Positions 1-64,000 of a DNA stretch of 64,000 nucleotides are shown here, in pieces. Numbering within the stretch: the first letter of the stretch is position 1; each line of letters starts with the position of its first letter. Source of the DNA: Alphaproteobacteria bacterium (lineage in GTDB: Bacteria > Pseudomonadota > Alphaproteobacteria > RF32 > CAG-239). Under the pieces are notes generated by a model that was not told the DNA's origin, searched no databases, and worked only from the letters and a program-made list of their open reading frames with translations. Both the position numbers and the translations under genes were made by a program. Location of the stretch: positions 87,617 through 151,616 of the forward strand of contig JAQWBS010000001.1 of the NCBI GenBank assembly GCA_028706255.1, in the 5' to 3' direction.

Positions 1-6792
<6,792 letters not shown>

Positions 6793-7192
6793 TATGTTTC
6801 ATCCTCTAAAATTAATTTCTGAGACAATACTGTCGGAAAGCCGAACCCCGTCAACAGAAGGTTTATATATTTAACATGTTAAAATAAATAAATCCAACCT
6901 CAGCCACCGAGCCACTTTTAAGACCTATAAGCCAAAGGTTGATCAGAATAATATCTTCTAGATTTTAGTAAGCTATACGACCACGATAACTTACTAAAAC
7001 CCAAAAGGACTTTTCATAATAATTTAAAACTCTCAAAAGGCTTTTTAAAAAGCCTTTATTTAGAGTTTGTATTTCTCCTTCTCAACTTCAGAAATAATCT
7101 GATATAGAGCTGGAGTGCGAGGGGGATTTTGAACGACGTTTACAACAAAGTAAATAAGCAAAAAATCCCCAAGCAATACACTCTAAAGTAGA
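6793..7192 (-). promoter_or_regulatory. rplL-rpoB intergenic leader with three hairpins
   Basis: This 400-base gap has no plausible gene. In the transcribed (minus) direction it holds first a long stem, 7113-7183 (arms GGGGATTTT/AAAATCCCC plus GAGTG/CACTC), directly after the rplL stop. Next comes a nested hairpin at 7027-7068, then a 10-bp stem at 6963-6972/6990-6999 (TTTTAGTAAG with its complement). In E. coli the corresponding gap holds a partial terminator and an RNase III cleavage site that set the ratio of ribosomal protein to polymerase subunit. The same role is inferred here from position and structure only. Confidence 0.6.
7027..7068 (-). terminator. Probable attenuator between rplL and rpoB
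   Basis: A nested inverted repeat: outer arms AAACTCT (7027-7033) and AGAGTTT (7062-7068) enclose a perfect 22-bp palindrome at 7036-7057. Read on the minus strand it is followed by a short U/A-rich tract, so it could act as a leaky terminator or processing site upstream of rpoB. Confidence 0.5.
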
Positions 7193-7561
7193 TTATTTCA
7201 ATTCTACTTTAGCACCAGCAGCTTCTAACTTAGCTTTAATTTCTTCAGCTTCAGCTTTAGGTGCGCCTTCTTTAACAGTTTTAGGTGCGCCATCAACGAG
7301 GTCTTTAGCTTCTTTCAAGCCTAAACCAGTAATTGTTCTGATTTCTTTAATTACGTTGATTTTGTTTGCGCCTGCTTCAGCTAAGATAACATCGAATTCA
7401 TCTTTTTCTTCTTCAGCAGCACCAGCAACAGCACCAGCGGCAACAGCTACAGCAGCAGCTGCAGAAACGCCCCATTTTTCTTCTAACATTTTTGAAAGGT
7501 CAGCAGCTTCCATAACTGTAAGTGCTGATAATTCTTCTACCAATTTGGCTAAATCTGCCAT
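7193..7561 (-). CDS. rplL: 50S ribosomal protein L7/L12
   Basis: The stalk protein of the large ribosomal subunit that recruits translational GTPases; it binds L10 as dimers. At 122 residues it has the family architecture: an N-terminal helical dimerisation domain (about 1-30), an Ala-rich hinge (34-50) and a C-terminal globular domain with the conserved block [20 protein letters not shown]. The ATG at 7561 has a GGAG site about 8 bases upstream. It follows rplJ after 146 bases and precedes the structured rplL-rpoB gap. Confidence 0.99.
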
Positions 7562-7707
7562 TTTTTTTCTCCAATTAAATTAAATTTCACTAAAAATCTA
7601 AAAGTCTATAACTCTTAAAAACACAAACTTATCTCTAAGAAAGGGTTGATAATTTTATCTTGATATGATTTGAGCAAAATTGCTCTAGCCATAACATAAA
7701 AATAAAA

Positions 7708-8190
7708 CTAAGCCGCTTCTTTTTCTGAATAAGCTTTGGTAACTCTCGCAAGTTGAGATGCAGGAGCTTGCAACAAACCAATAATTTTTGCTCTTAGTTC
7801 GTCCAAAGATGGGATAGAAGCTAAGTACTTAACTTCATCAGCAGAAAGAACTGCTGCGCCCATTGAACCACCAACAACAATTAATTTTTCATTTGTCTTT
7901 GAAAATTCAACACAAGCTTTTGCGGCAGCAACAGGTTCATTTGCAAAAGCAATTGCTGTTGGACCAACAAATAAATCAGCCAAATTTTCAAACTTTGTGC
8001 CTTTTAGAGCAAGACGTGTAATACGATTTTTGGTAACCTTAAACCCAGCACCAACTTTTCTGATATCATCTCTCAATTGAGTAACTTGACCAACAGTCAA
8101 GCCCTTATAATGAGAAACAACAATCACTTCTGAACTGTTGAACAATTCGTTGAGTTCGCTGAGCAACTGTGCTTTATCTTCACGGTTCAC
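7708..8190 (-). CDS. rplJ: 50S ribosomal protein L10 (GTG start)
   Basis: Base of the ribosomal stalk: binds 23S rRNA and anchors L7/L12 dimers. The GTG at 8190 (protein starts VNREDKAQLLSELNELF, with fMet at position 1) is preferred over an upstream in-frame start at 8265. It has GGAG 9 bases upstream, and L10 proteins normally begin at this point; the additional 25 residues (MPPFFWWLCK...) are unlike the family. This gives 160 residues with VVSHYKGLTVGQVTQLR and GPTAIAF typical of L10. The C-terminal L12-binding helix ends SEKEAA. It is autoregulated through the leader upstream in E. coli, and a similar leader is seen here. Confidence 0.97.
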   Translation of the reverse strand: MNREDKAQLLSELNELFNSSEVIVVSHYKGLTVGQVTQLRDDIRKVGAGFKVTKNRITRLALKGTKFENLADLFVGPTAIAFANEPVAAAKACVEFSKTNEKLIVVGGSMGAAVLSADEVKYLASIPSLDELRAKIIGLLQAPASQLARVTKAYSEKEAA

Positions 8191-8299
8191 TTGAGTTATC
8201 TCCAAAAAAACATCCGCATTTCTGCAAATGCCCAATTTACACAACCACCAAAAAAATGGTGGCACTCTAAAATCTGTCCAGGAGAAAAAAGAAAATCTT

Positions 8300-8440
8300 T
8301 TATACCTACTCCCGTCTATGTAGGAAATTAAGAACTTTAATTACTTAAAGACCACCTACAGTCTTGGACAGAGTCCCCAAGTAGATTTCAAAGAAACCCC
8401 TTGAGGTCGGAAACATCATCAAAGACAATGTCTCCGAATT
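8300..8440 (-). promoter_or_regulatory. Ribosomal L10 leader (autoregulatory mRNA structure)
   Basis: The mRNA upstream of rplJ carries elements resembling the bacterial L10 leader. These are a GTAGGTGG strand (8352-8359, minus strand), a small GGAC/GTCC hairpin (8366-8376), and a CCTAC stem around a GACGGG loop (8305-8324). A further upstream stem CGGAGACAT/ATGTTTCCG is at 8408-8436. The L10-(L12)4 complex binds such leaders to repress rplJL translation. Identification rests on position and remembered motif similarity, not on a covariance-model search. Confidence 0.65.
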
Positions 8441-8499
8441 TTTTTATAATCTACCTAAAGGTAAATTACGAAACTTTTATTAGATTGATCTAATACGAA

Positions 8500-8549
8500 G
8501 TGTTTTTTAAGCAACGCCTACAAAAAAAGTAGGCTAGCGAAAAAAGCAC
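8500..8549 (-). promoter_or_regulatory. Long imperfect hairpin between rplA and rplJ
   Basis: An extended inverted repeat with a seven-base homopolymer loop: inner arms GTAGGC/GCCTAC and outer arms ending GTG...CAC with A/T-rich stems, about 20 bp of imperfect pairing. It sits just after rplA and before the L10 leader. No T-tract follows on the minus strand, so it looks more like an RNA-processing site than an intrinsic terminator. A smaller perfect hairpin (TTAGAT/ATCTAA) lies at 8479-8492. Confidence 0.45.
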
Positions 8550-8566
8550 AAGTAGTAGGCAATCTA

Positions 8567-9250
8567 TTATAGACTAGTTAAGTCTACTTTAACGCCAACA
8601 CCCATCGTAGAACTGAGGGAAATCTTTTTCAAATAGTTTCCTTTAAGTCCTTGAGGTTTTGCTTTCAAGATAGCGTCGATGAAAGTTTTTGCATTTTCTG
8701 TGAGTTGATCAGCAGAAAAACTTGCTTTACCGATACCAGCATGAACAATACCATTTTTTTCAACACGATATTGAACTTCACCAGCTTTTGCTTTCTTAAC
8801 AGCATTTGCAACGTCAACAGTAACTGTGCCGAGTTTAGGGTTTGGCATCAAGCCTTTTGGTCCCAAAATTCTAGCAACTTTACCAGCCATACCCATCATA
8901 TCAGGTGTAGCAATACATCTGTCAAAATCAACTTTTCCTGAAAGGATAGAGTCGATTAAGCTTTCTGCACCAACAACATCAGCACCAGCAGCTTTTGCTT
9001 CATCAGCTTTTTCACCTTGAGCAATAACAGCAACGCGAAGTGTTTTACCTGTTCCATGTGGAAGAGAGCAAACGCCTCTAACCATTTGGTCAGCATATTT
9101 AGGGTCAACGCCTAAGTTCATTGCAATATCGATTGTTTCATCGAATTTTGCAGTTGCATTTGTTTTAACAAGAGAAACAGCATCTACCAAAGGTAAAAGT
9201 GCATCTTTGTCAAAATTCTTATATGCATTTACGATTCTTTTTCCGTTCAT
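8567..9250 (-). CDS. rplA: 50S ribosomal protein L1
   Basis: Forms the mobile L1 stalk at the tRNA exit site and, in many bacteria, represses its own rplKA mRNA. The protein is 227 residues with family signatures: [20 protein letters not shown] near residue 38, [33 protein letters not shown] with PNPKLGTVT following, and C-terminal [12 protein letters not shown]. It starts at ATG 9250, four bases after the rplK stop, so the two are translationally coupled. Standard length and intact. Confidence 0.99.
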
Positions 9251-9254
9251 ATTC

Positions 9255-9692
9255 TTAGCCCTCTACCTTAATGCCCATAGATCTAGCTTGACCAGCAACC
9301 ATCTGCATAGCAGATTCAACGGTTGAACAGTTAAGGTCAGGCATCTTAGTTTCGGCAATTTCTTTAACTTGAGCGGAAGTAATTTTTCCAGCAATAACCT
9401 TACCAGGTTCTTTAGAAGCAGATTTAAGACCTGCAGCTTTTTTAATGTAGTAAGAAACTGGTGGAAGTTTTGTGATGAAAGTGAAACTTTTGTCTTCAAA
9501 TGCAGTAATAATTACTGGAACAGGAATTCCTGGTTCCATTTTTTGAGTTTCTGCGTTGAACGCTTTACAAAATTCCATAATATTCAAACCTTTTTGACCC
9601 AAGGCTGGACCAACTGGAGGAGAAGGGTTAGCTTTTCCTGCAGGGATTTGAAGCTTAATGAAACCTAAAATCTTTTTCTTAGATTTAGCCAT
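9255..9692 (-). CDS. rplK: 50S ribosomal protein L11
   Basis: Binds the GTPase-associated region of 23S rRNA and supports elongation-factor and stringent-response signalling. The 145-residue protein has the expected N-terminal [30 protein letters not shown], and C-terminal domain with [20 protein letters not shown]. Start ATG 9692 follows a GAGG site. It is the first gene of the rplKAJL-rpoBC transcript here because nusG is separated by a terminator and an oppositely oriented gene. Confidence 0.99.
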
Positions 9693-9713
9693 TTTATACC
9701 TCTATTTCCTAGG

Positions 9714-9752
9714 TTTCGTGGTCAACAAGACTATGGCAAATCTCCCACGAAA
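9714..9752 (-). promoter_or_regulatory. Candidate L1-binding site in rplK leader
   Basis: A perfect 8-bp stem (TTTCGTGG at one arm, CCACGAAA at the other) encloses an irregular loop beginning GAG and ending TTGA. It lies 22 bases upstream of the rplK start. The CGTGGGAG...ACCACG arrangement resembles mRNA targets of ribosomal protein L1, which mimic its 23S site. The role is inferred from motif and location. Confidence 0.5.
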
Positions 9753-9813
9753 TTATTATTAAACATACGATTCGCTTTAAAAGAACAGTCTCGTCCCTTT
9801 AAAGAGTCGCGTA

Positions 9814-9841
9814 TGTATACCATAAGCGATTCAAAAAGCAA
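9814..9841 (-). promoter_or_regulatory. Probable rplK operon promoter
   Basis: On the minus strand a -35-like TTGCTT (9836-9841) is separated by 16 bases from a -10-like TATACA (9814-9819). Transcription from here would give a leader of about 115 bases containing a CATACG/CGTATG stem and the candidate L1 site. Confidence 0.55.
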
Positions 9842-9884
9842 GGATTTTTTCAACTTTTTTTTGATTAATAACCGATTTTAATTA

Positions 9885-9912
9885 TTGACAAAAAAAGATA
9901 CGAAACTAAAAT
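9885..9912 (+). promoter_or_regulatory. Probable promoter of the gene at 10083
   Basis: TTGACA (9885-9890), a 16-base spacer and TAAAAT (9907-9912) on the plus strand form a near-consensus sigma-70 promoter. It would give an AT-rich untranslated leader of roughly 160 bases before the hypothetical gene. Confidence 0.5.
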
Positions 9913-10082
9913 TAAGGCAGTTACTAATTATTATAGATTTATTCTCAAACCTAAATTTAAGATTAATCATAATAATTCGAATATTTTAAAGAATAAAACG
10001 TAAAAAATTATATGCCTATGATGATAAATAAATTTTTTTTTCAAATTATTCCAATTAGTTTAGAACTTAAATTTTCAAGAAA

Positions 10083-10646
10083 ATGAAAACAAAAATGTTT
10101 TCCCTGAAGTCATATTCGAACAATATTGCGTCAGGGCAAAAAGATGAAGCTTTGGTTATTTCAAATGAGGATAATATCCTTGTTTTAAAGCTCAAAGAAA
10201 TCAACATAACCTTTGAGCTAGATTATTCAAACGAACAATTAATTGAACAAAAATTTCAAAATCTTTTAGGAAGTTTTTGCGAAGGTGATATTGTTTATGT
10301 CAGAATAACCAAAAAACATGGCATTATCCAAGAAGTGCTTCCTTCGGAAATGTATTTAACTTATGAGTATGAAAGCTCTAAGAAAATCGTTTCTCACTTA
10401 GAAGGACTAGCTACACGTTTAGCTTCCGTTCTCGATTACAAGGACGATATCAGACCAGAAACTGTGAAAGCCGTTAGAGAAGAAATTTTCCACGCGGAAA
10501 ATAATATTAAAAAGTTTTCAAAGCGTATGGCAATTGCAAAGAAACTACTGGAAAGGTATAAAGTACCAAAAGTAAAAAGGAGTTACAAAAAGAAATGTAA
10601 CGCTCAATACTACGAAAAAAACCGAAGGCCTCTTTCAGTTGCTTAA
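10083..10646 (+). CDS. Hypothetical basic protein inserted between nusG and rplK
   Basis: I do not recognise this 187-residue protein. The N-terminal half (about 20-100) is predicted beta-rich (EALVISNEDNILVLKLKEI, GDIVYVRITKKHGIIQEVLP). The C-terminal half is helical and ends in a strongly basic tail (KVPKVKRSYKKKCNAQYYEKNRR), suggesting nucleic-acid contact, but that is inference. It starts at ATG 10083 with a weak ribosome site; ATG 10095 is an alternative. It runs opposite to the ribosomal genes, has its own promoter-like sequence, and shares a bidirectional terminator with nusG, so it is an independent unit inside a normally continuous operon. Confidence 0.75.
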   Translation: MKTKMFSLKSYSNNIASGQKDEALVISNEDNILVLKLKEINITFELDYSNEQLIEQKFQNLLGSFCEGDIVYVRITKKHGIIQEVLPSEMYLTYEYESSKKIVSHLEGLATRLASVLDYKDDIRPETVKAVREEIFHAENNIKKFSKRMAIAKKLLERYKVPKVKRSYKKKCNAQYYEKNRRPLSVA

Positions 10647-10653
10647 ACTAACT

Positions 10654-10690
10654 AAAAAAAAGGTGCTTATTAAATAAGCACCTTTTTTTT
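10654..10690. terminator. Bidirectional intrinsic terminator between hypothetical gene and nusG
   Basis: A perfect stem GGTGCTTATT/AATAAGCACC (10662-10682) flanked by A8 on the left and T8 on the right works on both strands. It ends the plus-strand gene at 10646 and the minus-strand nusG at 10703, separating secE-nusG from rplK. Confidence 0.9.
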
Positions 10691-10702
10691 AATCAACTTC
10701 AA

Positions 10703-11233
10703 TTAAGCTTTTTCAACTTGTGTATATTCTAATTCAACAGGCGTTGAACGTCCGAAGATTGAAACAGAAACTTTCAAGCGATTCTTTTCATTATCAACTT
10801 CTTCAACCAAGCCAACAAAAGAAGCAAATGGACCATCGCAAACTCTGACTTCATCACCAATTTCATAAGCCACGATTGTCTTAGGTCTTTCGACACCTTC
10901 TTGCATTTGCATAATGATTTTTTCAGCTTCTTTATCAGAAATTGGCTGTGGTTTGTTACGACTACCCAAAAAGCCAGAAACCTTTGGCGTATTTTTAATT
11001 ACGTGCCAAACATCATCATCCATAAACATCTTCACCAAGATATATCCTGGGAAAAATTTTCTTTCCGTATTAACCTTAGTTCCCTTTTTAACTTCCACAA
11101 CTTCTTCAGTTGGAACCAAAATTTCTAAAATTCTTTCTTCAAGTTTCTTCAAAACGATTTGTTCGTTAATAGATTCAGCAACTTTTTTTTCTGAACCGGA
11201 ATAAACTTGTACGACATACCAACGTGCTGACAT
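10703..11233 (-). CDS. nusG: Transcription termination/antitermination factor NusG
   Basis: Binds the RNA polymerase clamp, suppresses pausing and links polymerase with Rho or the ribosome. The ATG at 11233 (MSARWYVVQVYSGSEKKVAE) is chosen over an in-frame TTG at 11248: it has GGAG nine bases upstream and starts four bases after secE stops. This gives 176 residues, the usual size, with the NGN domain (1-120; FFPGYILVKM) and the C-terminal KOW domain (VRVCDGPFASFVGLVEEVD). It is coupled to secE and ends at a strong terminator, so unlike many bacteria it is not continuous with rplK. Confidence 0.97.
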   Translation of the reverse strand: MSARWYVVQVYSGSEKKVAESINEQIVLKKLEERILEILVPTEEVVEVKKGTKVNTERKFFPGYILVKMFMDDDVWHVIKNTPKVSGFLGSRNKPQPISDKEAEKIIMQMQEGVERPKTIVAYEIGDEVRVCDGPFASFVGLVEEVDNEKNRLKVSVSIFGRSTPVELEYTQVEKA

Positions 11234-11237
11234 CTGA

Positions 11238-11432
11238 TTAATCTCCAAAACCTAGTATCTTTTTAACACCCCAACCAAGAACTTGATCAACAAAAAAGAA
11301 AAAAGTTGAAGCAAGAGCAACAATGATTGCCACCATAATTAAAGTTTGGACAACTTCTTTTCTTGCCGGCCAAGAAACCTTCTTAACTTCCTGTTTAACT
11401 TGTCTTAAAAACTGTATTGGACTAATTTTCAT
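11238..11432 (-). CDS. secE: Preprotein translocase subunit SecE
   Basis: Small essential subunit that clamps SecY in the inner-membrane Sec channel. At 64 residues it is the short single-span form common outside Enterobacteria: an amphipathic cytoplasmic helix with QEVKKVSWPARKEV (residues 14-27), then one membrane helix (about 30-56). Start ATG 11432. The canonical partner nusG follows immediately; upstream is a promoter-like sequence with an inverted repeat, and the tRNA-Trp that usually precedes secE now lies about 10.6 kb away. Confidence 0.95.
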   Translation of the reverse strand: MKISPIQFLRQVKQEVKKVSWPARKEVVQTLIMVAIIVALASTFFFFVDQVLGWGVKKILGFGD

Positions 11433-11499
11433 TTGATAAATCCACTATAAATAACTGATTGAAAACAATGACATTACACCTCATGTGTAACGAGTAATT

Positions 11500-11535
11500 T
11501 GTCAGAAACATAAACCATAATTTCTGACAATGCAA
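11500..11535 (-). promoter_or_regulatory. secE-nusG promoter containing an inverted repeat
   Basis: TTGCAT (11530-11535), a 17-base spacer and TATGTT (11507-11512) form a likely promoter on the minus strand. A perfect 9-bp inverted repeat, TGTCAGAAA/TTTCTGACA, occupies 11500-11529 across spacer and -10. A second inverted repeat, TTACAC/GTGTAA, lies in the leader at 11474-11490. The first could be an operator for an unknown regulator. Confidence 0.5.
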
Positions 11536-11580
11536 CCATAATTTTATTTGATATCTTAATTTTCATGAGATATCAATAAA

Positions 11581-11607
11581 AAAGAGGGTAAAGTGCCCTC
11601 TTTTTTT
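11581..11607 (-). terminator. Terminator of the superoxide reductase gene
   Basis: Stem AAAGAGGG/CCCTCTTT (11581-11588/11596-11603) with a 7-base loop. On the minus strand it lies 28 bases after the stop at 11632 and is followed by a T-rich tract. Confidence 0.85.
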
Positions 11608-11631
11608 ATCATGTAAGCCTAAAATAATTTC

Positions 11632-12018
11632 TTATTTTTCGAAATCAACAGCCCATAAGCCATGCAAATTGCAATATTCATAAACCGTTACCCCACCTTC
11701 AGGAAGTTCAAATTCAGCCTCAGGCTTTGAATGAACATCTAAATCAATTCTCGTTGTTTTATTTTTTTCAGCAACAACAATAAAAGCAATATGATGTTCA
11801 GGCGTCATTGGGTGTTCAACAGAACCAACTTGAACTTTCAATTTACCATTTTCAATTTTGACTGCAGGCACGTGCTTTTCTTGAGAAGCATCAACTGTGT
11901 TAACCTTCAAAAGCTCCATAGGATGATTGCAACAAGCCAAAGGACCACCCGCACGAACTGTTTCTTCAGTTACATGACCACAAATATTACATTTATAAAA
12001 TTTTCTTTCATATTTCAT
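11632..12018 (-). CDS. dfx: Desulfoferrodoxin (2Fe-type superoxide reductase)
   Basis: Reduces superoxide to hydrogen peroxide without making oxygen, a defence typical of anaerobes and microaerophiles. The 128-residue protein has both metal centres. The desulforedoxin domain has Cys10, Cys13, Cys29 and Cys30 (FeS4). The catalytic centre has His49, His69, His75, Cys116 and His119 (Fe His4Cys), with the Glu47-Lys48 pair next to the site. This is the numbering of the classical Desulfovibrio protein. It starts at ATG 12018 after GGAG and lies 20 bases behind an FMN reductase and 3' to a YgiD-like gene, forming a likely oxygen/flavin defence operon. Confidence 0.95.
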   Translation of the reverse strand: MKYERKFYKCNICGHVTEETVRAGGPLACCNHPMELLKVNTVDASQEKHVPAVKIENGKLKVQVGSVEHPMTPEHHIAFIVVAEKNKTTRIDLDVHSKPEAEFELPEGGVTVYEYCNLHGLWAVDFEK

Positions 12019-12038
12019 TTCTAATCTCCATATTTCAA

Positions 12039-12575
12039 TTAATTAACTTTTTTCAAAAAAGCACTCATAAATGAAGCATAAAACTTCTTACTTCCCTCAT
12101 CAGCAAATTCTGAATTATCTGTGATATCTCCCTCTTTATATTTACCGTAAAGTTCAGGTTGCCCCATAATGTTCATATTAAAAAAGGCTAAGATATTTCT
12201 CAAGTGAGCCTGAGCTAAAGCCGTTCCAATTGCACCTAAAGAAACACCAACAATGCCAGCCGTTTTATTCGCCAAAGAAATTTGACCATAAGGACGAGAA
12301 GACCAGTCTAAAGCATTTTTCAAGACCCCTGGGATAGAACGATTATATTCTGGTGTCACAAACAAAATTGCATCTTGTGCTTCAATTTCTTTCTTAAACT
12401 TCACAACAGACGCTGGAAGTTCTCCTTCACTATCAACAGAAAAGAAAGGCAAATCTTTAATTTCAATAAACGTAAATGCTGCTTCTTTTTCACTCAATTT
12501 TACCAAAGCCTTGGCAAATTTACGATTAATAGAGCCTTTTGCAATACTCCCCACAATAACCCCAATTTTTTTCAT
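12039..12575 (-). CDS. NADPH-dependent FMN reductase family protein
   Basis: Flavodoxin-fold oxidoreductase of the chromate/azo/quinone reductase group; likely transfers electrons from NAD(P)H to FMN, quinones or xenobiotics in the cytosol. The 178-residue protein shows the flavin phosphate loop near the N terminus (VGSIAKGSINRKFAKAL) and the hallmark TPEYNRSIPGVLKNALDW at about residues 74-91. Start ATG 12575 has AAGGAG upstream. It lies between a YgiD-like dioxygenase and superoxide reductase on the same strand, so it could feed electrons to redox defence; the physiological substrate cannot be told from sequence. Confidence 0.9.
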   Translation of the reverse strand: MKKIGVIVGSIAKGSINRKFAKALVKLSEKEAAFTFIEIKDLPFFSVDSEGELPASVVKFKKEIEAQDAILFVTPEYNRSIPGVLKNALDWSSRPYGQISLANKTAGIVGVSLGAIGTALAQAHLRNILAFFNMNIMGQPELYGKYKEGDITDNSEFADEGSKKFYASFMSAFLKKVN

Positions 12576-12649
12576 AATTTCACTCCTTATTATATTAACT
12601 TCCTATAATCTATGGTTTTAGAGTTAAGAATACAAGGGTTTCGTAAATC

Positions 12650-13429
12650 TTATTCTATTTTACTTTTCCACACATAAGAAGTCATTGAAAGCGAACCAAG
12701 AACCCTCTTGTCATTATAAACCTCCGCTTTGTCCTTGGCATCTACCGCCCCTAGGCAATAGAGCAGTGGGTCGTAATGGTCTCTGAAATAAAAAGATTTT
12801 TGTTCTTCTTCTCCTGCATTTTGATAATCAATAACATCGTCAACATCATATTTTTTAACGGCTTTTTTAATATATTCATCAAAAGAATTTGCCCAAACAT
12901 ATCCACCATTCGGCATATTCCAATCAATTAAACGCAAATTATGAACCACGTCCCCACTGCCAAGAATAAGAACGCCTTCTTCTCTCAACTTTCGTAATTT
13001 CATTCCAAGTTCAAAGCTTGCTTGTGGACTGTTTGCTCGATTAACACTCAGTTGAACGACAGGAACATCTGCCTCAGGAAACATAAATTTCAAGACAGAC
13101 CAAGCCCCATGATCTAAACCTTGAGAGGAGTCTTTCTCAACTTTCCCTCCAAGCAAATCAGCAACTTTTTCAGCCAAAGCAATGCTACCTTTAGCTGGAT
13201 AAGTGATTTGATAAAGAGCATCAGGAAACCCATAAAAATCATAAATTGTTTCAGGCACAGGGTTTGTTGAAACTTTTTGTCCTTGAGTGAACCAATGTGC
13301 AGAAATACAAAGAACAGCCGTTGGCTTAGGTATTTTTTTTGCAATTTCTTTCCAACCTTCTGTAAACTCATTTTCTTCAATAATATTCATTGGGGAACCA
13401 TGTCCCACAAAAACAACAGGCATTTTCAT
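12650..13429 (-). CDS. ygiD: 4,5-DOPA dioxygenase extradiol family protein (YgiD-like)
   Basis: Class III ring-cleaving dioxygenase fold (LigB-like) that binds a metal and opens catechols between ring carbons. The 259-residue protein begins PVVFVGHGSPMN (His10 metal ligand) and has ISAHW at about 44 and LDHGAWSVLKFMFP at about 105-118, all family signatures. Start ATG 13429 follows AAGGAG. It is 74 bases upstream of the FMN reductase on the same strand. The true substrate in this organism is unknown; a cytosolic enzyme needing oxygen beside a superoxide reductase fits occasional oxygen exposure. Confidence 0.88.
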   Translation of the reverse strand: MKMPVVFVGHGSPMNIIEENEFTEGWKEIAKKIPKPTAVLCISAHWFTQGQKVSTNPVPETIYDFYGFPDALYQITYPAKGSIALAEKVADLLGGKVEKDSSQGLDHGAWSVLKFMFPEADVPVVQLSVNRANSPQASFELGMKLRKLREEGVLILGSGDVVHNLRLIDWNMPNGGYVWANSFDEYIKKAVKKYDVDDVIDYQNAGEEEQKSFYFRDHYDPLLYCLGAVDAKDKAEVYNDKRVLGSLSMTSYVWKSKIE

Positions 13430-13581
13430 TTCAATTTCTCCTTTTATCTAATATAGGAAAAAGATTTATTGCTTTCAATAAAAACTGAAAAAATTACGAC
13501 TTTAGGATAGAAACCTGTTTTTGATGGACTATTTTAAAATATCATATATTCTGCCTTTTTTTTAACAATTGGAGTGAGATT

Positions 13582-14196
13582 TTGACAATTAGAAAAAAGC
13601 TAAAAAACCTACTTGTAAAACTTCTAGGTTATGAACTTTATTATATTGCTAAGCCAATAACAGAACATGACATTAACAGAGCCCAACGCCTTTGGGCATC
13701 AGGCATCTTAAGAATTGGCAGACTTTATAGAAATGGCGAAGACTATGTTGCCAGTGCAGAAAAAATGATTGATAAGCTTTATAGCTATGAAGATGGACAA
13801 GTGCTTTTCAAACCAACAAACGCCAAAGAAGACCAATTTAGAATTGAAAAAGATGAAGCTCTTTCTTACTTTATCGGCACTCCAGCAACAGAAGATGAAG
13901 GCTTTGCCATCAAAAACTGGAGTGCAATTAAATTCAATAAAGACGAAAGATATATTATTATCAATAAAGGCTTTGCCCTTGCTATGGGAAATTATTACTT
14001 CACAGAAGCGAAAAGCGACAAAACTTATAAACTTGAATATACAATTGGATACAAACGTTCAGACACAGACAATCATCTGGAAATCTTCCTCCATCATTCA
14101 TCTTATCCTTATAAAACAACCAAACCTTTTAAGGAAAAACCGCAAGAAGAAAATAAAGAAACCAAAAAATTCTTCTGGTCAAAACTGTTTGATTGA
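13582..14196 (+). CDS. NTF2-like domain protein (often mislabelled phosphoribosyl-AMP cyclohydrolase)
   Basis: A 204-residue cytosolic protein with a SnoaL/NTF2-like domain of the type annotated in many genomes as phosphoribosyl-AMP cyclohydrolase without good cause. Recognisable blocks are GQVLFKPTNAKEDQFR (about 72-87), ALSYFIG, ALAMGNYYFTE (about 132-142) and LEIFLHHSSYPY (about 172-183). The start is the TTG at 13582, supported by a strong GGAGTGAG site and no nearby in-frame ATG. The C terminus is a short Lys/Glu-rich tail. It diverges from ygiD and has its own terminator. Function unknown; these folds bind small ligands or form dimers. Confidence 0.8.
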   Translation: MTIRKKLKNLLVKLLGYELYYIAKPITEHDINRAQRLWASGILRIGRLYRNGEDYVASAEKMIDKLYSYEDGQVLFKPTNAKEDQFRIEKDEALSYFIGTPATEDEGFAIKNWSAIKFNKDERYIIINKGFALAMGNYYFTEAKSDKTYKLEYTIGYKRSDTDNHLEIFLHHSSYPYKTTKPFKEKPQEENKETKKFFWSKLFD

Positions 14197-14218
14197 GAAA
14201 CCGATTATAATAAGAATA

Positions 14219-14253
14219 AAAAAGGACCGCTCACAAAGACAGGTCCTTTTTTT
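14219..14253 (+). terminator. Terminator after NTF2-like gene
   Basis: Stem AAAGGACC/GGTCCTTT (14221-14228/14242-14249) with a 13-base loop followed by T7, 24 bases after the stop at 14196. Confidence 0.88.
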
Positions 14254-14304
14254 CAAGAAAAAACTTGATAATCTATAAAAACAAACTATCTGTCTCGTTT
14301 ATGG

Positions 14305-14390
14305 TTATACCAAAAACGTATTGCATTGGGAGAAGCAACACTTTGTTTTTCAGCGCTGGAACAAAGCGTTCTCAATCTCGTCTGGTCGTA
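14305..14390. repeat. Imperfect palindrome, possible mobile palindromic element
   Basis: In the 290-base gap before 14547 lies a locally GC-richer segment with an inverted repeat: AACACTTTGTT (14337-14347) against AACAAAGCGTT (14360-14370), one mismatch, a 12-base loop around CAGCGCTGG, and weaker flanking complementarity. Both strands are open across it for short peptides of over 35 residues without good starts. It resembles the short palindromic elements scattered in some alphaproteobacterial genomes; copy number is unknown. The rest of the gap is AT-rich with nothing recognised. Confidence 0.4.
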
Positions 14391-14546
14391 TAAAAATATA
14401 TAATTTATAAGATATATTATTGCACCGCTCAGCCACTTGTAATAAAAACTTCATAAATTTTGTCTAAATTTTGTTTACATTATAGAAAATTTATTATATA
14501 GTGCTTGCAATAGAATTTATTATTAATCTTATAATTGCATAAAAGT

Positions 14547-15032
14547 ATGAAAAAATTTTTAGCTTATTTTTTCCTCGCCATAGCATCTGTCCCAACCTTT
14601 ATATTAATACTCGTAGGGCTACATACAAATCCTTATAGCAGCAAAAGCTATTTTGGCGTTAATTCAATCGATATCATGTTTTATTGTTACACCGTGATAT
14701 TTGGCTCTCTGTTGATTTCTCTTATTATATGCCTTATCGACACCATAGGTTCGGATAAAGAAAAGAACGGAGAAAGAGAGCGCAGAGAAGATAACAATAA
14801 TAATAATGATGATGATGACGATAACGATGACGATGACAACGACGATGATGATTATGACTGTCTATTTGACTCTGCAAAGTTCTGGTGTGATGAATATCAA
14901 AAACTTGCAAAAGAAACCCTCTCCCCACTTGCAGCAGAGAGAACCATCCTTAAAGCACGCGAAAAGGCGGATATGCTTGGGCTCTATGATGATTTTGAAT
15001 ATGAAAAGGAAGATAAGGAAGAGGACGAATAA
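14547..15032 (+). CDS. Small membrane protein with Asp/Asn-rich acidic segment
   Basis: Unrecognised 161-residue protein. ATG 14547 is preferred over a TTG four codons upstream. Two hydrophobic helices (about 4-25 and 39-62) form a hairpin in the membrane. A charged linker follows, then an acidic run of about 23 Asp/Asn residues (about 82-104) and a soluble helical tail (CDEYQKLAKETLSPLAAERT). The acidic run is encoded by near-repeating GAT/GAC/AAT/AAC codons, so its length may vary by slippage. An acidic tract might bind calcium or basic partners, but that is a guess. It is followed by an intrinsic terminator and looks monocistronic. Confidence 0.65.
   Translation: MKKFLAYFFLAIASVPTFILILVGLHTNPYSSKSYFGVNSIDIMFYCYTVIFGSLLISLIICLIDTIGSDKEKNGERERREDNNNNNDDDDDNDDDDNDDDDYDCLFDSAKFWCDEYQKLAKETLSPLAAERTILKAREKADMLGLYDDFEYEKEDKEEDE
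14790..14858 (+). repeat. Trinucleotide-like AAT/GAT/GAC tract in coding sequence
   Basis: Degenerate triplet repeat encoding mostly Asn then Asp residues inside the membrane-protein gene at 14547. Runs of AAT (about four copies) and GAT/GAC alternate, which is prone to in-frame expansion or contraction. Confidence 0.7.
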
Positions 15033-15046
15033 AATATGAAAGACTC

Positions 15047-15082
15047 AATACCCTTACCGCTAAAACGGTCTGGGTATTTTTT
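15047..15082 (+). terminator. Terminator after acidic membrane protein gene
   Basis: Interrupted stem AATACCC..ACCG / CGGT..GGGTATT followed by T6 and ATT, 15 bases after the stop at 15032. Confidence 0.85.
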
Positions 15083-15241
15083 ATTGTATGAACATAAGGA
15101 CATCAAGAACCACAAGTTAGAAATACAAAAACTTTAGAAAACAAAGATCATTGACTAATTAGTTCGAAAAAGCTGGAAAAAACTATTTTAAGTAGATACC
15201 TCCTGAGAGAAAGACATACCTCTCAGAGTTCTATATCTAAA

Positions 15242-17229
15242 TTAAAAATTATATTTAAGCCCCAAGCTATACGAATCAATGTGGTTAACTTTCATGCTTT
15301 CTGAACCGCTGCTAAATTCTCTGGTATATTCTGCATAAATATTCATATTATCAAAAGCATTATAAGTTGTTCCTAGCCCAAGCTCATAAGTTGTTCCTCC
15401 TGTTTTTGAACGAGATTCAAAAGCCGTGCCGTCATTAAAACCAACAACACTGCTTCCATTAAATCGTCGCCACACATTTCCTTTAACATATGGAGAGAGG
15501 TGACCATTTAGAATTTCATACGTTGTGAAAAGTCTAAGCCCCAAACGTCCAATAACTTCATCACTAGACTTCACATCAACATCTGTTCCATTCATAGAAG
15601 ACTTTTTCACGTCAGTATAAGTGTAAATAACTTGAACTTGTGGCTCAATTCCAAATGCTTTTCTTTGTCCGAAATAGAAAGGATAGCCAGTTTCTGCAGA
15701 TAAGCTATAAGAAGTTGCATCATTTCGCTTAGAAGCAGAACCTTCTTCTTTTGGCTTAAGATTCATCTTATGAAATCCAACTTGCCCAACAAGATCAAGA
15801 TAATAACTGTTTTTATATGAAGGCATGTAAGTTGCATATAAACCCAAGTAGTATGAGGTGACATCAATATCCCCTGCTTTTTCATATCCCTCATCGCTCA
15901 AGCTATATACCTTTGCATCACTGGTTAATGCTGTCGCATATAACCCTGAATTCCACGTTTTATTAGCATAAAAATCTATACCAGATTGCAATCCATAAGT
16001 TGTCATATCAGTCTTAACAGGAGCTGTTCCACTTTGTTCAATGTCGCTATTTTTCGCAATCAACCTTGCCCAAATTCTCTTTCCTGAATCATAAAAATTG
16101 GAAAAGCCATTTCCTGTTTTTGCAACATCTCCCATTCTGGTATGAAGTGTGCCAATTGATTCTCTGTCAATGTTTTTTAAAATCCCTGACGTTGCAGTAA
16201 AAAGTGGAATTTCTCCACGATAGAAAGAACGTAAATACCAAACATTTCCGAGCCCTAAAAGATCACTGGCAAAGAGTTTATATTCATATGACCCTGCAAT
16301 GGCTTTATTTCCAACCAAGCTAAATTCTTCCCCCGTAAAATTACCTCCAATTTTGATAAGCTCAACACCATCACCAATCGTCCTTGCTCCTTTTCCAAGA
16401 ACATTTATCTGAACCAATGTTTTTCCTGAAGCATCTCCCGTAATTTCAAGAACATCGGCACTCTGCATAATACCGTTAAGCCCAAGAATCATCGTACCAT
16501 TATCCCCAACATAGTCTCCATCAACTTTGAGAACACTCCCCACAGAACCTTCAACATTTGTTGAAACATTGACAGTCCCAGCGTTTTTCATTCCCTTAAT
16601 GGTTTGACTAAATCCTTGTGTATCAAGTTTGGAAGTTTCATCAACTTCATAATAAGAATTTGCACTTAACGCATTGCTTCTCGCCGCAACCAACGTTGCC
16701 CCATTTTCAAGAATTGTATCTCCACTATAATCAGAAGCACCACCTCCTAAAACAGTTGTGCCGTTGCTCCTGATAAAACTTCCTGTCCCATGTAAATTAC
16801 CATAAATAGTTTGCGTGCCAGAACCTTTGGAAACGACTTCATCTCCCGCACCTGCAACATCTCCCATATAAATATCATATAAAAGATTAGTTTCTTCAGC
16901 ACTTTCATACGTTATCCTGACAAAAGCTCATTACCAGCCGTGTAGTTGAAACGACCTTCGCTTTCTAACTCTGTTGCTGCCTTATCACTCCTAATTGCTC
17001 CAACACCACTTGCGCCGATACTAATAATCCCTTCAATTGTCAAAGGCTCTCCATCATTCGGCACAGTAAGAGCAAATCCCGTATTTGTTGGTTCAAGAAA
17101 GGGAAGAGAAACCGTCGTGGCAGAAGCAAAAGCATTTGTAGAAAAGGAAATTACAACAGCAGATGTTAGCAATTTTAGTTTAAATTTTTTAGTCCAAATA
17201 TCAAAAGATTCAGACATCACGCCATCCAT
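15242..17229 (-). pseudogene. Autotransporter with passenger split by a -1 frameshift
   Basis: Outer-membrane autotransporter broken into two frames. The 5' part (from ATG 17229 or 17217 to the stop at 16912-16914) encodes a signal peptide (KLLTSAVVISFSTNAFA) and the passenger start. The 3' part, whose first ATG is at 16867 but whose frame opens further upstream (TYESAEETNLLYDIYMGDVAG), encodes beta-helix passenger repeats and a C-terminal beta-barrel ending LGLKYNF. The final Phe is the outer-membrane assembly signal. Adding one base to the T4 run (A4 on the plus strand, 16922-16925) would join the halves as GNELFVRITYESAEETN, which reads naturally. So it is a recent single-base indel, a phase-variable switch, or an assembly error. 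Confidence 0.8.
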
Positions 17230-17422
17230 ATAAAACTCAAACAATAAATAATAGTAACAACAAATAGTATAGTCTCTATTCTCTCCTTTTCAATTTAATG
17301 AAACAATTTTCTATAAATCCCTCTCCAAAAGCAAAGCTAACACTTATTGCAATTTTAATATAAATATTGAAACTATAAAAATAACAGATATAATCTCCAA
17401 TAGTTATCTTCTTCCGCTAAAA

Positions 17423-18907
17423 ATGGAAAAACATATGATAAAAAAAATACTTTTTATAATGATTACGATATTATATCCATTTTCTCTTAATGCTAAAATC
17501 AGTGAAAAAAATATATTCCCCATCCTTTCAGAAAAAGAAATGAACTGGAAAGACCGTGATATTATCCAAGAAAATATTTTAAATGGATATGATATATCTC
17601 TTAAAGATGAAAATAATCAAAGTTTTATTGATTATATTAATATGTCATCCCTAAGTACTAAAGACAAACTTAAGCTAGAAGCTTTTGTAAAAAAAGAATT
17701 TCCACCTATTAAAGTAGAATACAAAAGCATTGATGAGATGCATGAGATTTTATCTGAAGATGGTAGATTTTCACTTTTTACAACAATTCCAAAACCAACT
17801 GACATCTCTTCTCCAAATTACGAAAAATTAATAAAAATCTATCGTGATTTACTTTATATCAACGAGAATATTAAAAGGTTAAATATTGGTATATCTACAT
17901 ATAATAAGGACAATTTACCTTTCGTATATTATAGAGAAGGAACGTACAATGAAACTGTCCAGAAATATTTAGACAATGGAGATGAAAATGAATTTCTTTC
18001 TGACATGGATAAACACTGTATCGATTGTAAAATAGAAGACTTTGAAGATGATTTAGATATACAGTTTAAATATACTCCTGAGAATTCTTCATTATGCAAA
18101 GAAATGCGTGATGAACAATTTTTTAGGAAATCAAGACAACCTCAAAGTTTTTCATTTATAGATGAACAAGGAAACACAAATGAAATTGAAAGTGTTAGTG
18201 AAGGAACTATGCACGTTGATAGGTTCTATATAAAAAATGCAGGAGACAATAAATATAAAAACTTAAGATATTATAGATGGCTTATGAATGCACATTTAGA
18301 AAATTATAAAAATAAAATTTATATAGTTAACTCAGACAATCTTGAAACTTCTTTTGATATATATGAGTTTAATCCAAAGACTTGGGGATTTACACAAGTC
18401 TGTTCAATATTCCCACAGATGGTTACTAAATATGAAGAAACTTTAAAAACAAATGATGACCTATGCAATAAAATAATAAAAAAAGAATATAAAAATTTTG
18501 ATACAAAAATAGTTGAGGAAGATAATAATATAATTAGACAACTTCAAGCTAAAATAAAAAGTGTTCCTTATTCAAATTTATCTATACCATTGCCTTGTAA
18601 AATAGTAATAGCAGATTATAACAATGACGGCATTGAAGATACACTTATTCAAACTGATTTTGCATCTGGATCAGGAAGAGGATGCGATCACTCTTTTTAT
18701 TCAACATTAAATAATGATAACACTTTTATATTGAATGCAGAACCTTATTGTAATGGTGCAAAAAAACAGATTATAAACATTGATAATAAAAATTATATAT
18801 TATCGACCCAACAACACATGATTAAAAATGTTTATGAGATCATACAAGAGAACAATAAAGATATTTTAAACAACATTTGTAATTTTATTCCAAATATTGA
18901 ATATTAA
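17423..18907 (+). CDS. Hypothetical secreted protein with EF-hand-like DxNxDG motif
   Basis: Unrecognised 494-residue protein. It begins with a signal peptide (ILFIMITILYPFSLNA, cleavage near KIS), so it is exported to the periplasm or outside. Start ATG 17423 or 17435; neither has a clear ribosome site. The middle is Lys/Asn/Glu-rich with no familiar fold. Near the C terminus IADYNNDGIEDTLIQ (about 394-408) looks like an FG-GAP/EF-hand-type calcium loop, and the region CKIVIADYNNDG...SGSGRGC may be a small beta domain. At least eight cysteines suggest disulfides. Codon use is more AT-rich than the core genes, consistent with acquired DNA. No partner gene is evident. Confidence 0.65.
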   Translation: MEKHMIKKILFIMITILYPFSLNAKISEKNIFPILSEKEMNWKDRDIIQENILNGYDISLKDENNQSFIDYINMSSLSTKDKLKLEAFVKKEFPPIKVEYKSIDEMHEILSEDGRFSLFTTIPKPTDISSPNYEKLIKIYRDLLYINENIKRLNIGISTYNKDNLPFVYYREGTYNETVQKYLDNGDENEFLSDMDKHCIDCKIEDFEDDLDIQFKYTPENSSLCKEMRDEQFFRKSRQPQSFSFIDEQGNTNEIESVSEGTMHVDRFYIKNAGDNKYKNLRYYRWLMNAHLENYKNKIYIVNSDNLETSFDIYEFNPKTWGFTQVCSIFPQMVTKYEETLKTNDDLCNKIIKKEYKNFDTKIVEEDNNIIRQLQAKIKSVPYSNLSIPLPCKIVIADYNNDGIEDTLIQTDFASGSGRGCDHSFYSTLNNDNTFILNAEPYCNGAKKQIINIDNKNYILSTQQHMIKNVYEIIQENNKDILNNICNFIPNIEY

Positions 18908-18939
18908 AAGCATGCCCTTACGACAGAAAAGCAACCCTT

Positions 18940-20007
18940 TTAAAGCCCCTTTGTATCCAGCTTGAAAACTTTTTCAAGTCCATCACGAGGAAGATTACCA
19001 TTTAAACCTCTATATTTACAATAATTACCGAATTCACTGTAATAATTGCAAGTTTTTCTTCTACTATGCCTTTGCTTAAGTGTGACTTCATAGGTAATCA
19101 AATGTACATCTTCAGCTTTAAGTTCTGAATCTTTTTCATACATATATGGTTGCACATATATATAAGCAAATAATTTTTGACTAACATTTTTCGGTAAATT
19201 TTTAAGTGCATGGTTTGATAATATATTTTTGTAAAAAGCCCTTCTTTTAATGGGATATAAATTATTTGTTTTTTCTGGAACATATGATTCCACACATATC
19301 AGTTTATATCCTAACAATATTTCTCTCAAATCCTTTTCTCTTTTCTCTCTGAAAGGAGGAGTGCGATAAGAAGCATCTTTATTCCCCAAAATATCTCTAC
19401 ATTTCAACATATAAAGACTATCTTTATCAAGCTCCACAGCTTCATTACTTATGTAAAAAATTTTTCTTTCAGAATTGAAAAAAGCGTGTCTCAAATCAAC
19501 AATTTTTGGCACCAAAACCTCAAGATCCTTTAAATCTTTATGCCTACAATATGAAGAGAAATCTTGTCGGACTGACATACGATAGTTTTCTGGAGAAAGG
19601 CTTATTGCATCAAAATATTGATGTTCTTTAAAATCTCGAAAACAATATGCCTTAAACTCTCCCTGTTCTAAAGTTTCAAGAAAAATTAATAAACGAGGGA
19701 TACTAAGAATTAACGCTAAAAAAAGTATAAGAAAAAGGGGATAATAACGAATTTTACAGAAACTTCCATGAAAAACAAACAATATGGAAAGAATCAAAAT
19801 AGGATTGTACATATAGTAATAATTATTTATGAGAGCAAAACAACAAAAAATACTTCCAAAAACAATAAACAATAGAACAAATGCACCCATCAAATAGTAT
19901 TTTTTTGGATTTCCTCGATTTCTTTTCATAAGCTTCATATAAGCAAAGGATAAAGTAAAAGCTGTAAAACATAAGCCCCCATAAAATAGCATAAAAAGAA
20001 TTATCAT
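18940..20007 (-). CDS. Hypothetical membrane protein
   Basis: Unrecognised 355-residue protein. The N-terminal third has four likely membrane helices (about 2-24, 38-61, 66-82, 89-110), and the remainder is a soluble Cys- and Tyr-rich domain (EFKAYCFRDF, SSYCRHKDL, TCNYYSEFGNYC). Start ATG 20007. It converges with the secreted protein gene (32 bases apart) and diverges from the toxin locus. It is AT-rich and isolated. It might be an accessory or immunity-type envelope protein given its neighbours, but nothing in the sequence proves this. Confidence 0.6.
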   Translation of the reverse strand: MIILFMLFYGGLCFTAFTLSFAYMKLMKRNRGNPKKYYLMGAFVLLFIVFGSIFCCFALINNYYYMYNPILILSILFVFHGSFCKIRYYPLFLILFLALILSIPRLLIFLETLEQGEFKAYCFRDFKEHQYFDAISLSPENYRMSVRQDFSSYCRHKDLKDLEVLVPKIVDLRHAFFNSERKIFYISNEAVELDKDSLYMLKCRDILGNKDASYRTPPFREKREKDLREILLGYKLICVESYVPEKTNNLYPIKRRAFYKNILSNHALKNLPKNVSQKLFAYIYVQPYMYEKDSELKAEDVHLITYEVTLKQRHSRRKTCNYYSEFGNYCKYRGLNGNLPRDGLEKVFKLDTKGL

Positions 20008-20481
20008 GACCTTACCCTTTCTTGAATATATACAATCAATCTTAACAAAATACCTTCGTCTAACAAAGCTCTATTAGCTTTATCAACAAATTATATTAAT
20101 TTTAAACTAATTTAGATAGAATCCTTGTCTATGATATGTATTATGATTCTGGGTATGGTGAAAAACATAAATTGAAAAAATGAAGAATTAAACCCCAGCC
20201 AAATCAAAATTATAGAAGTAAATTCAATTACTATATAGTTTATACTTCCTTTGATTATTACACTCAGTACATTGTTTGTTTTGGGTATATATTATCTTAA
20301 TTCAAATCAAAAAAGGTCAACAATATTTTTAACCACAAGTTTTCTACTTGCCATAACTTTTCTTTTCTTGCTAAAACATAATGTGATATAAATTTTCATA
20401 CAAGAGTATATCTCATGATTTGTGAGTAAATAGGAATAAAATCTTTACTTTTGTTTATAATTATGATACATATACTTTCGT
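20008..20481. other. Degenerate AT-rich gap with short broken frames
   Basis: No convincing gene. Short open stretches occur on the plus strand that read like ends of proteins, for example MYYDSGYGEKHKLKK followed by a stop near 20185. A two-helix membrane fragment lies at 20239-20391. The segment may hold remnants of older toxin or immunity genes upstream of the current pair; this is inference. Confidence 0.4.
20239..20391 (+). pseudogene. Possible remnant of a small membrane protein
   Basis: A 50-residue open frame lacking a good start or ribosome site reads as two membrane helices (FILPLIITLSTLFVLGIYYL and IFLTTSFLLAITFLFLL) separated by a basic turn. Size and topology recall the downstream immunity-like protein at 21439, but no clear sequence identity is visible. 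Could also be chance in AT-rich DNA. Confidence 0.3.
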
Positions 20482-20553
20482 CACTTGGGAGAAGTTTATC
20501 TAAATTCCAAGTGATTTTTTTATTTAAACCGTTGGTTCACTCCAGCGGTTTTT
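20482..20553 (+). terminator. Two tandem hairpins upstream of the toxin gene
   Basis: First a perfect stem TCACTTGG/CCAAGTGA (20482-20489/20508-20515) with T6. Five bases later comes AAACCG..TGG / CCA..CGGTTT (20526-20551) with T5. Both have terminator form in the direction of the toxin and end 32 bases before its start codon. They may end an upstream transcript or attenuate toxin expression. Confidence 0.7.
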
Positions 20554-20585
20554 GTCGTTTAAATTGCAATTTAAGGAGAATAAAA

Positions 20586-21377
20586 ATGAGGTGTCTTGAT
20601 GAAGAAGACATAAAAGAACTAATGTGGAGTGATGCTTATGTAAATAAGTACAATCCAAAACATAAACAAACCGTGAAAAATATTGAACAGGGATTTCAGA
20701 ATTTATATCCAAATGATGATAGAAACTCTGAACCTAAGCAATACTATGTATGGCATAGTGTCGGAGATGAGAAAACACGTTCTTCTCATGAGGAAAGAGA
20801 TGGTTTAGTTTTTAGCTGGGATAACCCTCCAGAAGGAGGGCATCCTGGAGAGGACTATAATTGTAGGTGTTGGGCTGAAGATTACGAACCACCTCTAAGC
20901 AGAATGCATAAAAGTCAAAAGGAGGATTATGCATACTTAAGCTTTGATGGTAAGGAGTTGAGTTTTTACAAAAATGGTGAAAAGATAAAATCATGGCCTG
21001 CAATGTCGGGTAAACCAGGATATCAAGAAAAGGAGTTCACAAGTCTGTCTGAAAAAGGACCAATTCCTGAAGGAGAATGGATTATAAAACAAAAAGATTT
21101 TGAAGCTTGGGATGATAAAGATAATAGTAAGTGGTATGAAAAAAGAAGCCAATGGCGTAAAGACCCAGTAGCTTGGGGTGATTTCCGTATACCTCTGAAA
21201 CCCACTGCAGAAACAAAAACCGAAGGAAGACATGGAATATTCATACATGGGGGAAAAATTCTTGGCTCTGCTGGATGCTTAGATCTTGCTGAAAATATGG
21301 ACGACTTTGTAAACTATTTTATTGAGTATGAAAAGGATATGATAATAAAAGTAAAATATCCAAAAGATAAATGGTAA
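20586..21377 (+). CDS. MuF-motif protein with C-terminal Tlde1-like (DUF2778) L,D-transpeptidase-fold toxin domain
   Basis: 263 residues from ATG 20586, which has AAGGAG at the right distance; the longer frame from 20451 crosses the terminator hairpins and is rejected. Residues 53-100 match the end of phage Mu gpF/SPP1 gp7 head proteins: H57, RSSHEERDG (65-73), VFSWDNPP, HPGEDYNCRCWAEDY. Residues 115-255 match Tlde1/DUF2778: YLSFDGKELSFYKNG, GPIPEGEW (158-165) and the catalytic block H221-GG...GSAGCLDL with Cys231. Tlde1 enzymes attack peptidoglycan peptides in the periplasm as antibacterial effectors. There is no signal peptide and no secretion or phage structural gene nearby. It is followed by a likely membrane immunity gene. 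Domain calls are by eye. Confidence 0.8.
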   Translation: MRCLDEEDIKELMWSDAYVNKYNPKHKQTVKNIEQGFQNLYPNDDRNSEPKQYYVWHSVGDEKTRSSHEERDGLVFSWDNPPEGGHPGEDYNCRCWAEDYEPPLSRMHKSQKEDYAYLSFDGKELSFYKNGEKIKSWPAMSGKPGYQEKEFTSLSEKGPIPEGEWIIKQKDFEAWDDKDNSKWYEKRSQWRKDPVAWGDFRIPLKPTAETKTEGRHGIFIHGGKILGSAGCLDLAENMDDFVNYFIEYEKDMIIKVKYPKDKW

Positions 21378-21438
21378 CACTTTTAACTTCAGTTTAACTC
21401 ACCTTTAATATAATCAAAACAAATATTGGAGGTGAGTA

Positions 21439-21756
21439 ATGAAAAATAAAATATATCTAGCAAGCTACTATATGGTCGCATTTATATTATTAATTATGAG
21501 CTTTTTTTTTCTGGCTAATATATACTCTGAGTTTGACTATACGTTCATCAAAAGAATGAATGGTGAATGGGGATTTTATGATGGTAAAATTTGGTATTAC
21601 GAAAGTGCCACATCCTTTTTCACATATATTGGTCTTCAAACAATCTTGGCAATATTATGTATATATTTGGGATTTAAAAATATAAATTACAATAAAGTCA
21701 AAACATTAATATCTCTATCCATTCCTACTTTGTATCTTTTATATTTAATATCCTAA
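21439..21756 (+). CDS. Small three-helix membrane protein, candidate immunity protein
   Basis: 105 residues with three predicted membrane helices (about 8-30, 58-77, 88-104) and a periplasmic-facing aromatic loop between the first two (FDYTFIKRMNGEWGFYDGKIWYYE). ATG 21439 has an excellent GGAGGTGAG ribosome site and follows the toxin gene by 61 bases on the same strand. A toxin acting on peptidoglycan would need an immunity protein at the membrane or periplasm, so position and topology suggest this role. No homology is recognised, so immunity is an inference. Confidence 0.6.
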   Translation: MKNKIYLASYYMVAFILLIMSFFFLANIYSEFDYTFIKRMNGEWGFYDGKIWYYESATSFFTYIGLQTILAILCIYLGFKNINYNKVKTLISLSIPTLYLLYLIS

Positions 21757-21914
21757 AAAACTCTTTTATAAATATAAAAAAATTGGAGCCTTACAAACGC
21801 TATGGTTAAGATAAACTATATAATTATCAAGCAAAAGAAAAGATAACAGCAAAAACCAATATAAATTCTACCAGAAGAGTGACTTTGCAGAAAAAGCCAT
21901 TGTATACAAAAACA

Positions 21915-21941
21915 AAAAAAGAGGCCATTTTTAGCCTCTTT
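21915..21941 (-). terminator. Terminator downstream of tRNA-Trp
   Basis: Stem AAAGAGGC/GCCTCTTT (21917-21941) followed on the minus strand by T7, about 90 bases after the tRNA. A GC-rich hairpin CCCGC/GCGGG lies between at 21974-21988. Confidence 0.75.
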
Positions 21942-22031
21942 CTTAAATCATATACAGTCACTGTTTTCTGTGTCCCGCTGTCCGCGGGCTATTGCTTAAA
22001 ATAAAAAACCCTGTAAAAACAATGGCTTAGA

Positions 22032-22107
22032 TGGCAGGGGCGGCAGGATTCGAACCCGCGACATTCGGTTTTGGAGACCGACGCTCTACCAACTGAACTA
22101 CACCCCT
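22032..22107 (-). tRNA. trpT: tRNA-Trp (CCA anticodon)
   Basis: 76 bases including an encoded CCA end. On the minus strand the acceptor arms are AGGGGTG/CGCCCCT with one G-U pair, the D arm AGTTCAGTTGGTAGAGC, anticodon stem TCGGT/ACCGA around CTCCAAA (anticodon CCA), and T arm GCGGGTTCGAATCCTGC. In related genomes this gene lies just upstream of secE; here accessory genes separate them. Confidence 0.98.
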
Positions 22108-22222
22108 ATTGGTAAATCGACTTCTTTGATACACTACCAAGTGCAATAAATCAAGTGTTTTTTTATAATTCAAATAAGGAAGCAAGGAAAATTTAGATAA
22201 AATAAAAAGTGAAACTTTTATC

Positions 22223-22864
22223 TCATTTAATCCCTATTAATTTATACGTATCTTCACCACAAGCCTCATCAAAATATTTCTTTAAAAACAATCCCTCAGA
22301 AAGCAATGTTTCATACCTTTCTTCACTAATTCCAGAATATTCTTTTCTAGAATTATATCTATCTCGAATAAGCGTTGCTCTTTTCTCTATTGAAACAATC
22401 TCAGCTCCATCACTTAACTTGTCGCAAAATTGTATCAATCTATCATAATCATCATATTCAACGTTATTCAGAATTTGTTTTGCTTCCATCATCCAATCAC
22501 GAGGATAACCAATAGCATCGACAGGAAAATCTTTATTCGGAAATGTATGTGTTAAACATATTTTTGCAACATCAGAATAACCGAAAGATATCATTGCATG
22601 ATATCCTTCTAGCCCATGAAAAACATTTGCTTTTCGTTCAGAAATTCTTTTTCCATAGTCATGCAAAAGACCAAGCACATATGCCTTTTCGGGATTTAAA
22701 GCCTTCGTTTTTTCAGCAATTTTATAAGCAAATTTTGCTACATTTTGAGTATGAACAATGTATGCCGGACTATTTGGACCATAAGGCGTGTTTTTCGCTC
22801 GATAATCCATTCCCTCTTGCCAAAGTTGTTCAGCTTCTTCTCTCAGTGGATATCCTAAACCCAT
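22223..22864 (-). CDS. HD-domain phosphohydrolase family protein
   Basis: 213-residue cytosolic protein with an HD metal-binding domain: first ligand in YIVHTQNVAKFA (His38), the HD pair in LGLLHDYGKR (about 68-69), and a distal Asp in FCDKLSDGAE (about 147). Such proteins hydrolyse phosphate esters of nucleotides or related metabolites. It starts at ATG 22864, three bases after the NUDIX gene stops, so the two are translationally coupled. This suggests a shared role in nucleotide clean-up, though the substrate cannot be told. Confidence 0.85.
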   Translation of the reverse strand: MGLGYPLREEAEQLWQEGMDYRAKNTPYGPNSPAYIVHTQNVAKFAYKIAEKTKALNPEKAYVLGLLHDYGKRISERKANVFHGLEGYHAMISFGYSDVAKICLTHTFPNKDFPVDAIGYPRDWMMEAKQILNNVEYDDYDRLIQFCDKLSDGAEIVSIEKRATLIRDRYNSRKEYSGISEERYETLLSEGLFLKKYFDEACGEDTYKLIGIK

Positions 22865-22867
22865 GCA

Positions 22868-23500
22868 TTAAAACCCTAAATATTTTTCACCTTGAATAAA
22901 TCTTTCAGCCATAATGAATAACTTATTAAAGTAAGACACTCCCAAATTAACAAATCTAGCTTTATTAACTTTTATCGTTTCAAAATCATTTAATTCTCTA
23001 TTAAAGCCATAAACGGAAACCTCATCAGCTTCATCATTAAACAATCTAAAGGCATCATTTATATCTAACTCATAAACCCCATCAACCTCTTCAGGTTGTT
23101 GAAGATATTTATCAAGAGGAGTATCATCATTTAAAAAATAAGTATGTGTAAATTCTCTATTGAAAAAGGTACCTTTACTAGTTGGAATATCTACTACTTG
23201 CTTATGAACGCCCACCAAACTTAACTTGCTAAAATCCACATCAATTCCCAATTCTTCTTTCATTTCTCTGATTCCATCTTCAATACTCTCTCCTGCTGAC
23301 AAATGCCCCGCAGCTGAAACATGAAGAAGATTAGGAAATGTAGATTTTATTTTACTTCTAAGTTGAAATAGAATTTTATTATCTGGTCTGATAATCCAGC
23401 AATGAAATGTTTGATGCCACAAACCATCTAAATGTGCCTTATCTTTTTCTTCTTTACCAATATGATTATAATTCACATCAAAAATATCAATATATTCCAT
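22868..23500 (-). CDS. NUDIX hydrolase, isopentenyl-diphosphate-isomerase-like subgroup
   Basis: Hydrolyses nucleoside-diphosphate-linked substrates; the EYIDIFDVNYNHIG...LWHQTFHCWII start is typical of the YfcD/IPP-isomerase-like subgroup. The NUDIX box reads GHLSAGESIEDGIREMKEELGI. Between the first Glu and the Arg-Glu there are six residues rather than the usual seven, but the REMKEELG metal-binding core is intact. ATG 23500 is favoured over a TTG four codons earlier. 210 residues, coupled to the HD-domain gene downstream. Not predicted to be a true isomerase because it has a full hydrolase box. Confidence 0.85.
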   Translation of the reverse strand: MEYIDIFDVNYNHIGKEEKDKAHLDGLWHQTFHCWIIRPDNKILFQLRSKIKSTFPNLLHVSAAGHLSAGESIEDGIREMKEELGIDVDFSKLSLVGVHKQVVDIPTSKGTFFNREFTHTYFLNDDTPLDKYLQQPEEVDGVYELDINDAFRLFNDEADEVSVYGFNRELNDFETIKVNKARFVNLGVSYFNKLFIMAERFIQGEKYLGF

Positions 23501-23569
23501 ACCACGTTCCAATATATAAATGATTAAACCTACAAAGAAGCTTATACAATTTCACCTTTAACATCAAGG

Positions 23570-23603
23570 ACAAAAAAAGAGCTCTTCAAAAGAAGGGCTC
23601 TTT
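23570..23603 (-). terminator. Terminator downstream of tuf
   Basis: On the minus strand AAAGAGC-CCTTC pairs with GAAG-AGCTCTTT around a T4 loop and is followed by T7, about 110 bases after the tuf stop and before the NUDIX gene. Confidence 0.8.
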
Positions 23604-23645
23604 CCTTTAACTAATTAAAGTTATATAAATTGTGTGGGCTACGCC

Positions 23646-23695
23646 TTAAGTTTTTGACGAAGTGTACACAGAAAGTACACGAGGAAAAAACTTAA
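23646..23695. repeat. Palindromic repeat element (copy 1) in tuf 3' region
   Basis: Outer arms TTAAGTTTTT/AAAAACTTAA and inner arms GTGTAC/GTACAC (23662-23667/23675-23680), separated by GACGAA and GAGG. A closely similar core (GTTTTTGACGA.GTGTA...TACACGAGGAAAAA) occurs at 57865-57906 between lptE and leuS, showing a dispersed family. Confidence 0.7.
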
Positions 23696-23715
23696 AAGTA
23701 TGACACCAATTTAGA

Positions 23716-24906
23716 TTACTTTAGAATCTTAGATACCACACCGGCACCCACAGTTCTACCACCTTCACGGATTGCAAAACGAAGACCTTCGTCCATAGCA
23801 ATTGGGTGAATGAGGTTTACTGTAATTGTTACGTTGTCTCCAGGCATTACCATTTCTGTTCCTGCTGGAAGTTCAATCGCTCCTGTTACGTCTGTTGTTC
23901 TGAAATAGAACTGTGGACGATAGTTACCGAAGAATGGCGTATGACGTCCACCTTCATCTTTGTTCAAGATATAGCATTCGCCATTGAAGCTTGTGTGTGG
24001 TGTGATTGAACCAGGAGCCGCTAATACTTGTCCACGTTCAACATCTTCTCTCTTCGTTCCACGAAGCAATACACCTACGTTATCACCTGCTTGACCACTA
24101 TCCAACAATTTACGGAACATTTCAACGCCTGTACATGTTGTCTTAGCTGTTGGTTTAATGCCCACGATTTCCATTTCGTCACCAACTTTAATAACACCAC
24201 GTTCTACACGACCTGTTACCACTGTTCCACGGCCTGAAATTGAAAATACGTCTTCAATTGGCATCAAGAATGGTTTGTCAACTGCTCTTTCTGGTTGTGG
24301 AATATAAGCATCTACTGCATCCATCAAAGCAATAATTGCTTTCTTACCGATTTCTTCGTTGCTGTCTTCCAATGCTGCCAAAGCTGAACCTTTTACAATC
24401 GGAATTTCATCGCCAGGGAATTCGTATGAACTTAACAAATCTCTGATTTCCATTTCAACGAGTTCCAACAATTCTTCATCATCAACTTGGTCTACTTTGT
24501 TCATAAATACTACCAAAGCTGGTACGCCTACTTGACGTGCCAACAAAATGTGTTCACGTGTTTGTGGCATTGGACCATCTGCTGATGATACCACCAAAAT
24601 TGCACCATCCATTTGTGCCGCACCTGTAATCATATTCTTTACATAGTCAGCGTGGCCTGGGCAGTCTACGTGTGCATAGTGACGAGCCTTTGTTTCATAT
24701 TCTACGTGTGACGTTGAAATCGTGATACCACGTGCTCTTTCTTCTGGTGCTTTATCAATATTTGCATAGTCTACAAATGCACCGCCGCCTTGTTCCGCCA
24801 TAATCTTTGTAATTGCCGCTGTCAATGTCGTCTTACCATGATCAACGTGACCAATCGTGCCAATGTTACAGTGCGGTTTATTACGCTCAAATTTCTCTTT
24901 TGCCAT
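23716..24906 (-). CDS. tuf: Elongation factor Tu
   Basis: GTPase that delivers aminoacyl-tRNA to the ribosome. At 396 residues it is complete, with the P loop [10 protein letters not shown] (about 18-27), switch I region [20 protein letters not shown] (about 80-91), NKVD and the C-terminal [13 protein letters not shown]. Start ATG 24906. It lies just after tRNA-Gly and tRNA-Tyr on the same strand, as in the classical tRNA-tufB cluster, and ends at its own terminator. Whether a second tuf exists elsewhere cannot be seen. Confidence 0.99.
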
Positions 24907-24969
24907 AGCTAAAGTATCCTAATTGTTATTGTTAATGTTATAAATCTTATCTTCTATAGAATGGGAAAT

Positions 24970-25043
24970 TGGAGCGGGTGAAGGGAATCGAACCCTCGTC
25001 ATAAGCTTGGAAGGCTTCTGCTCTACCATTGAGCTACACCCGC
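24970..25043 (-). tRNA. glyT: tRNA-Gly (TCC anticodon)
   Basis: 74 bases with encoded CCA. Acceptor GCGGGTG/CACCCGC, D arm AGCTCAATGGTAGAGC, anticodon loop CTTCCAA on an AGAAGC/GCTT-type stem, variable loop, and T arm GAGGGTTCGATTCCCTT. Located between tRNA-Tyr and tuf in the same transcript. Confidence 0.97.
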
Positions 25044-25082
25044 ATATTCACCAAAGCCATTCTGGCAACTCTCTTTATAAAA

Positions 25083-25169
25083 ATGGTGGAGGGGGAAGGA
25101 TTCGAACCTTCGTAGACCATAGTCGACGGATTTACAGTCCGTTGCATTTGACCGCTCTGCCACCCCTCC
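25083..25169 (-). tRNA. tyrU: tRNA-Tyr (GTA anticodon)
   Basis: 87 bases including CCA and the long variable arm of class II tRNAs. Acceptor GGAGGGG with CCCCTCC-type complement, anticodon stem CGGA/TCCG around CTGTAAA (anticodon GTA), T arm GAAGGTTCGAATCCTTC. First gene of the tRNA-Tyr, tRNA-Gly, tuf transcript. Confidence 0.98.
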
Positions 25170-25211
25170 TCTTTATAAAGTCAGAGAGTTGTTACAAACT
25201 AACTAAGAGGC

Positions 25212-25240
25212 AAATAACCTTATTTTCGCCTGATTGTCAA
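25212..25240 (-). promoter_or_regulatory. Promoter of the tRNA-Tyr/tRNA-Gly/tuf transcript
   Basis: Consensus -35 TTGACA (25235-25240) with a 17-base spacer and -10 TTATTT (25212-25217) on the minus strand, about 40 bases before tRNA-Tyr. Confidence 0.7.
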
Positions 25241-25309
25241 CATATTTTTTATTATTTTTTTAACTTATCCGCATTATTATTCATTAACCAATAATTTAAG
25301 GAGATTAAA

Positions 25310-26215
25310 ATGTCGAAAATCGTCCTAACTGAGAGAAGCAATCCCCAAACAAAAAACATAGATTTGATGAGTGCATATGAAATTGCCAAAGCAATAAATG
25401 AAGAAGATAAAAAAGTTGCCCTAGCAATTGAAACCCAACTTAAACAAATTGGAGATGCCATTGAGCTTATTGCGCAAGCCTTTGAAAGAGGTGGTCGCCT
25501 TGCTTATTTTGGAGCAGGAACAAGTGGACGACTTGGTGTGCTTGATGCCTCTGAGTGTTGGCCAACTTTTGGTGTTGAACATGGTATGGTCGTTGGCTAT
25601 ATTGCTGGTGGAGATAAAGCACTTAGATTCTCAATTGAAAACTCAGAAGATAGCGAAGAGCTTGGACTCAAAGATATAGAAGATTTCAAACCGACAAAAA
25701 ATGACATCATCGTAGGTATTTCAGCAAACGGGGGTCCAAAATATGTTCTTAAAGTTTTATCTGAAGCAAAAAAAGTGGGAGCAAAAACAATTGGCATTAG
25801 CTCAAACCCTGAAGCAAAGCTTCAAGAATTTTCAGACATTTTTATCAACCCTGTTGTTGGAGAAGAAGCAATCACAGGATCTTCACGTATGAAATCTGGC
25901 AGTTCTCAAAAGATGGTTTTAAACATGCTGTCAACAGGGGCAATGATTCGCATTGGCAAAACCTATCAAAACTATATGATAGACGTGCGGATGTTAAATG
26001 AAAAACTTGTCGACAGGGGCGTTCGCTTTGTTTCAGAAATTGCTGAAATTCCTCTGGATGAGGCAAAAAAATATATTGATTTAAGCAACAAAAAGGTCAA
26101 GACTGCTATTGTGATGGCAAAACAAAAATGTTCTAAAGAAGAAGCAGAAGAAATTTTGGCACAAAACAACGGAATTTTAAGGAAAGTTATAAAGGACAAT
26201 CATGGCAAAATATAA
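25310..26215 (+). CDS. murQ: N-acetylmuramic acid 6-phosphate etherase
   Basis: Cleaves the lactyl ether of MurNAc-6-phosphate to give GlcNAc-6-phosphate and D-lactate in peptidoglycan recycling. The 301-residue protein carries the SIS-domain signatures: TERSNPQTKNIDLMSA at the N terminus, FGAGTSGRLGVLDASECWPTF (about 67-87), ISANGGPKYV and TGSSRMKSGSSQKMVLNML (about 189-207). Start ATG 25310 has AAGGAG upstream. It overlaps rlmB by 14 bases, so they are cotranscribed although functionally unrelated. A phosphotransferase or AnmK partner is not in this window. Confidence 0.96.
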   Translation: MSKIVLTERSNPQTKNIDLMSAYEIAKAINEEDKKVALAIETQLKQIGDAIELIAQAFERGGRLAYFGAGTSGRLGVLDASECWPTFGVEHGMVVGYIAGGDKALRFSIENSEDSEELGLKDIEDFKPTKNDIIVGISANGGPKYVLKVLSEAKKVGAKTIGISSNPEAKLQEFSDIFINPVVGEEAITGSSRMKSGSSQKMVLNMLSTGAMIRIGKTYQNYMIDVRMLNEKLVDRGVRFVSEIAEIPLDEAKKYIDLSNKKVKTAIVMAKQKCSKEEAEEILAQNNGILRKVIKDNHGKI

Positions 26216-26969
26216 TCGTGGCAATCAGCAACAACAAAACAACGCATCAGGCATCGTTCTTTATGGAAAGCACTCTGTTTTTTCCGCACTTAAGAACCCA
26301 AATCGTCGCTTCAACAAAATTCTTTGTACTAAAGAAAATTTTGCTGAATTTAAAGCTGCTTGCGAGCAAAACAAAATTAACGCAACCATCTTAAATGTTG
26401 TTGACCGCAAGGAGATTGAAAAAGTTGCAGGGAATGAAGCTGTTCACCAAGGTGTTTTGGCATATTGCAAAGAACTTGACAACTACCTCTTAGACGACAT
26501 TCTAACCCTTGCCGAAGACAAAGAAAGATGTCACGTTCTCATTCTTGACCAAGTGACAGACCCTCAAAACATTGGGGCAATTATCCGTTCTTGTGCCGCA
26601 TTTAACACACTTGCACTCATTGTTCAAGACAAGAACTCCCCAAGAGAAACTGGCGCAATGGTCAGAGCTTCTGCTGGCACGATTGATATGTTGCCAATTT
26701 GCCGTGTAACAAACCTTTCCAGAGCGATTGAACAACTTAAGGAAGCAAATTTTTGGATTGTGGGCATGGACGGCTCTGCAAAACAGATGATTGATGAACT
26801 TGCTAAGGGTGGAAAAACTGCAATTGTTATGGGAAGTGAAGGTAAGGGAATGCGTCGCCTTGTGGAAGAAAATTGCGATATCACTGTCAAACTTCCAATT
26901 TCTTCAGATGTTGAGAGCTTGAATGTGTCAACTGCTGCTGCCATTGCCCTTTATGAACTAAATAAATAA
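26202..26969 (+). CDS. rlmB: 23S rRNA (guanosine-2'-O-)-methyltransferase RlmB-like (SpoU family)
   Basis: TrmH/SpoU-family enzyme that methylates a ribose 2'-OH, in RlmB at G2251 of 23S rRNA. 255 residues: an N-terminal L30e-like substrate domain (about 15-95; VLYGKHSVFSALKNP) and the knotted SPOUT domain with motif 1 DQVTDPQNIGAIIRS (about 107-121), motif 2 AIVMGSEGKGMR and motif 3 LPISSDVESLNVSTAAAIAL. Starts inside the murQ 3' end. The exact rRNA target versus a tRNA target cannot be proved, but length and the N-terminal domain fit RlmB. Confidence 0.9.
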   Translation: MAKYNRGNQQQQNNASGIVLYGKHSVFSALKNPNRRFNKILCTKENFAEFKAACEQNKINATILNVVDRKEIEKVAGNEAVHQGVLAYCKELDNYLLDDILTLAEDKERCHVLILDQVTDPQNIGAIIRSCAAFNTLALIVQDKNSPRETGAMVRASAGTIDMLPICRVTNLSRAIEQLKEANFWIVGMDGSAKQMIDELAKGGKTAIVMGSEGKGMRRLVEENCDITVKLPISSDVESLNVSTAAAIALYELNK

Positions 26970-27002
26970 ACCATAAAGATTATTTTTATGAGGAACGCAG
27001 AA

Positions 27003-27725
27003 ATGAAAACGACCATAAAAGTAAGCCACTTAACAAAAGACTTTCAAATTCTTAAGGCGGTTAATGAGGTTTCTTTTGAGGCTAAGAAAGGAGAAATCAT
27101 TGCCCTTCTCGGTCCAAATGGGGCGGGAAAATCGACCTTAATGAATATGATTGTTGGTTATCTTTCGCCAACGCAAGGCAACATTCAAATTCTCGAAAAA
27201 GACATTTCACAATATGGCATTTTTGCCAAAGAAAACATTGGTTTTCTTTCTGAAGGGGCGCCACTTTATGCCGATTTGAGTGTGAAGAGCTTTTTATCAT
27301 ACATCGCCGAACTCAAAGGCTTTTATGGAAAAAACAAAAAAACTGAGGTCGCCCGTGTGGCAAAACTTGCCAACATCACAGACATTTTAGAACAAAAAAT
27401 TGAAACCTTATCTAAGGGCTATTCCAGACGAGTTGGATTTGCGCAAAGCATTATTGGCAATCCACCAATCTTATTGCTAGATGAGCCAACAGACGGACTA
27501 GACCCTAACCAAAAAGAATATATGCGTCAACTCATTGCCAAAATGGGAAAAGATAAAACGATTATTATCTCCACACATTTACTGGAGGAGGCTGAAACAA
27601 TCTGCAATCGCATTATCCTTATCAATAAAGGCGAAATCAAGGCAGACGGAAACCTTGAAGCAATTTTAAAACAAACAAAAACAAAAAACTTAGCAGAAAC
27701 CTTTAAAAAGCTAACAAAACTCTGA
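27003..27725 (+). CDS. ABC transporter ATP-binding protein (GldA-like)
   Basis: Nucleotide-binding subunit of an ABC-2 exporter. 240 residues from ATG 27003, chosen over ATG 26988 because GAGGA precedes it. Walker A GPNGAGKST (about 38-46), Q loop region, a signature LSKGYSRR in the usual LSGGQ place, Walker B ILLLDEPTDGLDP and H loop STHLLEEAE are all visible. It is 10 bases before the large fused permease, so both form one transporter, similar in layout to the gldA-gldFG-type exporters; the cargo is unknown. Confidence 0.92.
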   Translation: MKTTIKVSHLTKDFQILKAVNEVSFEAKKGEIIALLGPNGAGKSTLMNMIVGYLSPTQGNIQILEKDISQYGIFAKENIGFLSEGAPLYADLSVKSFLSYIAELKGFYGKNKKTEVARVAKLANITDILEQKIETLSKGYSRRVGFAQSIIGNPPILLLDEPTDGLDPNQKEYMRQLIAKMGKDKTIIISTHLLEEAETICNRIILINKGEIKADGNLEAILKQTKTKNLAETFKKLTKL

Positions 27726-27735
27726 GAGAAAAAAT

Positions 27736-30700
27736 ATGAAAAAAATGGGAATCATCATTAAGAACGAACTTTTCAGATATTTCACCTCTCCGCTAGCCTA
27801 TGTTTATCTGATAAGTTTTCTCCTTCTCAACGGCTCTTTTGCCTTTTATTTTGGGGATTTCTTCCGTCGTGGACAAGCAAATCTTGATGCTATGTTTGCG
27901 TTTCAACCATGGTTATACCTCATTTTTATCCCAGGAATTGCGATGCGTCTTTGGGCTGAAGAATTTCGCTCCAAGACCGTAATCCAAATTGTGACGATGC
28001 CTATATCTATTACGACATTAGTTTGGGGAAAGTTTTTTGCAGCATGGCTTTTTGCAGGCATCGCACTTGCTTTAACCTTTCCATTCTGGATTTCTGTCAA
28101 CTTATTAGGCTCTCCTGATAATGGTGTAATTTTCATGGCTTATTTAGCAAGTTTCTTACTTGCTGGAAGCATTCTTGCAATCTCAGCAACAATGTCTGCC
28201 TTAACTCAAAATCAGGTTATTGCCCTTGTGTTGTCTTTCTTTGCAAATATCCTTTTCTTCTTAAGCGGACTAGATTTTGTGCTTAATTTCTTTAGGCTTT
28301 TTGCCCCTGTTGCTTTTGTTGATATGATTGCCTCATTCAGTTTTATAACACACTTTACCACCATGAGCAAAGGGCTGATTGAACTTAGAGATTTAGTCTT
28401 TTTTGCAAGCATTATTCTCTTGTTCAACTTTGCAACAACTTTGATTGTAAACTTTAAAACTTCAGGCACATCAAAGCTTTTCAAATCTAATAATAAGAAA
28501 TATTACAATATCTCCTTTGCCTTCATTTTAGTTGGATTTATCGGCTTAAATTTAATGGCAAATAGCTTGCTAAGAAACATTCAATTTGATGCCACAGAAG
28601 AAAAATTATACACCTTAAGCCCTTCAACACAAAAAGTTTTAGAAGACCTTCCAGACAATGTTTTAATTAAATTTTACTACTCACCTATGTTGGGTGAAAA
28701 GAACTATGAAATGCGTTTAATGTTTGACCGCATTCGCATTTTACTCAATAAATATGTCGCAGCTTCTAACGGAAAGATTGATTACAAAATTTATGCTCCA
28801 AAGTTTTTAGACCGCATTGAAGATGAAGCAATCACCAATAAAATCCAACCAATTCCGATGATTGAACTCAATCAAAATGGTTTCTTTGGCATGACCTTTT
28901 CAGACGCTTTAGATAATAAGAAATCAATTCCTTTCTTCCCAATGGAAAGACAAAATTTTATCGAGCAAGACATTACTCAAAAAATTTATGAATTATATCA
29001 TCAAAAGAAAACCGTGGGCATTTTAACACCATTAGTGATTGGTGATTCGAAAATTTCAGAAAACGTCATCACCACACGCTGGGAAATCGTGAATGTAATT
29101 GAAGAGCTTTATGACATCAAATTTATCTCTAAACCTGAAGAGATTGATAACCTTGATGTCTTAATGATTATCCACCCACAAAAACTTGACAACGAAATCA
29201 TTGAGAGCATTAAAGCATATAGTAGAAAGGGCGGAAAGTTTTTTGTGGCAGCTGATGGAGCTGTTGAATCTTCTCGTCTTTACACAGTTGCTAACCAAGA
29301 ATTTGCACCTTCAAATATGAATGGACTTGACGAGTTTTGGGGCGTTAAGCTTTATAACAACTGGGTTGTTGCGGATATGGACAACTCTATTGCGGTTGAT
29401 GCCACAGATAACTACAAAAGCAATCCAAAATTTTCACAAGACCTCATTCAGTTAAAATATGACAACAAAGCCTTTAATCCGCATTTGCCAGAAATTGCAA
29501 ATTTGCAATCCATTATGTTCACCTCTGTTTCGCCAATTGTCCCAACGGGAAAAGATATCATTTTCATTCCAATGATTAAGGCAAGTGATAATTCTCAAAT
29601 TATGCCAATTAAAACAATTTATGACAACCTAGCTCCAAATGAAATTTTGAAACTTTTCAAACCAGATGAGAACACCAAAATCTTGGCAGCAAGAGTTTTG
29701 GGTGAAACCATTGAAAATCCATTTGAACTTGTCATCGTGGGGGACACGGATTTTCTTTATGATTCATTTTGGAGTAAATCCACGCAAATTCTTGATGAGC
29801 AATATGCTATTCCACTTTTGGATAATGCCAATTTTGTGATGAATGTATTAGACACATTAACGCAAGACACAAACTTAGTGGAACTTCGAGGCAGAGCAGC
29901 AAAATTCCGCAAATTTGAGGACGTTGAAAAATCTCGCCGTGAAGCACAACATGAGTTTGCACTTAAAGAAGCCAGCATTTTAGAAAAAATAGACCGCACG
30001 AAAAAAGACCTTGAAGAGATTACAAACAAAAGAAACTTTGAAAAAAGAGATGAATTTACAACCGATGAATTAGCGGTTTTAGCAAACATTCGCCAAAACT
30101 TTGAAGCGCTACGCCAAGAACTGAGTGACATTCGATTAAATAATAATCTACGTGTAAAGAAAATTGAAACAGACTTGAAACTTTTTAACATTTTTGCCGT
30201 TCCAACACTCATTCTCTTAGCGCTTCTGATTGGCAAAAAACGTCAAAAAGGCAAAACTGAAAAACCCTCACAAAAATTATCTTTCAATAAAGAATTTAAG
30301 ATTGTGATGGGTGCCTCTTTAGCGCTCCTTATTGTCGGCACACTTGCAACTTTTCTCACAGACCGTAGTGAAATTGATTCATATGAAGATAAAGCCGTTT
30401 TCGAAAACCTTGCCCAAGAAGTTAATTCCCTTGAAAAAATTGCAATTAAAAGACACGAAAGCGAACTTGTTTTCTACAAAGAAAATAACATCTGGAAACT
30501 CCAAGGATATGAAGATTTCCCTGTGTATCAAGAACGAATCAAAAGCCTTCTTATTTCGCTAATCAATGCCAGATATTATGAGAAGAAAACATCCAAAATG
30601 GAACATCTTGATAAATTTGGACTAACGCCAATTGAAGAACCAAACTCAAAAAACACCAGAATTGAACTTCTTGCTGAAAATGGAAAAATCATTTCCGCTT

Positions 30701-31185
30701 TTGAAATTGGAAAACTCGACATTGACATTGGTAGAGGAGCAAAAGCTGCATATATGAAATTTGACAATCAGTTCCAAGTTTGGCTCATTGCTGTTGATTT
30801 CATCGATTTATCATCAAACTGGCAAGACTGGACATATAGCACTGCGTGGAATTTACGCTTCGGCAGACTTCAAAACTTTGATAACAAATCAACAAACGAA
30901 AGCCTGCTTTTCGCTAGAGATTTAGTTAATGTTCACTTCACAGGAAAAACGCTTCCTAAAGGAACAGAGCTTTCTTCCATTGAACTTATAACGGAAGATG
31001 ACGATAAAATAGAACTTGAATTATTTAAGAACGGAACAGATTATGCTGTCAGCTATAAACAAGTTTCTCAAAGGCTAACAAACCAGCACCTTCAGTTTTT
31101 CTATGAAACTGTTAAAGGTAAGAAATATCAGATTTCTGCAGAAGATAAGGACACAATATTAAATGACATCAACAACCTCAGATAA
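27736..31185 (+). CDS. Fused ABC-2 permease, GldG-like and DUF4340 protein
   Basis: 1,149 residues joining three normally separate proteins. Residues 1-245 are a six-helix ABC-2 permease (GldF-like; IKNELFRYFTSPLAYVY, RLWAEEFRSKT). Residues 253-832 are a GldG/ABC_transp_aux-like part: membrane anchor at about 253-275, large periplasmic domain (LYTLSPSTQKVLEDLP), coiled coil about 725-810 and a closing helix at about 816-832. Residues 853-1149 are a membrane anchor plus a DUF4340 domain (WKLQGYEDFPVYQERIKSLL, HLDKFGL, PEEPNSK-like segment). Start ATG 27736 follows the ATPase gene. Related genes are found as separate neighbours in other bacteria; fusion fixes their 1:1:1 ratio. Cargo unknown, perhaps envelope polysaccharide or lipid. 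Confidence 0.88.
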   Translation: MKKMGIIIKNELFRYFTSPLAYVYLISFLLLNGSFAFYFGDFFRRGQANLDAMFAFQPWLYLIFIPGIAMRLWAEEFRSKTVIQIVTMPISITTLVWGKFFAAWLFAGIALALTFPFWISVNLLGSPDNGVIFMAYLASFLLAGSILAISATMSALTQNQVIALVLSFFANILFFLSGLDFVLNFFRLFAPVAFVDMIASFSFITHFTTMSKGLIELRDLVFFASIILLFNFATTLIVNFKTSGTSKLFKSNNKKYYNISFAFILVGFIGLNLMANSLLRNIQFDATEEKLYTLSPSTQKVLEDLPDNVLIKFYYSPMLGEKNYEMRLMFDRIRILLNKYVAASNGKIDYKIYAPKFLDRIEDEAITNKIQPIPMIELNQNGFFGMTFSDALDNKKSIPFFPMERQNFIEQDITQKIYELYHQKKTVGILTPLVIGDSKISENVITTRWEIVNVIEELYDIKFISKPEEIDNLDVLMIIHPQKLDNEIIESIKAYSRKGGKFFVAADGAVESSRLYTVANQEFAPSNMNGLDEFWGVKLYNNWVVADMDNSIAVDATDNYKSNPKFSQDLIQLKYDNKAFNPHLPEIANLQSIMFTSVSPIVPTGKDIIFIPMIKASDNSQIMPIKTIYDNLAPNEILKLFKPDENTKILAARVLGETIENPFELVIVGDTDFLYDSFWSKSTQILDEQYAIPLLDNANFVMNVLDTLTQDTNLVELRGRAAKFRKFEDVEKSRREAQHEFALKEASILEKIDRTKKDLEEITNKRNFEKRDEFTTDELAVLANIRQNFEALRQELSDIRLNNNLRVKKIETDLKLFNIFAVPTLILLALLIGKKRQKGKTEKPSQKLSFNKEFKIVMGASLALLIVGTLATFLTDRSEIDSYEDKAVFENLAQEVNSLEKIAIKRHESELVFYKENNIWKLQGYEDFPVYQERIKSLLISLINARYYEKKTSKMEHLDKFGLTPIEEPNSKNTRIELLAENGKIISAFEIGKLDIDIGRGAKAAYMKFDNQFQVWLIAVDFIDLSSNWQDWTYSTAWNLRFGRLQNFDNKSTNESLLFARDLVNVHFTGKTLPKGTELSSIELITEDDDKIELELFKNGTDYAVSYKQVSQRLTNQHLQFFYETVKGKKYQISAEDKDTILNDINNLR

Positions 31186-32077
31186 CCTAAAAGCTTTAAA
31201 AAAGAAAGCCGGTTTTCTAAGCATTTCATTAGCTTTATTTTTGAGCATTTTGAAAATCATTGCAACAATTTACACAGGCTCTCTAGCGATTTATTCTTCA
31301 ATGATTGATAGCCTTTCTGACGTTTTGGCATCTACTGTGACCTTCTTCGCAATTCGTTTTTCCACACGTCCTGCCAGTCGAGATTTTAGGTATGGTTATG
31401 GCAAAGCAGAAGCGATTAGCTCTCTTTTCCAATCATTGTTTATTGCCGCTTCTGGACTTTATGTCCTTTGTGACGGCATCATACGTTTACGCTCCCCCGA
31501 AGCACTTGATGATAGTTTCATTGGCATTAGCATAATGATTATCAGCCTCCTTTTAACGTTAGCTTTAGTGATGTTTCAAAACCATGTCATCAAGAAAACA
31601 AACTCAATGGCACTTAAGGCTGACTCAGCTCACTATCTAGTTGACCTCACAACAAACGCTTCAATTATTCTTTCTTTGATTGCCATTAAGTTTTATAAAA
31701 TTTACTGGCTTGATAGCGTGATTGCCATCGTCATTTCGCTTTACCTTCTGCATATGGCATATGGCTTACTTAAAGAAGCAATTTTAACGCTGATGGATCA
31801 AGAACTTTCTGATGAAATTCGGCAAACTGTTGAGAGCCTTATTAAAAAGCAACCTTTCACCCGAGGCATACACGACCTTCGCACCAGAAGTTTAGGCGAA
31901 AAATTTCTCTTTGAATTTCATTTAGAATTAGATGAAGATATTTCCCTTAAACAAGCCCATGACTATGCCCACATCACTGAAGATGAAATTTTGAAAACAT
32001 ATCCTAATGCCCAAGTCATTATCCACCAAGAACCTTTTGGGGCGAAAGAAGAAAGACTAGACGACAATCTCTGTTAA
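31163..32077 (+). CDS. Cation diffusion facilitator (FieF-like metal efflux)
   Basis: Inner-membrane Zn/Fe/Mn-proton antiporter. 304 residues with six membrane helices (about 16-200) and a cytoplasmic C-terminal domain. Metal-site residues fit: Asp49 and Asp53 in the second helix (YSSMIDSLSDVLAS) and His/Asp in KADSAHYLVDL in the fifth. DxxxD rather than HxxxD resembles FieF/YiiP. It overlaps the fused transporter gene by 23 bases and so is probably cotranscribed with it. Metal specificity is not certain. Confidence 0.92.
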   Translation: MTSTTSDNLKALKKKAGFLSISLALFLSILKIIATIYTGSLAIYSSMIDSLSDVLASTVTFFAIRFSTRPASRDFRYGYGKAEAISSLFQSLFIAASGLYVLCDGIIRLRSPEALDDSFIGISIMIISLLLTLALVMFQNHVIKKTNSMALKADSAHYLVDLTTNASIILSLIAIKFYKIYWLDSVIAIVISLYLLHMAYGLLKEAILTLMDQELSDEIRQTVESLIKKQPFTRGIHDLRTRSLGEKFLFEFHLELDEDISLKQAHDYAHITEDEILKTYPNAQVIIHQEPFGAKEERLDDNLC

Positions 32078-32136
32078 TTTTCCATAAAAACATACGAACA
32101 AAGATAGCGTTTTCCTCTCCTTTATCTCTCTTCTTA

Positions 32137-32283
32137 CTGTCATATTCGGGCTATTTTTTAGTCATATTCGGGCCTGACCCGAATATCCATCTTCCTGTGT
32201 TAAGTTCGTTCAAAATAGATTCCCAATCAAGTTGGGAATGACAGAAAATTTGTCATTGCGAACAAAGTGAAGCAATCCAATCA
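32137..32283. repeat. Composite palindromic repeat cluster
   Basis: Three palindromic segments in one gap: ATATTCGGG/CCCGAATAT (32164-32186), preceded by a partial copy at 32141-32150; ATTCCCAA/TTGGGAAT (32219-32239); and GTCATTGCGAAC..GTGAAGCAATCCA with ATTGC/GCAAT arms (32252-32279). The last two are variants of repeats widely seen in Rickettsiales and other Alphaproteobacteria (the GTCATTGCGA...GAAGCAATCC type). No coding sequence is seen here. Confidence 0.75.
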
Positions 32284-32306
32284 AAAAAGACTGAAACATA
32301 ACCAAC

Positions 32307-32341
32307 AAAAAAACCTCCCCAAATTAGGAGAGGTTTTTTTT
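32307..32341. terminator. Bidirectional terminator between efflux gene and rpsA
   Basis: A7, imperfect stem AACCTC.CC / GG.GAGGTT and T8; serves rpsA (minus, stop at 32362) and the efflux gene (plus). Confidence 0.85.
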
Positions 32342-32361
32342 GAATAATTAGAAGCTTCTAA

Positions 32362-34047
32362 TTATTTCTTAGACATAGCTGATTGCAAAGCATCACCAAA
32401 AGCAGATGAACCAGAATCAACATTAGTATATTCTTCTAATGCTTTCTTTTCTTCATCAACTTCAAGCGCTTTAATTGACAATGAAAGTTTGCCTTTCTTT
32501 TTGTCAGCAACAGTTACTTTAGCTTCAATAACTTGACCAGCTTCGAACTTAGAAGTTTCTTGACCAGCCTTGTCTTTTGCAAGATCAATTCTCTTGATTG
32601 AAGCTTGAACGCCGTTAACTTCTACGAAAACTTCTTTGTCATCAGCAGAAACAACAGTGGCCTTCACAACGTCACCTTTTTTGAAGCCGTCAAATGCAGC
32701 GCCAACAGTGTCTTCTGTGAGTTGTTTGATACCCAAACTAATACGTTCTTTTTCAACATCAACATCAATGATTTTTGCTTGAATTTCTTGACCCTTTGTG
32801 AAGTCTTTAACAGCTTCTTCACCAGATTTGTCCCAAGAAATATCAGACAAGTGAACCATACCGTCGATTTCGTCAGTTAAACCAACAAACAAACCGAATT
32901 CAGTAATGTTTTTGATTTTTCCTTCGATAACAGAACCGAGGTCATGTTCTTCAACATATGCAGCCCAAGGGTTTGGAGTGCATTGCTTAATTCCGAGAGA
33001 AATTCTTCTCTTGTCAGCATCAACTTCAAGAACCTTAACTTCAACTTCTTGAGAAGTAGAAATAATTTTTCCTGGGTGAACGTTCTTACGAGTCCAGCTC
33101 ATTTCAGAAACGTGTACTAAACCTTCAATACCATCTTCGAGTTCAACGAAAGCACCATAATCAGTAATGTTTGTAACTTTACCTTTGTAAACGTCACCAA
33201 CTTTGAATTTGCCTTCAACACCAGCCCAAGGATCATTTTCAAGTTGTTTCATACCCAAGCTAATTCTTTGGTTATCTTCATTGAATTTGATAACTTGAAC
33301 TTTAATTGTTTGACCAACAGAAAGCATTTCTGCAGGGTGAGAAATTCTCTTCCAAGAAATGTCTGTAACGTGCAACAAGCCGTCGATTCCACCGAGGTCG
33401 ATAAATGCACCGTAATCAGTGATATTTTTAACGATACCGTCGAGGATAGAACCTTCTTTAAGGCTTTCAACCAATTCTGCACGAGCTTCAGCTCTTGTTT
33501 CTTCAAGAACAACACGACGAGAAACAACGATGTTGCCTCTTACTTTGTCCATTTTCAAAATTTGGAATGGTTGAGAAATGCCCATCAATGGCGTGATGTC
33601 TCTGATTGGACGAATGTCAATTTGAGAACCAGGCAAGAATGCAATTGCACCGTTAAGGTCAACAGTGAAACCACCTTTAACACGACCAAAGATAACGCCG
33701 TTAACTCTTTCACCAGATTCAAGACATTTTTCAAGATCTTGCCAAACTTCTTCTCTGCGTGCTTTTTCACGAGAAAGAACGATGTTGCCATCTCTGTCTT
33801 CATATCTGTCAACATAAACTTCAATTTGGTCACCAATATTGAGTTCTTTATTCAAACCGAATTCGCGAAGTGGAATGCGGCCTTCTGATTTCAAACCAAC
33901 GTCAACAATAACGAAGTCTGGAGTAAGTCTGATGATTGTACCTTTAACAACAGAGCCAGTAATGTTACCGTCTTCGCCAAACTGTTCGTTCAACAAAGCT
34001 TCAAAGCTTTCTGTCATTTCAGGGATTTTAAATGCTGTATTTGTCAT
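32362..34047 (-). CDS. rpsA: 30S ribosomal protein S1
   Basis: mRNA-binding protein of the small subunit that helps unfold and start structured or leaderless-SD messages. 561 residues with six S1 RNA-binding repeats at roughly 30-100, 117-180, 200-272, 287-358, 373-446 and 459-530; examples are GAFIDLGGIDGLLHVTDISW and GAFVELEDGIEGLVHVSEMSW. Start ATG 34047 lacks any Shine-Dalgarno-like sequence, as is known for E. coli rpsA, whose translation depends on leader structure and S1 itself. It follows cmk on the same strand, the usual alphaproteobacterial order. Confidence 0.98.
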   Translation of the reverse strand: MTNTAFKIPEMTESFEALLNEQFGEDGNITGSVVKGTIIRLTPDFVIVDVGLKSEGRIPLREFGLNKELNIGDQIEVYVDRYEDRDGNIVLSREKARREEVWQDLEKCLESGERVNGVIFGRVKGGFTVDLNGAIAFLPGSQIDIRPIRDITPLMGISQPFQILKMDKVRGNIVVSRRVVLEETRAEARAELVESLKEGSILDGIVKNITDYGAFIDLGGIDGLLHVTDISWKRISHPAEMLSVGQTIKVQVIKFNEDNQRISLGMKQLENDPWAGVEGKFKVGDVYKGKVTNITDYGAFVELEDGIEGLVHVSEMSWTRKNVHPGKIISTSQEVEVKVLEVDADKRRISLGIKQCTPNPWAAYVEEHDLGSVIEGKIKNITEFGLFVGLTDEIDGMVHLSDISWDKSGEEAVKDFTKGQEIQAKIIDVDVEKERISLGIKQLTEDTVGAAFDGFKKGDVVKATVVSADDKEVFVEVNGVQASIKRIDLAKDKAGQETSKFEAGQVIEAKVTVADKKKGKLSLSIKALEVDEEKKALEEYTNVDSGSSAFGDALQSAMSKK

Positions 34048-34120
34048 AAATTTTTATACTTATATAAAACTGCCAATTCCCCAGAAACATAAGCGGGGCG
34101 GACTTGTGTGAAATTAAACA

Positions 34121-34151
34121 TTTTACGCCGTCACACCACAGAGTCGTAAAA
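34121..34151 (-). promoter_or_regulatory. Hairpin in rpsA leader
   Basis: Perfect 7-bp stem TTTTACG/CGTAAAA with a 17-base loop, about 75 bases upstream of rpsA. It is a candidate part of the structured leader through which S1 controls its own translation. Confidence 0.4.
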
Positions 34152-34196
34152 CTAGGTTAGTTATATACATAAATCTTTAAAATACAAGAAAAATTT

Positions 34197-34877
34197 TTAG
34201 TTCTTATCAGCAATAATCGCTGAAACTTTTTCAAAAACTTCTTGAGCATTTAAGTCGGATGTATCAATGATAAGCGCATCAGCAGCAGGCTTAAGCGGAG
34301 CCGCTGCTCTACCTGAATCTCGTTCATCTCTAGATTTCACATCTCGCAACACTTCTTCATAAGAAATTTCAAGCCCTTTTCCCAAAAACTCTTTGTGTCT
34401 TCTCATTGCACGAACTTCACTGCTCGCTGTCACAAAAAGTTTCAAATCTGCTTGAGGGCAAACCACAGTTCCTGTGTCTCTCCCATCATAAATCACACCC
34501 TGAGCAACAGAGCCATCTTCAAGTTGAGGATTTTGAGCGAAATCTTGTTGCATTTTAAGAAGTGCAGCTCGAACTGAAGCATAAGCTGCAACTTTAGAAG
34601 CATTGTTCCCATTTTCAGGACCACGAAATTCAGGTTTCTGGGAAAGCGAAATCATTTTTGAAAAAGTCAGCTTTTTTGCAAAATTTTCTGCAAGGCTTTC
34701 TTGTTCAACATCTTGACCACTCAACATCATCTCTAATCCAACGGCACGATAAACCATTCCTGTGTCAAAATAAGCATAGCCCATAGCATCTGCAAGTTTT
34801 TTTGCCAGAGTTCCTTTTCCCGCTGAAGCTGGGCCATCAATCGTAATAATCATATCCTTCAAACCTTGTTTTTTCAT
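34197..34877 (-). CDS. cmk: Cytidylate kinase
   Basis: Phosphorylates CMP and dCMP using ATP. P loop GPASAGKGT sits near the N terminus, followed by FDTGMVYRAVG, the CMP-binding VIYDGRDTGTVV (RDTGTVVCP rather than RDIGTVVFP) and SRDERDSGRAAAPL. The start is uncertain: ATG 34877 (226 residues) lacks a clear ribosome site, GTG 34883 is also in frame, and ATG 34853 (218 residues, MIITIDGPASAGKG) matches the typical family start with AAGGA close upstream. It precedes rpsA in the same direction. Confidence 0.94.
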   Translation of the reverse strand: MKKQGLKDMIITIDGPASAGKGTLAKKLADAMGYAYFDTGMVYRAVGLEMMLSGQDVEQESLAENFAKKLTFSKMISLSQKPEFRGPENGNNASKVAAYASVRAALLKMQQDFAQNPQLEDGSVAQGVIYDGRDTGTVVCPQADLKLFVTASSEVRAMRRHKEFLGKGLEISYEEVLRDVKSRDERDSGRAAAPLKPAADALIIDTSDLNAQEVFEKVSAIIADKN

Positions 34878-34969
34878 AAGCACTTTATATATTTTTAATA
34901 CATATATTATATTCTAACCCTAAACTACTTTTGTTTAAGCGTTATACAGAACTTTTTAAAGATGGAAAA

Positions 34970-35689
34970 ATGGCAACAATTAGACTTTTTATAAACAATG
35001 ACTTAGCTATTGGCGACATCATCACCCCAGAGGAAAAACAATCACACTACCTCATAAATGTGATGAAACAGCGAGAAGGCAACCAGATTTTATGCTTTAA
35101 TAATAAAGACGGCGAGTTTTTGGCACAAATTGTGAATGTGAGCAAAAAATCTCTAAACTTGTTGATTCAAGAACAGACCAGAATTTTTGAAAAATCACCA
35201 GATTTATGGTTGCTCTTTGCCCCAGTGAAAAAAGACCAAACAGATTTCATCATTCAAAAAGCAACTGAACTTGGCGTGTCAAAGATTATTCCAACCATAA
35301 CCAGACACACCATTAGTGAAAAAGTCAGAGTGGAGCGTTTTCAGGCACAAGCCATTGAAGCTTGTGAACAATGCCGCAGAGTCGATATCCCAGAAATTTC
35401 GGAAGCATTGAGTTTAGAAAAAGTTTTAGCAAGTTGGAACGAGGAAAGAAAACTCTTTTATATGGACGAAACCGGAAATGGCACACGAATAATTGAAGCC
35501 TTTAGCAAAAACAACCAAGTAAGTGCCATTTTAGTTGGTCCAGAAGGTGGATTTGATAAAAAAGAGTTAGAACTTTTAAAAAAATTAGTTTATACTCAGG
35601 GCGTAACGATGGGAAAACGAATAATGAGGGCGGAAACAGCCGTCGCTGCCTCAATTTCTTGCTGGCAGGCAATTAGTGGAGATTGGTAG
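34970..35689 (+). CDS. rsmE: 16S rRNA (uracil-1498-N3)-methyltransferase
   Basis: SPOUT-class enzyme that methylates U1498 in the decoding region of 16S rRNA. ATG 34970 gives 239 residues starting MATIRLFINN, a typical family start; the frame is open back to a TTG at 34931. Signature stretches are KKDQTDFIIQKATELGVSKI (about 80-99), RFQAQAIEACEQCRRVDIP, LVGPEGGFDKKELELL (about 185-200) and the C-terminal GKRIMRAETAVAASI knot. It is the first gene of a compact plus-strand group with a response regulator, HPt protein and rquA. Confidence 0.96.
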   Translation: MATIRLFINNDLAIGDIITPEEKQSHYLINVMKQREGNQILCFNNKDGEFLAQIVNVSKKSLNLLIQEQTRIFEKSPDLWLLFAPVKKDQTDFIIQKATELGVSKIIPTITRHTISEKVRVERFQAQAIEACEQCRRVDIPEISEALSLEKVLASWNEERKLFYMDETGNGTRIIEAFSKNNQVSAILVGPEGGFDKKELELLKKLVYTQGVTMGKRIMRAETAVAASISCWQAISGDW

Positions 35690-35691
35690 AA

Positions 35692-36348
35692 ATGAGAATT
35701 TTGATTGCAGATGACCATGAACTTTTCTTAAAGGGCTTGGAGTTTGCACTAAGAGATATGTTTGATGATGTTGAATTTGTTTTAGCTAGCAATTACGACA
35801 AAATTTTTGAGATAATTGAAACAGATAAAAATTTTAACCTGATTTTGACAGACTTGGCAATGCCAGGAGCAACTTGGCTTGAGGCCATCAGCAAAATCCA
35901 TGAGGTTATTCCGAACACGCCGATTATTGTTCTTTCTGCGGTGTTTGAACCAAAAATTGTGAACAAAACAATTGAACTTGGTGTTTCAGGATATATCCAC
36001 AAGACTTCTTCAAATGACACGATTAAAGAAGCGATTAATATGGTTATGTCTGGTGGGGTTTATATTCCGAGTGAACTTTTAACCACCGAAATTTGTGACA
36101 TTTTCTCCTTAGATGCTTGCCCAACAAACAGCGAAGCCCCTAAGAGTAAATTGCTCACCAACAAACAAATGGATATCATTAATTTAATTGCAAAAGGACT
36201 TGCCAACAAGCAAATTGCTTATGAATTAGGATTAACGGAAGGAACTGTAAAACTTTATATCACTGACATCTTCCGTCGTCTTAAAGTTTATAATCGAACA
36301 GCAGCTGTTGTTGAGGCCTCAAAACTTGGTTTGATAAAGAATGGATAG
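35692..36348 (+). CDS. NarL/LuxR-family response regulator
   Basis: Two-component output protein. Residues 1-120 form the receiver: acidic pair Asp7-Asp8, phospho-acceptor Asp54 (ILTDLAMPG), signalling Ser in VLSAVFE and the conserved Lys in YIHKTSS. Residues about 150-215 are a LuxR-type HTH (LLTNKQMDIINLIAKGLANK...TEGTVKLYITDIFRRL) that binds DNA. ATG 35692, two bases after the rsmE stop, is chosen over a TTG at 35683. It overlaps the HPt gene by 8 bases; no histidine kinase is nearby, so phosphate probably comes from a hybrid kinase via that HPt. Confidence 0.93.
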   Translation: MRILIADDHELFLKGLEFALRDMFDDVEFVLASNYDKIFEIIETDKNFNLILTDLAMPGATWLEAISKIHEVIPNTPIIVLSAVFEPKIVNKTIELGVSGYIHKTSSNDTIKEAINMVMSGGVYIPSELLTTEICDIFSLDACPTNSEAPKSKLLTNKQMDIINLIAKGLANKQIAYELGLTEGTVKLYITDIFRRLKVYNRTAAVVEASKLGLIKNG

Positions 36349-36691
36349 CAATTTTGACATTAGTACAATAAAGCAATATGAAGCGATTTTGGGAAAAGAC
36401 AAAATTGCCGCTCTTTTTGAAGAATATCTTAAAGAGCATGGGGATTATGTCCTCAAATCGCATTTGCTCTTGGAAAATGACAAATTGGAAAATTTAAGAA
36501 TCATCTATCACAGTCTTTGTTCTGCAAGCCTTGTTTTCGGCATGAAAACATTTGCAAAAGCTTGTAGTAAAATTGAACAAGACATTATTGTTGGCAAAAC
36601 AATTGATGAAATTCGCTCAGATGTAAATATGAGCAAAAACATTTTTGACAGAGAAATCACCCTTGTTAAAGAACATTTGGGAGTTTTGTAA
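36341..36691 (+). CDS. Histidine phosphotransfer (HPt) domain protein
   Basis: Stand-alone 116-residue all-helical protein. The candidate phosphorylated residue is His57 in IIYHSLCSASLVFGMKTFAKA, aligning with the HPt consensus AHxLKGxSxxxGAxxLxxxC, though the usual Lys after His is replaced by Cys60. A further SKIEQDI helix fits the IExxxR-like position. It would relay phosphate between a hybrid kinase elsewhere and the preceding response regulator. It overlaps the regulator by 8 bases and is one base from rquA, implying strict coexpression. Confidence 0.75.
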   Translation: MDSNFDISTIKQYEAILGKDKIAALFEEYLKEHGDYVLKSHLLLENDKLENLRIIYHSLCSASLVFGMKTFAKACSKIEQDIIVGKTIDEIRSDVNMSKNIFDREITLVKEHLGVL

Positions 36692-36692
36692 G

Positions 36693-37388
36693 ATGGTAGC
36701 AACTAAAGACATTGCAGAACCAACTTTACCAATGTATGTCAAAAAAATATATCCTATGTATACGAACAAAAAACTAAGCAAGTTTTTTGATAGGGAAGAA
36801 GGCTTAAGCCTCTTTTCGTTTGGAAACCGCCAAAAATTAATTAAAGCTGTTTTGAGAGAAGTTGAACAAAGCAAAGACTATTTGCAGATTGGCATCACCT
36901 TTGGCAACCAAATTGAGCAAACGGCTGATAAAATCGGCTATTACGGAAACTATCACATTGTAGACATCTCTAAAACACAAGTGGAAAGATTGAAAGAAAA
37001 ATATCAAGGCATTCAGCAAAACTTGAATTTTTCTAATCAAAATGGGTTAGCACAAATTCCAAATAGATATGACGGAATCATCTGCTTTATGTTATTGCAC
37101 GAACTTCCACCACAAACGCGCCAAGCGATGATAAATCACATTTTGGAATCTGTCAGAGAAAAATGCAAAGTCATTTTCATTGACTATCACACCCCACAAA
37201 ATCGTTTTATGAAAAAACTATTCAAGACGTTTCACCGTCTTTACAATCCTTTTGCGGAAGATTTTGTTTCAAAAGAAATTTTTGATTATGCAGAAAACAA
37301 AGATCAATTTTTCTGGAATAAGAGCCTTTATGCCAATGGCTTATATCAAAAAGTTGTGGCAATTAAAAAAGAAAAAACTAGAACATAG
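36693..37388 (+). CDS. rquA: RquA-like rhodoquinone biosynthesis protein
   Basis: Class I SAM-dependent methyltransferase fold that in RquA proteins converts ubiquinone to rhodoquinone by putting an amino group on the ring. This allows anaerobic fumarate reduction. 231 residues from ATG 36693, with GGGAG upstream; the longer frame from 36645 lies in the HPt gene. RquA-like features are the N-terminal MYVKKIYPMYTNKKLSKFFDRE, a non-GxGxG motif I (YLQIGITFGNQI), IICFMLLHELPPQTRQAMI, VIFIDYHTP.NRFMKK, NPFAEDF and the end ANGLYQKVVAIK. Ordinary UbiE/methyltransferases lack this combination. It is coupled to regulator and HPt genes and overlaps the opposing ELM1-family gene by 11 bases. The call is by eye. 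Confidence 0.8.
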   Translation: MVATKDIAEPTLPMYVKKIYPMYTNKKLSKFFDREEGLSLFSFGNRQKLIKAVLREVEQSKDYLQIGITFGNQIEQTADKIGYYGNYHIVDISKTQVERLKEKYQGIQQNLNFSNQNGLAQIPNRYDGIICFMLLHELPPQTRQAMINHILESVREKCKVIFIDYHTPQNRFMKKLFKTFHRLYNPFAEDFVSKEIFDYAENKDQFFWNKSLYANGLYQKVVAIKKEKTRT

Positions 37389-38352
37389 CCTCGTGGATTT
37401 TTTGAGCAATCTCTTTGCCAGAATTAAGCGTACTTTTCGGTTTGAAATCTTTGATTCCTTCTGCTAATTCCGTTGCATAATGCTCTTTAAATAAAGAGTG
37501 AATGAAGCGGTAATGCTTATTCGTCAACCAATTTTCCCCTGCAAAAACATAAACAGGTTTACCAGTTCCACAAGCTTCACTGCACATTGAAACAGAATCT
37601 CCCGTGACGATAATATTGTCAGCACAGGCCAGATATCCTAGATATGGATTTTCCCCTTCACTGCCCCATAAAAACATATGAGAAGGAAAATCTTTTAGAT
37701 GAGAAACAATTAAATCTCTAGATTCCCTTCCTGTTCTTTTAGAATCAGCAATCAACAAAGCCCCTTTCGTTTGACGCATAAAGGCGGCTGTTTTTTCAGC
37801 CAAAGCTTGGGCATTTGCCAAACTAAATGGTGCTTTTTTAATTGACCCACCAATAATAAGCGCTGTTAAAGGCTTTGGCAAAGAAGCAAATTGTTCTTGC
37901 CATTTTTCTTTTGCTGTTGCCAAAACGTCATCCGTCACTCGGTGAGGACAGCCTACAACAAAGAACGTATTTTCATTTGATTTCTTGTGGCTATCATGCT
38001 CTGGTAAAAAAATGAGATCAAAATCTTCAAGCTCTGTTCCAGGGTGCAAAATCTGCACAATTTTGGTGTGTCCTTTTGATTTTTTCTTGATATATCTTGC
38101 CACACAAGCTGTACGACGGCTGGCAGAAATAACTAAATCGGGGTAAGGGGCTTGCAATTCTTTCTTGCTTTCAGCGACCACACCAAGCAGGGACGCTCCC
38201 TTCAAATAGTTCGGCAAAGCAGCGAAAAAATTATATACAATCTTTTTTTCAACAAGCTCAAATAAATTTTTATCCAAAGCCTGTCCAACACCCAAAGCCT
38301 GTCCAACACTTCCCATTCTATTATCAAGTAATAACCAAACAACTTTTTTCAT
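37378..38352 (-). CDS. ELM1/DUF1022-family putative glycosyltransferase
   Basis: 324-residue cytosolic protein of the mitochondrial-fission ELM1-like family, common in Alphaproteobacteria and thought to have a GT-B glycosyltransferase fold. Signature stretches are LDNRMGSVGQALGVGQAL (about 9-26), PDLVISASRRTACVARYI, VVGCPHRVT, TALIIGGSIKKAPFSL, LIADSKRTGRES and IIVTGDSVSMCSEACGTGKPVYVF near residues 255-278. Start ATG 38352. It converges with and overlaps rquA. Its biological role is not established; an envelope sugar role is possible. Confidence 0.88.
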   Translation of the reverse strand: MKKVVWLLLDNRMGSVGQALGVGQALDKNLFELVEKKIVYNFFAALPNYLKGASLLGVVAESKKELQAPYPDLVISASRRTACVARYIKKKSKGHTKIVQILHPGTELEDFDLIFLPEHDSHKKSNENTFFVVGCPHRVTDDVLATAKEKWQEQFASLPKPLTALIIGGSIKKAPFSLANAQALAEKTAAFMRQTKGALLIADSKRTGRESRDLIVSHLKDFPSHMFLWGSEGENPYLGYLACADNIIVTGDSVSMCSEACGTGKPVYVFAGENWLTNKHYRFIHSLFKEHYATELAEGIKDFKPKSTLNSGKEIAQKIHEAMF

Positions 38353-38462
38353 TTTCTGTCCAAATTTATGTAGCCAAATTAATTAGTTTAGTATATAATA
38401 TTTTACAATGTTTAATACAAGCTTTATTTCAAAATCAATGATATAAAAATATTGAGGGCAGA

Positions 38463-38774
38463 ATGAAAAAACTATATTTTTCTGTTTTTATTTTTTCGGT
38501 TTTTTTCTCATCTTTAGCTCAGGCGCAACTTTCCGCAACTAAAGATGCTCAAAACTTGGTCATCGTCAAAGTCATTGCTGACTATAAAATTGATGATGCT
38601 GAATATGCCAAAGACATTGAAAGTTTGAGATCCAGCGAACGTTTTAATCAAAAGCTACAAAGAATGCTTGAACGCTTAAGTAATGAACGCAGCAAAGATT
38701 CTAAAAATCGCCAGATAATAAAAATTCTGGAAAAAGCTGGAAATGACATTGATAAAGTCTTAAATATTAGATAA
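38463..38774 (+). CDS. Small exported helical protein
   Basis: Unrecognised 103-residue protein. A signal peptide (LYFSVFIFSVFFSSLAQAQ, cleavage after AQA near residue 21) is followed by about 80 mostly charged helical residues (RFNQKLQRMLERLSNER). Start ATG 38463 has GAGGG upstream. It is the first of three small genes leading to a lipoprotein; likely periplasmic. No conserved domain noticed. Confidence 0.75.
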   Translation: MKKLYFSVFIFSVFFSSLAQAQLSATKDAQNLVIVKVIADYKIDDAEYAKDIESLRSSERFNQKLQRMLERLSNERSKDSKNRQIIKILEKAGNDIDKVLNIR

Positions 38775-38870
38775 TAAACATACTAACACCTAACCAATGT
38801 TAATACTAATTTAATAAAAAATATGTTATAATATGAGCTATCATAAACATATTTATGATTGGAGATTCTA

Positions 38871-39056
38871 ATGCAAAACACGACAGATAAAGACTTCTCA
38901 GCAAGCATTGATAAATTGAGAGAAACTTTTTACGCCCTAGGTGTTTCCCCTGTTGAAAAAATTTCTGATGATTTCATGAAAAGAATGGAAGCTCAGGAAG
39001 TAAATAAAAAAATGATTCGTCCTAACAATAGCAAAGAAAACACAGCGAGCGCATAA
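38871..39056 (+). CDS. Small hypothetical cytosolic protein
   Basis: 61 residues from ATG 38871, with GGAG seven bases upstream; an in-frame TTG four codons earlier lies on the ribosome site. Charged, no signal peptide, no domain recognised (KLRETFYALGVSPVEKISDDF). Its stop is directly followed by the start of the lipoprotein gene, so the two are translationally coupled. Confidence 0.65.
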   Translation: MQNTTDKDFSASIDKLRETFYALGVSPVEKISDDFMKRMEAQEVNKKMIRPNNSKENTASA

Positions 39057-39365
39057 ATGTATAAAGGCATTCTTTTTTCTCTTTTCATCTTTTCAAGCAT
39101 TGCCGCCTGTTCCACTGACAGTTCTCAACCTGTCAAAACAACTTATGATTCCACTTACGATAGATTTGTTAAAAACGTTTTCATCAGAGAGAAAACGCCA
39201 AACAGCATTGTTTACGAATATCGTGACGTTCGTGTTGATGAAGTGGCTCTCTTGGCAGGAAAATATTGTCAAGAAACATATCAAGCCCCAGCACACCTCC
39301 AAGCAATTAGACTTCACAAAAACAATTCAAGACTTGCAACTTTCCACTGTTATGAGTTGCAATAA
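39057..39365 (+). CDS. Small putative lipoprotein
   Basis: 102 residues starting at ATG 39057, immediately after the preceding stop codon. The N terminus is a lipoprotein signal (LFSLFIFSSIAAC) with the acylated Cys at position 18. Mature part has two further cysteines (YCQETY, FHCYEL) that could form a disulfide, and ends YELQ. Function unknown; location is the inner or outer membrane, periplasmic side. Confidence 0.75.
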   Translation: MYKGILFSLFIFSSIAACSTDSSQPVKTTYDSTYDRFVKNVFIREKTPNSIVYEYRDVRVDEVALLAGKYCQETYQAPAHLQAIRLHKNNSRLATFHCYELQ

Positions 39366-39414
39366 ATCTATATAAACCCTATATATAACTCAAGTATAAT
39401 TGAAAGGTTTAGAG

Positions 39415-40347
39415 ATGAGTAGTGATTTATATAGCATTCTTGGGGTTTCAAAAACAGCAACTGAAACAGAAATAAAATCAGCCTTCAGAAAGCTTGCCAG
39501 AAAATATCACCCTGATGTCAACAAAGACAACCCTAATGCTGAACAAAAATTCAAAGAAATCAATGGAGCATATGACATTCTTGGCGACAAAGAAAAACGC
39601 AAAAAATATGACAATAAAGAAATAGATAGCGACGGTAAGCCAACTGGCTTTGGAGCTAGTGGTTTTAGTGGAGGCTTCGGAGGTGGAGGAAATCCATTTG
39701 GACAAGGCTTCAATCAATCCCGTGGCAATGCAGGTGGCTTCGACTTCTCATCTATTTTTGGAGACGATATTTTCTCCACCTTTGGTGGAAACCGTGGATT
39801 CGACGGATTCAACACTGGTCCAAGACAACGTTCTCAAAAAGGGCAAGATATTGCTTACACAATGAAAATTAGTTTTCTTGACGCTGCAAATGGTGATGAA
39901 AAAACCGTAACGCTTAATGGCAAAAATATCAACGTTAAAGTGCCTTCTGGCACAACAGACGGACAAACCTTGAGACTTAAAGGCCTAGGTCAAGAAGGGA
40001 TAAATGGTGGTGCAAATGGCGATGTGCTCATCACCATCAACGTTGACAAACACCCTCACTTCACAACAGACGGCAACAATATTTTATTAGACCTCCCCAT
40101 TAGCCTTAAAGAAGCAATTTTAGGGGCAAAGGTGACCATTCCAACAATCTCTGGAAAGGTTGTCGTAAATATCCCGCCATATGCCTCTAGCGGCGAAAAA
40201 CTCCGCCTAAAAGGCAAAGGAATTAAAAACAAAAATTCAACTGGTGACCAAATCATTACGTTGAAAATCATTTCCCCTGAAGAAAAAAACCACCAACTTG
40301 AGGAAACACTTGCTCAAATGCCAGACGAAAATGTAAGGAACTTCTAA
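39415..40347 (+). CDS. DnaJ-class co-chaperone (CbpA/DjlA-like, no zinc finger)
   Basis: J-domain protein that stimulates Hsp70 ATPase and holds substrates. 310 residues from ATG 39415. J domain about 1-67 with [20 protein letters not shown] and the essential HPD motif (KYHPDVN); Gly/Phe-rich linker about 75-130; then two beta-barrel substrate domains ([49 protein letters not shown]). The Cys-rich zinc domain of true DnaJ is absent, so it is a type II protein like CbpA. It is followed with no gap by a DUF1349 gene. Confidence 0.92.
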
Positions 40348-40887
40348 ATGCTTCTCCAACACCTCAAAGACTTTGAATGGATTAATGAACCGCTTGGTGT
40401 TTTCTTTATTGATGAAGGCATGAAAGTTTTAGCCAATGCAGAAACAGGCTTTTCTCCCAAAACAGACACTGGACATTTTTTCTTTATTAGAAAGCAAGAA
40501 GATTTTACCCTGATTGTAAAATGGCAAGTGGAAGCAATCTCTCCGCTAGTAGAATGTGGCATTATGATTAGGCAAGATGAAAAAAACTGGGCAAAGACTC
40601 ACCTTACCCACACCAAAACTCATAAGCTGTCATCAACAGTCCTCATTCATGGAAATGCAGATGAAAGCATAAATGATATTACGCTTTCACAAAACGAGCT
40701 TTTCTATAAACTGGAAAAAACTGGAGATAGCTTCACGCTGTCATATTCCCAAGACAATCTTTCATATCACCAAATTCGCCACTTTTCTTTCCTCGACAAA
40801 GTTGGTGAACTCAAAATTGGGGCATACATTTGCAACCCGAAAAATTCTGATTTTGAGGCAGTTTTAAATTATCTTGAAGTGCTTTAA
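40348..40887 (+). CDS. DUF1349 family protein
   Basis: 179-residue predicted beta-sandwich (concanavalin-like) protein. The features that fit DUF1349 are FEWINEPLGV near the start, DTGHFFFI, FTLIVKWQVEAISPLVECGIMIRQDEKNWAK (in pieces, about 52-82) and GAYICNPKNSDFEAVLNYLEV at the end. No signal peptide. ATG 40348 comes directly after the stop of the J-domain gene, so translation is coupled. Function of the family is unclear; carbohydrate binding has been supposed. It ends three bases from the convergent autotransporter gene. Confidence 0.82.
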   Translation: MLLQHLKDFEWINEPLGVFFIDEGMKVLANAETGFSPKTDTGHFFFIRKQEDFTLIVKWQVEAISPLVECGIMIRQDEKNWAKTHLTHTKTHKLSSTVLIHGNADESINDITLSQNELFYKLEKTGDSFTLSYSQDNLSYHQIRHFSFLDKVGELKIGAYICNPKNSDFEAVLNYLEVL

Positions 40888-40890
40888 GTT

Positions 40891-43611
40891 TTAGAAATTA
40901 TATCTAATTGTCAAATAAACCTGATCATCATGATAACTTGAGTTTGCATCTCGAGCATATCCGAAGTTAAATGCAATTGGTGTCAAAATGTTATTAATTT
41001 TGAAATTAAAACTTCCTCTAACACTATCACGCTTTGTTGCATCTCCTCTAAAAGTCCAAGGAGAATTTGGATTCCCAACAAAGGAAGCTCGCACCTCAGA
41101 AGCCGTATCCCCCACATTTCGTGAATAAGCCAACTCCATCGCAGGCGTGATGATATAAGTGTCGAAGACCATATTTCTTGAAACTCTTAACCCAACAGGA
41201 ATTTCCACACTATTCCAATAAGCGCTTTTGAACTTTCTTGCCCCAATGCCCTTTTCTGTGTAGGCATCATTATAAAGATAGGCATATTCCACACCAACAA
41301 ACGGTTCGACCACCCCACATTCATTGCCAATATCATATCCAAACTCTGCATTTGCAAAGAGGGTTTTAGTATTATATTGCCCAGTTGAATTAATCGTACT
41401 ACTAACAACATCTGTCTTATTAGTGATAATTCCACCGCCTAAACTTCCTGTGATATATACTCTTTGAGGTTTATATTTTCCATAAAGCGAAACCAAATAT
41501 TCATCAACTTCGGCTTTATTCTGAATGGATTGCCCCTTTCCTTCAACATCACCGAAAGCATAGCTAACGGCTAAACCAAGATTGAGCGCATTTGGAATGA
41601 AATCATAGTCATATCCCAAAGCAATGCTGGTTGGAGAATATTTATAACCGATTGTGGTTTTGCCACTATCTCGGTCAATCCAGTTCTGCCCAATATTTAA
41701 CCACAAATGTTCATCTGAAAACCCATTTGACATACCACAACTTGGACAATTTTTATTTTGCACGCGGGAAGAAATCTGACGCCCAAACTGTCTAATTCCT
41801 GATTTGTGAACTTCATTGTAAACAATATTATCTCGCCCAGCAATTACCGCAAATTTTTCTTCAGCATCTTTGCTTATTTCACCCGTATAATAAATATTAT
41901 CAAACATTTCTCTTTCGGAAAGTGAGAGGTCAGTTCTCATACGATAAGTGTCTGCCAAGGCAGTTAAGTTTTTATAGCCCTCTAAATCTCTCTTAATTTC
42001 AATATCTGTCGTGCCATTTTCAACAACCACAGAAGCCAAATCATTACTCCAACCAGTAAACTCACTATAATCATGTGCGTAGCTATAAGAACCGATTTCA
42101 TGAGAAGATAAATTATAAGGCACAAGATAAACATTATCTTTAAGAACTGCAGAACTACCAAGAAAAGATGATTTTGCTTCAGTCATAAGCGGACGAAAAC
42201 TTGTACCACTTTCAAAAACAACTTTTGCATTGCTCAAATCAAAATTAAGTCTTTGTCCGTTAGGGTCATTGATTAAATCTGGCTCTTGGTCATACATTGC
42301 ATATAAAGCACCTTCTTTGACATTAAACTCACCAAAATATTCACTATTATCTCCCCAAAGATATAAACTTCCTAACCCTGTCTTATTAATTACACCACCA
42401 GTTGTAGGATTTTCAAACTCATCAATACTTCTCATTGGGTCACGAACATTAATCAAAGTGTCCTGAAGGGTATGAAAATTAACAATCGCTGTTTCCTTAA
42501 CGAAGTCAATGGAGTTCAAACTTGGTGTTTCAACGCCATTATAAACCTTAATGACCTTATTATTTTCAAAAAGAATCTCTTTTTTATCTTCTGTGGTAGC
42601 AATGCCGATTGTTCCCTCAACATTATAAATCGCACCGCCTAATGCTCTGAAGTCTGAAACATAGTTTCCAATAAAATCACCCGTAATTCTACCGATTATT
42701 GAATTGTCATTATAAATTGCTCCACCCATACTTCTCCAGCCATCAAGCCCAACGGCAAAGTTTCCGATAAAATCCCCTTCAATCACACCAATTTCCGCAT
42801 GATTAAGATTATGAATTGCCCCACCTCTGGCAATCATCTTACTTGCCAAAGCTTGGTTAGCAATAAAATCACCTCGAATTGTGCCAATTTTTGAAGAATA
42901 ATAGTTATAAATCGCGCCACCTTGAGCCGGCGCACCCGCAGACGTCGCAACCTTGTTATTAATAAAATTACCATAAATATTTTCAATAACAGCCTGATCA
43001 TTATTATTGTTGATTGCCCCACCATTTGTTTCGACTGAACCGGAAGATTTATTCCCAATAAAATTGCCCGTAATTGTGCCAACTTTAGCTTCATTAACAA
43101 GAGCTCCTCCTTTGACACTGGAATCCGTGGTTTTCACATTATTGATGAAATCGCCCTCAATCAAATTAACCGTTGCTGGAGTGCTTCCACTAATTTCATT
43201 TGAAAAAGGCGTGGTGTTAACATTATTTACAAAGTCTCCACTAACTCTATCTAACTTCCCTTTGTTGGAAACAATCTTGGCTTGCGTTGCATCATAATCA
43301 AAGAAATGACCTTCAATTGTTCCCTCACTAGCATAATGCTCAACTCTATCATGAGGAACAATATCATCTCTAGGTGTAAGATCATATTTATAAAAAACTT
43401 TTTCCCATTTTCCATCAACAATTTCATAAGTTGAAAATACAGCATCTGCTTCATCGACTTTTGTAAAGACAACGTCAAAAGCGCTCTCCATAAATTCCGA
43501 TTCGCTATCAAGGGTGGATGTATAATTTTCTAAATTAAGATACGCATTTGCATTTGTTGAAAAGCAAACAGTACCAAGAAGACAGAAAAGAGCAGAAATA
43601 CTTTTGTTCAT
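40891..43611 (-). CDS. Autotransporter with repeat-rich passenger
   Basis: Type Va secreted outer-membrane protein, 906 residues from ATG 43611 (ATG 43623 is too close to the ribosome site). Signal peptide ends FSTNANA. Passenger (about 30-600) has repeated beta-helix units of the form GDFIGN...GGAIYN...IGxI about 30 residues apart between roughly 140 and 340; five or more copies are visible. The C-terminal beta-barrel (about 640-906) begins HLWLNIGQNWIDRDSGKTT and ends LTIRYNF with terminal Phe. A CPSCGM pair lies between. Such proteins usually act in adhesion; no protease motif seen. Intact, unlike the copy at 15242. Confidence 0.9.
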   Translation of the reverse strand: MNKSISALFCLLGTVCFSTNANAYLNLENYTSTLDSESEFMESAFDVVFTKVDEADAVFSTYEIVDGKWEKVFYKYDLTPRDDIVPHDRVEHYASEGTIEGHFFDYDATQAKIVSNKGKLDRVSGDFVNNVNTTPFSNEISGSTPATVNLIEGDFINNVKTTDSSVKGGALVNEAKVGTITGNFIGNKSSGSVETNGGAINNNNDQAVIENIYGNFINNKVATSAGAPAQGGAIYNYYSSKIGTIRGDFIANQALASKMIARGGAIHNLNHAEIGVIEGDFIGNFAVGLDGWRSMGGAIYNDNSIIGRITGDFIGNYVSDFRALGGAIYNVEGTIGIATTEDKKEILFENNKVIKVYNGVETPSLNSIDFVKETAIVNFHTLQDTLINVRDPMRSIDEFENPTTGGVINKTGLGSLYLWGDNSEYFGEFNVKEGALYAMYDQEPDLINDPNGQRLNFDLSNAKVVFESGTSFRPLMTEAKSSFLGSSAVLKDNVYLVPYNLSSHEIGSYSYAHDYSEFTGWSNDLASVVVENGTTDIEIKRDLEGYKNLTALADTYRMRTDLSLSEREMFDNIYYTGEISKDAEEKFAVIAGRDNIVYNEVHKSGIRQFGRQISSRVQNKNCPSCGMSNGFSDEHLWLNIGQNWIDRDSGKTTIGYKYSPTSIALGYDYDFIPNALNLGLAVSYAFGDVEGKGQSIQNKAEVDEYLVSLYGKYKPQRVYITGSLGGGIITNKTDVVSSTINSTGQYNTKTLFANAEFGYDIGNECGVVEPFVGVEYAYLYNDAYTEKGIGARKFKSAYWNSVEIPVGLRVSRNMVFDTYIITPAMELAYSRNVGDTASEVRASFVGNPNSPWTFRGDATKRDSVRGSFNFKINNILTPIAFNFGYARDANSSYHDDQVYLTIRYNF

Positions 43612-43727
43612 TTTTTTACACATCCTGTATAAATAATAATCATTATTATAATTCTATCAGAAAAAAACAATTATGGAAATAAAAATCATACAATAAGTTA
43701 TATATGTTAACTCAAGCTTAATCCCAC

Positions 43728-43761
43728 AAAAAAAAGAGCCGCTAATAAGCAGCTCTTTTTT
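43728..43761. terminator. Terminator downstream of pyrophosphatase gene
   Basis: A-rich run and GAGC/GCTC stem with T6 on both strands; 16 bases after the hppA stop (minus strand). Confidence 0.85.
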
Positions 43762-43776
43762 CAATGTTTCAATTTT

Positions 43777-46200
43777 CTATTTGTCAGCCGACTCAATTCT
43801 CATCTTATAGAATGAGCGATAAACGAAATAAAGTGCAATCAAACCAAAAACAATGCTGGCTGTTAAAGTAACACATTTAGGTGCTGCTTCTGCCATTTCA
43901 ACAGCAAGTAAACCAAATAATGTTGTGAATTTGATAATTGGATTGAGCGAAACAGAAGATGTATCCTTATATGGGTCACCCACAGTATCCCCAACCACAG
44001 TTGCCGCATGAAGCTCTGTTCCTTTTTCTTTTAAGTCAACTTCAACAACTTTCTTGGCATTATCCCATGCACCGCCAGCATTTGCCATAAACAAAGCTTG
44101 GAACAACCCAAAGACAGCAATTGAAATCAAGTAACTTGCAAAAAGGTTGGCATCAAAACAAGCAAAACAAATTGTGAAAGAAAAAATTGCAATAAAGATA
44201 TTAAACATTCCCTTTTGTGCATATTGTGTGCAAATTTTCACAACTGCTTTACTATCTTCAATGGATGCTGCTTTTTTACCATCAAGCTTAATTGTGTGCT
44301 TAATGAAGTTCACAGCCTTATATGCACCTGCCGCAACGGCTTGCATAGAAGCACCAGAGAACCAGTAAATAACTGCACCACCGAGAATAAGTCCAAAGAG
44401 AACGTGTGGATCAAGCAGGTTCAAAGAAAGATTAAGCATCAAAATGATTGAGAAAATCATTGTTGTTGCTCCAATCACAGCTGTTCCAATCAAAACAGGT
44501 TTAGCAGTTGCTTTGAAAGTGTTTCCTGCACTATCATTTTCTTCCAACAAGTCTTTACCAAGTGTAAAGTCTGGTTTGAAGCCATAGTCTTTTTCAATCT
44601 CTTTCGAAATACCTTTAATTTGTTCAATTTGAGAAAGTTCAAAAACAGATTGTGCATTATCCGTCACTGGACCATAACTATCCACAGCAATTGTCACAGG
44701 TCCCATGCCGAGCATTCCAAACGCTACCAAACCAAAAGCAAAGACGTGAGAATAAATCATATAATCACCCAAAACTTCGGTCGAAGCAAAATATGCCACA
44801 GCCATTAGTCCAACCATTACCAAGCCTTTCCAGAAAGCTGAAAAGTTACCAGCAACCAAACCAGAAATAATATTCAAAGAAGCACCTGCTTCACGACTTG
44901 AGTTCACAATCTCTTGAACGTGTTTAGATTTAGAAGAAGTGAAAATTTTAGTAAATTCTGGAATAATCGCTGCTGCAAATGTTCCACAGCTGATGATTGT
45001 TGCCAGTCTCCACCATAAATCTGGATTCAAGTCTGCAAGCATCAAGTAAGACACCCCATAAGTTACCCCAATGGAGATAAGAGAAGTAAACCAAACAAGT
45101 GTCGTGAGTGGAATTTCAAAATCGAAAGATTTTTTCTTACCAAACAATGTACGAGAGAATTTCTCATTGATGAAATATGAAACCAAAGAAGTCAAAATCA
45201 TCAACAAACGCATTGCGAAAATCCACACAATGAACTTGCCTTGAATGAGTGTGCTTCCACCCATTGCAGTTAATTGACCTTCAGGAGAATATGCCATACC
45301 AACCGCAAGAATAATGAACGTAATTAACGCCACACCTGTCACACCATAAGTTTCAAAACCATCGGCTGTTGGTCCAACTGAGTCACCAGCATTATCGCCA
45401 ACACAGTCAGCAATCACCCCTGGATTTCTAGCATCATCTTCATCAATCTTGAAAATAATTTTCATCAAGTCTGCACCAATATCGGCAATTTTTGTGAAAA
45501 TGCCACCGCAAATACGAAGCGCTGAAGCACCCAAGCTTTCACCAATTGCAAACCCAATAAAACAAGCTCCAGCATAATCTTTTGGAACCCAAAGCAAAAT
45601 GACAATCATCAAAATAAGTTCAACACAAATCAGCAAAACACCAATAGACATTCCTGAACGAAGTGGCAATGACATCACATTATAAGCTTTTCCTTTCAAC
45701 GATTCGAAAGCTGTTCTTGAGTTTGCATAAGTGTTGATTCTCATTCCGAACCAAGCCACCCCATATGACCCCAAAATTCCCAAAACAGACCAAGCTAAAA
45801 TATTCAAAACCTTGTTCATTGGAATTCCACTTAGGAAATAGAAATAATAGAAAATGCAGGCAGCAATGAAAAGCTCAAGAATAACGAGCAACTTTGCCTG
45901 TTGTTTCATATATGTTTTGCATGTCTCATAAATTGTTTCAGAAACAGCAAGCATTGATTTATGTGATGGAAGATTTTTAATTTTCACGAACTCATAAAGC
46001 CCGAATAAAAGCCCTAGGACACAAATTCCAAGGCCATAAAACAAAATATCGCTACCCAAAATATTATATCCGAAGATATTATAAGTCACATCAAGTGACG
46101 GCAAAATCAAATCGACTTCAGAGGCCTGAGCATTTGTTGACATAAACAAGGTCATCACAGCCATAAGCATAAAGCCAAAACTTCTTTTAAGAAAAGACAT
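43777..46200 (-). CDS. hppA: Membrane-bound ion-translocating pyrophosphatase (Bacteroides-like type)
   Basis: Couples pyrophosphate hydrolysis to Na+ and/or H+ pumping across the inner membrane. 807 residues with about 16 helices plus an N-terminal signal-like helix (FGFMLMAVMTLFMSTNAQA). The substrate region reads DARNPGVIADCVGDNAGDSVGPTADGFETYGVTGVAL in consecutive pieces (about 262-298), the form found in the Na+,H+-pumping Bacteroides group rather than the alphaproteobacterial GDCAGMAADLFETY form. C-terminal NAGGAWDNAKK and VVGDTVGDPYKDTSS are intact. GASLNIISGLVAGN suggests K+ dependence. ATG 46200 is better spaced from GGAGG than 46203. Ion specificity is inferred. Confidence 0.93.
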   Translation of the reverse strand: MSFLKRSFGFMLMAVMTLFMSTNAQASEVDLILPSLDVTYNIFGYNILGSDILFYGLGICVLGLLFGLYEFVKIKNLPSHKSMLAVSETIYETCKTYMKQQAKLLVILELFIAACIFYYFYFLSGIPMNKVLNILAWSVLGILGSYGVAWFGMRINTYANSRTAFESLKGKAYNVMSLPLRSGMSIGVLLICVELILMIVILLWVPKDYAGACFIGFAIGESLGASALRICGGIFTKIADIGADLMKIIFKIDEDDARNPGVIADCVGDNAGDSVGPTADGFETYGVTGVALITFIILAVGMAYSPEGQLTAMGGSTLIQGKFIVWIFAMRLLMILTSLVSYFINEKFSRTLFGKKKSFDFEIPLTTLVWFTSLISIGVTYGVSYLMLADLNPDLWWRLATIISCGTFAAAIIPEFTKIFTSSKSKHVQEIVNSSREAGASLNIISGLVAGNFSAFWKGLVMVGLMAVAYFASTEVLGDYMIYSHVFAFGLVAFGMLGMGPVTIAVDSYGPVTDNAQSVFELSQIEQIKGISKEIEKDYGFKPDFTLGKDLLEENDSAGNTFKATAKPVLIGTAVIGATTMIFSIILMLNLSLNLLDPHVLFGLILGGAVIYWFSGASMQAVAAGAYKAVNFIKHTIKLDGKKAASIEDSKAVVKICTQYAQKGMFNIFIAIFSFTICFACFDANLFASYLISIAVFGLFQALFMANAGGAWDNAKKVVEVDLKEKGTELHAATVVGDTVGDPYKDTSSVSLNPIIKFTTLFGLLAVEMAEAAPKCVTLTASIVFGLIALYFVYRSFYKMRIESADK

Positions 46201-46349
46201 CATTTCCTCCTAAATAAAATTAACAATAATATTATTTATGGATAATATTCCCCAAAGTATAAACATTCTATTAAACATTTTAAATTATATTCAAAATCAG
46301 TTACAATTAAAAGTGCATAAAATAAATTCTTGAACTTCGGAGAACTTAA

Positions 46350-46619
46350 ATGAAAAGAATTCTAATCCTTGTTGCTTTCATTTTTGTTGCGGCTTGTGCA
46401 ACAGAAACACCGAAAGAGACATATCCTTATAATATGACTGCAAAAGAGTGGAACAACCTTTCCATTCAAGATCAAGCAAAAATCAGAAGAGATTTTTATT
46501 TCTATGAAAAAGGTGATAAAAATTTCGTCAATCCAGAACTGAGTGTTGAAGGGCAACAATCTGTTACCCCTAGTTGGAAGAAAAACCAACCTGCTCCAAC
46601 CCCAGCTCCTGCAGAATAA
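46350..46619 (+). CDS. Small putative lipoprotein
   Basis: 89 residues; signal RILILVAFIFVAAC with lipobox Cys at about 16. Mature part is short and hydrophilic (MTAKEWNNLSIQDQAKIRRDFYFYEKGDKN) and ends with a Pro/Ala-rich tail (QPAPTPAPAE) that might span toward peptidoglycan. Start ATG 46350. Monocistronic with a clear terminator. No known family recognised. Confidence 0.78.
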   Translation: MKRILILVAFIFVAACATETPKETYPYNMTAKEWNNLSIQDQAKIRRDFYFYEKGDKNFVNPELSVEGQQSVTPSWKKNQPAPTPAPAE

Positions 46620-46629
46620 AAACAGAAAG

Positions 46630-46661
46630 AGCCTCAAGAAATAAACCTTGGGGCTTTTTTT
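46630..46661 (+). terminator. Terminator after lipoprotein gene
   Basis: Stem AGCCTCAAG/CTTGGGGCT (one G-U pair) with an 8-base loop and T7, 11 bases after the stop at 46619. Confidence 0.9.
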
Positions 46662-46669
46662 GAAAAGAC

Positions 46670-46746
46670 TGGCGTGTTCGGGGGGATTCGAACCCCCTAC
46701 CCCTGACGTCGGAAGTCAGTACTCTATCCAAATGAGCTACGAACAC
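46670..46746 (-). tRNA. tRNA-Arg (CCG anticodon)
   Basis: 77 bases with encoded CCA. Acceptor GTGTTCG/CGAACAC, D arm AGCTCATTTGGATAGAGT, anticodon stem CTGAC/GTCAG around TTCCGAC (anticodon CCG, reads CGG), T arm GGGGGTTCGAATCCCCC. Confidence 0.97.
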
Positions 46747-46844
46747 ATAAAACTGCTTATAGCTTATTCTATTTTATTTCGCTAGCATTTTATCTTCCCC
46801 ACACAAAAAACAACAAGAAATAACATAATTTTATGTTTTTATAC

Positions 46845-46873
46845 TTGACTATTACCGTAAGTTTATGTATTAA
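46845..46873 (+). promoter_or_regulatory. rpmB promoter
   Basis: TTGACT (46845-46850), 17-base spacer, TATTAA (46868-46873), about 45 bases before the rpmB start. Confidence 0.65.
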
Positions 46874-46917
46874 AGGCAACAGTTTAAGAAAAAAGTGAAA
46901 TTTAGGGATATTGAAAA

Positions 46918-47196
46918 ATGGCTAAGAAATGTGAATTAACTGGTGTTGGCGTTATGACTGGCAACAATGTGAGCCACGCAAATAACAGAACTCGTCGTCG
47001 TTTTTTACCTAACTTGCAAGTTGTTTCTCTCTTGAGCGAATCTTTGGGTAGAGTTTTCAAATTGAAAATTTGTGCAAAAACACTTCGTTCAATTGAACAC
47101 AACGGTGGTTTGGATTCTTATTTAGAATCTACTTCTAACGAGAAATTGACTGTAAAAGGTAAAAAAATCAAAAAAGAAATTATCACAGCTAAATAG
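46918..47196 (+). CDS. rpmB: 50S ribosomal protein L28
   Basis: Large-subunit protein near the exit-tRNA site. 92 residues, close to the longer alphaproteobacterial form. Signature MAKKCELTGVGVMTGNNVSHANNRTRRRFLPNLQ (in consecutive parts), then LKICAKTLRSIEHNGGLDSYL. Starts ATG 46918, has its own promoter and terminator, so it is monocistronic. Confidence 0.98.
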   Translation: MAKKCELTGVGVMTGNNVSHANNRTRRRFLPNLQVVSLLSESLGRVFKLKICAKTLRSIEHNGGLDSYLESTSNEKLTVKGKKIKKEIITAK

Positions 47197-47221
47197 TTTC
47201 TTGATTGCGAAAAAGTTTCAA

Positions 47222-47254
47222 AATGTCTTTGTATTTCTACAAAGACATTTTTTT
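47222..47254 (+). terminator. rpmB terminator
   Basis: Perfect 12-bp stem AATGTCTTTGTA/TACAAAGACATT with a 4-base loop and T6. Confidence 0.92.
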
Positions 47255-47372
47255 ATCCCCATAATTAACAAGCTGTGAATAAATTTCTGCATTTTTTCCA
47301 TGATTACCTTTGTCTTTTTCAGAATTATTAGGTATAAAAATAAAAAACTTTTCACTTAGGAAATTCATAAAA

Positions 47373-48839
47373 ATGGAAAAACCAGATCTCTCGAAACTCC
47401 CTCATAACTTGGAAGCGGAACAAACTCTTCTCGGAGCACTCATTGCCAATAATGGCGCATATGAAAAAATCTCCGAGTTTTTGAAGCCTGCTCATTTTGC
47501 TGACCCTGTTCACGGCAAAATTTTTGAAGTTATCTCCAAACTTATCCAAAAGGGACACGTTGCCGAAGTTGCAAACTTAAAGAGCTATCTGGAGCAGGAA
47601 AAATCTTTGGAAGAAGTTGGCGGATATAAATATATCATCAAACTCGCCAGTGCTGCTTCCCCAATGACCAACATTGAATATTATGCAAAATTCATCTATG
47701 ACAAATTTCTCCGTCGTGAACTTATCTCAGCAGGCTATGAAATTGTTAGTGAAGCAAACATTGAAAACATCGATTCCGATGCCACAAACATCATTGAAAG
47801 TGCAGAACGAAAACTTTATAACCTTTCCAATCAAGACAGTTCTCGCACTGGCTTTGTTGAATTTTCTGAAGCCTTAGTTTCTTCCTTGGGGTTTATTGAA
47901 AAAGCCTATCAAAAAGAAGAAAAAATCTCTGGCATTCCAACCGGCTTAGACAGACTCGACCACAAAATTGGTGGATTGAATAAATCTGACCTCATCATTC
48001 TTGCTGGACGTCCTGCTATGGGAAAGACAGCCCTCGCCACCAACATTGCCTACAATGTTGCAGATTATATGTCACATAACAAAAATCTGGATGAAAAGAC
48101 AAGAGGTGTCGCATTTTTCTCACTGGAAATGTCTGCCGACCAATTAGCAACCAGAATTTTGTCTTCTGCCACTCAAACCAGTGGTCATAAAATGAGAAAT
48201 GGTGAATTAGACAATGCCGAATTCACCCGCATTGTTGGTGCAGTGAGAGAACTTGAAAGACTCCCGCTTTACATTGATGATTCCCCTGGGCTAACCATCA
48301 ATGGTATTCGCACGCGTGCCCGCCGTTTGAAAAGAAGCAAAGGCTTAGGCTTAATTGTGATTGACTATATTCAATTAATTATGGGCGACAGCAAAAAAGG
48401 CGAGAACCGTGTGCAAGAACTTTCTGAAATTTCTCGTGGACTTAAAATTTTAGCGAAGGAGCTTGATGTTCCTGTCATTGCGCTTTCTCAGCTCAATCGT
48501 GGGGTTGAACAAAGAGATGACAAACGCCCTGTAATGTCTGACCTTCGTGAATCTGGTTCCATCGAGCAAGATGCGGATATCGTCATGTTCGTTTATCGTG
48601 AAAATTACTATCTACAAAATGAAGAACCAAAGCAAAAAGCGACCGAAACACCAGAAAGATTCCAACAAAAACGTGAAGAATGGGAAAAACGGATTCGTGA
48701 AACAAAATATCAAGGGGATGTCATTATCGGAAAACAACGTCACGGTCCAACAGGAACAGTAACCCTTTCTTGGAATGGTGACTATGCTGAGTTTGGAAAT
48801 TTGGCAAATGAAGAATATCTCCCTGAGCAAATAGGATAG
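47373..48839 (+). CDS. dnaB: Replicative DNA helicase DnaB
   Basis: Hexameric helicase that unwinds DNA at the replication fork. ATG 47373 (MEKPDLSKLPHNLEAEQTLL) gives 488 residues; the longer frame from 47310 has no ribosome site and adds residues foreign to the family. N-terminal domain about 1-150, then RecA-like domain with SGIPTGLDRLDHKIGG, Walker A AGRPAMGKTALA, EMSADQLATR, VIDYIQLI, SQLNRGVEQRDDKRP and RESGSIEQDADIVMFVYR. No intein. It sits upstream of two YcgN paralogues. Confidence 0.97.
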   Translation: MEKPDLSKLPHNLEAEQTLLGALIANNGAYEKISEFLKPAHFADPVHGKIFEVISKLIQKGHVAEVANLKSYLEQEKSLEEVGGYKYIIKLASAASPMTNIEYYAKFIYDKFLRRELISAGYEIVSEANIENIDSDATNIIESAERKLYNLSNQDSSRTGFVEFSEALVSSLGFIEKAYQKEEKISGIPTGLDRLDHKIGGLNKSDLIILAGRPAMGKTALATNIAYNVADYMSHNKNLDEKTRGVAFFSLEMSADQLATRILSSATQTSGHKMRNGELDNAEFTRIVGAVRELERLPLYIDDSPGLTINGIRTRARRLKRSKGLGLIVIDYIQLIMGDSKKGENRVQELSEISRGLKILAKELDVPVIALSQLNRGVEQRDDKRPVMSDLRESGSIEQDADIVMFVYRENYYLQNEEPKQKATETPERFQQKREEWEKRIRETKYQGDVIIGKQRHGPTGTVTLSWNGDYAEFGNLANEEYLPEQIG

Positions 48840-48843
48840 AAAA

Positions 48844-49275
48844 TTGACAGATAAATTTTGGAAAACAAAAGAACTTGAAGCCTTCACTTCTGAAGAATGG
48901 GAAAGCATTTGCAATTTATGTGGCAAATGTTGTTTGGTTAAAGTGCAAGATGAAGACACGGATGAAATTTATTACACTGACGTTGTCTGTAAATATTTCA
49001 ATCATGACACTTGCACCTGCAAGGAATATGAAAATCGTTGCACCCTCGTTCCCGAATGCCTAAAACTAACGATTGATAATCTTGATAAAATTGAGTGGAT
49101 GCCTAAAGATTGCGCCTATAAAACACTTCTTGAAACCAAAGACCTTCCCGACTGGCACCCTTTGATAACTGGCAAACCACTGACGGATGAACATAATATC
49201 AAAGGAAAATGTATCTGCGAAACATTGGTCAAAGAAGAAGACTTAGAAGATCACATTATCGATGAGGATTTATAA
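48844..49275 (+). CDS. YcgN/UPF0260-family cysteine cluster protein (paralogue 1)
   Basis: 143-residue member of the YcgN (UPF0260) family, related to YkgJ-type CxxCxxCC proteins likely to bind zinc or an iron-sulfur cluster. Cysteines: CNLCGKCC (about 28-35), VVCKYF, CTCKEYENRC, VPEC, KDCAYK, followed by the family signature LPDWHPLITG. Extra CICE near the C terminus. Starts at TTG 48844, just after the dnaB stop, with GGATAG upstream and no closer ATG. Overlaps paralogue 2 through TAATG. Function unknown. Confidence 0.88.
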   Translation: MTDKFWKTKELEAFTSEEWESICNLCGKCCLVKVQDEDTDEIYYTDVVCKYFNHDTCTCKEYENRCTLVPECLKLTIDNLDKIEWMPKDCAYKTLLETKDLPDWHPLITGKPLTDEHNIKGKCICETLVKEEDLEDHIIDEDL

Positions 49276-49778
49276 TGAGCGAAAAATATCAGCTTGAGGA
49301 AGCATTCGACCCTCAATCTCGCTTTGAAAATTTGGAAGAGTTCGAACCAGAATTTTGGAAAACAAAAAAATTAGAATCCATGACTCGTGCAGAGTGGGAA
49401 TTGCTTTGTGATGGCTGCGGAAAATGTTGTTTGAATAAATTAGAATATAAGAAAAAAATTCACTTCACCAACACCCATTGCCGTTTTCTCAACTGCAACA
49501 ATTGCACTTGCCAAATTTATGCCAACAGATTTGAAGTTGTGCCAGATTGCCGTGACATAGACCTTGCCGCTGTGAGAGAAAAGCCAAGATGGCTACCAAA
49601 AACTTGTGCCTATTGGCTCTTGGATAACGGCTATGACTTGCCAGACTGGCACCCGCTCATCACCAAGAGAGCAGATTCGGTGCATCAGGCAAAAATGTCG
49701 CTCAAAGACCGTGAGATTGTTTCAGAAGTAGGAATTATAGACTATGATCATTACGTTGTTGACTGGGAAGACCTCTAA
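49275..49778 (+). CDS. YcgN/UPF0260-family cysteine cluster protein (paralogue 2)
   Basis: 167 residues, same family and layout as the preceding gene with a longer N terminus: FWKTKKLESMTRAEWE, CDGCGKCCLNK (about 45-55), THCRFLNCNNCTC, VVPDC, KTCAYWLL, YDLPDWHPLIT. ATG 49275 shares its A with the previous stop. The two proteins align through the whole Cys core, indicating tandem duplication and divergence. The 3' end overlaps the YgjP-like gene by 35 bases. Confidence 0.9.
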   Translation: MSEKYQLEEAFDPQSRFENLEEFEPEFWKTKKLESMTRAEWELLCDGCGKCCLNKLEYKKKIHFTNTHCRFLNCNNCTCQIYANRFEVVPDCRDIDLAAVREKPRWLPKTCAYWLLDNGYDLPDWHPLITKRADSVHQAKMSLKDREIVSEVGIIDYDHYVVDWEDL

Positions 49779-50466
49779 AATTAAGGAACGCATTAAGCTC
49801 CTCACCGGACTTGACCTGAAAGTCACGGTGTCTACCCGCAGTAAGAAAATGAATCTTAAAATCGATTCCAAGAACAAAACCCCTAGCCTTTCCATTCCCA
49901 AATTTTGCTCTGAAAAAAAAGCAATTGATTTTGTGGTTAAAAACTTAACGTGGATTAATGAGAAAATGGAAGGACTTGTTTCAGGAAAAAAATTTACTGA
50001 CGGTGACAACCTCAGTCTGTTCGGACAAGAACTCATCCTAAAACATTCCCCAAAAGCTCGCAGTGGCGTGCATCTTGAAGGCGACTTCTTAGTCGTTTCA
50101 GGTGAAGCAGCTTTCATTCATCGTCGCACCATGGACTTCATCAAAAAAATGGCAAGAATAAAATTCTATGACCTCTCAAAAATCAAAGCTGAAGAAGTTG
50201 ATTGCCAAGTTAATAATGTGGTCATCAAAGATACCAAAACCCGATGGGGAAGTTGCTCTTCCAAAGGCAACCTCAATTATAATTGGCGAATTGCCCTTGC
50301 CCCTTATTTCGTTTTTGAATATCTCGTTTGCCATGAAGTCGCTCATCTCAAACATCAAGACCACTCTGAAGATTTTTGGAAAACAGTTGCAAAATTAACC
50401 CCTTATCATCAACAAGGCAAAGCATGGTTAAAACAACATGGGAAGACCCTTTACCTCTACGAATAA
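49744..50466 (+). CDS. YgjP/DUF45-family zinc metallopeptidase-like protein
   Basis: 240-residue protein of the YgjP (M48-like, WLM/SprT-related) family. Zinc site HEVAHLKHQDHSEDFW (about 198-213) contains HExxH plus the third His. The family motif TRWGSCSSKGNLNYNWRIALAP precedes it in two pieces. N-terminal half is beta-rich. ATG 49744 lies within the preceding gene's 3' end, a 35-base overlap, so it is translationally coupled. Substrate unknown; possible protein quality or genome maintenance protease. Confidence 0.9.
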   Translation: MIITLLTGKTSKIKERIKLLTGLDLKVTVSTRSKKMNLKIDSKNKTPSLSIPKFCSEKKAIDFVVKNLTWINEKMEGLVSGKKFTDGDNLSLFGQELILKHSPKARSGVHLEGDFLVVSGEAAFIHRRTMDFIKKMARIKFYDLSKIKAEEVDCQVNNVVIKDTKTRWGSCSSKGNLNYNWRIALAPYFVFEYLVCHEVAHLKHQDHSEDFWKTVAKLTPYHQQGKAWLKQHGKTLYLYE

Positions 50467-50542
50467 GTCGTTTCTCTATTGATTGTTTTCAAAAAAACAC
50501 CTATATATATTTTAAGACAACAATAAACTTTGGAGTAAATTA

Positions 50543-51247
50543 ATGAATAACAACACCAAAACACAAACCGTAACTCGCGTTGACGAAGGTTTGCGTCAAC
50601 ATATGTTGAAAGTCTATAACTATATGACAGGTGGCTTAATTGCTACTGCTATTGCAGCTTATGCGGCTTTATACACTCCGCTTGCGCATGTTTTTTTCAA
50701 TGAAACAGGACTTACCATTATTGGTACAATTTTCCTTTTTGCCCCACTCATCATGGCATTTGCCTTCAATAGTGTTTTAAGCAGAGCCAAAATTGAAACC
50801 GTGCAACTCTTTTTCTGGGGCTTTGCAATTGCAATGGGCTTTTCACTCGCTCCTGTCCTTAATGTTTACACAGAGACAAGCATTGTGAGAGTTTTCCTTA
50901 TTGCTGCTGCAACCTTCGGTTCAATGAGCCTTTATGGTTACACCACTCAAAAAGATTTAACTGGCATGGGCTCTTTCTTGTTTATGGGGCTCATCGGCAT
51001 CATCATTGCCTCTTTGATTAACATCTTCTTGGGCAACCAAGGCTTAAGCTTTGTCATTTCTTTGCTTGCAGTTGGCATCTTTGTCGGCTTAACGGCTTAT
51101 GACACACAAAAGATTCGTGAATCTTATAATGTAAATGACAGCCAAGACATTGCGAGCAGAAAAGCAATCTCTGGTGCATTAAGCATTTATCTTGACTTCA
51201 TCAACCTCTTCATTCACCTCTTAAGAATTTTTGGTGAAAGAAAATAA
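50543..51247 (+). CDS. Bax inhibitor-1/YccA-family membrane protein
   Basis: 234 residues with seven membrane helices after a cytosolic N terminus (VTRVDEGLRQHMLKVYNYM). Family signatures GFALSP-like GFSLAPVLNVY (about 96-106), FGSMSLYGYTTQKDLTGMG, and VGLTAYDTQKIRE (about 187-199) with the conserved Asp, then LYLDFINLFIHLLRI. Members act as calcium-leak channels or protease modulators; role here unknown. Start ATG 50543 has TGGAG upstream. Own terminator. Confidence 0.93.
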   Translation: MNNNTKTQTVTRVDEGLRQHMLKVYNYMTGGLIATAIAAYAALYTPLAHVFFNETGLTIIGTIFLFAPLIMAFAFNSVLSRAKIETVQLFFWGFAIAMGFSLAPVLNVYTETSIVRVFLIAAATFGSMSLYGYTTQKDLTGMGSFLFMGLIGIIIASLINIFLGNQGLSFVISLLAVGIFVGLTAYDTQKIRESYNVNDSQDIASRKAISGALSIYLDFINLFIHLLRIFGERK

Positions 51248-51268
51248 AAAAGCTTAAAAAACAGAAAA

Positions 51269-51294
51269 AAGGCTTCTTTGGAAGTCTTTTTTTT
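51269..51294 (+). terminator. Terminator after Bax inhibitor-like gene
   Basis: Stem AAGGCTTC/GAAGTCTT (one G-U pair) with loop TTTG and T-rich tail; directly abuts the rpmH promoter. Confidence 0.85.
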
Positions 51295-51295
51295 G

Positions 51296-51324
51296 TTGAC
51301 TTATATTCTTTTTGACACTATAAG
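51296..51324 (+). promoter_or_regulatory. rpmH operon promoter
   Basis: TTGACT (51296-51301), 17-base spacer, TATAAG (51319-51324), about 48 bases before rpmH. The next stretch has GGAG nine bases ahead of the start codon. Confidence 0.72.
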
Positions 51325-51372
51325 GTCACTAACAAAATTTGATAATAATAAAACACTAACTGGAGATAAGTA

Positions 51373-51507
51373 ATGAAACGTACTTACCAACCAAGTAAAT
51401 TGGTTAGAGCTCGTCGCCACGGTTTCCGTACTCGTATGGCAACTTTGAATGGTCGCAAAATTTTGGCTACTCGTCGTGCAAAAGGACGCAAGAGACTTTC
51501 TGCGTAA
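51373..51507 (+). CDS. rpmH: 50S ribosomal protein L34
   Basis: 44-residue basic protein, exact family length: starts [19 protein letters not shown] and ends [16 protein letters not shown] 51373 preceded by TGGAG. First gene of the conserved rpmH-rnpA-yidD-yidC-engB group, eight bases ahead of rnpA. Confidence 0.98.
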
Positions 51508-51515
51508 TTTTACGT

Positions 51516-51884
51516 ATGCCTGAAATTTTAAAAATAAAAAAACGTAAAGATTTTTTAAGAGTCGCTAAAGGGATTAAGGTGGTTACAAAAACACTAATTC
51601 TGCAAGCGGCTCAAAGTTTATGCAATGAAGAAATTTTGCCAAAGATTGGTTACACAACCAGCAAAAAAATTGGCAAAGCCACCGTTCGCAACCGCACCAG
51701 AAGAAGACTTCGTGCTGCTGTTCAAGAAATTTTTCCAAATAAAGCTTTAAGCAATGTTGAATATGTTCTCGTCGGCAGATATAACACCGCCACTTGCGAT
51801 TTTGCACTTATCAAAGAAAATCTAAACTTTGCCTTGAAAAGAGCCAACAAAGAATTGGGCATTAAAAATGAAGAAAATAAGTAA
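51516..51884 (+). CDS. rnpA: Ribonuclease P protein component
   Basis: Protein cofactor of RNase P, which trims tRNA 5' ends. 122 residues with [13 protein letters not shown] at the N terminus and the RNR signature [20 protein letters not shown] (about 50-69). Start ATG 51516. Overlaps yidD by 17 bases. The RNA component gene is not seen in this window. Confidence 0.96.
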
Positions 51885-52125
51885 TTTTATAAAGAAATTG
51901 TTTATTTTTCCCGTAAAGCTTTATCAAAACTTTATTTCCCCACTTTTGCCCAATGTTTGCCGTCACCAACCTTCTTGCTCACAATATATGATTGAAGCCA
52001 TCGAAATTCATGGCGTTTTCAAAGGCATTTATCTTGGCACAAAAAGAATTTTGCGGTGTCACCCTTGGGGAACATCAGGCTACGACCCTGTCCCACCTAA
52101 AAAAGAAAAGAATAACAAGCTTTAA
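51868..52125 (+). CDS. yidD: Membrane protein insertion efficiency factor YidD
   Basis: 85-residue membrane-associated protein assisting YidC-dependent insertion. Conserved [23 protein letters not shown] (in parts, about 18-40), [21 protein letters not shown] and [12 protein letters not shown]. Start ATG 51868 inside rnpA, the classic overlap. Confidence 0.96.
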
Positions 52126-52202
52126 CGCTTGCTTAAACCACAAAATTAGATTAAAAATAGTATCAAAATTTATCGCATCTTAATCAGGAGAAAATAATCA
52201 GT

Positions 52203-53882
52203 ATGAAAGAAGATTTAAAAGGGCTCTATCTTGCCGTTATGCTTTCTGTGGTAATCATCTTTGCCACAAACTTCCTCTTCCCAAGCCAACAAAAGGTTGC
52301 TCCTGAATCTGCCGTAGAAACAACTGCAGAACAAAAAACTGAACCAACCAAAGTTGCTCCTAAAATTGTGGAAAATGAGAAAAGCAAAACCATCTCTCAT
52401 AAAGAAGCACTTGCTGAAAGCAAAAGAATTTCTTTTGAAAACGACGCCATCAAAGGTTCAATTCGTCTAAAAGGGGCAAGAATTGATGAACTTTATTTGA
52501 AGAAATATAAAGAAACCCTTGCTGAAAACAGCCCGCTTGTTGAATTGCTCTCTCCTGCAAAAACTGAAGACGCATATTATGCTGATTTCGGTTGGACAAC
52601 AACTGACAAAAACCTTATCTTGCCAACTTCTGAAACCGAGTGGAAAGTTAAAGAAGGCAATCTTTTAACAACACAAACACCAATTATTTTAGAATGGAAC
52701 AACGGACAAGGCATAACATTCAGTCAAAAAATTTCTCTTGATGAAAATTATATGTTCATTGTTGAGCAAAAAGTTTTGAACAATAGTGCTCAAGAAATTT
52801 CCCTCTATCCTTACGGACTGGTTCACCACGACATCAGCAAAAATGACGCCTCAAGCAGTGTGGTTCATAATGGGGCAATTGGAGTCATCAATAACGTTCT
52901 AAAAGAAATTAAATATGCCGACCTTGAAGATGCTGAAAAATTTAAAGCCAAAAAAGGTGGCTGGGCGGGATTCACTGATCGCTACTGGTTCACAGCCTTC
53001 ATTTTGGACAACAACAGTCGTAATGAAGTGAAGATGTTTGAAACAGCTCCTCAAAAATTCCAAGTCGATTTTCTCGGCAAAGAAGTTAGAATTGCAACAA
53101 ATGCTTCTCAAACAAATAAAGTTAAACTTTTCTCTGGTGCAAAGGAAATTAAGCTTTTAGATTCTTACCAAAAGAAATATGACATTTCCAAGTTTGACTT
53201 AGCCGTTGACTTCGGATGGTATTACTTCCTAACAAAACCATTTTTCTATATCTTAAACTTCTTCTATCAACTCATTGGCAATATGGGTTGGGCAATTTTG
53301 CTTTTTGCTGCTTTGCTCAGACTTGTAATGTTCCCTGTGGCGAATAAGTCATATGAAAGTATGTCTAAGATGAAAAAAGTTCAGCCTAAGATGCAAGAAA
53401 TTCAACAAAGATATAAAGAAGACAAAGTCAGACTTCAGCAAGAAACAATGAATTTATATCGCAAAGAAAAAATTAATCCAGCCGCGGGTTGCCTTCCTGT
53501 ACTTATTCAAATTCCGGTATTTTTCTCGCTTTATAAAGTTTTGAACTTCTCCATTGAACTTCGTCAAGCACCTTTCATTGGTTGGATTAAAGACCTTTCA
53601 GCGCCAGATCCTTTGACCATTTCAACAATGTTGCATATGCCAATTCCAAACATCATCAACATTGGTTTATGGCCAATTTTCATGGGCTTGACGATGTATA
53701 TTCAACAAAAGCTCAATCCAGCTCCAACCAACAAAGACCAAGCTCGTGTCTTTGCAATGATGCCGCTTATCTTCACGTTTATGCTCGGACATTTTGCTTC
53801 AGGCTTGGTCATTTATTGGACACTCAGCAACATCTTGTCTATTGTTCAACAAAGATACATTATGAAGAAAAACGGAGTATAA
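52203..53882 (+). CDS. yidC: Membrane protein insertase YidC
   Basis: Inserts and folds inner-membrane proteins, alone or with Sec. 559 residues: N-terminal anchor about 5-23, large periplasmic domain about 60-335, then five conserved core helices. Core blocks include NMGWAILLFAALLRLVMFP, PKMQEIQQRYKEDKVRLQQE, NPAAGCLPVLIQIPVFFSLY with the hydrophilic-groove Arg in the preceding helix, and GLVIYWTLSNILSIVQQ. ATG 52203. Part of the rpmH group; engB follows after 4 bases. Confidence 0.97.
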   Translation: MKEDLKGLYLAVMLSVVIIFATNFLFPSQQKVAPESAVETTAEQKTEPTKVAPKIVENEKSKTISHKEALAESKRISFENDAIKGSIRLKGARIDELYLKKYKETLAENSPLVELLSPAKTEDAYYADFGWTTTDKNLILPTSETEWKVKEGNLLTTQTPIILEWNNGQGITFSQKISLDENYMFIVEQKVLNNSAQEISLYPYGLVHHDISKNDASSSVVHNGAIGVINNVLKEIKYADLEDAEKFKAKKGGWAGFTDRYWFTAFILDNNSRNEVKMFETAPQKFQVDFLGKEVRIATNASQTNKVKLFSGAKEIKLLDSYQKKYDISKFDLAVDFGWYYFLTKPFFYILNFFYQLIGNMGWAILLFAALLRLVMFPVANKSYESMSKMKKVQPKMQEIQQRYKEDKVRLQQETMNLYRKEKINPAAGCLPVLIQIPVFFSLYKVLNFSIELRQAPFIGWIKDLSAPDPLTISTMLHMPIPNIINIGLWPIFMGLTMYIQQKLNPAPTNKDQARVFAMMPLIFTFMLGHFASGLVIYWTLSNILSIVQQRYIMKKNGV

Positions 53883-53886
53883 AACC

Positions 53887-54528
53887 GTGCAGTTTGAAAT
53901 TGATAATTTCACGACAGAAGAACTCAAAGAAGCAGGGCGAATTTTCTCTCGTCCTTGCACTTTTGTGCTCGGCGTTGCCAAACTGGAGCAACTCCCTGAT
54001 GACAGCCTCAATGAAATTGCTTTTGCCGGACGTTCAAACGTTGGAAAATCAAGCATCATTAATGCCCTAACAGGACATAATGGCTTAGCAAAAACTTCTA
54101 ACACCCCAGGCAGAACACAACAAATTAACTTTTTCAATTTAGACAATCTCATTCACATTGTTGACCTCCCTGGATACGGATTCGCAAAAGCGCCCGAAAA
54201 CATTGTGAAACAGTGGCAAAGACTGATTTCGACTTATCTGCAAGGCAGAGCAAATTTACGTCGTGTTTTTTTGCTGATTGATTCTCGCCATGGCGTTAAA
54301 AAAGTTGATGATGAAATTATGAAGATGCTTGATAAAGCTGCGGTCACCTATCAAATTGTGTTGACGAAGACAGATAAAATCAACCAAAAAGACTTAGAAA
54401 AAGTGATTGCGGATACAAAAAAAGTTATCTCAGAACATACTGCCGCCTATGCAAGGCTGATTGCCACAAGCTCTGTGAAAAGCTTTGGCATTACAGAACT
54501 TCAAGCTGAAATTGTTTCGCTAATCTAA
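53887..54528 (+). CDS. engB: Ribosome biogenesis GTP-binding protein EngB (YsxC/YihA)
   Basis: Essential GTPase for large-subunit assembly. 213 residues with G1 GRSNVGKSS (about 48-56), G2 TPGRTQ, G3 DLPGYGFA, G4 TKTDK and G5 TSS. Start is GTG 53887, with GGAG from the yidC 3' end nine bases upstream. Last gene of the rpmH group. Confidence 0.96.
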   Translation: MQFEIDNFTTEELKEAGRIFSRPCTFVLGVAKLEQLPDDSLNEIAFAGRSNVGKSSIINALTGHNGLAKTSNTPGRTQQINFFNLDNLIHIVDLPGYGFAKAPENIVKQWQRLISTYLQGRANLRRVFLLIDSRHGVKKVDDEIMKMLDKAAVTYQIVLTKTDKINQKDLEKVIADTKKVISEHTAAYARLIATSSVKSFGITELQAEIVSLI

Positions 54529-54859
54529 AAGATTGACACTAAACTAAAAATAGACTAATTACTGGTTTAATTACAAATTACTAGTCTATTATTATCAGAA
54601 AAATATTGTCGTGCGACAATGCATTCTTTGAAATCTTGAACAACCGGACGTTTAGAGAACAGATAAAAATTAACATTTACACTGTCTACTCGCAAAAAAG
54701 GAAGAAGTTGAAATATCTCAGTACTCCTTTTCGGTAAATTTGAATTCATTTTTTATAGCGGTAACAAAAGAAGAGATGCATCATACAGTCGTTTACAAAA
54801 CATAAATCTGTAAGGCATTTGCGTAAAAAGAAACCGCCGTGATCTATGGTCATCACACT
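54529..54859. other. Gap after engB, possible small RNA
   Basis: No convincing protein gene; a 60-codon frame on the minus strand (54567-54749) lacks a ribosome site. An inverted repeat TAGACTA/TAGTCTA lies near 54551-54590, and a small hairpin GTGAT/ATCAC at 54839-54856 leads directly into a strong terminator. Either a long engB 3' untranslated region or an independent small RNA could explain this. Confidence 0.35.
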
Positions 54860-54902
54860 AAGCAGGAACACTAGCTCTAAAAGTTAGCCTTCCTGCTTTT
54901 TT
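54860..54902 (+). terminator. Strong intrinsic terminator
   Basis: Stem AAGCAGGAA/TTCCTGCTT with an inner stem CTAGC/GTTAG across a small internal loop, followed by T6. It points along the plus strand, 330 bases after engB, and touches the stop codon of the convergent methyltransferase gene. Confidence 0.88.
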
Positions 54903-55596
54903 ATTTCTTGAAAAAATGTTTTCTATCCGCTTTCTTCAACTTCCAAATATTACCAATCCCTGAAATTGGTTGAACCTCAAACTTAGAAATAAGCTGCACA
55001 TTTCTGCTAAGGAAAAGCGTTGTTGTTTTAGGATAAGTCGTCATTGGGCAAAAGCCATAAAAATCGACCTGAATGAAATCACCTTGCTTCAAATGCTCCA
55101 CTGCCATAACATATTCTTTACTGGTGTTGATTCGGTCACTATCATCAAGGATGACAATGCCACCTTTGGCTAATTTTTTCAAAGCCACCTCGGCACATTC
55201 CGCTCTTTTTTTGCCGTCTACGACAATAATATCATAAAGCTCATCACTTTTTTCATTAATTGCTTCATAATATTCCTTGCCTTCATCACGCAAACGGATT
55301 TCAATATTTTCTTCTGAAAATTCTTTCTGCCATTTTTCCAACCATTCAGGGTTATCTTCAACGCTAATGACACTTTCAACACGATTCGCCCACCAACGAG
55401 AAGAGTTGCCACAGCCAAATTCAAAAACTTTCTTACCAGAAAAATCAAATTGTGACAGATATTCAATTGCTGGATAAGTGTACCAAGGAATCGGATTTCC
55501 TGAAGCATCAACACAAGCTTTCTCATCTAGCGTCTTTGCAAAAGCAAAATCTTTAAGCCAAATTTCAATAAATTTTTCAAATTTTTCACTAAACAT
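54901..55596 (-). CDS. SAM-dependent methyltransferase-like protein
   Basis: 231-residue class I methyltransferase fold. Motif I KVFEFGCGNSSRWWANRV (about 54-71), motif II acidic residue in VISVEDNPEWLEKW, and YDIIVVDGKKRAECAEVAL (about 121-139) with GGIVILDDSDR. The wording resembles FkbM/capsular or glycan-modifying methyltransferases but the substrate is unknown. ATG 55596 (MFSEKFEKF) has GGAGTG at suitable distance, preferred over ATG 55614. Faces engB. Confidence 0.82.
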   Translation of the reverse strand: MFSEKFEKFIEIWLKDFAFAKTLDEKACVDASGNPIPWYTYPAIEYLSQFDFSGKKVFEFGCGNSSRWWANRVESVISVEDNPEWLEKWQKEFSEENIEIRLRDEGKEYYEAINEKSDELYDIIVVDGKKRAECAEVALKKLAKGGIVILDDSDRINTSKEYVMAVEHLKQGDFIQVDFYGFCPMTTYPKTTTLFLSRNVQLISKFEVQPISGIGNIWKLKKADRKHFFKK

Positions 55597-55731
55597 CTTA
55601 AAAACACACTCCATTTTTTTGACAAACTACAACAGAATTGAAATAAAAGCAAAATATATTACTAAAGTGAAACTTGTTTATTCCTTTCAAAACATTAGAA
55701 TAAAGCAAACTAAAATTTAGAAGGAAAGTCA

Positions 55732-56079
55732 ATGCGTAATGTCGTTTTAAGTTTGAAAGACCCTCAAACAGATAAGATTAAAATTATCAAAACAGGTTTT
55801 TCATGGAAAACACTTCTGTTTGGTTTTATGGTGCCTCTTTTTCGCAAAGACTGGAACAGCTTTTTAATTTTCACCCCTATTTATTTCATCACTTTTGGCA
55901 TGGCTTCAATTCCATTTGCTTTTGTATATAATAAAAAATATATCGAAACACTTTTTGAGAAAGGCTATAATCTTCTTTATTTCACGGGAGATTTAACGGA
56001 AGAAGAGCTTCAATCTTTGATAAAAATACCCCTCATTGAAAGAAAATTAAATAACAATCCGATTGTGGCTATTGCCTAG
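55732..56079 (+). CDS. Small membrane protein (DUF2628-like)
   Basis: 115 residues. GFSWKTLLFGFMVPLFRKDWNSFLIF (in parts, about 22-47) recalls DUF2628 proteins, which share a FsWxxFfFGxxxxLxRkdW pattern; two membrane helices follow. The C-terminal part is soluble. ATG 55732 has AAGGAAAG upstream. It overlaps the convergent holA by 11 bases. Function unknown. Confidence 0.65.
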   Translation: MRNVVLSLKDPQTDKIKIIKTGFSWKTLLFGFMVPLFRKDWNSFLIFTPIYFITFGMASIPFAFVYNKKYIETLFEKGYNLLYFTGDLTEEELQSLIKIPLIERKLNNNPIVAIA

Positions 56080-57100
56080 AAAGTCTTGCCGCAGCTTGTG
56101 CAATATTCAAAAGCATCTGCCCAACAATCTCTTCAACAGGCATATTAGTTGTCTTACAATCTCTCTCACATTTATAAAGAAAATCAAAAGCTCCTAAGAT
56201 GCGTTCTCTGGTCCAAAAAGAAACCTGCTTTTTGAAAGCATTTTCACGATAAAAAATAATTCTTGGCATCAAAGAAGACACTGCCTTATCAACGCTCAAC
56301 CCAGAATCAACAGAGGCACGTGCATTTAACATTTTATCAAAATGATAATAAAGCGTTCTAATGAGAGAAATTGGTTCAACATTTTCGTTTAAAAGACGTT
56401 GATATGCTTTTTGAGATTTTTCAAAATCTCCACTTGCAACAAAATAACACACATCTTCAATGCTTGATGAAGACGTGTCACTAATGATTGCTAAAACATC
56501 CTCAACACCCACATTTCGACGTTCCCCAATATAAGTGATAAGCTTATCAATTTCAGCTAAATTGCTCTTTCTGTCGTTCGAAAGACGAGCACAAAGCAAT
56601 TGCAAAGCTTCATTGGTGATGGTTATTTTTTGATTGATAAAAGTTGTTCTTGCCGTAGCATAAATATCTTCATCTTTATCTTCATAACAAGGCACACAAG
56701 CAAAAGATTCATCAGCTTCTGCTAACACAACTAGAGAAGATTTACGATTAAGGCTTTCAGAAGTAATAATCAGCAAATTATCAGCATTGCTTTCAGCAAA
56801 AAGTTTTTTCAAATGCTTGGTCAGATTATTATCACCATCTCGAATGATGACAACGCGACGCCCCCCCATGAGAGATTGAGCATTATATTCCCCAAAGAGC
56901 AACCCAACATCAGAATTAACATCACTCCCATTGAGATAAGTCACTTGAAAAGCATCATTCACATCTTGAACAACTGTCAAAGTAAATGCTCGCAAATGTT
57001 CGGCAATTAACCCTTCGTTTGCACCATAGATAACGACACAACGGATGTTTTTATCCGGCTGTTTTAAAAATTTATCAATTTGTGCTTGCCTAAAAATCAC
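56069..57100 (-). CDS. holA: DNA polymerase III subunit delta
   Basis: Opens the beta clamp as part of the clamp loader. 343 residues with the AAA+-like layout: VVIYGANEGLIAEHLRAF in place of a Walker A, GGRRVVIIRDGDN, LNRKSSLVVLAEAD, and C-terminal RTLYYHFDKMLNAR and IAQAAARLSRQ. ATG 57100 overlaps lptE by 4 bases. The lptE-holA pair after leuS is the standard proteobacterial order. Confidence 0.9.
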   Translation of the reverse strand: MIFRQAQIDKFLKQPDKNIRCVVIYGANEGLIAEHLRAFTLTVVQDVNDAFQVTYLNGSDVNSDVGLLFGEYNAQSLMGGRRVVIIRDGDNNLTKHLKKLFAESNADNLLIITSESLNRKSSLVVLAEADESFACVPCYEDKDEDIYATARTTFINQKITITNEALQLLCARLSNDRKSNLAEIDKLITYIGERRNVGVEDVLAIISDTSSSSIEDVCYFVASGDFEKSQKAYQRLLNENVEPISLIRTLYYHFDKMLNARASVDSGLSVDKAVSSLMPRIIFYRENAFKKQVSFWTRERILGAFDFLYKCERDCKTTNMPVEEIVGQMLLNIAQAAARLSRQ

Positions 57101-57639
57101 TCTTCTTTATCCATTACAAGTTTGCTGTGGAAATATGCTCCAAGACGCAAAGAAATGTCATTAGAGATAATGTGTGCAGCATCTGTTTCAGCTTTTTTCT
57201 GTGCCATTGTGGTTGAATATGGATTCGCCATAATATCATAGCTCACATAAGCCACACTATCCCCTCTAACCAACTCTTCTCCCGAGCGGTCTGTCATATA
57301 ATAAACAACCTTATATCTTGCGCGTTCACGAGAAGCAGTGATATCCTTACGCAACGCTTGTCTATCAATTTGCACCTCATCAGAAAGAACATAAAGCTTA
57401 TAGGCATAATTTCCATTAACGCCTGCTGGAACAATAATATCAATTAAATCATTACGAAGCTTTTGCCCAAAACGACCTGAGATGGATTCGATTTTAATTT
57501 TTTCCATTTCTCCATTAATGGAAATATCAAATTCATTGCCAAAATACCACTTTTTTGCAGTTTTCTTCTCCACATAAAGAGGCTCAAACCCACAAGCGGT
57601 GATAAAAGAAACAAGAACTAAAATCAAAACCTTTTTCAT
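57097..57639 (-). CDS. lptE: LPS-assembly lipoprotein LptE
   Basis: Outer-membrane lipoprotein that plugs LptD and aids lipopolysaccharide export. 180 residues; signal VLILVLVSFITAC with acylated Cys at 16, followed by GFEPLY, the family hallmark after the lipid Cys. TASRERARYKVVYYMTD and AETDAAHIISNDISLRLGAY are also typical. Coupled to holA. Indicates an LPS-bearing outer membrane. Confidence 0.93.
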   Translation of the reverse strand: MKKVLILVLVSFITACGFEPLYVEKKTAKKWYFGNEFDISINGEMEKIKIESISGRFGQKLRNDLIDIIVPAGVNGNYAYKLYVLSDEVQIDRQALRKDITASRERARYKVVYYMTDRSGEELVRGDSVAYVSYDIMANPYSTTMAQKKAETDAAHIISNDISLRLGAYFHSKLVMDKEE

Positions 57640-57682
57640 ATATTTTTCCCAGAGTTTAGGTTTATAGCATTAAAAAAACTTT

Positions 57683-57823
57683 CAGGTCATAGACCATTAT
57701 CTTCGATAACTAATGTTTGGAGAATGAGAGAGATAATAAGAAATGAGGAAATAATTTTTTGAGTGTACACTTAGTACATGATAAAAATTATTGTCTGAAA
57801 TTTCTGTATTAGCTCTCCATTAT
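57683..57823. repeat. Direct repeat copy A (141 bp)
   Basis: Direct repeat of the segment at 57911-58051, mostly identical by eye (shared stretches TCATAGACCATTA, AATAATAAGAAATGAGGAAA, TTTTTTGAGTGTACAC, AGTACATGATAAAAATT, TTTCTGTATTAG, CTCCATTAT). Contains a small hairpin GTGTAC/GTACAT flanked by T and A runs. Confidence 0.85.
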
Positions 57824-57864
57824 CTCTTTTCGAAACTTTGAAGAATGAGACTAGGACGAAGAAA

Positions 57865-57906
57865 GTTTTTGACGACGTGTAGACCTAAACTACACGAGGA
57901 AAAAAA
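57865..57906. repeat. Palindromic repeat element (copy 2)
   Basis: GTTTTTGACGACGTGTAG....CTACACGAGGAAAAAA with stem GTGTA/TACAC; close relative of the element at 23646-23695. It lies between the two 141-bp direct repeats. Confidence 0.75.
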
Positions 57907-57910
57907 TTTT

Positions 57911-58051
57911 CAAGTCATAGACCATTACCCTCCATAGCAAATGTTTGAAGAATGAGAGGAATAATAAGAAATGAGGAAAGAATTTTTTGAGTGTACACCT
58001 AGTACATGATAAAAATTCTTATCTGAAGTTTCTGTATTAGTCCTCCATTAT
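57911..58051. repeat. Direct repeat copy B (141 bp)
   Basis: Second copy of the repeat at 57683, ending 8 bases before the leuS stop. Its GTGTAC/GTACAT hairpin and conserved flanks are preserved with scattered substitutions and no obvious coding frame. Confidence 0.85.
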
Positions 58052-58058
58052 ACAAACA

Positions 58059-60539
58059 TTATAGAACGATGTTGACAATCTTATTCGGCACCACAATAAC
58101 TTTCTTGAGTGTCTGACCATCTGTTTGTCTTTTTACATTTTCTAATGCAAAAGCTAGTTTTTCAACATCTTCTTTTGGAGCATCTTTCGGTGCTTCAAAT
58201 GTGCCACGCATTTTACCGTTGATTTGAACTGCGATTGTTACTGTGTCATCTTCGGCTAATTTTGCATCACCCTTTGGCCAAGTTTCGGTAACCACTGATG
58301 TGTTATAACCCAATCTTGCCCACATTTCCTCTGCAAGGTGTGGCGTGAATGGAGACATCAATTTGAGAAGCGTTGCATAAAGCTCTGCCGGAATTTGTTT
58401 CAAAGAAGAAAGATAATTCACATAAGTCATAAAGGAAGAAACCGCTGTGTTAAATTTCATTTGATCAATACGTTCTGTCACTTCTAAAATGCACTTATGC
58501 ATCGCACGCAAATCGTTTGCAGATGGTTCAAGTTTGAAAACTTTTTTGAACAAAGCGTAAACCTTACCAACAAAGCGATAGCAACCATTTAAGCTTTCAT
58601 CATTCCAGTCAACCACTTGTTCGAATGGACCCATAAACATTTCATAAAGACGGAAGCTATCTGCCCCATAATTTTCAATAATGTCATCAGGATTAATCAC
58701 ATTGCCACGAGATTTAGACATTTTCTCGCCATTCGTTCCCAAAATCATACCATGAGAAGTTCTTTTCTTATATGGCTCTTTTGTCCCAACATAACCGCAG
58801 TCATAAAGAAACTTATGCCAAAATCTTGAATAGAGCAAGTGAAGCGTGGTGTGTTCCATCCCGCCATTATACCAATCTACATTCATCCAATAATCCAACG
58901 CTTCTTTTGAAGCAAAGGCTTTGTCATTTTTAGGGTCTGTATAACGCAAGAAATACCAAGAAGAGCCTGCCCAACCTGGCATTGTGTCTGTTTCACGACG
59001 TGCATGTTTGTGACCACATTTTGGACAAGTTGTGTAAAGCCAATCTTCAACTTTAGCCAAAGGAGATTCGCCCTCGTCACTTGGAAGATAATCTTGAACC
59101 TCAGGTAAAACCAAAGGTAAATCTTCTTCTTTCAAAGGCACCCAACCACAAGTTGGACAATTCACCATTGGAATTGGTTCACCCCAATATCTTTGACGAG
59201 AGAAAACCCAGTCACGAAGTTTGAAGTTTATTTTTGCTTTTCCAAACCCTTTTTCTTCTGCAAATTTTGTTGCGGCAGCCATGCCTTCTTCTTTATTCAT
59301 CCCATTTAAGAAACCAGAGTTGACATGAGCACCTTCGCCTTCATGAGCTTCTTTAGAAATATCGCCACCTTCCAAAACTTGGATAATTGGCAAATCAAAT
59401 TTTTTCGCAAAGTCATAATCTCTTTGGTCGTGTGCCGGAACGGCCATAATTGCGCCTGTGCCATAACCCATTAAAACATAGTCAGAAATAAACACAGGGA
59501 TAAGTTCACCATTATATGGGTTTTTAGCTTTCACGCCTTTGAGTTCAACCCCTGTTTTTTCTTCACTAATTGTTCTATCCAAATCAGACTTATTTTTTGA
59601 TTCGGCAACATATGCTTCAACATCAGCCTTGTTTGCAAACTTATTCAACAACTCCGTCACATATTCATGTTCAGGAGCAAGCACCATATAAGTTACCCCA
59701 AAAGCAGTGTCTGGACGAGTGGTGAAAACGGTCATTTTTTTGCCATCAAGTTCATTGCCTTTTTCATCGACCAAAGCGAAATCAAGTTCAGCCCCTTCAG
59801 AGCGACCAATCCAGTTGATTTGTTGAGATTTAACACGATCAATAAAGTCTAAATCTGCCAAGTCATCAATCAAACGGTCTGCATATTTTGTGATTGCGAA
59901 CATCCATTGTTCTTTTTCTTTCTTAACAACTTCGCCACCGCAACGTTCACAATGGTTTCCATTAACCACTTCTTCATTTGCCAAACCAATTTTGCAACTT
60001 GGACACCAGTTGATTGAGATTTTGTCTTTATAAGCCAAGCCTTTTTCGAAAAACTTGATGAACATCCATTGTGTCCATTTGTAATATTCAGGAGAAGACG
60101 TATCAATACATCTGTCCCAGTCAAAAGAAAAACCAATAGATTTCAACTGACGTGTATAATTTTTGATATTTTCAGCTGTGGAAATTGCTGGGTGAATCCC
60201 TGTTTTAATCGCATAGTTTTCAGCAGGCAACCCAAAAGCATCAAAACCCATTGGATATAAAACATTAAAGCCCTGCATCCGTTTTTTACGTGCAACAACA
60301 TCCAAAGCTGTGTAAGAGCGAGGGTGACCAACGTGAAGCCCTTGACCAGAAGGATATGGGAACTCAACCATTGCATAAAATTTTTCTTTATCATGGTCAA
60401 TTTCAACTTTATACGTTTTTTCATCTTCCCAAATTTTCTGCCATTTTTTTTCAATAGCATGGAAGTTATATCTTTCTTCATCCGCCCAATCTTTTTGCCA
60501 CGCTTCCCACGTTGCTTTTCCGTTATATCTCGCAGTCAT
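58059..60539 (-). CDS. leuS: Leucyl-tRNA synthetase (clostridial-like type)
   Basis: Charges tRNA-Leu. 826 residues from ATG 60539 with AAGGA seven bases upstream. HIGH motif appears as GLHVGHPRSYTALDVVARK (about 65-83), KMSKS as GEKMSKSRGNVINPDDI. The editing domain has TTRPDTAFGVTYMVLAPEH and VPAHDQRDYDFAKKFDLPI. Zinc-like CPSC..CERC and CPTC..CPKC pairs are present. The PSGQGLHVGHPRSYTALDVVARKKRM form is that of Firmicutes and Bacteroidetes; proteobacterial enzymes typically read PSGxxHMGHVRNYTxGDV. It occupies the ancestral position upstream of lptE-holA, suggesting in-place replacement. Confidence 0.96.
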   Translation of the reverse strand: MTARYNGKATWEAWQKDWADEERYNFHAIEKKWQKIWEDEKTYKVEIDHDKEKFYAMVEFPYPSGQGLHVGHPRSYTALDVVARKKRMQGFNVLYPMGFDAFGLPAENYAIKTGIHPAISTAENIKNYTRQLKSIGFSFDWDRCIDTSSPEYYKWTQWMFIKFFEKGLAYKDKISINWCPSCKIGLANEEVVNGNHCERCGGEVVKKEKEQWMFAITKYADRLIDDLADLDFIDRVKSQQINWIGRSEGAELDFALVDEKGNELDGKKMTVFTTRPDTAFGVTYMVLAPEHEYVTELLNKFANKADVEAYVAESKNKSDLDRTISEEKTGVELKGVKAKNPYNGELIPVFISDYVLMGYGTGAIMAVPAHDQRDYDFAKKFDLPIIQVLEGGDISKEAHEGEGAHVNSGFLNGMNKEEGMAAATKFAEEKGFGKAKINFKLRDWVFSRQRYWGEPIPMVNCPTCGWVPLKEEDLPLVLPEVQDYLPSDEGESPLAKVEDWLYTTCPKCGHKHARRETDTMPGWAGSSWYFLRYTDPKNDKAFASKEALDYWMNVDWYNGGMEHTTLHLLYSRFWHKFLYDCGYVGTKEPYKKRTSHGMILGTNGEKMSKSRGNVINPDDIIENYGADSFRLYEMFMGPFEQVVDWNDESLNGCYRFVGKVYALFKKVFKLEPSANDLRAMHKCILEVTERIDQMKFNTAVSSFMTYVNYLSSLKQIPAELYATLLKLMSPFTPHLAEEMWARLGYNTSVVTETWPKGDAKLAEDDTVTIAVQINGKMRGTFEAPKDAPKEDVEKLAFALENVKRQTDGQTLKKVIVVPNKIVNIVL

Positions 60540-60687
60540 CAATCAATCCTTAAATATATTTTAAACGTTACCGACAAATTTATCACAACTTCTCTAAAAA
60601 ACAAGAGTCTTAAAGACATTTTCCAACTTGAATTTTGCATAACTTTGGTGATAAAATGAGCCAAACTGATAATATGGGAAAAAATTG

Positions 60688-61974
60688 ATGTCCGAAATGC
60701 GTAAAACTGCAATAAAATCACTCCAAGACATTCTTGAAAACAAACTCTTTTTAAGTGAAGTTAAGGAAAACTTTGGCGAAGACAAAGCTTTTTTAAATAT
60801 GCTCCTCCTCACCGCTCTCCGTCACTATGTTTTTTTGAAGAAAACCTTAAAGAACTATGTTAAGAAAAAGATTCCAGAAAAAAATGCGATTGCTGAATAC
60901 GCCCTCGTTTTGGCAATGACTGAAATTTTATATCTCAAAACCCCTGAATATGCGACAATCAATAGTTATGTCGAAATTGTAAAAAAGAAAACCGACAAGT
61001 TTTTAGGCGGGTTTATCAATGCCGTTCTAAGAAAAATTTGTGCAGACAAAGAACAAATTTTAGCTTCCCACACAACAGGTTTTTTCTCAAAAGAATTTTA
61101 TGATATCTTGAAACAAGATTACACTCCGGAAGAAATCATCAAAATTGAAGAAGCTTCAATTAACGAAGCTCCCCTTGATTTAACGGTTAAGGAACAACCT
61201 AAACTCTGGGCAGGAAAACTTGGTGGCACACTGCTTGCTAATGGCACAATCCGCTTACCAAACCAAGGGGCGATTACAGAACTTGAAGGCTATGCAACAG
61301 GCGACTGGTGGGTTCAAGATATGGCAGCTTCTCTTGCTGCACAAGTTTTAGGAAACATTGAAGGAAGAAAAGTTTTAGACCTCTGCTCCGCCCCTGGGGG
61401 CAAAGCCGCTCAACTCATCAGCAAAGGAGCGGAAGTTAGTTGCTTAGATGTTGCTGACAATCGTGTTGAAACATTGAGAGAGAATCTCTATCGCCTGAAA
61501 ATGAATCCTGAAGAAGTCATCTGCACCGATGGCATTAGATTTTTAAAACATAGCGACCAAGAAACTTTCGATGCCATTTTGCTTGACGCTCCCTGCTCAG
61601 CAACAGGAACGATTCGCCGACACCCAGAAGTGTCTCTCATCAAAGACATGGAAGACATTAAACTTCAAGAAAAACTCCAACGTGCCTTTTTAAAATATAT
61701 CGGCAATGCTTTGAAAAAGAATGGTATCGTCGTTTATTGCACTTGCTCTATCAGCAAATTTGAAGGCGAAAAACAAATCAATAACTTCTTGAAAGAAAAT
61801 AAAAATTTCAAAATTATTCCCATTAAAGAAAAAGAAATAAATATATATGATAATGAAGGAAAATTGAAAGAATTAATAACGAAAGAAGGATTCATCAGAA
61901 CATTGCCATATCATCTTGAAACCCTCGGAGGTATGGATTCTTTTTTCATCGCAAAACTACAAAAGGTTGGATAA
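60688..61974 (+). CDS. rsmB: 16S rRNA (cytosine-967-C5)-methyltransferase
   Basis: Methylates C967 of 16S rRNA. 428 residues from ATG 60688: N-terminal NusB-like RNA-binding domain about 1-135 (FLGGFINAVLRKI), then the Rossmann methyltransferase with motif I VLDLCSAPGGKAAQL, motif IV LLDAPCSATGTIRRHPE and motif VI VVYCTCSISKFEGE holding the two catalytic cysteines. Divergent from leuS. The following gene starts directly after its stop codon. Confidence 0.95.
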   Translation: MSEMRKTAIKSLQDILENKLFLSEVKENFGEDKAFLNMLLLTALRHYVFLKKTLKNYVKKKIPEKNAIAEYALVLAMTEILYLKTPEYATINSYVEIVKKKTDKFLGGFINAVLRKICADKEQILASHTTGFFSKEFYDILKQDYTPEEIIKIEEASINEAPLDLTVKEQPKLWAGKLGGTLLANGTIRLPNQGAITELEGYATGDWWVQDMAASLAAQVLGNIEGRKVLDLCSAPGGKAAQLISKGAEVSCLDVADNRVETLRENLYRLKMNPEEVICTDGIRFLKHSDQETFDAILLDAPCSATGTIRRHPEVSLIKDMEDIKLQEKLQRAFLKYIGNALKKNGIVVYCTCSISKFEGEKQINNFLKENKNFKIIPIKEKEINIYDNEGKLKELITKEGFIRTLPYHLETLGGMDSFFIAKLQKVG

Positions 61975-63099
61975 ATGTTTTTCAAGAAAAAGAAAACACA
62001 AGAAGAAAAAATTGAGGAAATTGTCAACTTAGAAGACAATCTTGAAACAGAAATTGTAGAACCAATTTCCGATGAAATGCTTGAAGAAGAAATCATCCTT
62101 GAAGAAGTAACAGAAAAAACTTCTGAAGAAGCTTCCACGCTTATTCAAGAACCTACATACATTGAAGAGGAAATTGAAGAAGAATTTAACGAAGAAACAG
62201 TCAAAGACCAAGCAATCTATATTCTTGGTGACAATGCTTTAGCTTGTTTCCTTGCGATGAAGTTTACAAAAGCAGGTGAAAAAGTAGTGCTTATCACTAA
62301 TAAAGAAAAAGCTTCAACTTTGAGCAATAACGGCATCACGATTATTGAAAATCATAGCTTGCAAAAAAATCATTATAAATTTGCAACAACTTTTTGGCTA
62401 AAAGAAACACCGAAAATGTTGCTCATCACCTCTGATGCCATCAAGCTTAATGCTTCTTTGACAGCCATTTCAAGAAAAAAAATCGTGAACACGCCTGTTT
62501 TGCTTTTTACCCCAATTAAAAACCCACTTTATATCAAAAACATTCTTGAAAACGATATTTATCGTGCTTTTTTTGACGGCTATTTACTCAATCAATCTGA
62601 CCAAATCATCCTCTTTGGCAGAAGTCCAAGTGTTACTTTCTCACCCAAAGGGAGAAAGAAAAAACAAAGTAGCCTGATTACAGCTTGTTTTAACAAAGCT
62701 GACCTCACGTTGAAAACTGAAAAAGATGAAGAGAAAGCTTTTTGGGACTATTTCAGCGTTTACACTGCTTGTTCTTTGGTTTCAGCTGCATATAACAAAA
62801 ACATTTTTGATGTTATCAAAGATAAAGATAAAAGAGAAAGACTCATTCCATTGATTATGGAAATTTGCAAACTGGCAAAACATGACGGGGTTGACTTAAA
62901 CAGCGATGAAATTTTGAAGAAAATTTACAATACACCTCTAAGCTATCCTTATCCACTCCAAGTGGAAATTGCCAAAGGAAAAGCTGGAGACTTTGACCTC
63001 ATAAGCTCAAATTTGATTAATATTTCTCGTAAGAATAAATGCAAAATCGATGAATTAGACGCGCTCCTCAAAAAAATATATAATATAATTATGGCATAA
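61975..63099 (+). CDS. Degenerate ketopantoate reductase-like protein with acidic N-terminal tail
   Basis: 374 residues starting directly after rsmB. Residues 1-75 are a strongly acidic, low-complexity Glu-rich segment. From about 79 a Rossmann-like domain begins (AIYILGDNALACFLAMKFTKAGEKVVLIT), where the usual GAGAIG dinucleotide loop of PanE/ApbA has become GDNALA. The C-terminal helical part (ICKLAKHDGVDLNSDEILKKI, YPLQVEIAKGKAGDFDLI) recalls the ApbA C domain. It may have lost NADPH binding and serve a structural role. Confidence in the family is moderate. Confidence 0.6.
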   Translation: MFFKKKKTQEEKIEEIVNLEDNLETEIVEPISDEMLEEEIILEEVTEKTSEEASTLIQEPTYIEEEIEEEFNEETVKDQAIYILGDNALACFLAMKFTKAGEKVVLITNKEKASTLSNNGITIIENHSLQKNHYKFATTFWLKETPKMLLITSDAIKLNASLTAISRKKIVNTPVLLFTPIKNPLYIKNILENDIYRAFFDGYLLNQSDQIILFGRSPSVTFSPKGRKKKQSSLITACFNKADLTLKTEKDEEKAFWDYFSVYTACSLVSAAYNKNIFDVIKDKDKRERLIPLIMEICKLAKHDGVDLNSDEILKKIYNTPLSYPYPLQVEIAKGKAGDFDLISSNLINISRKNKCKIDELDALLKKIYNIIMA

Positions 63100-63179
63100 A
63101 TCATGCTTATATGTTGAAGAAATGCGATAAACATAATATACATATAAGACATTAAACAGATTTATAAGGATATAAAATT

Positions 63180-64000
63180 ATGGATATGCAAGGAATCATG
63201 CTCCTCTCAACTTTTGTATTATCTCTAATCGCCAGTTTTTACTTTTTGCTCTTTATCAATGCTAAAATCAGCAATCAGCATCTTGCAAAGAAAAGTATTT
63301 TTGCCTTTATTGGCGTCTATCTTGTTACCTTCATAGCCTTTACTGCTCTTTATTTTGGAATCTATACCCCCACAGACTTTCTTCATAATCTGCAATATGA
63401 AAGTTTAGCAATTGCCTTTGTTGGCGGAGCATTAATTTTCACCGTTTATAGTTTTCCTAAAACAGAAAAGTTCGGCTTTTTAGCTGTGTTATTAAGCTGT
63501 GCTGCTATATATTTCACCATTCCAGAAGATTTCAGAATTTTTGAAGAAAACATTCCTGCATGGGCAGATAAACTCTGCATCATTCTTGCCTTGTTCTATT
63601 TCTCAATGATTTACAAATATATTAATGTCATTGATGGGCTTCTTGTCTCTCAAAACGGAACGATTGGCATTGGTGTCGCAGCCCTAGCTCTCATCTTTAG
63701 CATTCCGCTTCTTGGTGGATTCGGAGGAATTATTCTTGCGACCTCAATTCCACTGCTTTTCTTCAACAGATATCCTGCAAAAATTCAAATTTCCTCTGCT
63801 GGAGCAACCGCTTTTGCCTTTGTTCTTGGTTGGCTCTTATTGTTAATTGGGATGGAAACTTCCGTCAGTTGTAGCCTAATTCTTATCCTTTTCCCGCTTG
63901 TTGAAGCAACACAAGCCCTCCTAAAAAAAGCGACTTTTTTAGAAAAATATAAAGACATCAACGAGAACACTTTTTGCGCACAAACCAACATCAGAGGACT
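63180..64000 (+). CDS. Membrane protein resembling polyprenyl-phosphate sugar transferases (3' end outside window)
   Basis: 273 codons are visible before the window ends. ATG 63180 has AAGGA upstream. Multi-pass membrane protein (about seven or more helices). Two places recall the MraY/WecA family: YINVIDGLLVSQNGTIG (compare NxxDGxDGLxxG) and FFNRYPAKIQISSAGATAFAF (compare NxxPAxxFMGDxGSxxLG). The catalytic-type Asp in the second motif is replaced by Ser and the first motif lacks its second Asp, so it may be inactive or a distant relative. Family assignment is tentative. Confidence 0.55.
   Translation, partial: MDMQGIMLLSTFVLSLIASFYFLLFINAKISNQHLAKKSIFAFIGVYLVTFIAFTALYFGIYTPTDFLHNLQYESLAIAFVGGALIFTVYSFPKTEKFGFLAVLLSCAAIYFTIPEDFRIFEENIPAWADKLCIILALFYFSMIYKYINVIDGLLVSQNGTIGIGVAALALIFSIPLLGGFGGIILATSIPLLFFNRYPAKIQISSAGATAFAFVLGWLLLLIGMETSVSCSLILILFPLVEATQALLKKATFLEKYKDINENTFCAQTNIRG

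Follow-up and report, generated by a model that had tools for sequence, protein, structure and literature searches.

A permease, a GldG-like protein and a DUF4340 protein joined in one reading frame in a lineage of gut Alphaproteobacteria

The fused gene and its neighbors

We analyzed a 64,000-nucleotide stretch of an Alphaproteobacteria genome (GenBank assembly GCA_028706255.1, contig JAQWBS010000001.1; GTDB lineage RF32; CAG-239), referred to here as the window. The gene under study (Table 1) runs from an ATG start through 1,149 codons with no internal stop, which confirms the single uninterrupted chain given in a preliminary description of this DNA. Ten bases upstream of it is the stop codon of a gene for a GldA-like ABC ATPase, whose translation has intact Walker A (GPNGAGKST), signature (LSKGYSRR), Walker B (LLLDEP) and H-loop (STH) motifs. 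The top named NCBIfam model for this ATPase is GldA, at 257 bits and below the equivalog cut-off of 402.6. The fusion gene is thus adjoined by the cognate ATPase gene, motifs intact, that an ABC-2 type ABC transporter calls for, and an ATPase is found directly upstream of the fusion in 75 of the 80 loci described below.

On the downstream side, each of the three lineages with the fusion (the window's family and genomes G031 and G080, see below) has a CDF cation transporter gene next, and a functional link between this gene and the transporter is possible. The RlmB gene, located upstream of the fusion in the window, was not found beside the fusion in G031 or G080.

Table 1. Positions of the fused gene, its modules and junctions, and the flanking genes in the window.
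Feature	Position (residues)	Strand	Remarks
GldA-like ABC ATPase	26988..27725	+	245 aa; ABC_tran 8e-31
Fused permease-GldG-DUF4340 gene	27736..31185	+	1,149 aa
Module 1, six-helix ABC-2 permease, GldF/NosY-like	27736..28458 (aa 1-241)	+	NCBIfam GldF, NosY fold
Junction 1	28453..28500 (aa 240-255)	+	16-residue basic linker, cytoplasmic side
Module 2, GldG-like	28495..30234 (aa 254-833)	+	DUF7088, ABC_transp_aux, two membrane anchors
Junction 2	30235..30291 (aa 834-852)	+	19-residue basic, disordered, poorly conserved linker, predicted cytoplasmic
Module 3, membrane helix 853-875 and periplasmic DUF4340 protein	30292..31182 (aa 853-1149)	+	Pfam DUF4340
CDF cation-efflux gene	31163..32077	+	Cation_efflux 1e-42; overlaps 3' end of fusion gene

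Modules, predicted folds and linkers

The first module has the features of a six-helix ABC-2 permease. NCBIfam GldF aligns along its full model length (residues 4–238, 124 bits, E = 7e-36), the Pfam model ABC2_membrane_4 matches residues 7–172 at 26.6 bits, slightly under its cut-off of 27, and several ABC2_membrane models match in relatives of the fusion. The predicted fold of residues 2–241 aligns with NosY at Z = 22.4 (rmsd 3.1, 235 residues aligned, VIA-align).

The second module has the arrangement of a GldG/GIFT protein, that is, DUF7088 and then ABC_transp_aux, with a membrane anchor on either side of the pair. A membrane helix (residues 254–281) precedes DUF7088 (PF23357, residues 288–385, E = 3e-15) and the GIFT domain (ABC_transp_aux, PF09822, residues 424–703, E = 1e-31), both of which score over their curated cut-offs; a helical hairpin (728–802) and the second membrane helix (805–833) complete the module. 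The NCBIfam GldG match begins at residue 259. As determined by VIA-align, the predicted fold of residues 424–712 matches OST48 (Z = 19.7, rmsd 3.1, 222 aligned) and the N-terminal domain of IFT52 (Z = 18.6, rmsd 3.0, 209 aligned). These matches agree with the naming of the GIFT domain, which derives from GldG and IFT52 and for which sugar binding has been proposed (PMC7226087).

In the third module, Pfam DUF4340 (PF14238) matches residues 920–1061 (E = 2.5e-9, 38.0 bits against a cut-off of 25), and residues 876–1149 modelled alone gave a pLDDT of 94.7 and a pTM of 0.90. The top PDB match to this fold was YycH (Z = 5.5 over 101 residues), which we did not trust as a fold relative, and Foldseek returned no match at E = 0.001 or better; sequence searches of the PDB likewise gave nothing meaningful. 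Because there is no strong fold relative, any role assigned to DUF4340 is a guess. All three Pfam domains (DUF7088, ABC_transp_aux and DUF4340, the last at E = 0.1 or better) match in 30 of 30 aligned relatives. Thus, each of the three segments named in the preliminary description belongs to its family, with the permease identified by the GldF model and the NosY fold.

The whole chain was also modelled as a single chain (mean pLDDT 83.9, pTM 0.77), and pLDDT falls below 50 only at residues 834–850, within the second linker. Hydropathy averaged over 54 relatives, in agreement with the predicted structure, places about six permease helices ahead of the first GldG anchor, a periplasmic region extending to about residue 804, the second anchor, the linker and the last anchor at 853–875. 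These helices fit the anchors at about 253, 816 and 853 that had been proposed to mark the old gene boundaries. Both linkers are basic (five K/R and no D/E in the first, eight K/R and one D/E in the second) while the large domains are acidic, which fits a cytoplasmic and a periplasmic placement, respectively. The first linker is moderately conserved and has a constant length of 16 residues in 53 of 54 relatives; the second varies between 16 and 25 residues with a mean identity of 16%.

Spread and origin of the fusion

A single-sequence search of genome contigs gave no matches; an alignment-based search of public genomes instead yielded 80 relatives, and the fusion is present as one full-length frame in all 80 loci, which are contigs from separate assemblies. 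Within the window's family, 147 of 152 genomes match and 133, as counted from the search listing, carry one frame across all three modules; the remainder are mostly explained by contig-end breaks or incomplete genomes. Full-length frames range from approximately 1,143 to 1,227 residues, their domains align across the junctions, and family copies diverge to about 45% identity. No separate-gene version of the fusion clade was found among the 152 family genomes. No fused copy was seen in one genome that is approximately 100% complete (G768), and loss of the gene therefore appears possible. One record, JAISVX010000001.1 (locus L098), whose matching contig is as long as that of G001, a same-genus relative of the window's genome, is labelled 'Lactobacillaceae bacterium' and looks misnamed.

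Within Pseudomonadota, the phylum covered in the search for fusions, the fusion also occurs beyond the family. G031, the only representative of a second family of the order in our sample, encodes a three-way fusion of 1,033 residues (locus L241, G031 C71:3000-14000, at 3283-6384) with a shortened DUF4340 that ends about two thirds of the way through the domain model. The C-terminal third is apparently dispensable there, which suggests that this last third of DUF4340 is not always needed. G080, which belongs to a further family outside the order, encodes a 1,206-residue three-way fusion. The G080 genome is 6% contaminated, but its fusion protein shares just 32% identity with the window protein and branches outside all family members, indicating that it is not a stray copy from a member of the family. 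In a midpoint-rooted tree of ATPase, permease and GldG, which leaves out G031 and has some weak deep branches, the three-way fusions form one clade (support 1.0) beside operons of separate genes. This monophyly implies that the fusion arose once, with the stop codons of a colinear operon lost a single time. Judged from these sequences, the fusion is old, of single origin and nearly universal in its group of gut bacteria; it represents a transporter type already known, though poorly characterized, in a variant architecture that is fixed in one lineage.

Transporters of this GldG/DUF4340 type are common in Pseudomonadota. In most other Alpha- and Gammaproteobacteria examined, the ATPase, permease, GldG and DUF4340 proteins are encoded by four consecutive separate genes, in line with the preliminary description of the three as ordinarily separate neighbors. 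A Pseudomonas aeruginosa operon (OI911_00345-00330, CP109682.1) contains the same four parts in the same order and directly adjacent, but as four genes; one tblastn piece across its permease and GldG genes spans residues 1–762 of the query at 31% identity. The genome of the window itself carries a second system in the same order (G000 C6:3162-7499, locus L210, C6:1-12000), in which only the permease and GldG are fused (852 aa, G000 C6:4067-6625) while DUF4340 is a separate protein of 295 residues. This second system falls in another clade of the tree than the three-way fusion, and the related second operons of other family members have all genes separate. Two-way permease-GldG fusions (850–1,080 aa) occur in this second system, in G354 and in one separate clade, and look like independent events, a view limited by the midpoint root and some weak deep branches. 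Long DUF4340 frames (600–1,050 aa) in other Alphaproteobacteria were considered as further fusions. Domain mapping in nine such genomes (G158, G260, G073, G199, G276, G302, G229, G187 and G307, with DUF4340 not placed in G276) revealed neither a three-way nor a GldG-DUF4340 fusion, and most of the mapped frames were either over-extended or overlapping. Beside the second system, L210 contains a 168-residue reading frame (2720-3226, − strand) that by eye resembles MlaD/MCE-type lipid-transport proteins.

A proposed transporter and alternative readings

A close known counterpart is GldA-GldF-GldG of Flavobacterium (TIGR03522, TIGR03518 and TIGR03521), which consists of the same three kinds of protein and whose GldA shares the LSKGY signature with the window ATPase (PMC9127263). 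The system described here differs in that permease and GldG are joined in one chain with an added DUF4340. The same review states that membrane localization of GldA in F. johnsoniae requires both GldF and GldG, which supports a complex of the unfused proteins; the passages concerned make no mention of DUF4340. The NosDFY copper-related ABC transporter has a permease, NosY, of like fold but only 14% identity, and its NosD has a gene of its own and is not known to be a GIFT/DUF4340 protein. The GIFT domains of OST48/Wbp1 and IFT52 share their fold with the second module at 10–17% identity, but these are eukaryotic proteins with no ABC permease attached.

We consider it fairly probable that the product of the gene is half of an ABC transporter of the GldAFG type, and that this half would pair with itself and with two ATPases, driving a GIFT/DUF4340 assembly in the periplasm. 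In this arrangement, the NosY/GldF-like permease is followed head to tail by the GIFT protein GldG and then by DUF4340, with the two junctions predicted on the cytoplasmic side, where helices can be connected without disturbing the topology. As in other ABC-2 systems, two fused chains probably pair with two copies of the upstream ATPase, so that GldG and DUF4340 would each be present in one copy per permease. ATP-driven movement of the permease pair would then be passed through the anchors to the large periplasmic domains. These in turn would act on a substrate of the envelope; that it may be a glycan or glycolipid is a guess that follows from the GIFT fold and the sugar binding proposed for it.

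Four other readings of the locus were weighed against this transporter. For an assembly or frameshift artefact one could cite only the metagenomic origin of nearly all member genomes, since such assemblies may contain errors; given the same full-length frame in independent assemblies (80 of 80 loci, and 133 of the 152 genomes in the family) and the alignment of domains over the junctions, we reject this reading, whose chance is negligible. A role as the transporter that serves the type IX secretion system in gliding motility, as in Bacteroidota, would account for GldA, GldF and GldG being the best named models. Their scores of 257, 124 and 67 bits, however, are all far below the curated NCBIfam equivalog cut-offs (402.6, 288.5 and 389.9, respectively), homologues are widespread in Pseudomonadota, which are not known to have type IX secretion, and SprA was not found in this genome by a search whose control set likewise gave no positive. 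A gliding role is thus not supported and appears very improbable. It is less remote, though still quite unlikely, that the protein is cut at its linkers or partly made in pieces by internal translation, leaving its working parts separate as in relatives. The second linker has the disorder, basic charge and lack of conservation that a site sensitive to proteases could show, and an ATG occurs somewhere around it in 16 of 54 relatives. Against this, the first linker is short and constant in length, and the window sequence has no start codon at either junction. A ribosome-binding motif precedes the true start in 53 of 54 relatives, whereas an ATG or GTG with such a motif occurs near the permease-GldG junction in none of the 54 and near the GldG-DUF4340 junction in three. 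This near-absence of internal start signals disfavors internal translation, though it is compatible with proteolysis, and the module set is likely translated as one chain.

The most serious alternative, which we regard as somewhat unlikely, is that the fusion makes no functional difference: the stop codons that separated close, colinear genes were lost once in an ancestor and the result was inherited, the joining being tolerated rather than important and DUF4340 not necessarily part of the core. The single origin, the gene order shared with relatives, the topological ease of joining at both junctions and the lack of conservation in the second linker all accord with such an accident, and the other permease-GldG fusion in the same genome suggests that genes of this kind are readily joined in genomes this small. 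However, all 133 full-length family copies have kept the fusion with no reversion to separate genes despite their divergence, and each of the three domains is retained under clear sequence constraint. The preliminary description held that the fusion reveals one complex of fixed stoichiometry, which is reasonable but too strongly stated, since the fusion alone is no proof of a fixed complex. Together with the conservation of the operon, it strongly suggests one.

For the transporter reading, the lineage-fixed fusion provides independent evidence that DUF4340 physically belongs to the machine, and it is good evidence that DUF4340 is a working part. Our literature search found no paper connecting GldG to DUF4340 or identifying a substrate, and none that treats two or more of PA4037-PA4040; a DUF4340 protein has been reported as essential in Verrucomicrobium spinosum (PMC12283558). 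A bolder and distinctly speculative proposal is that a widespread bacterial ABC machine with GIFT domains serves to move or position a glycan or glycolipid of the envelope, and that DUF4340 may be an obligate periplasmic subunit of it whose fold is unrecognized in the PDB; such a machine would be a remote functional relative of the OST48 arm of oligosaccharyltransferase. The fused form offers a practical route to structure, with one chain in place of three subunits; if the glycan proposal is correct, this machine could be purified as one 130-kDa subunit plus one ATPase.

Elsewhere in the window, the 1.6-Mb genome encodes two autotransporter beta-domain proteins, at 15242-16867 and 40891-43623, both on the − strand.
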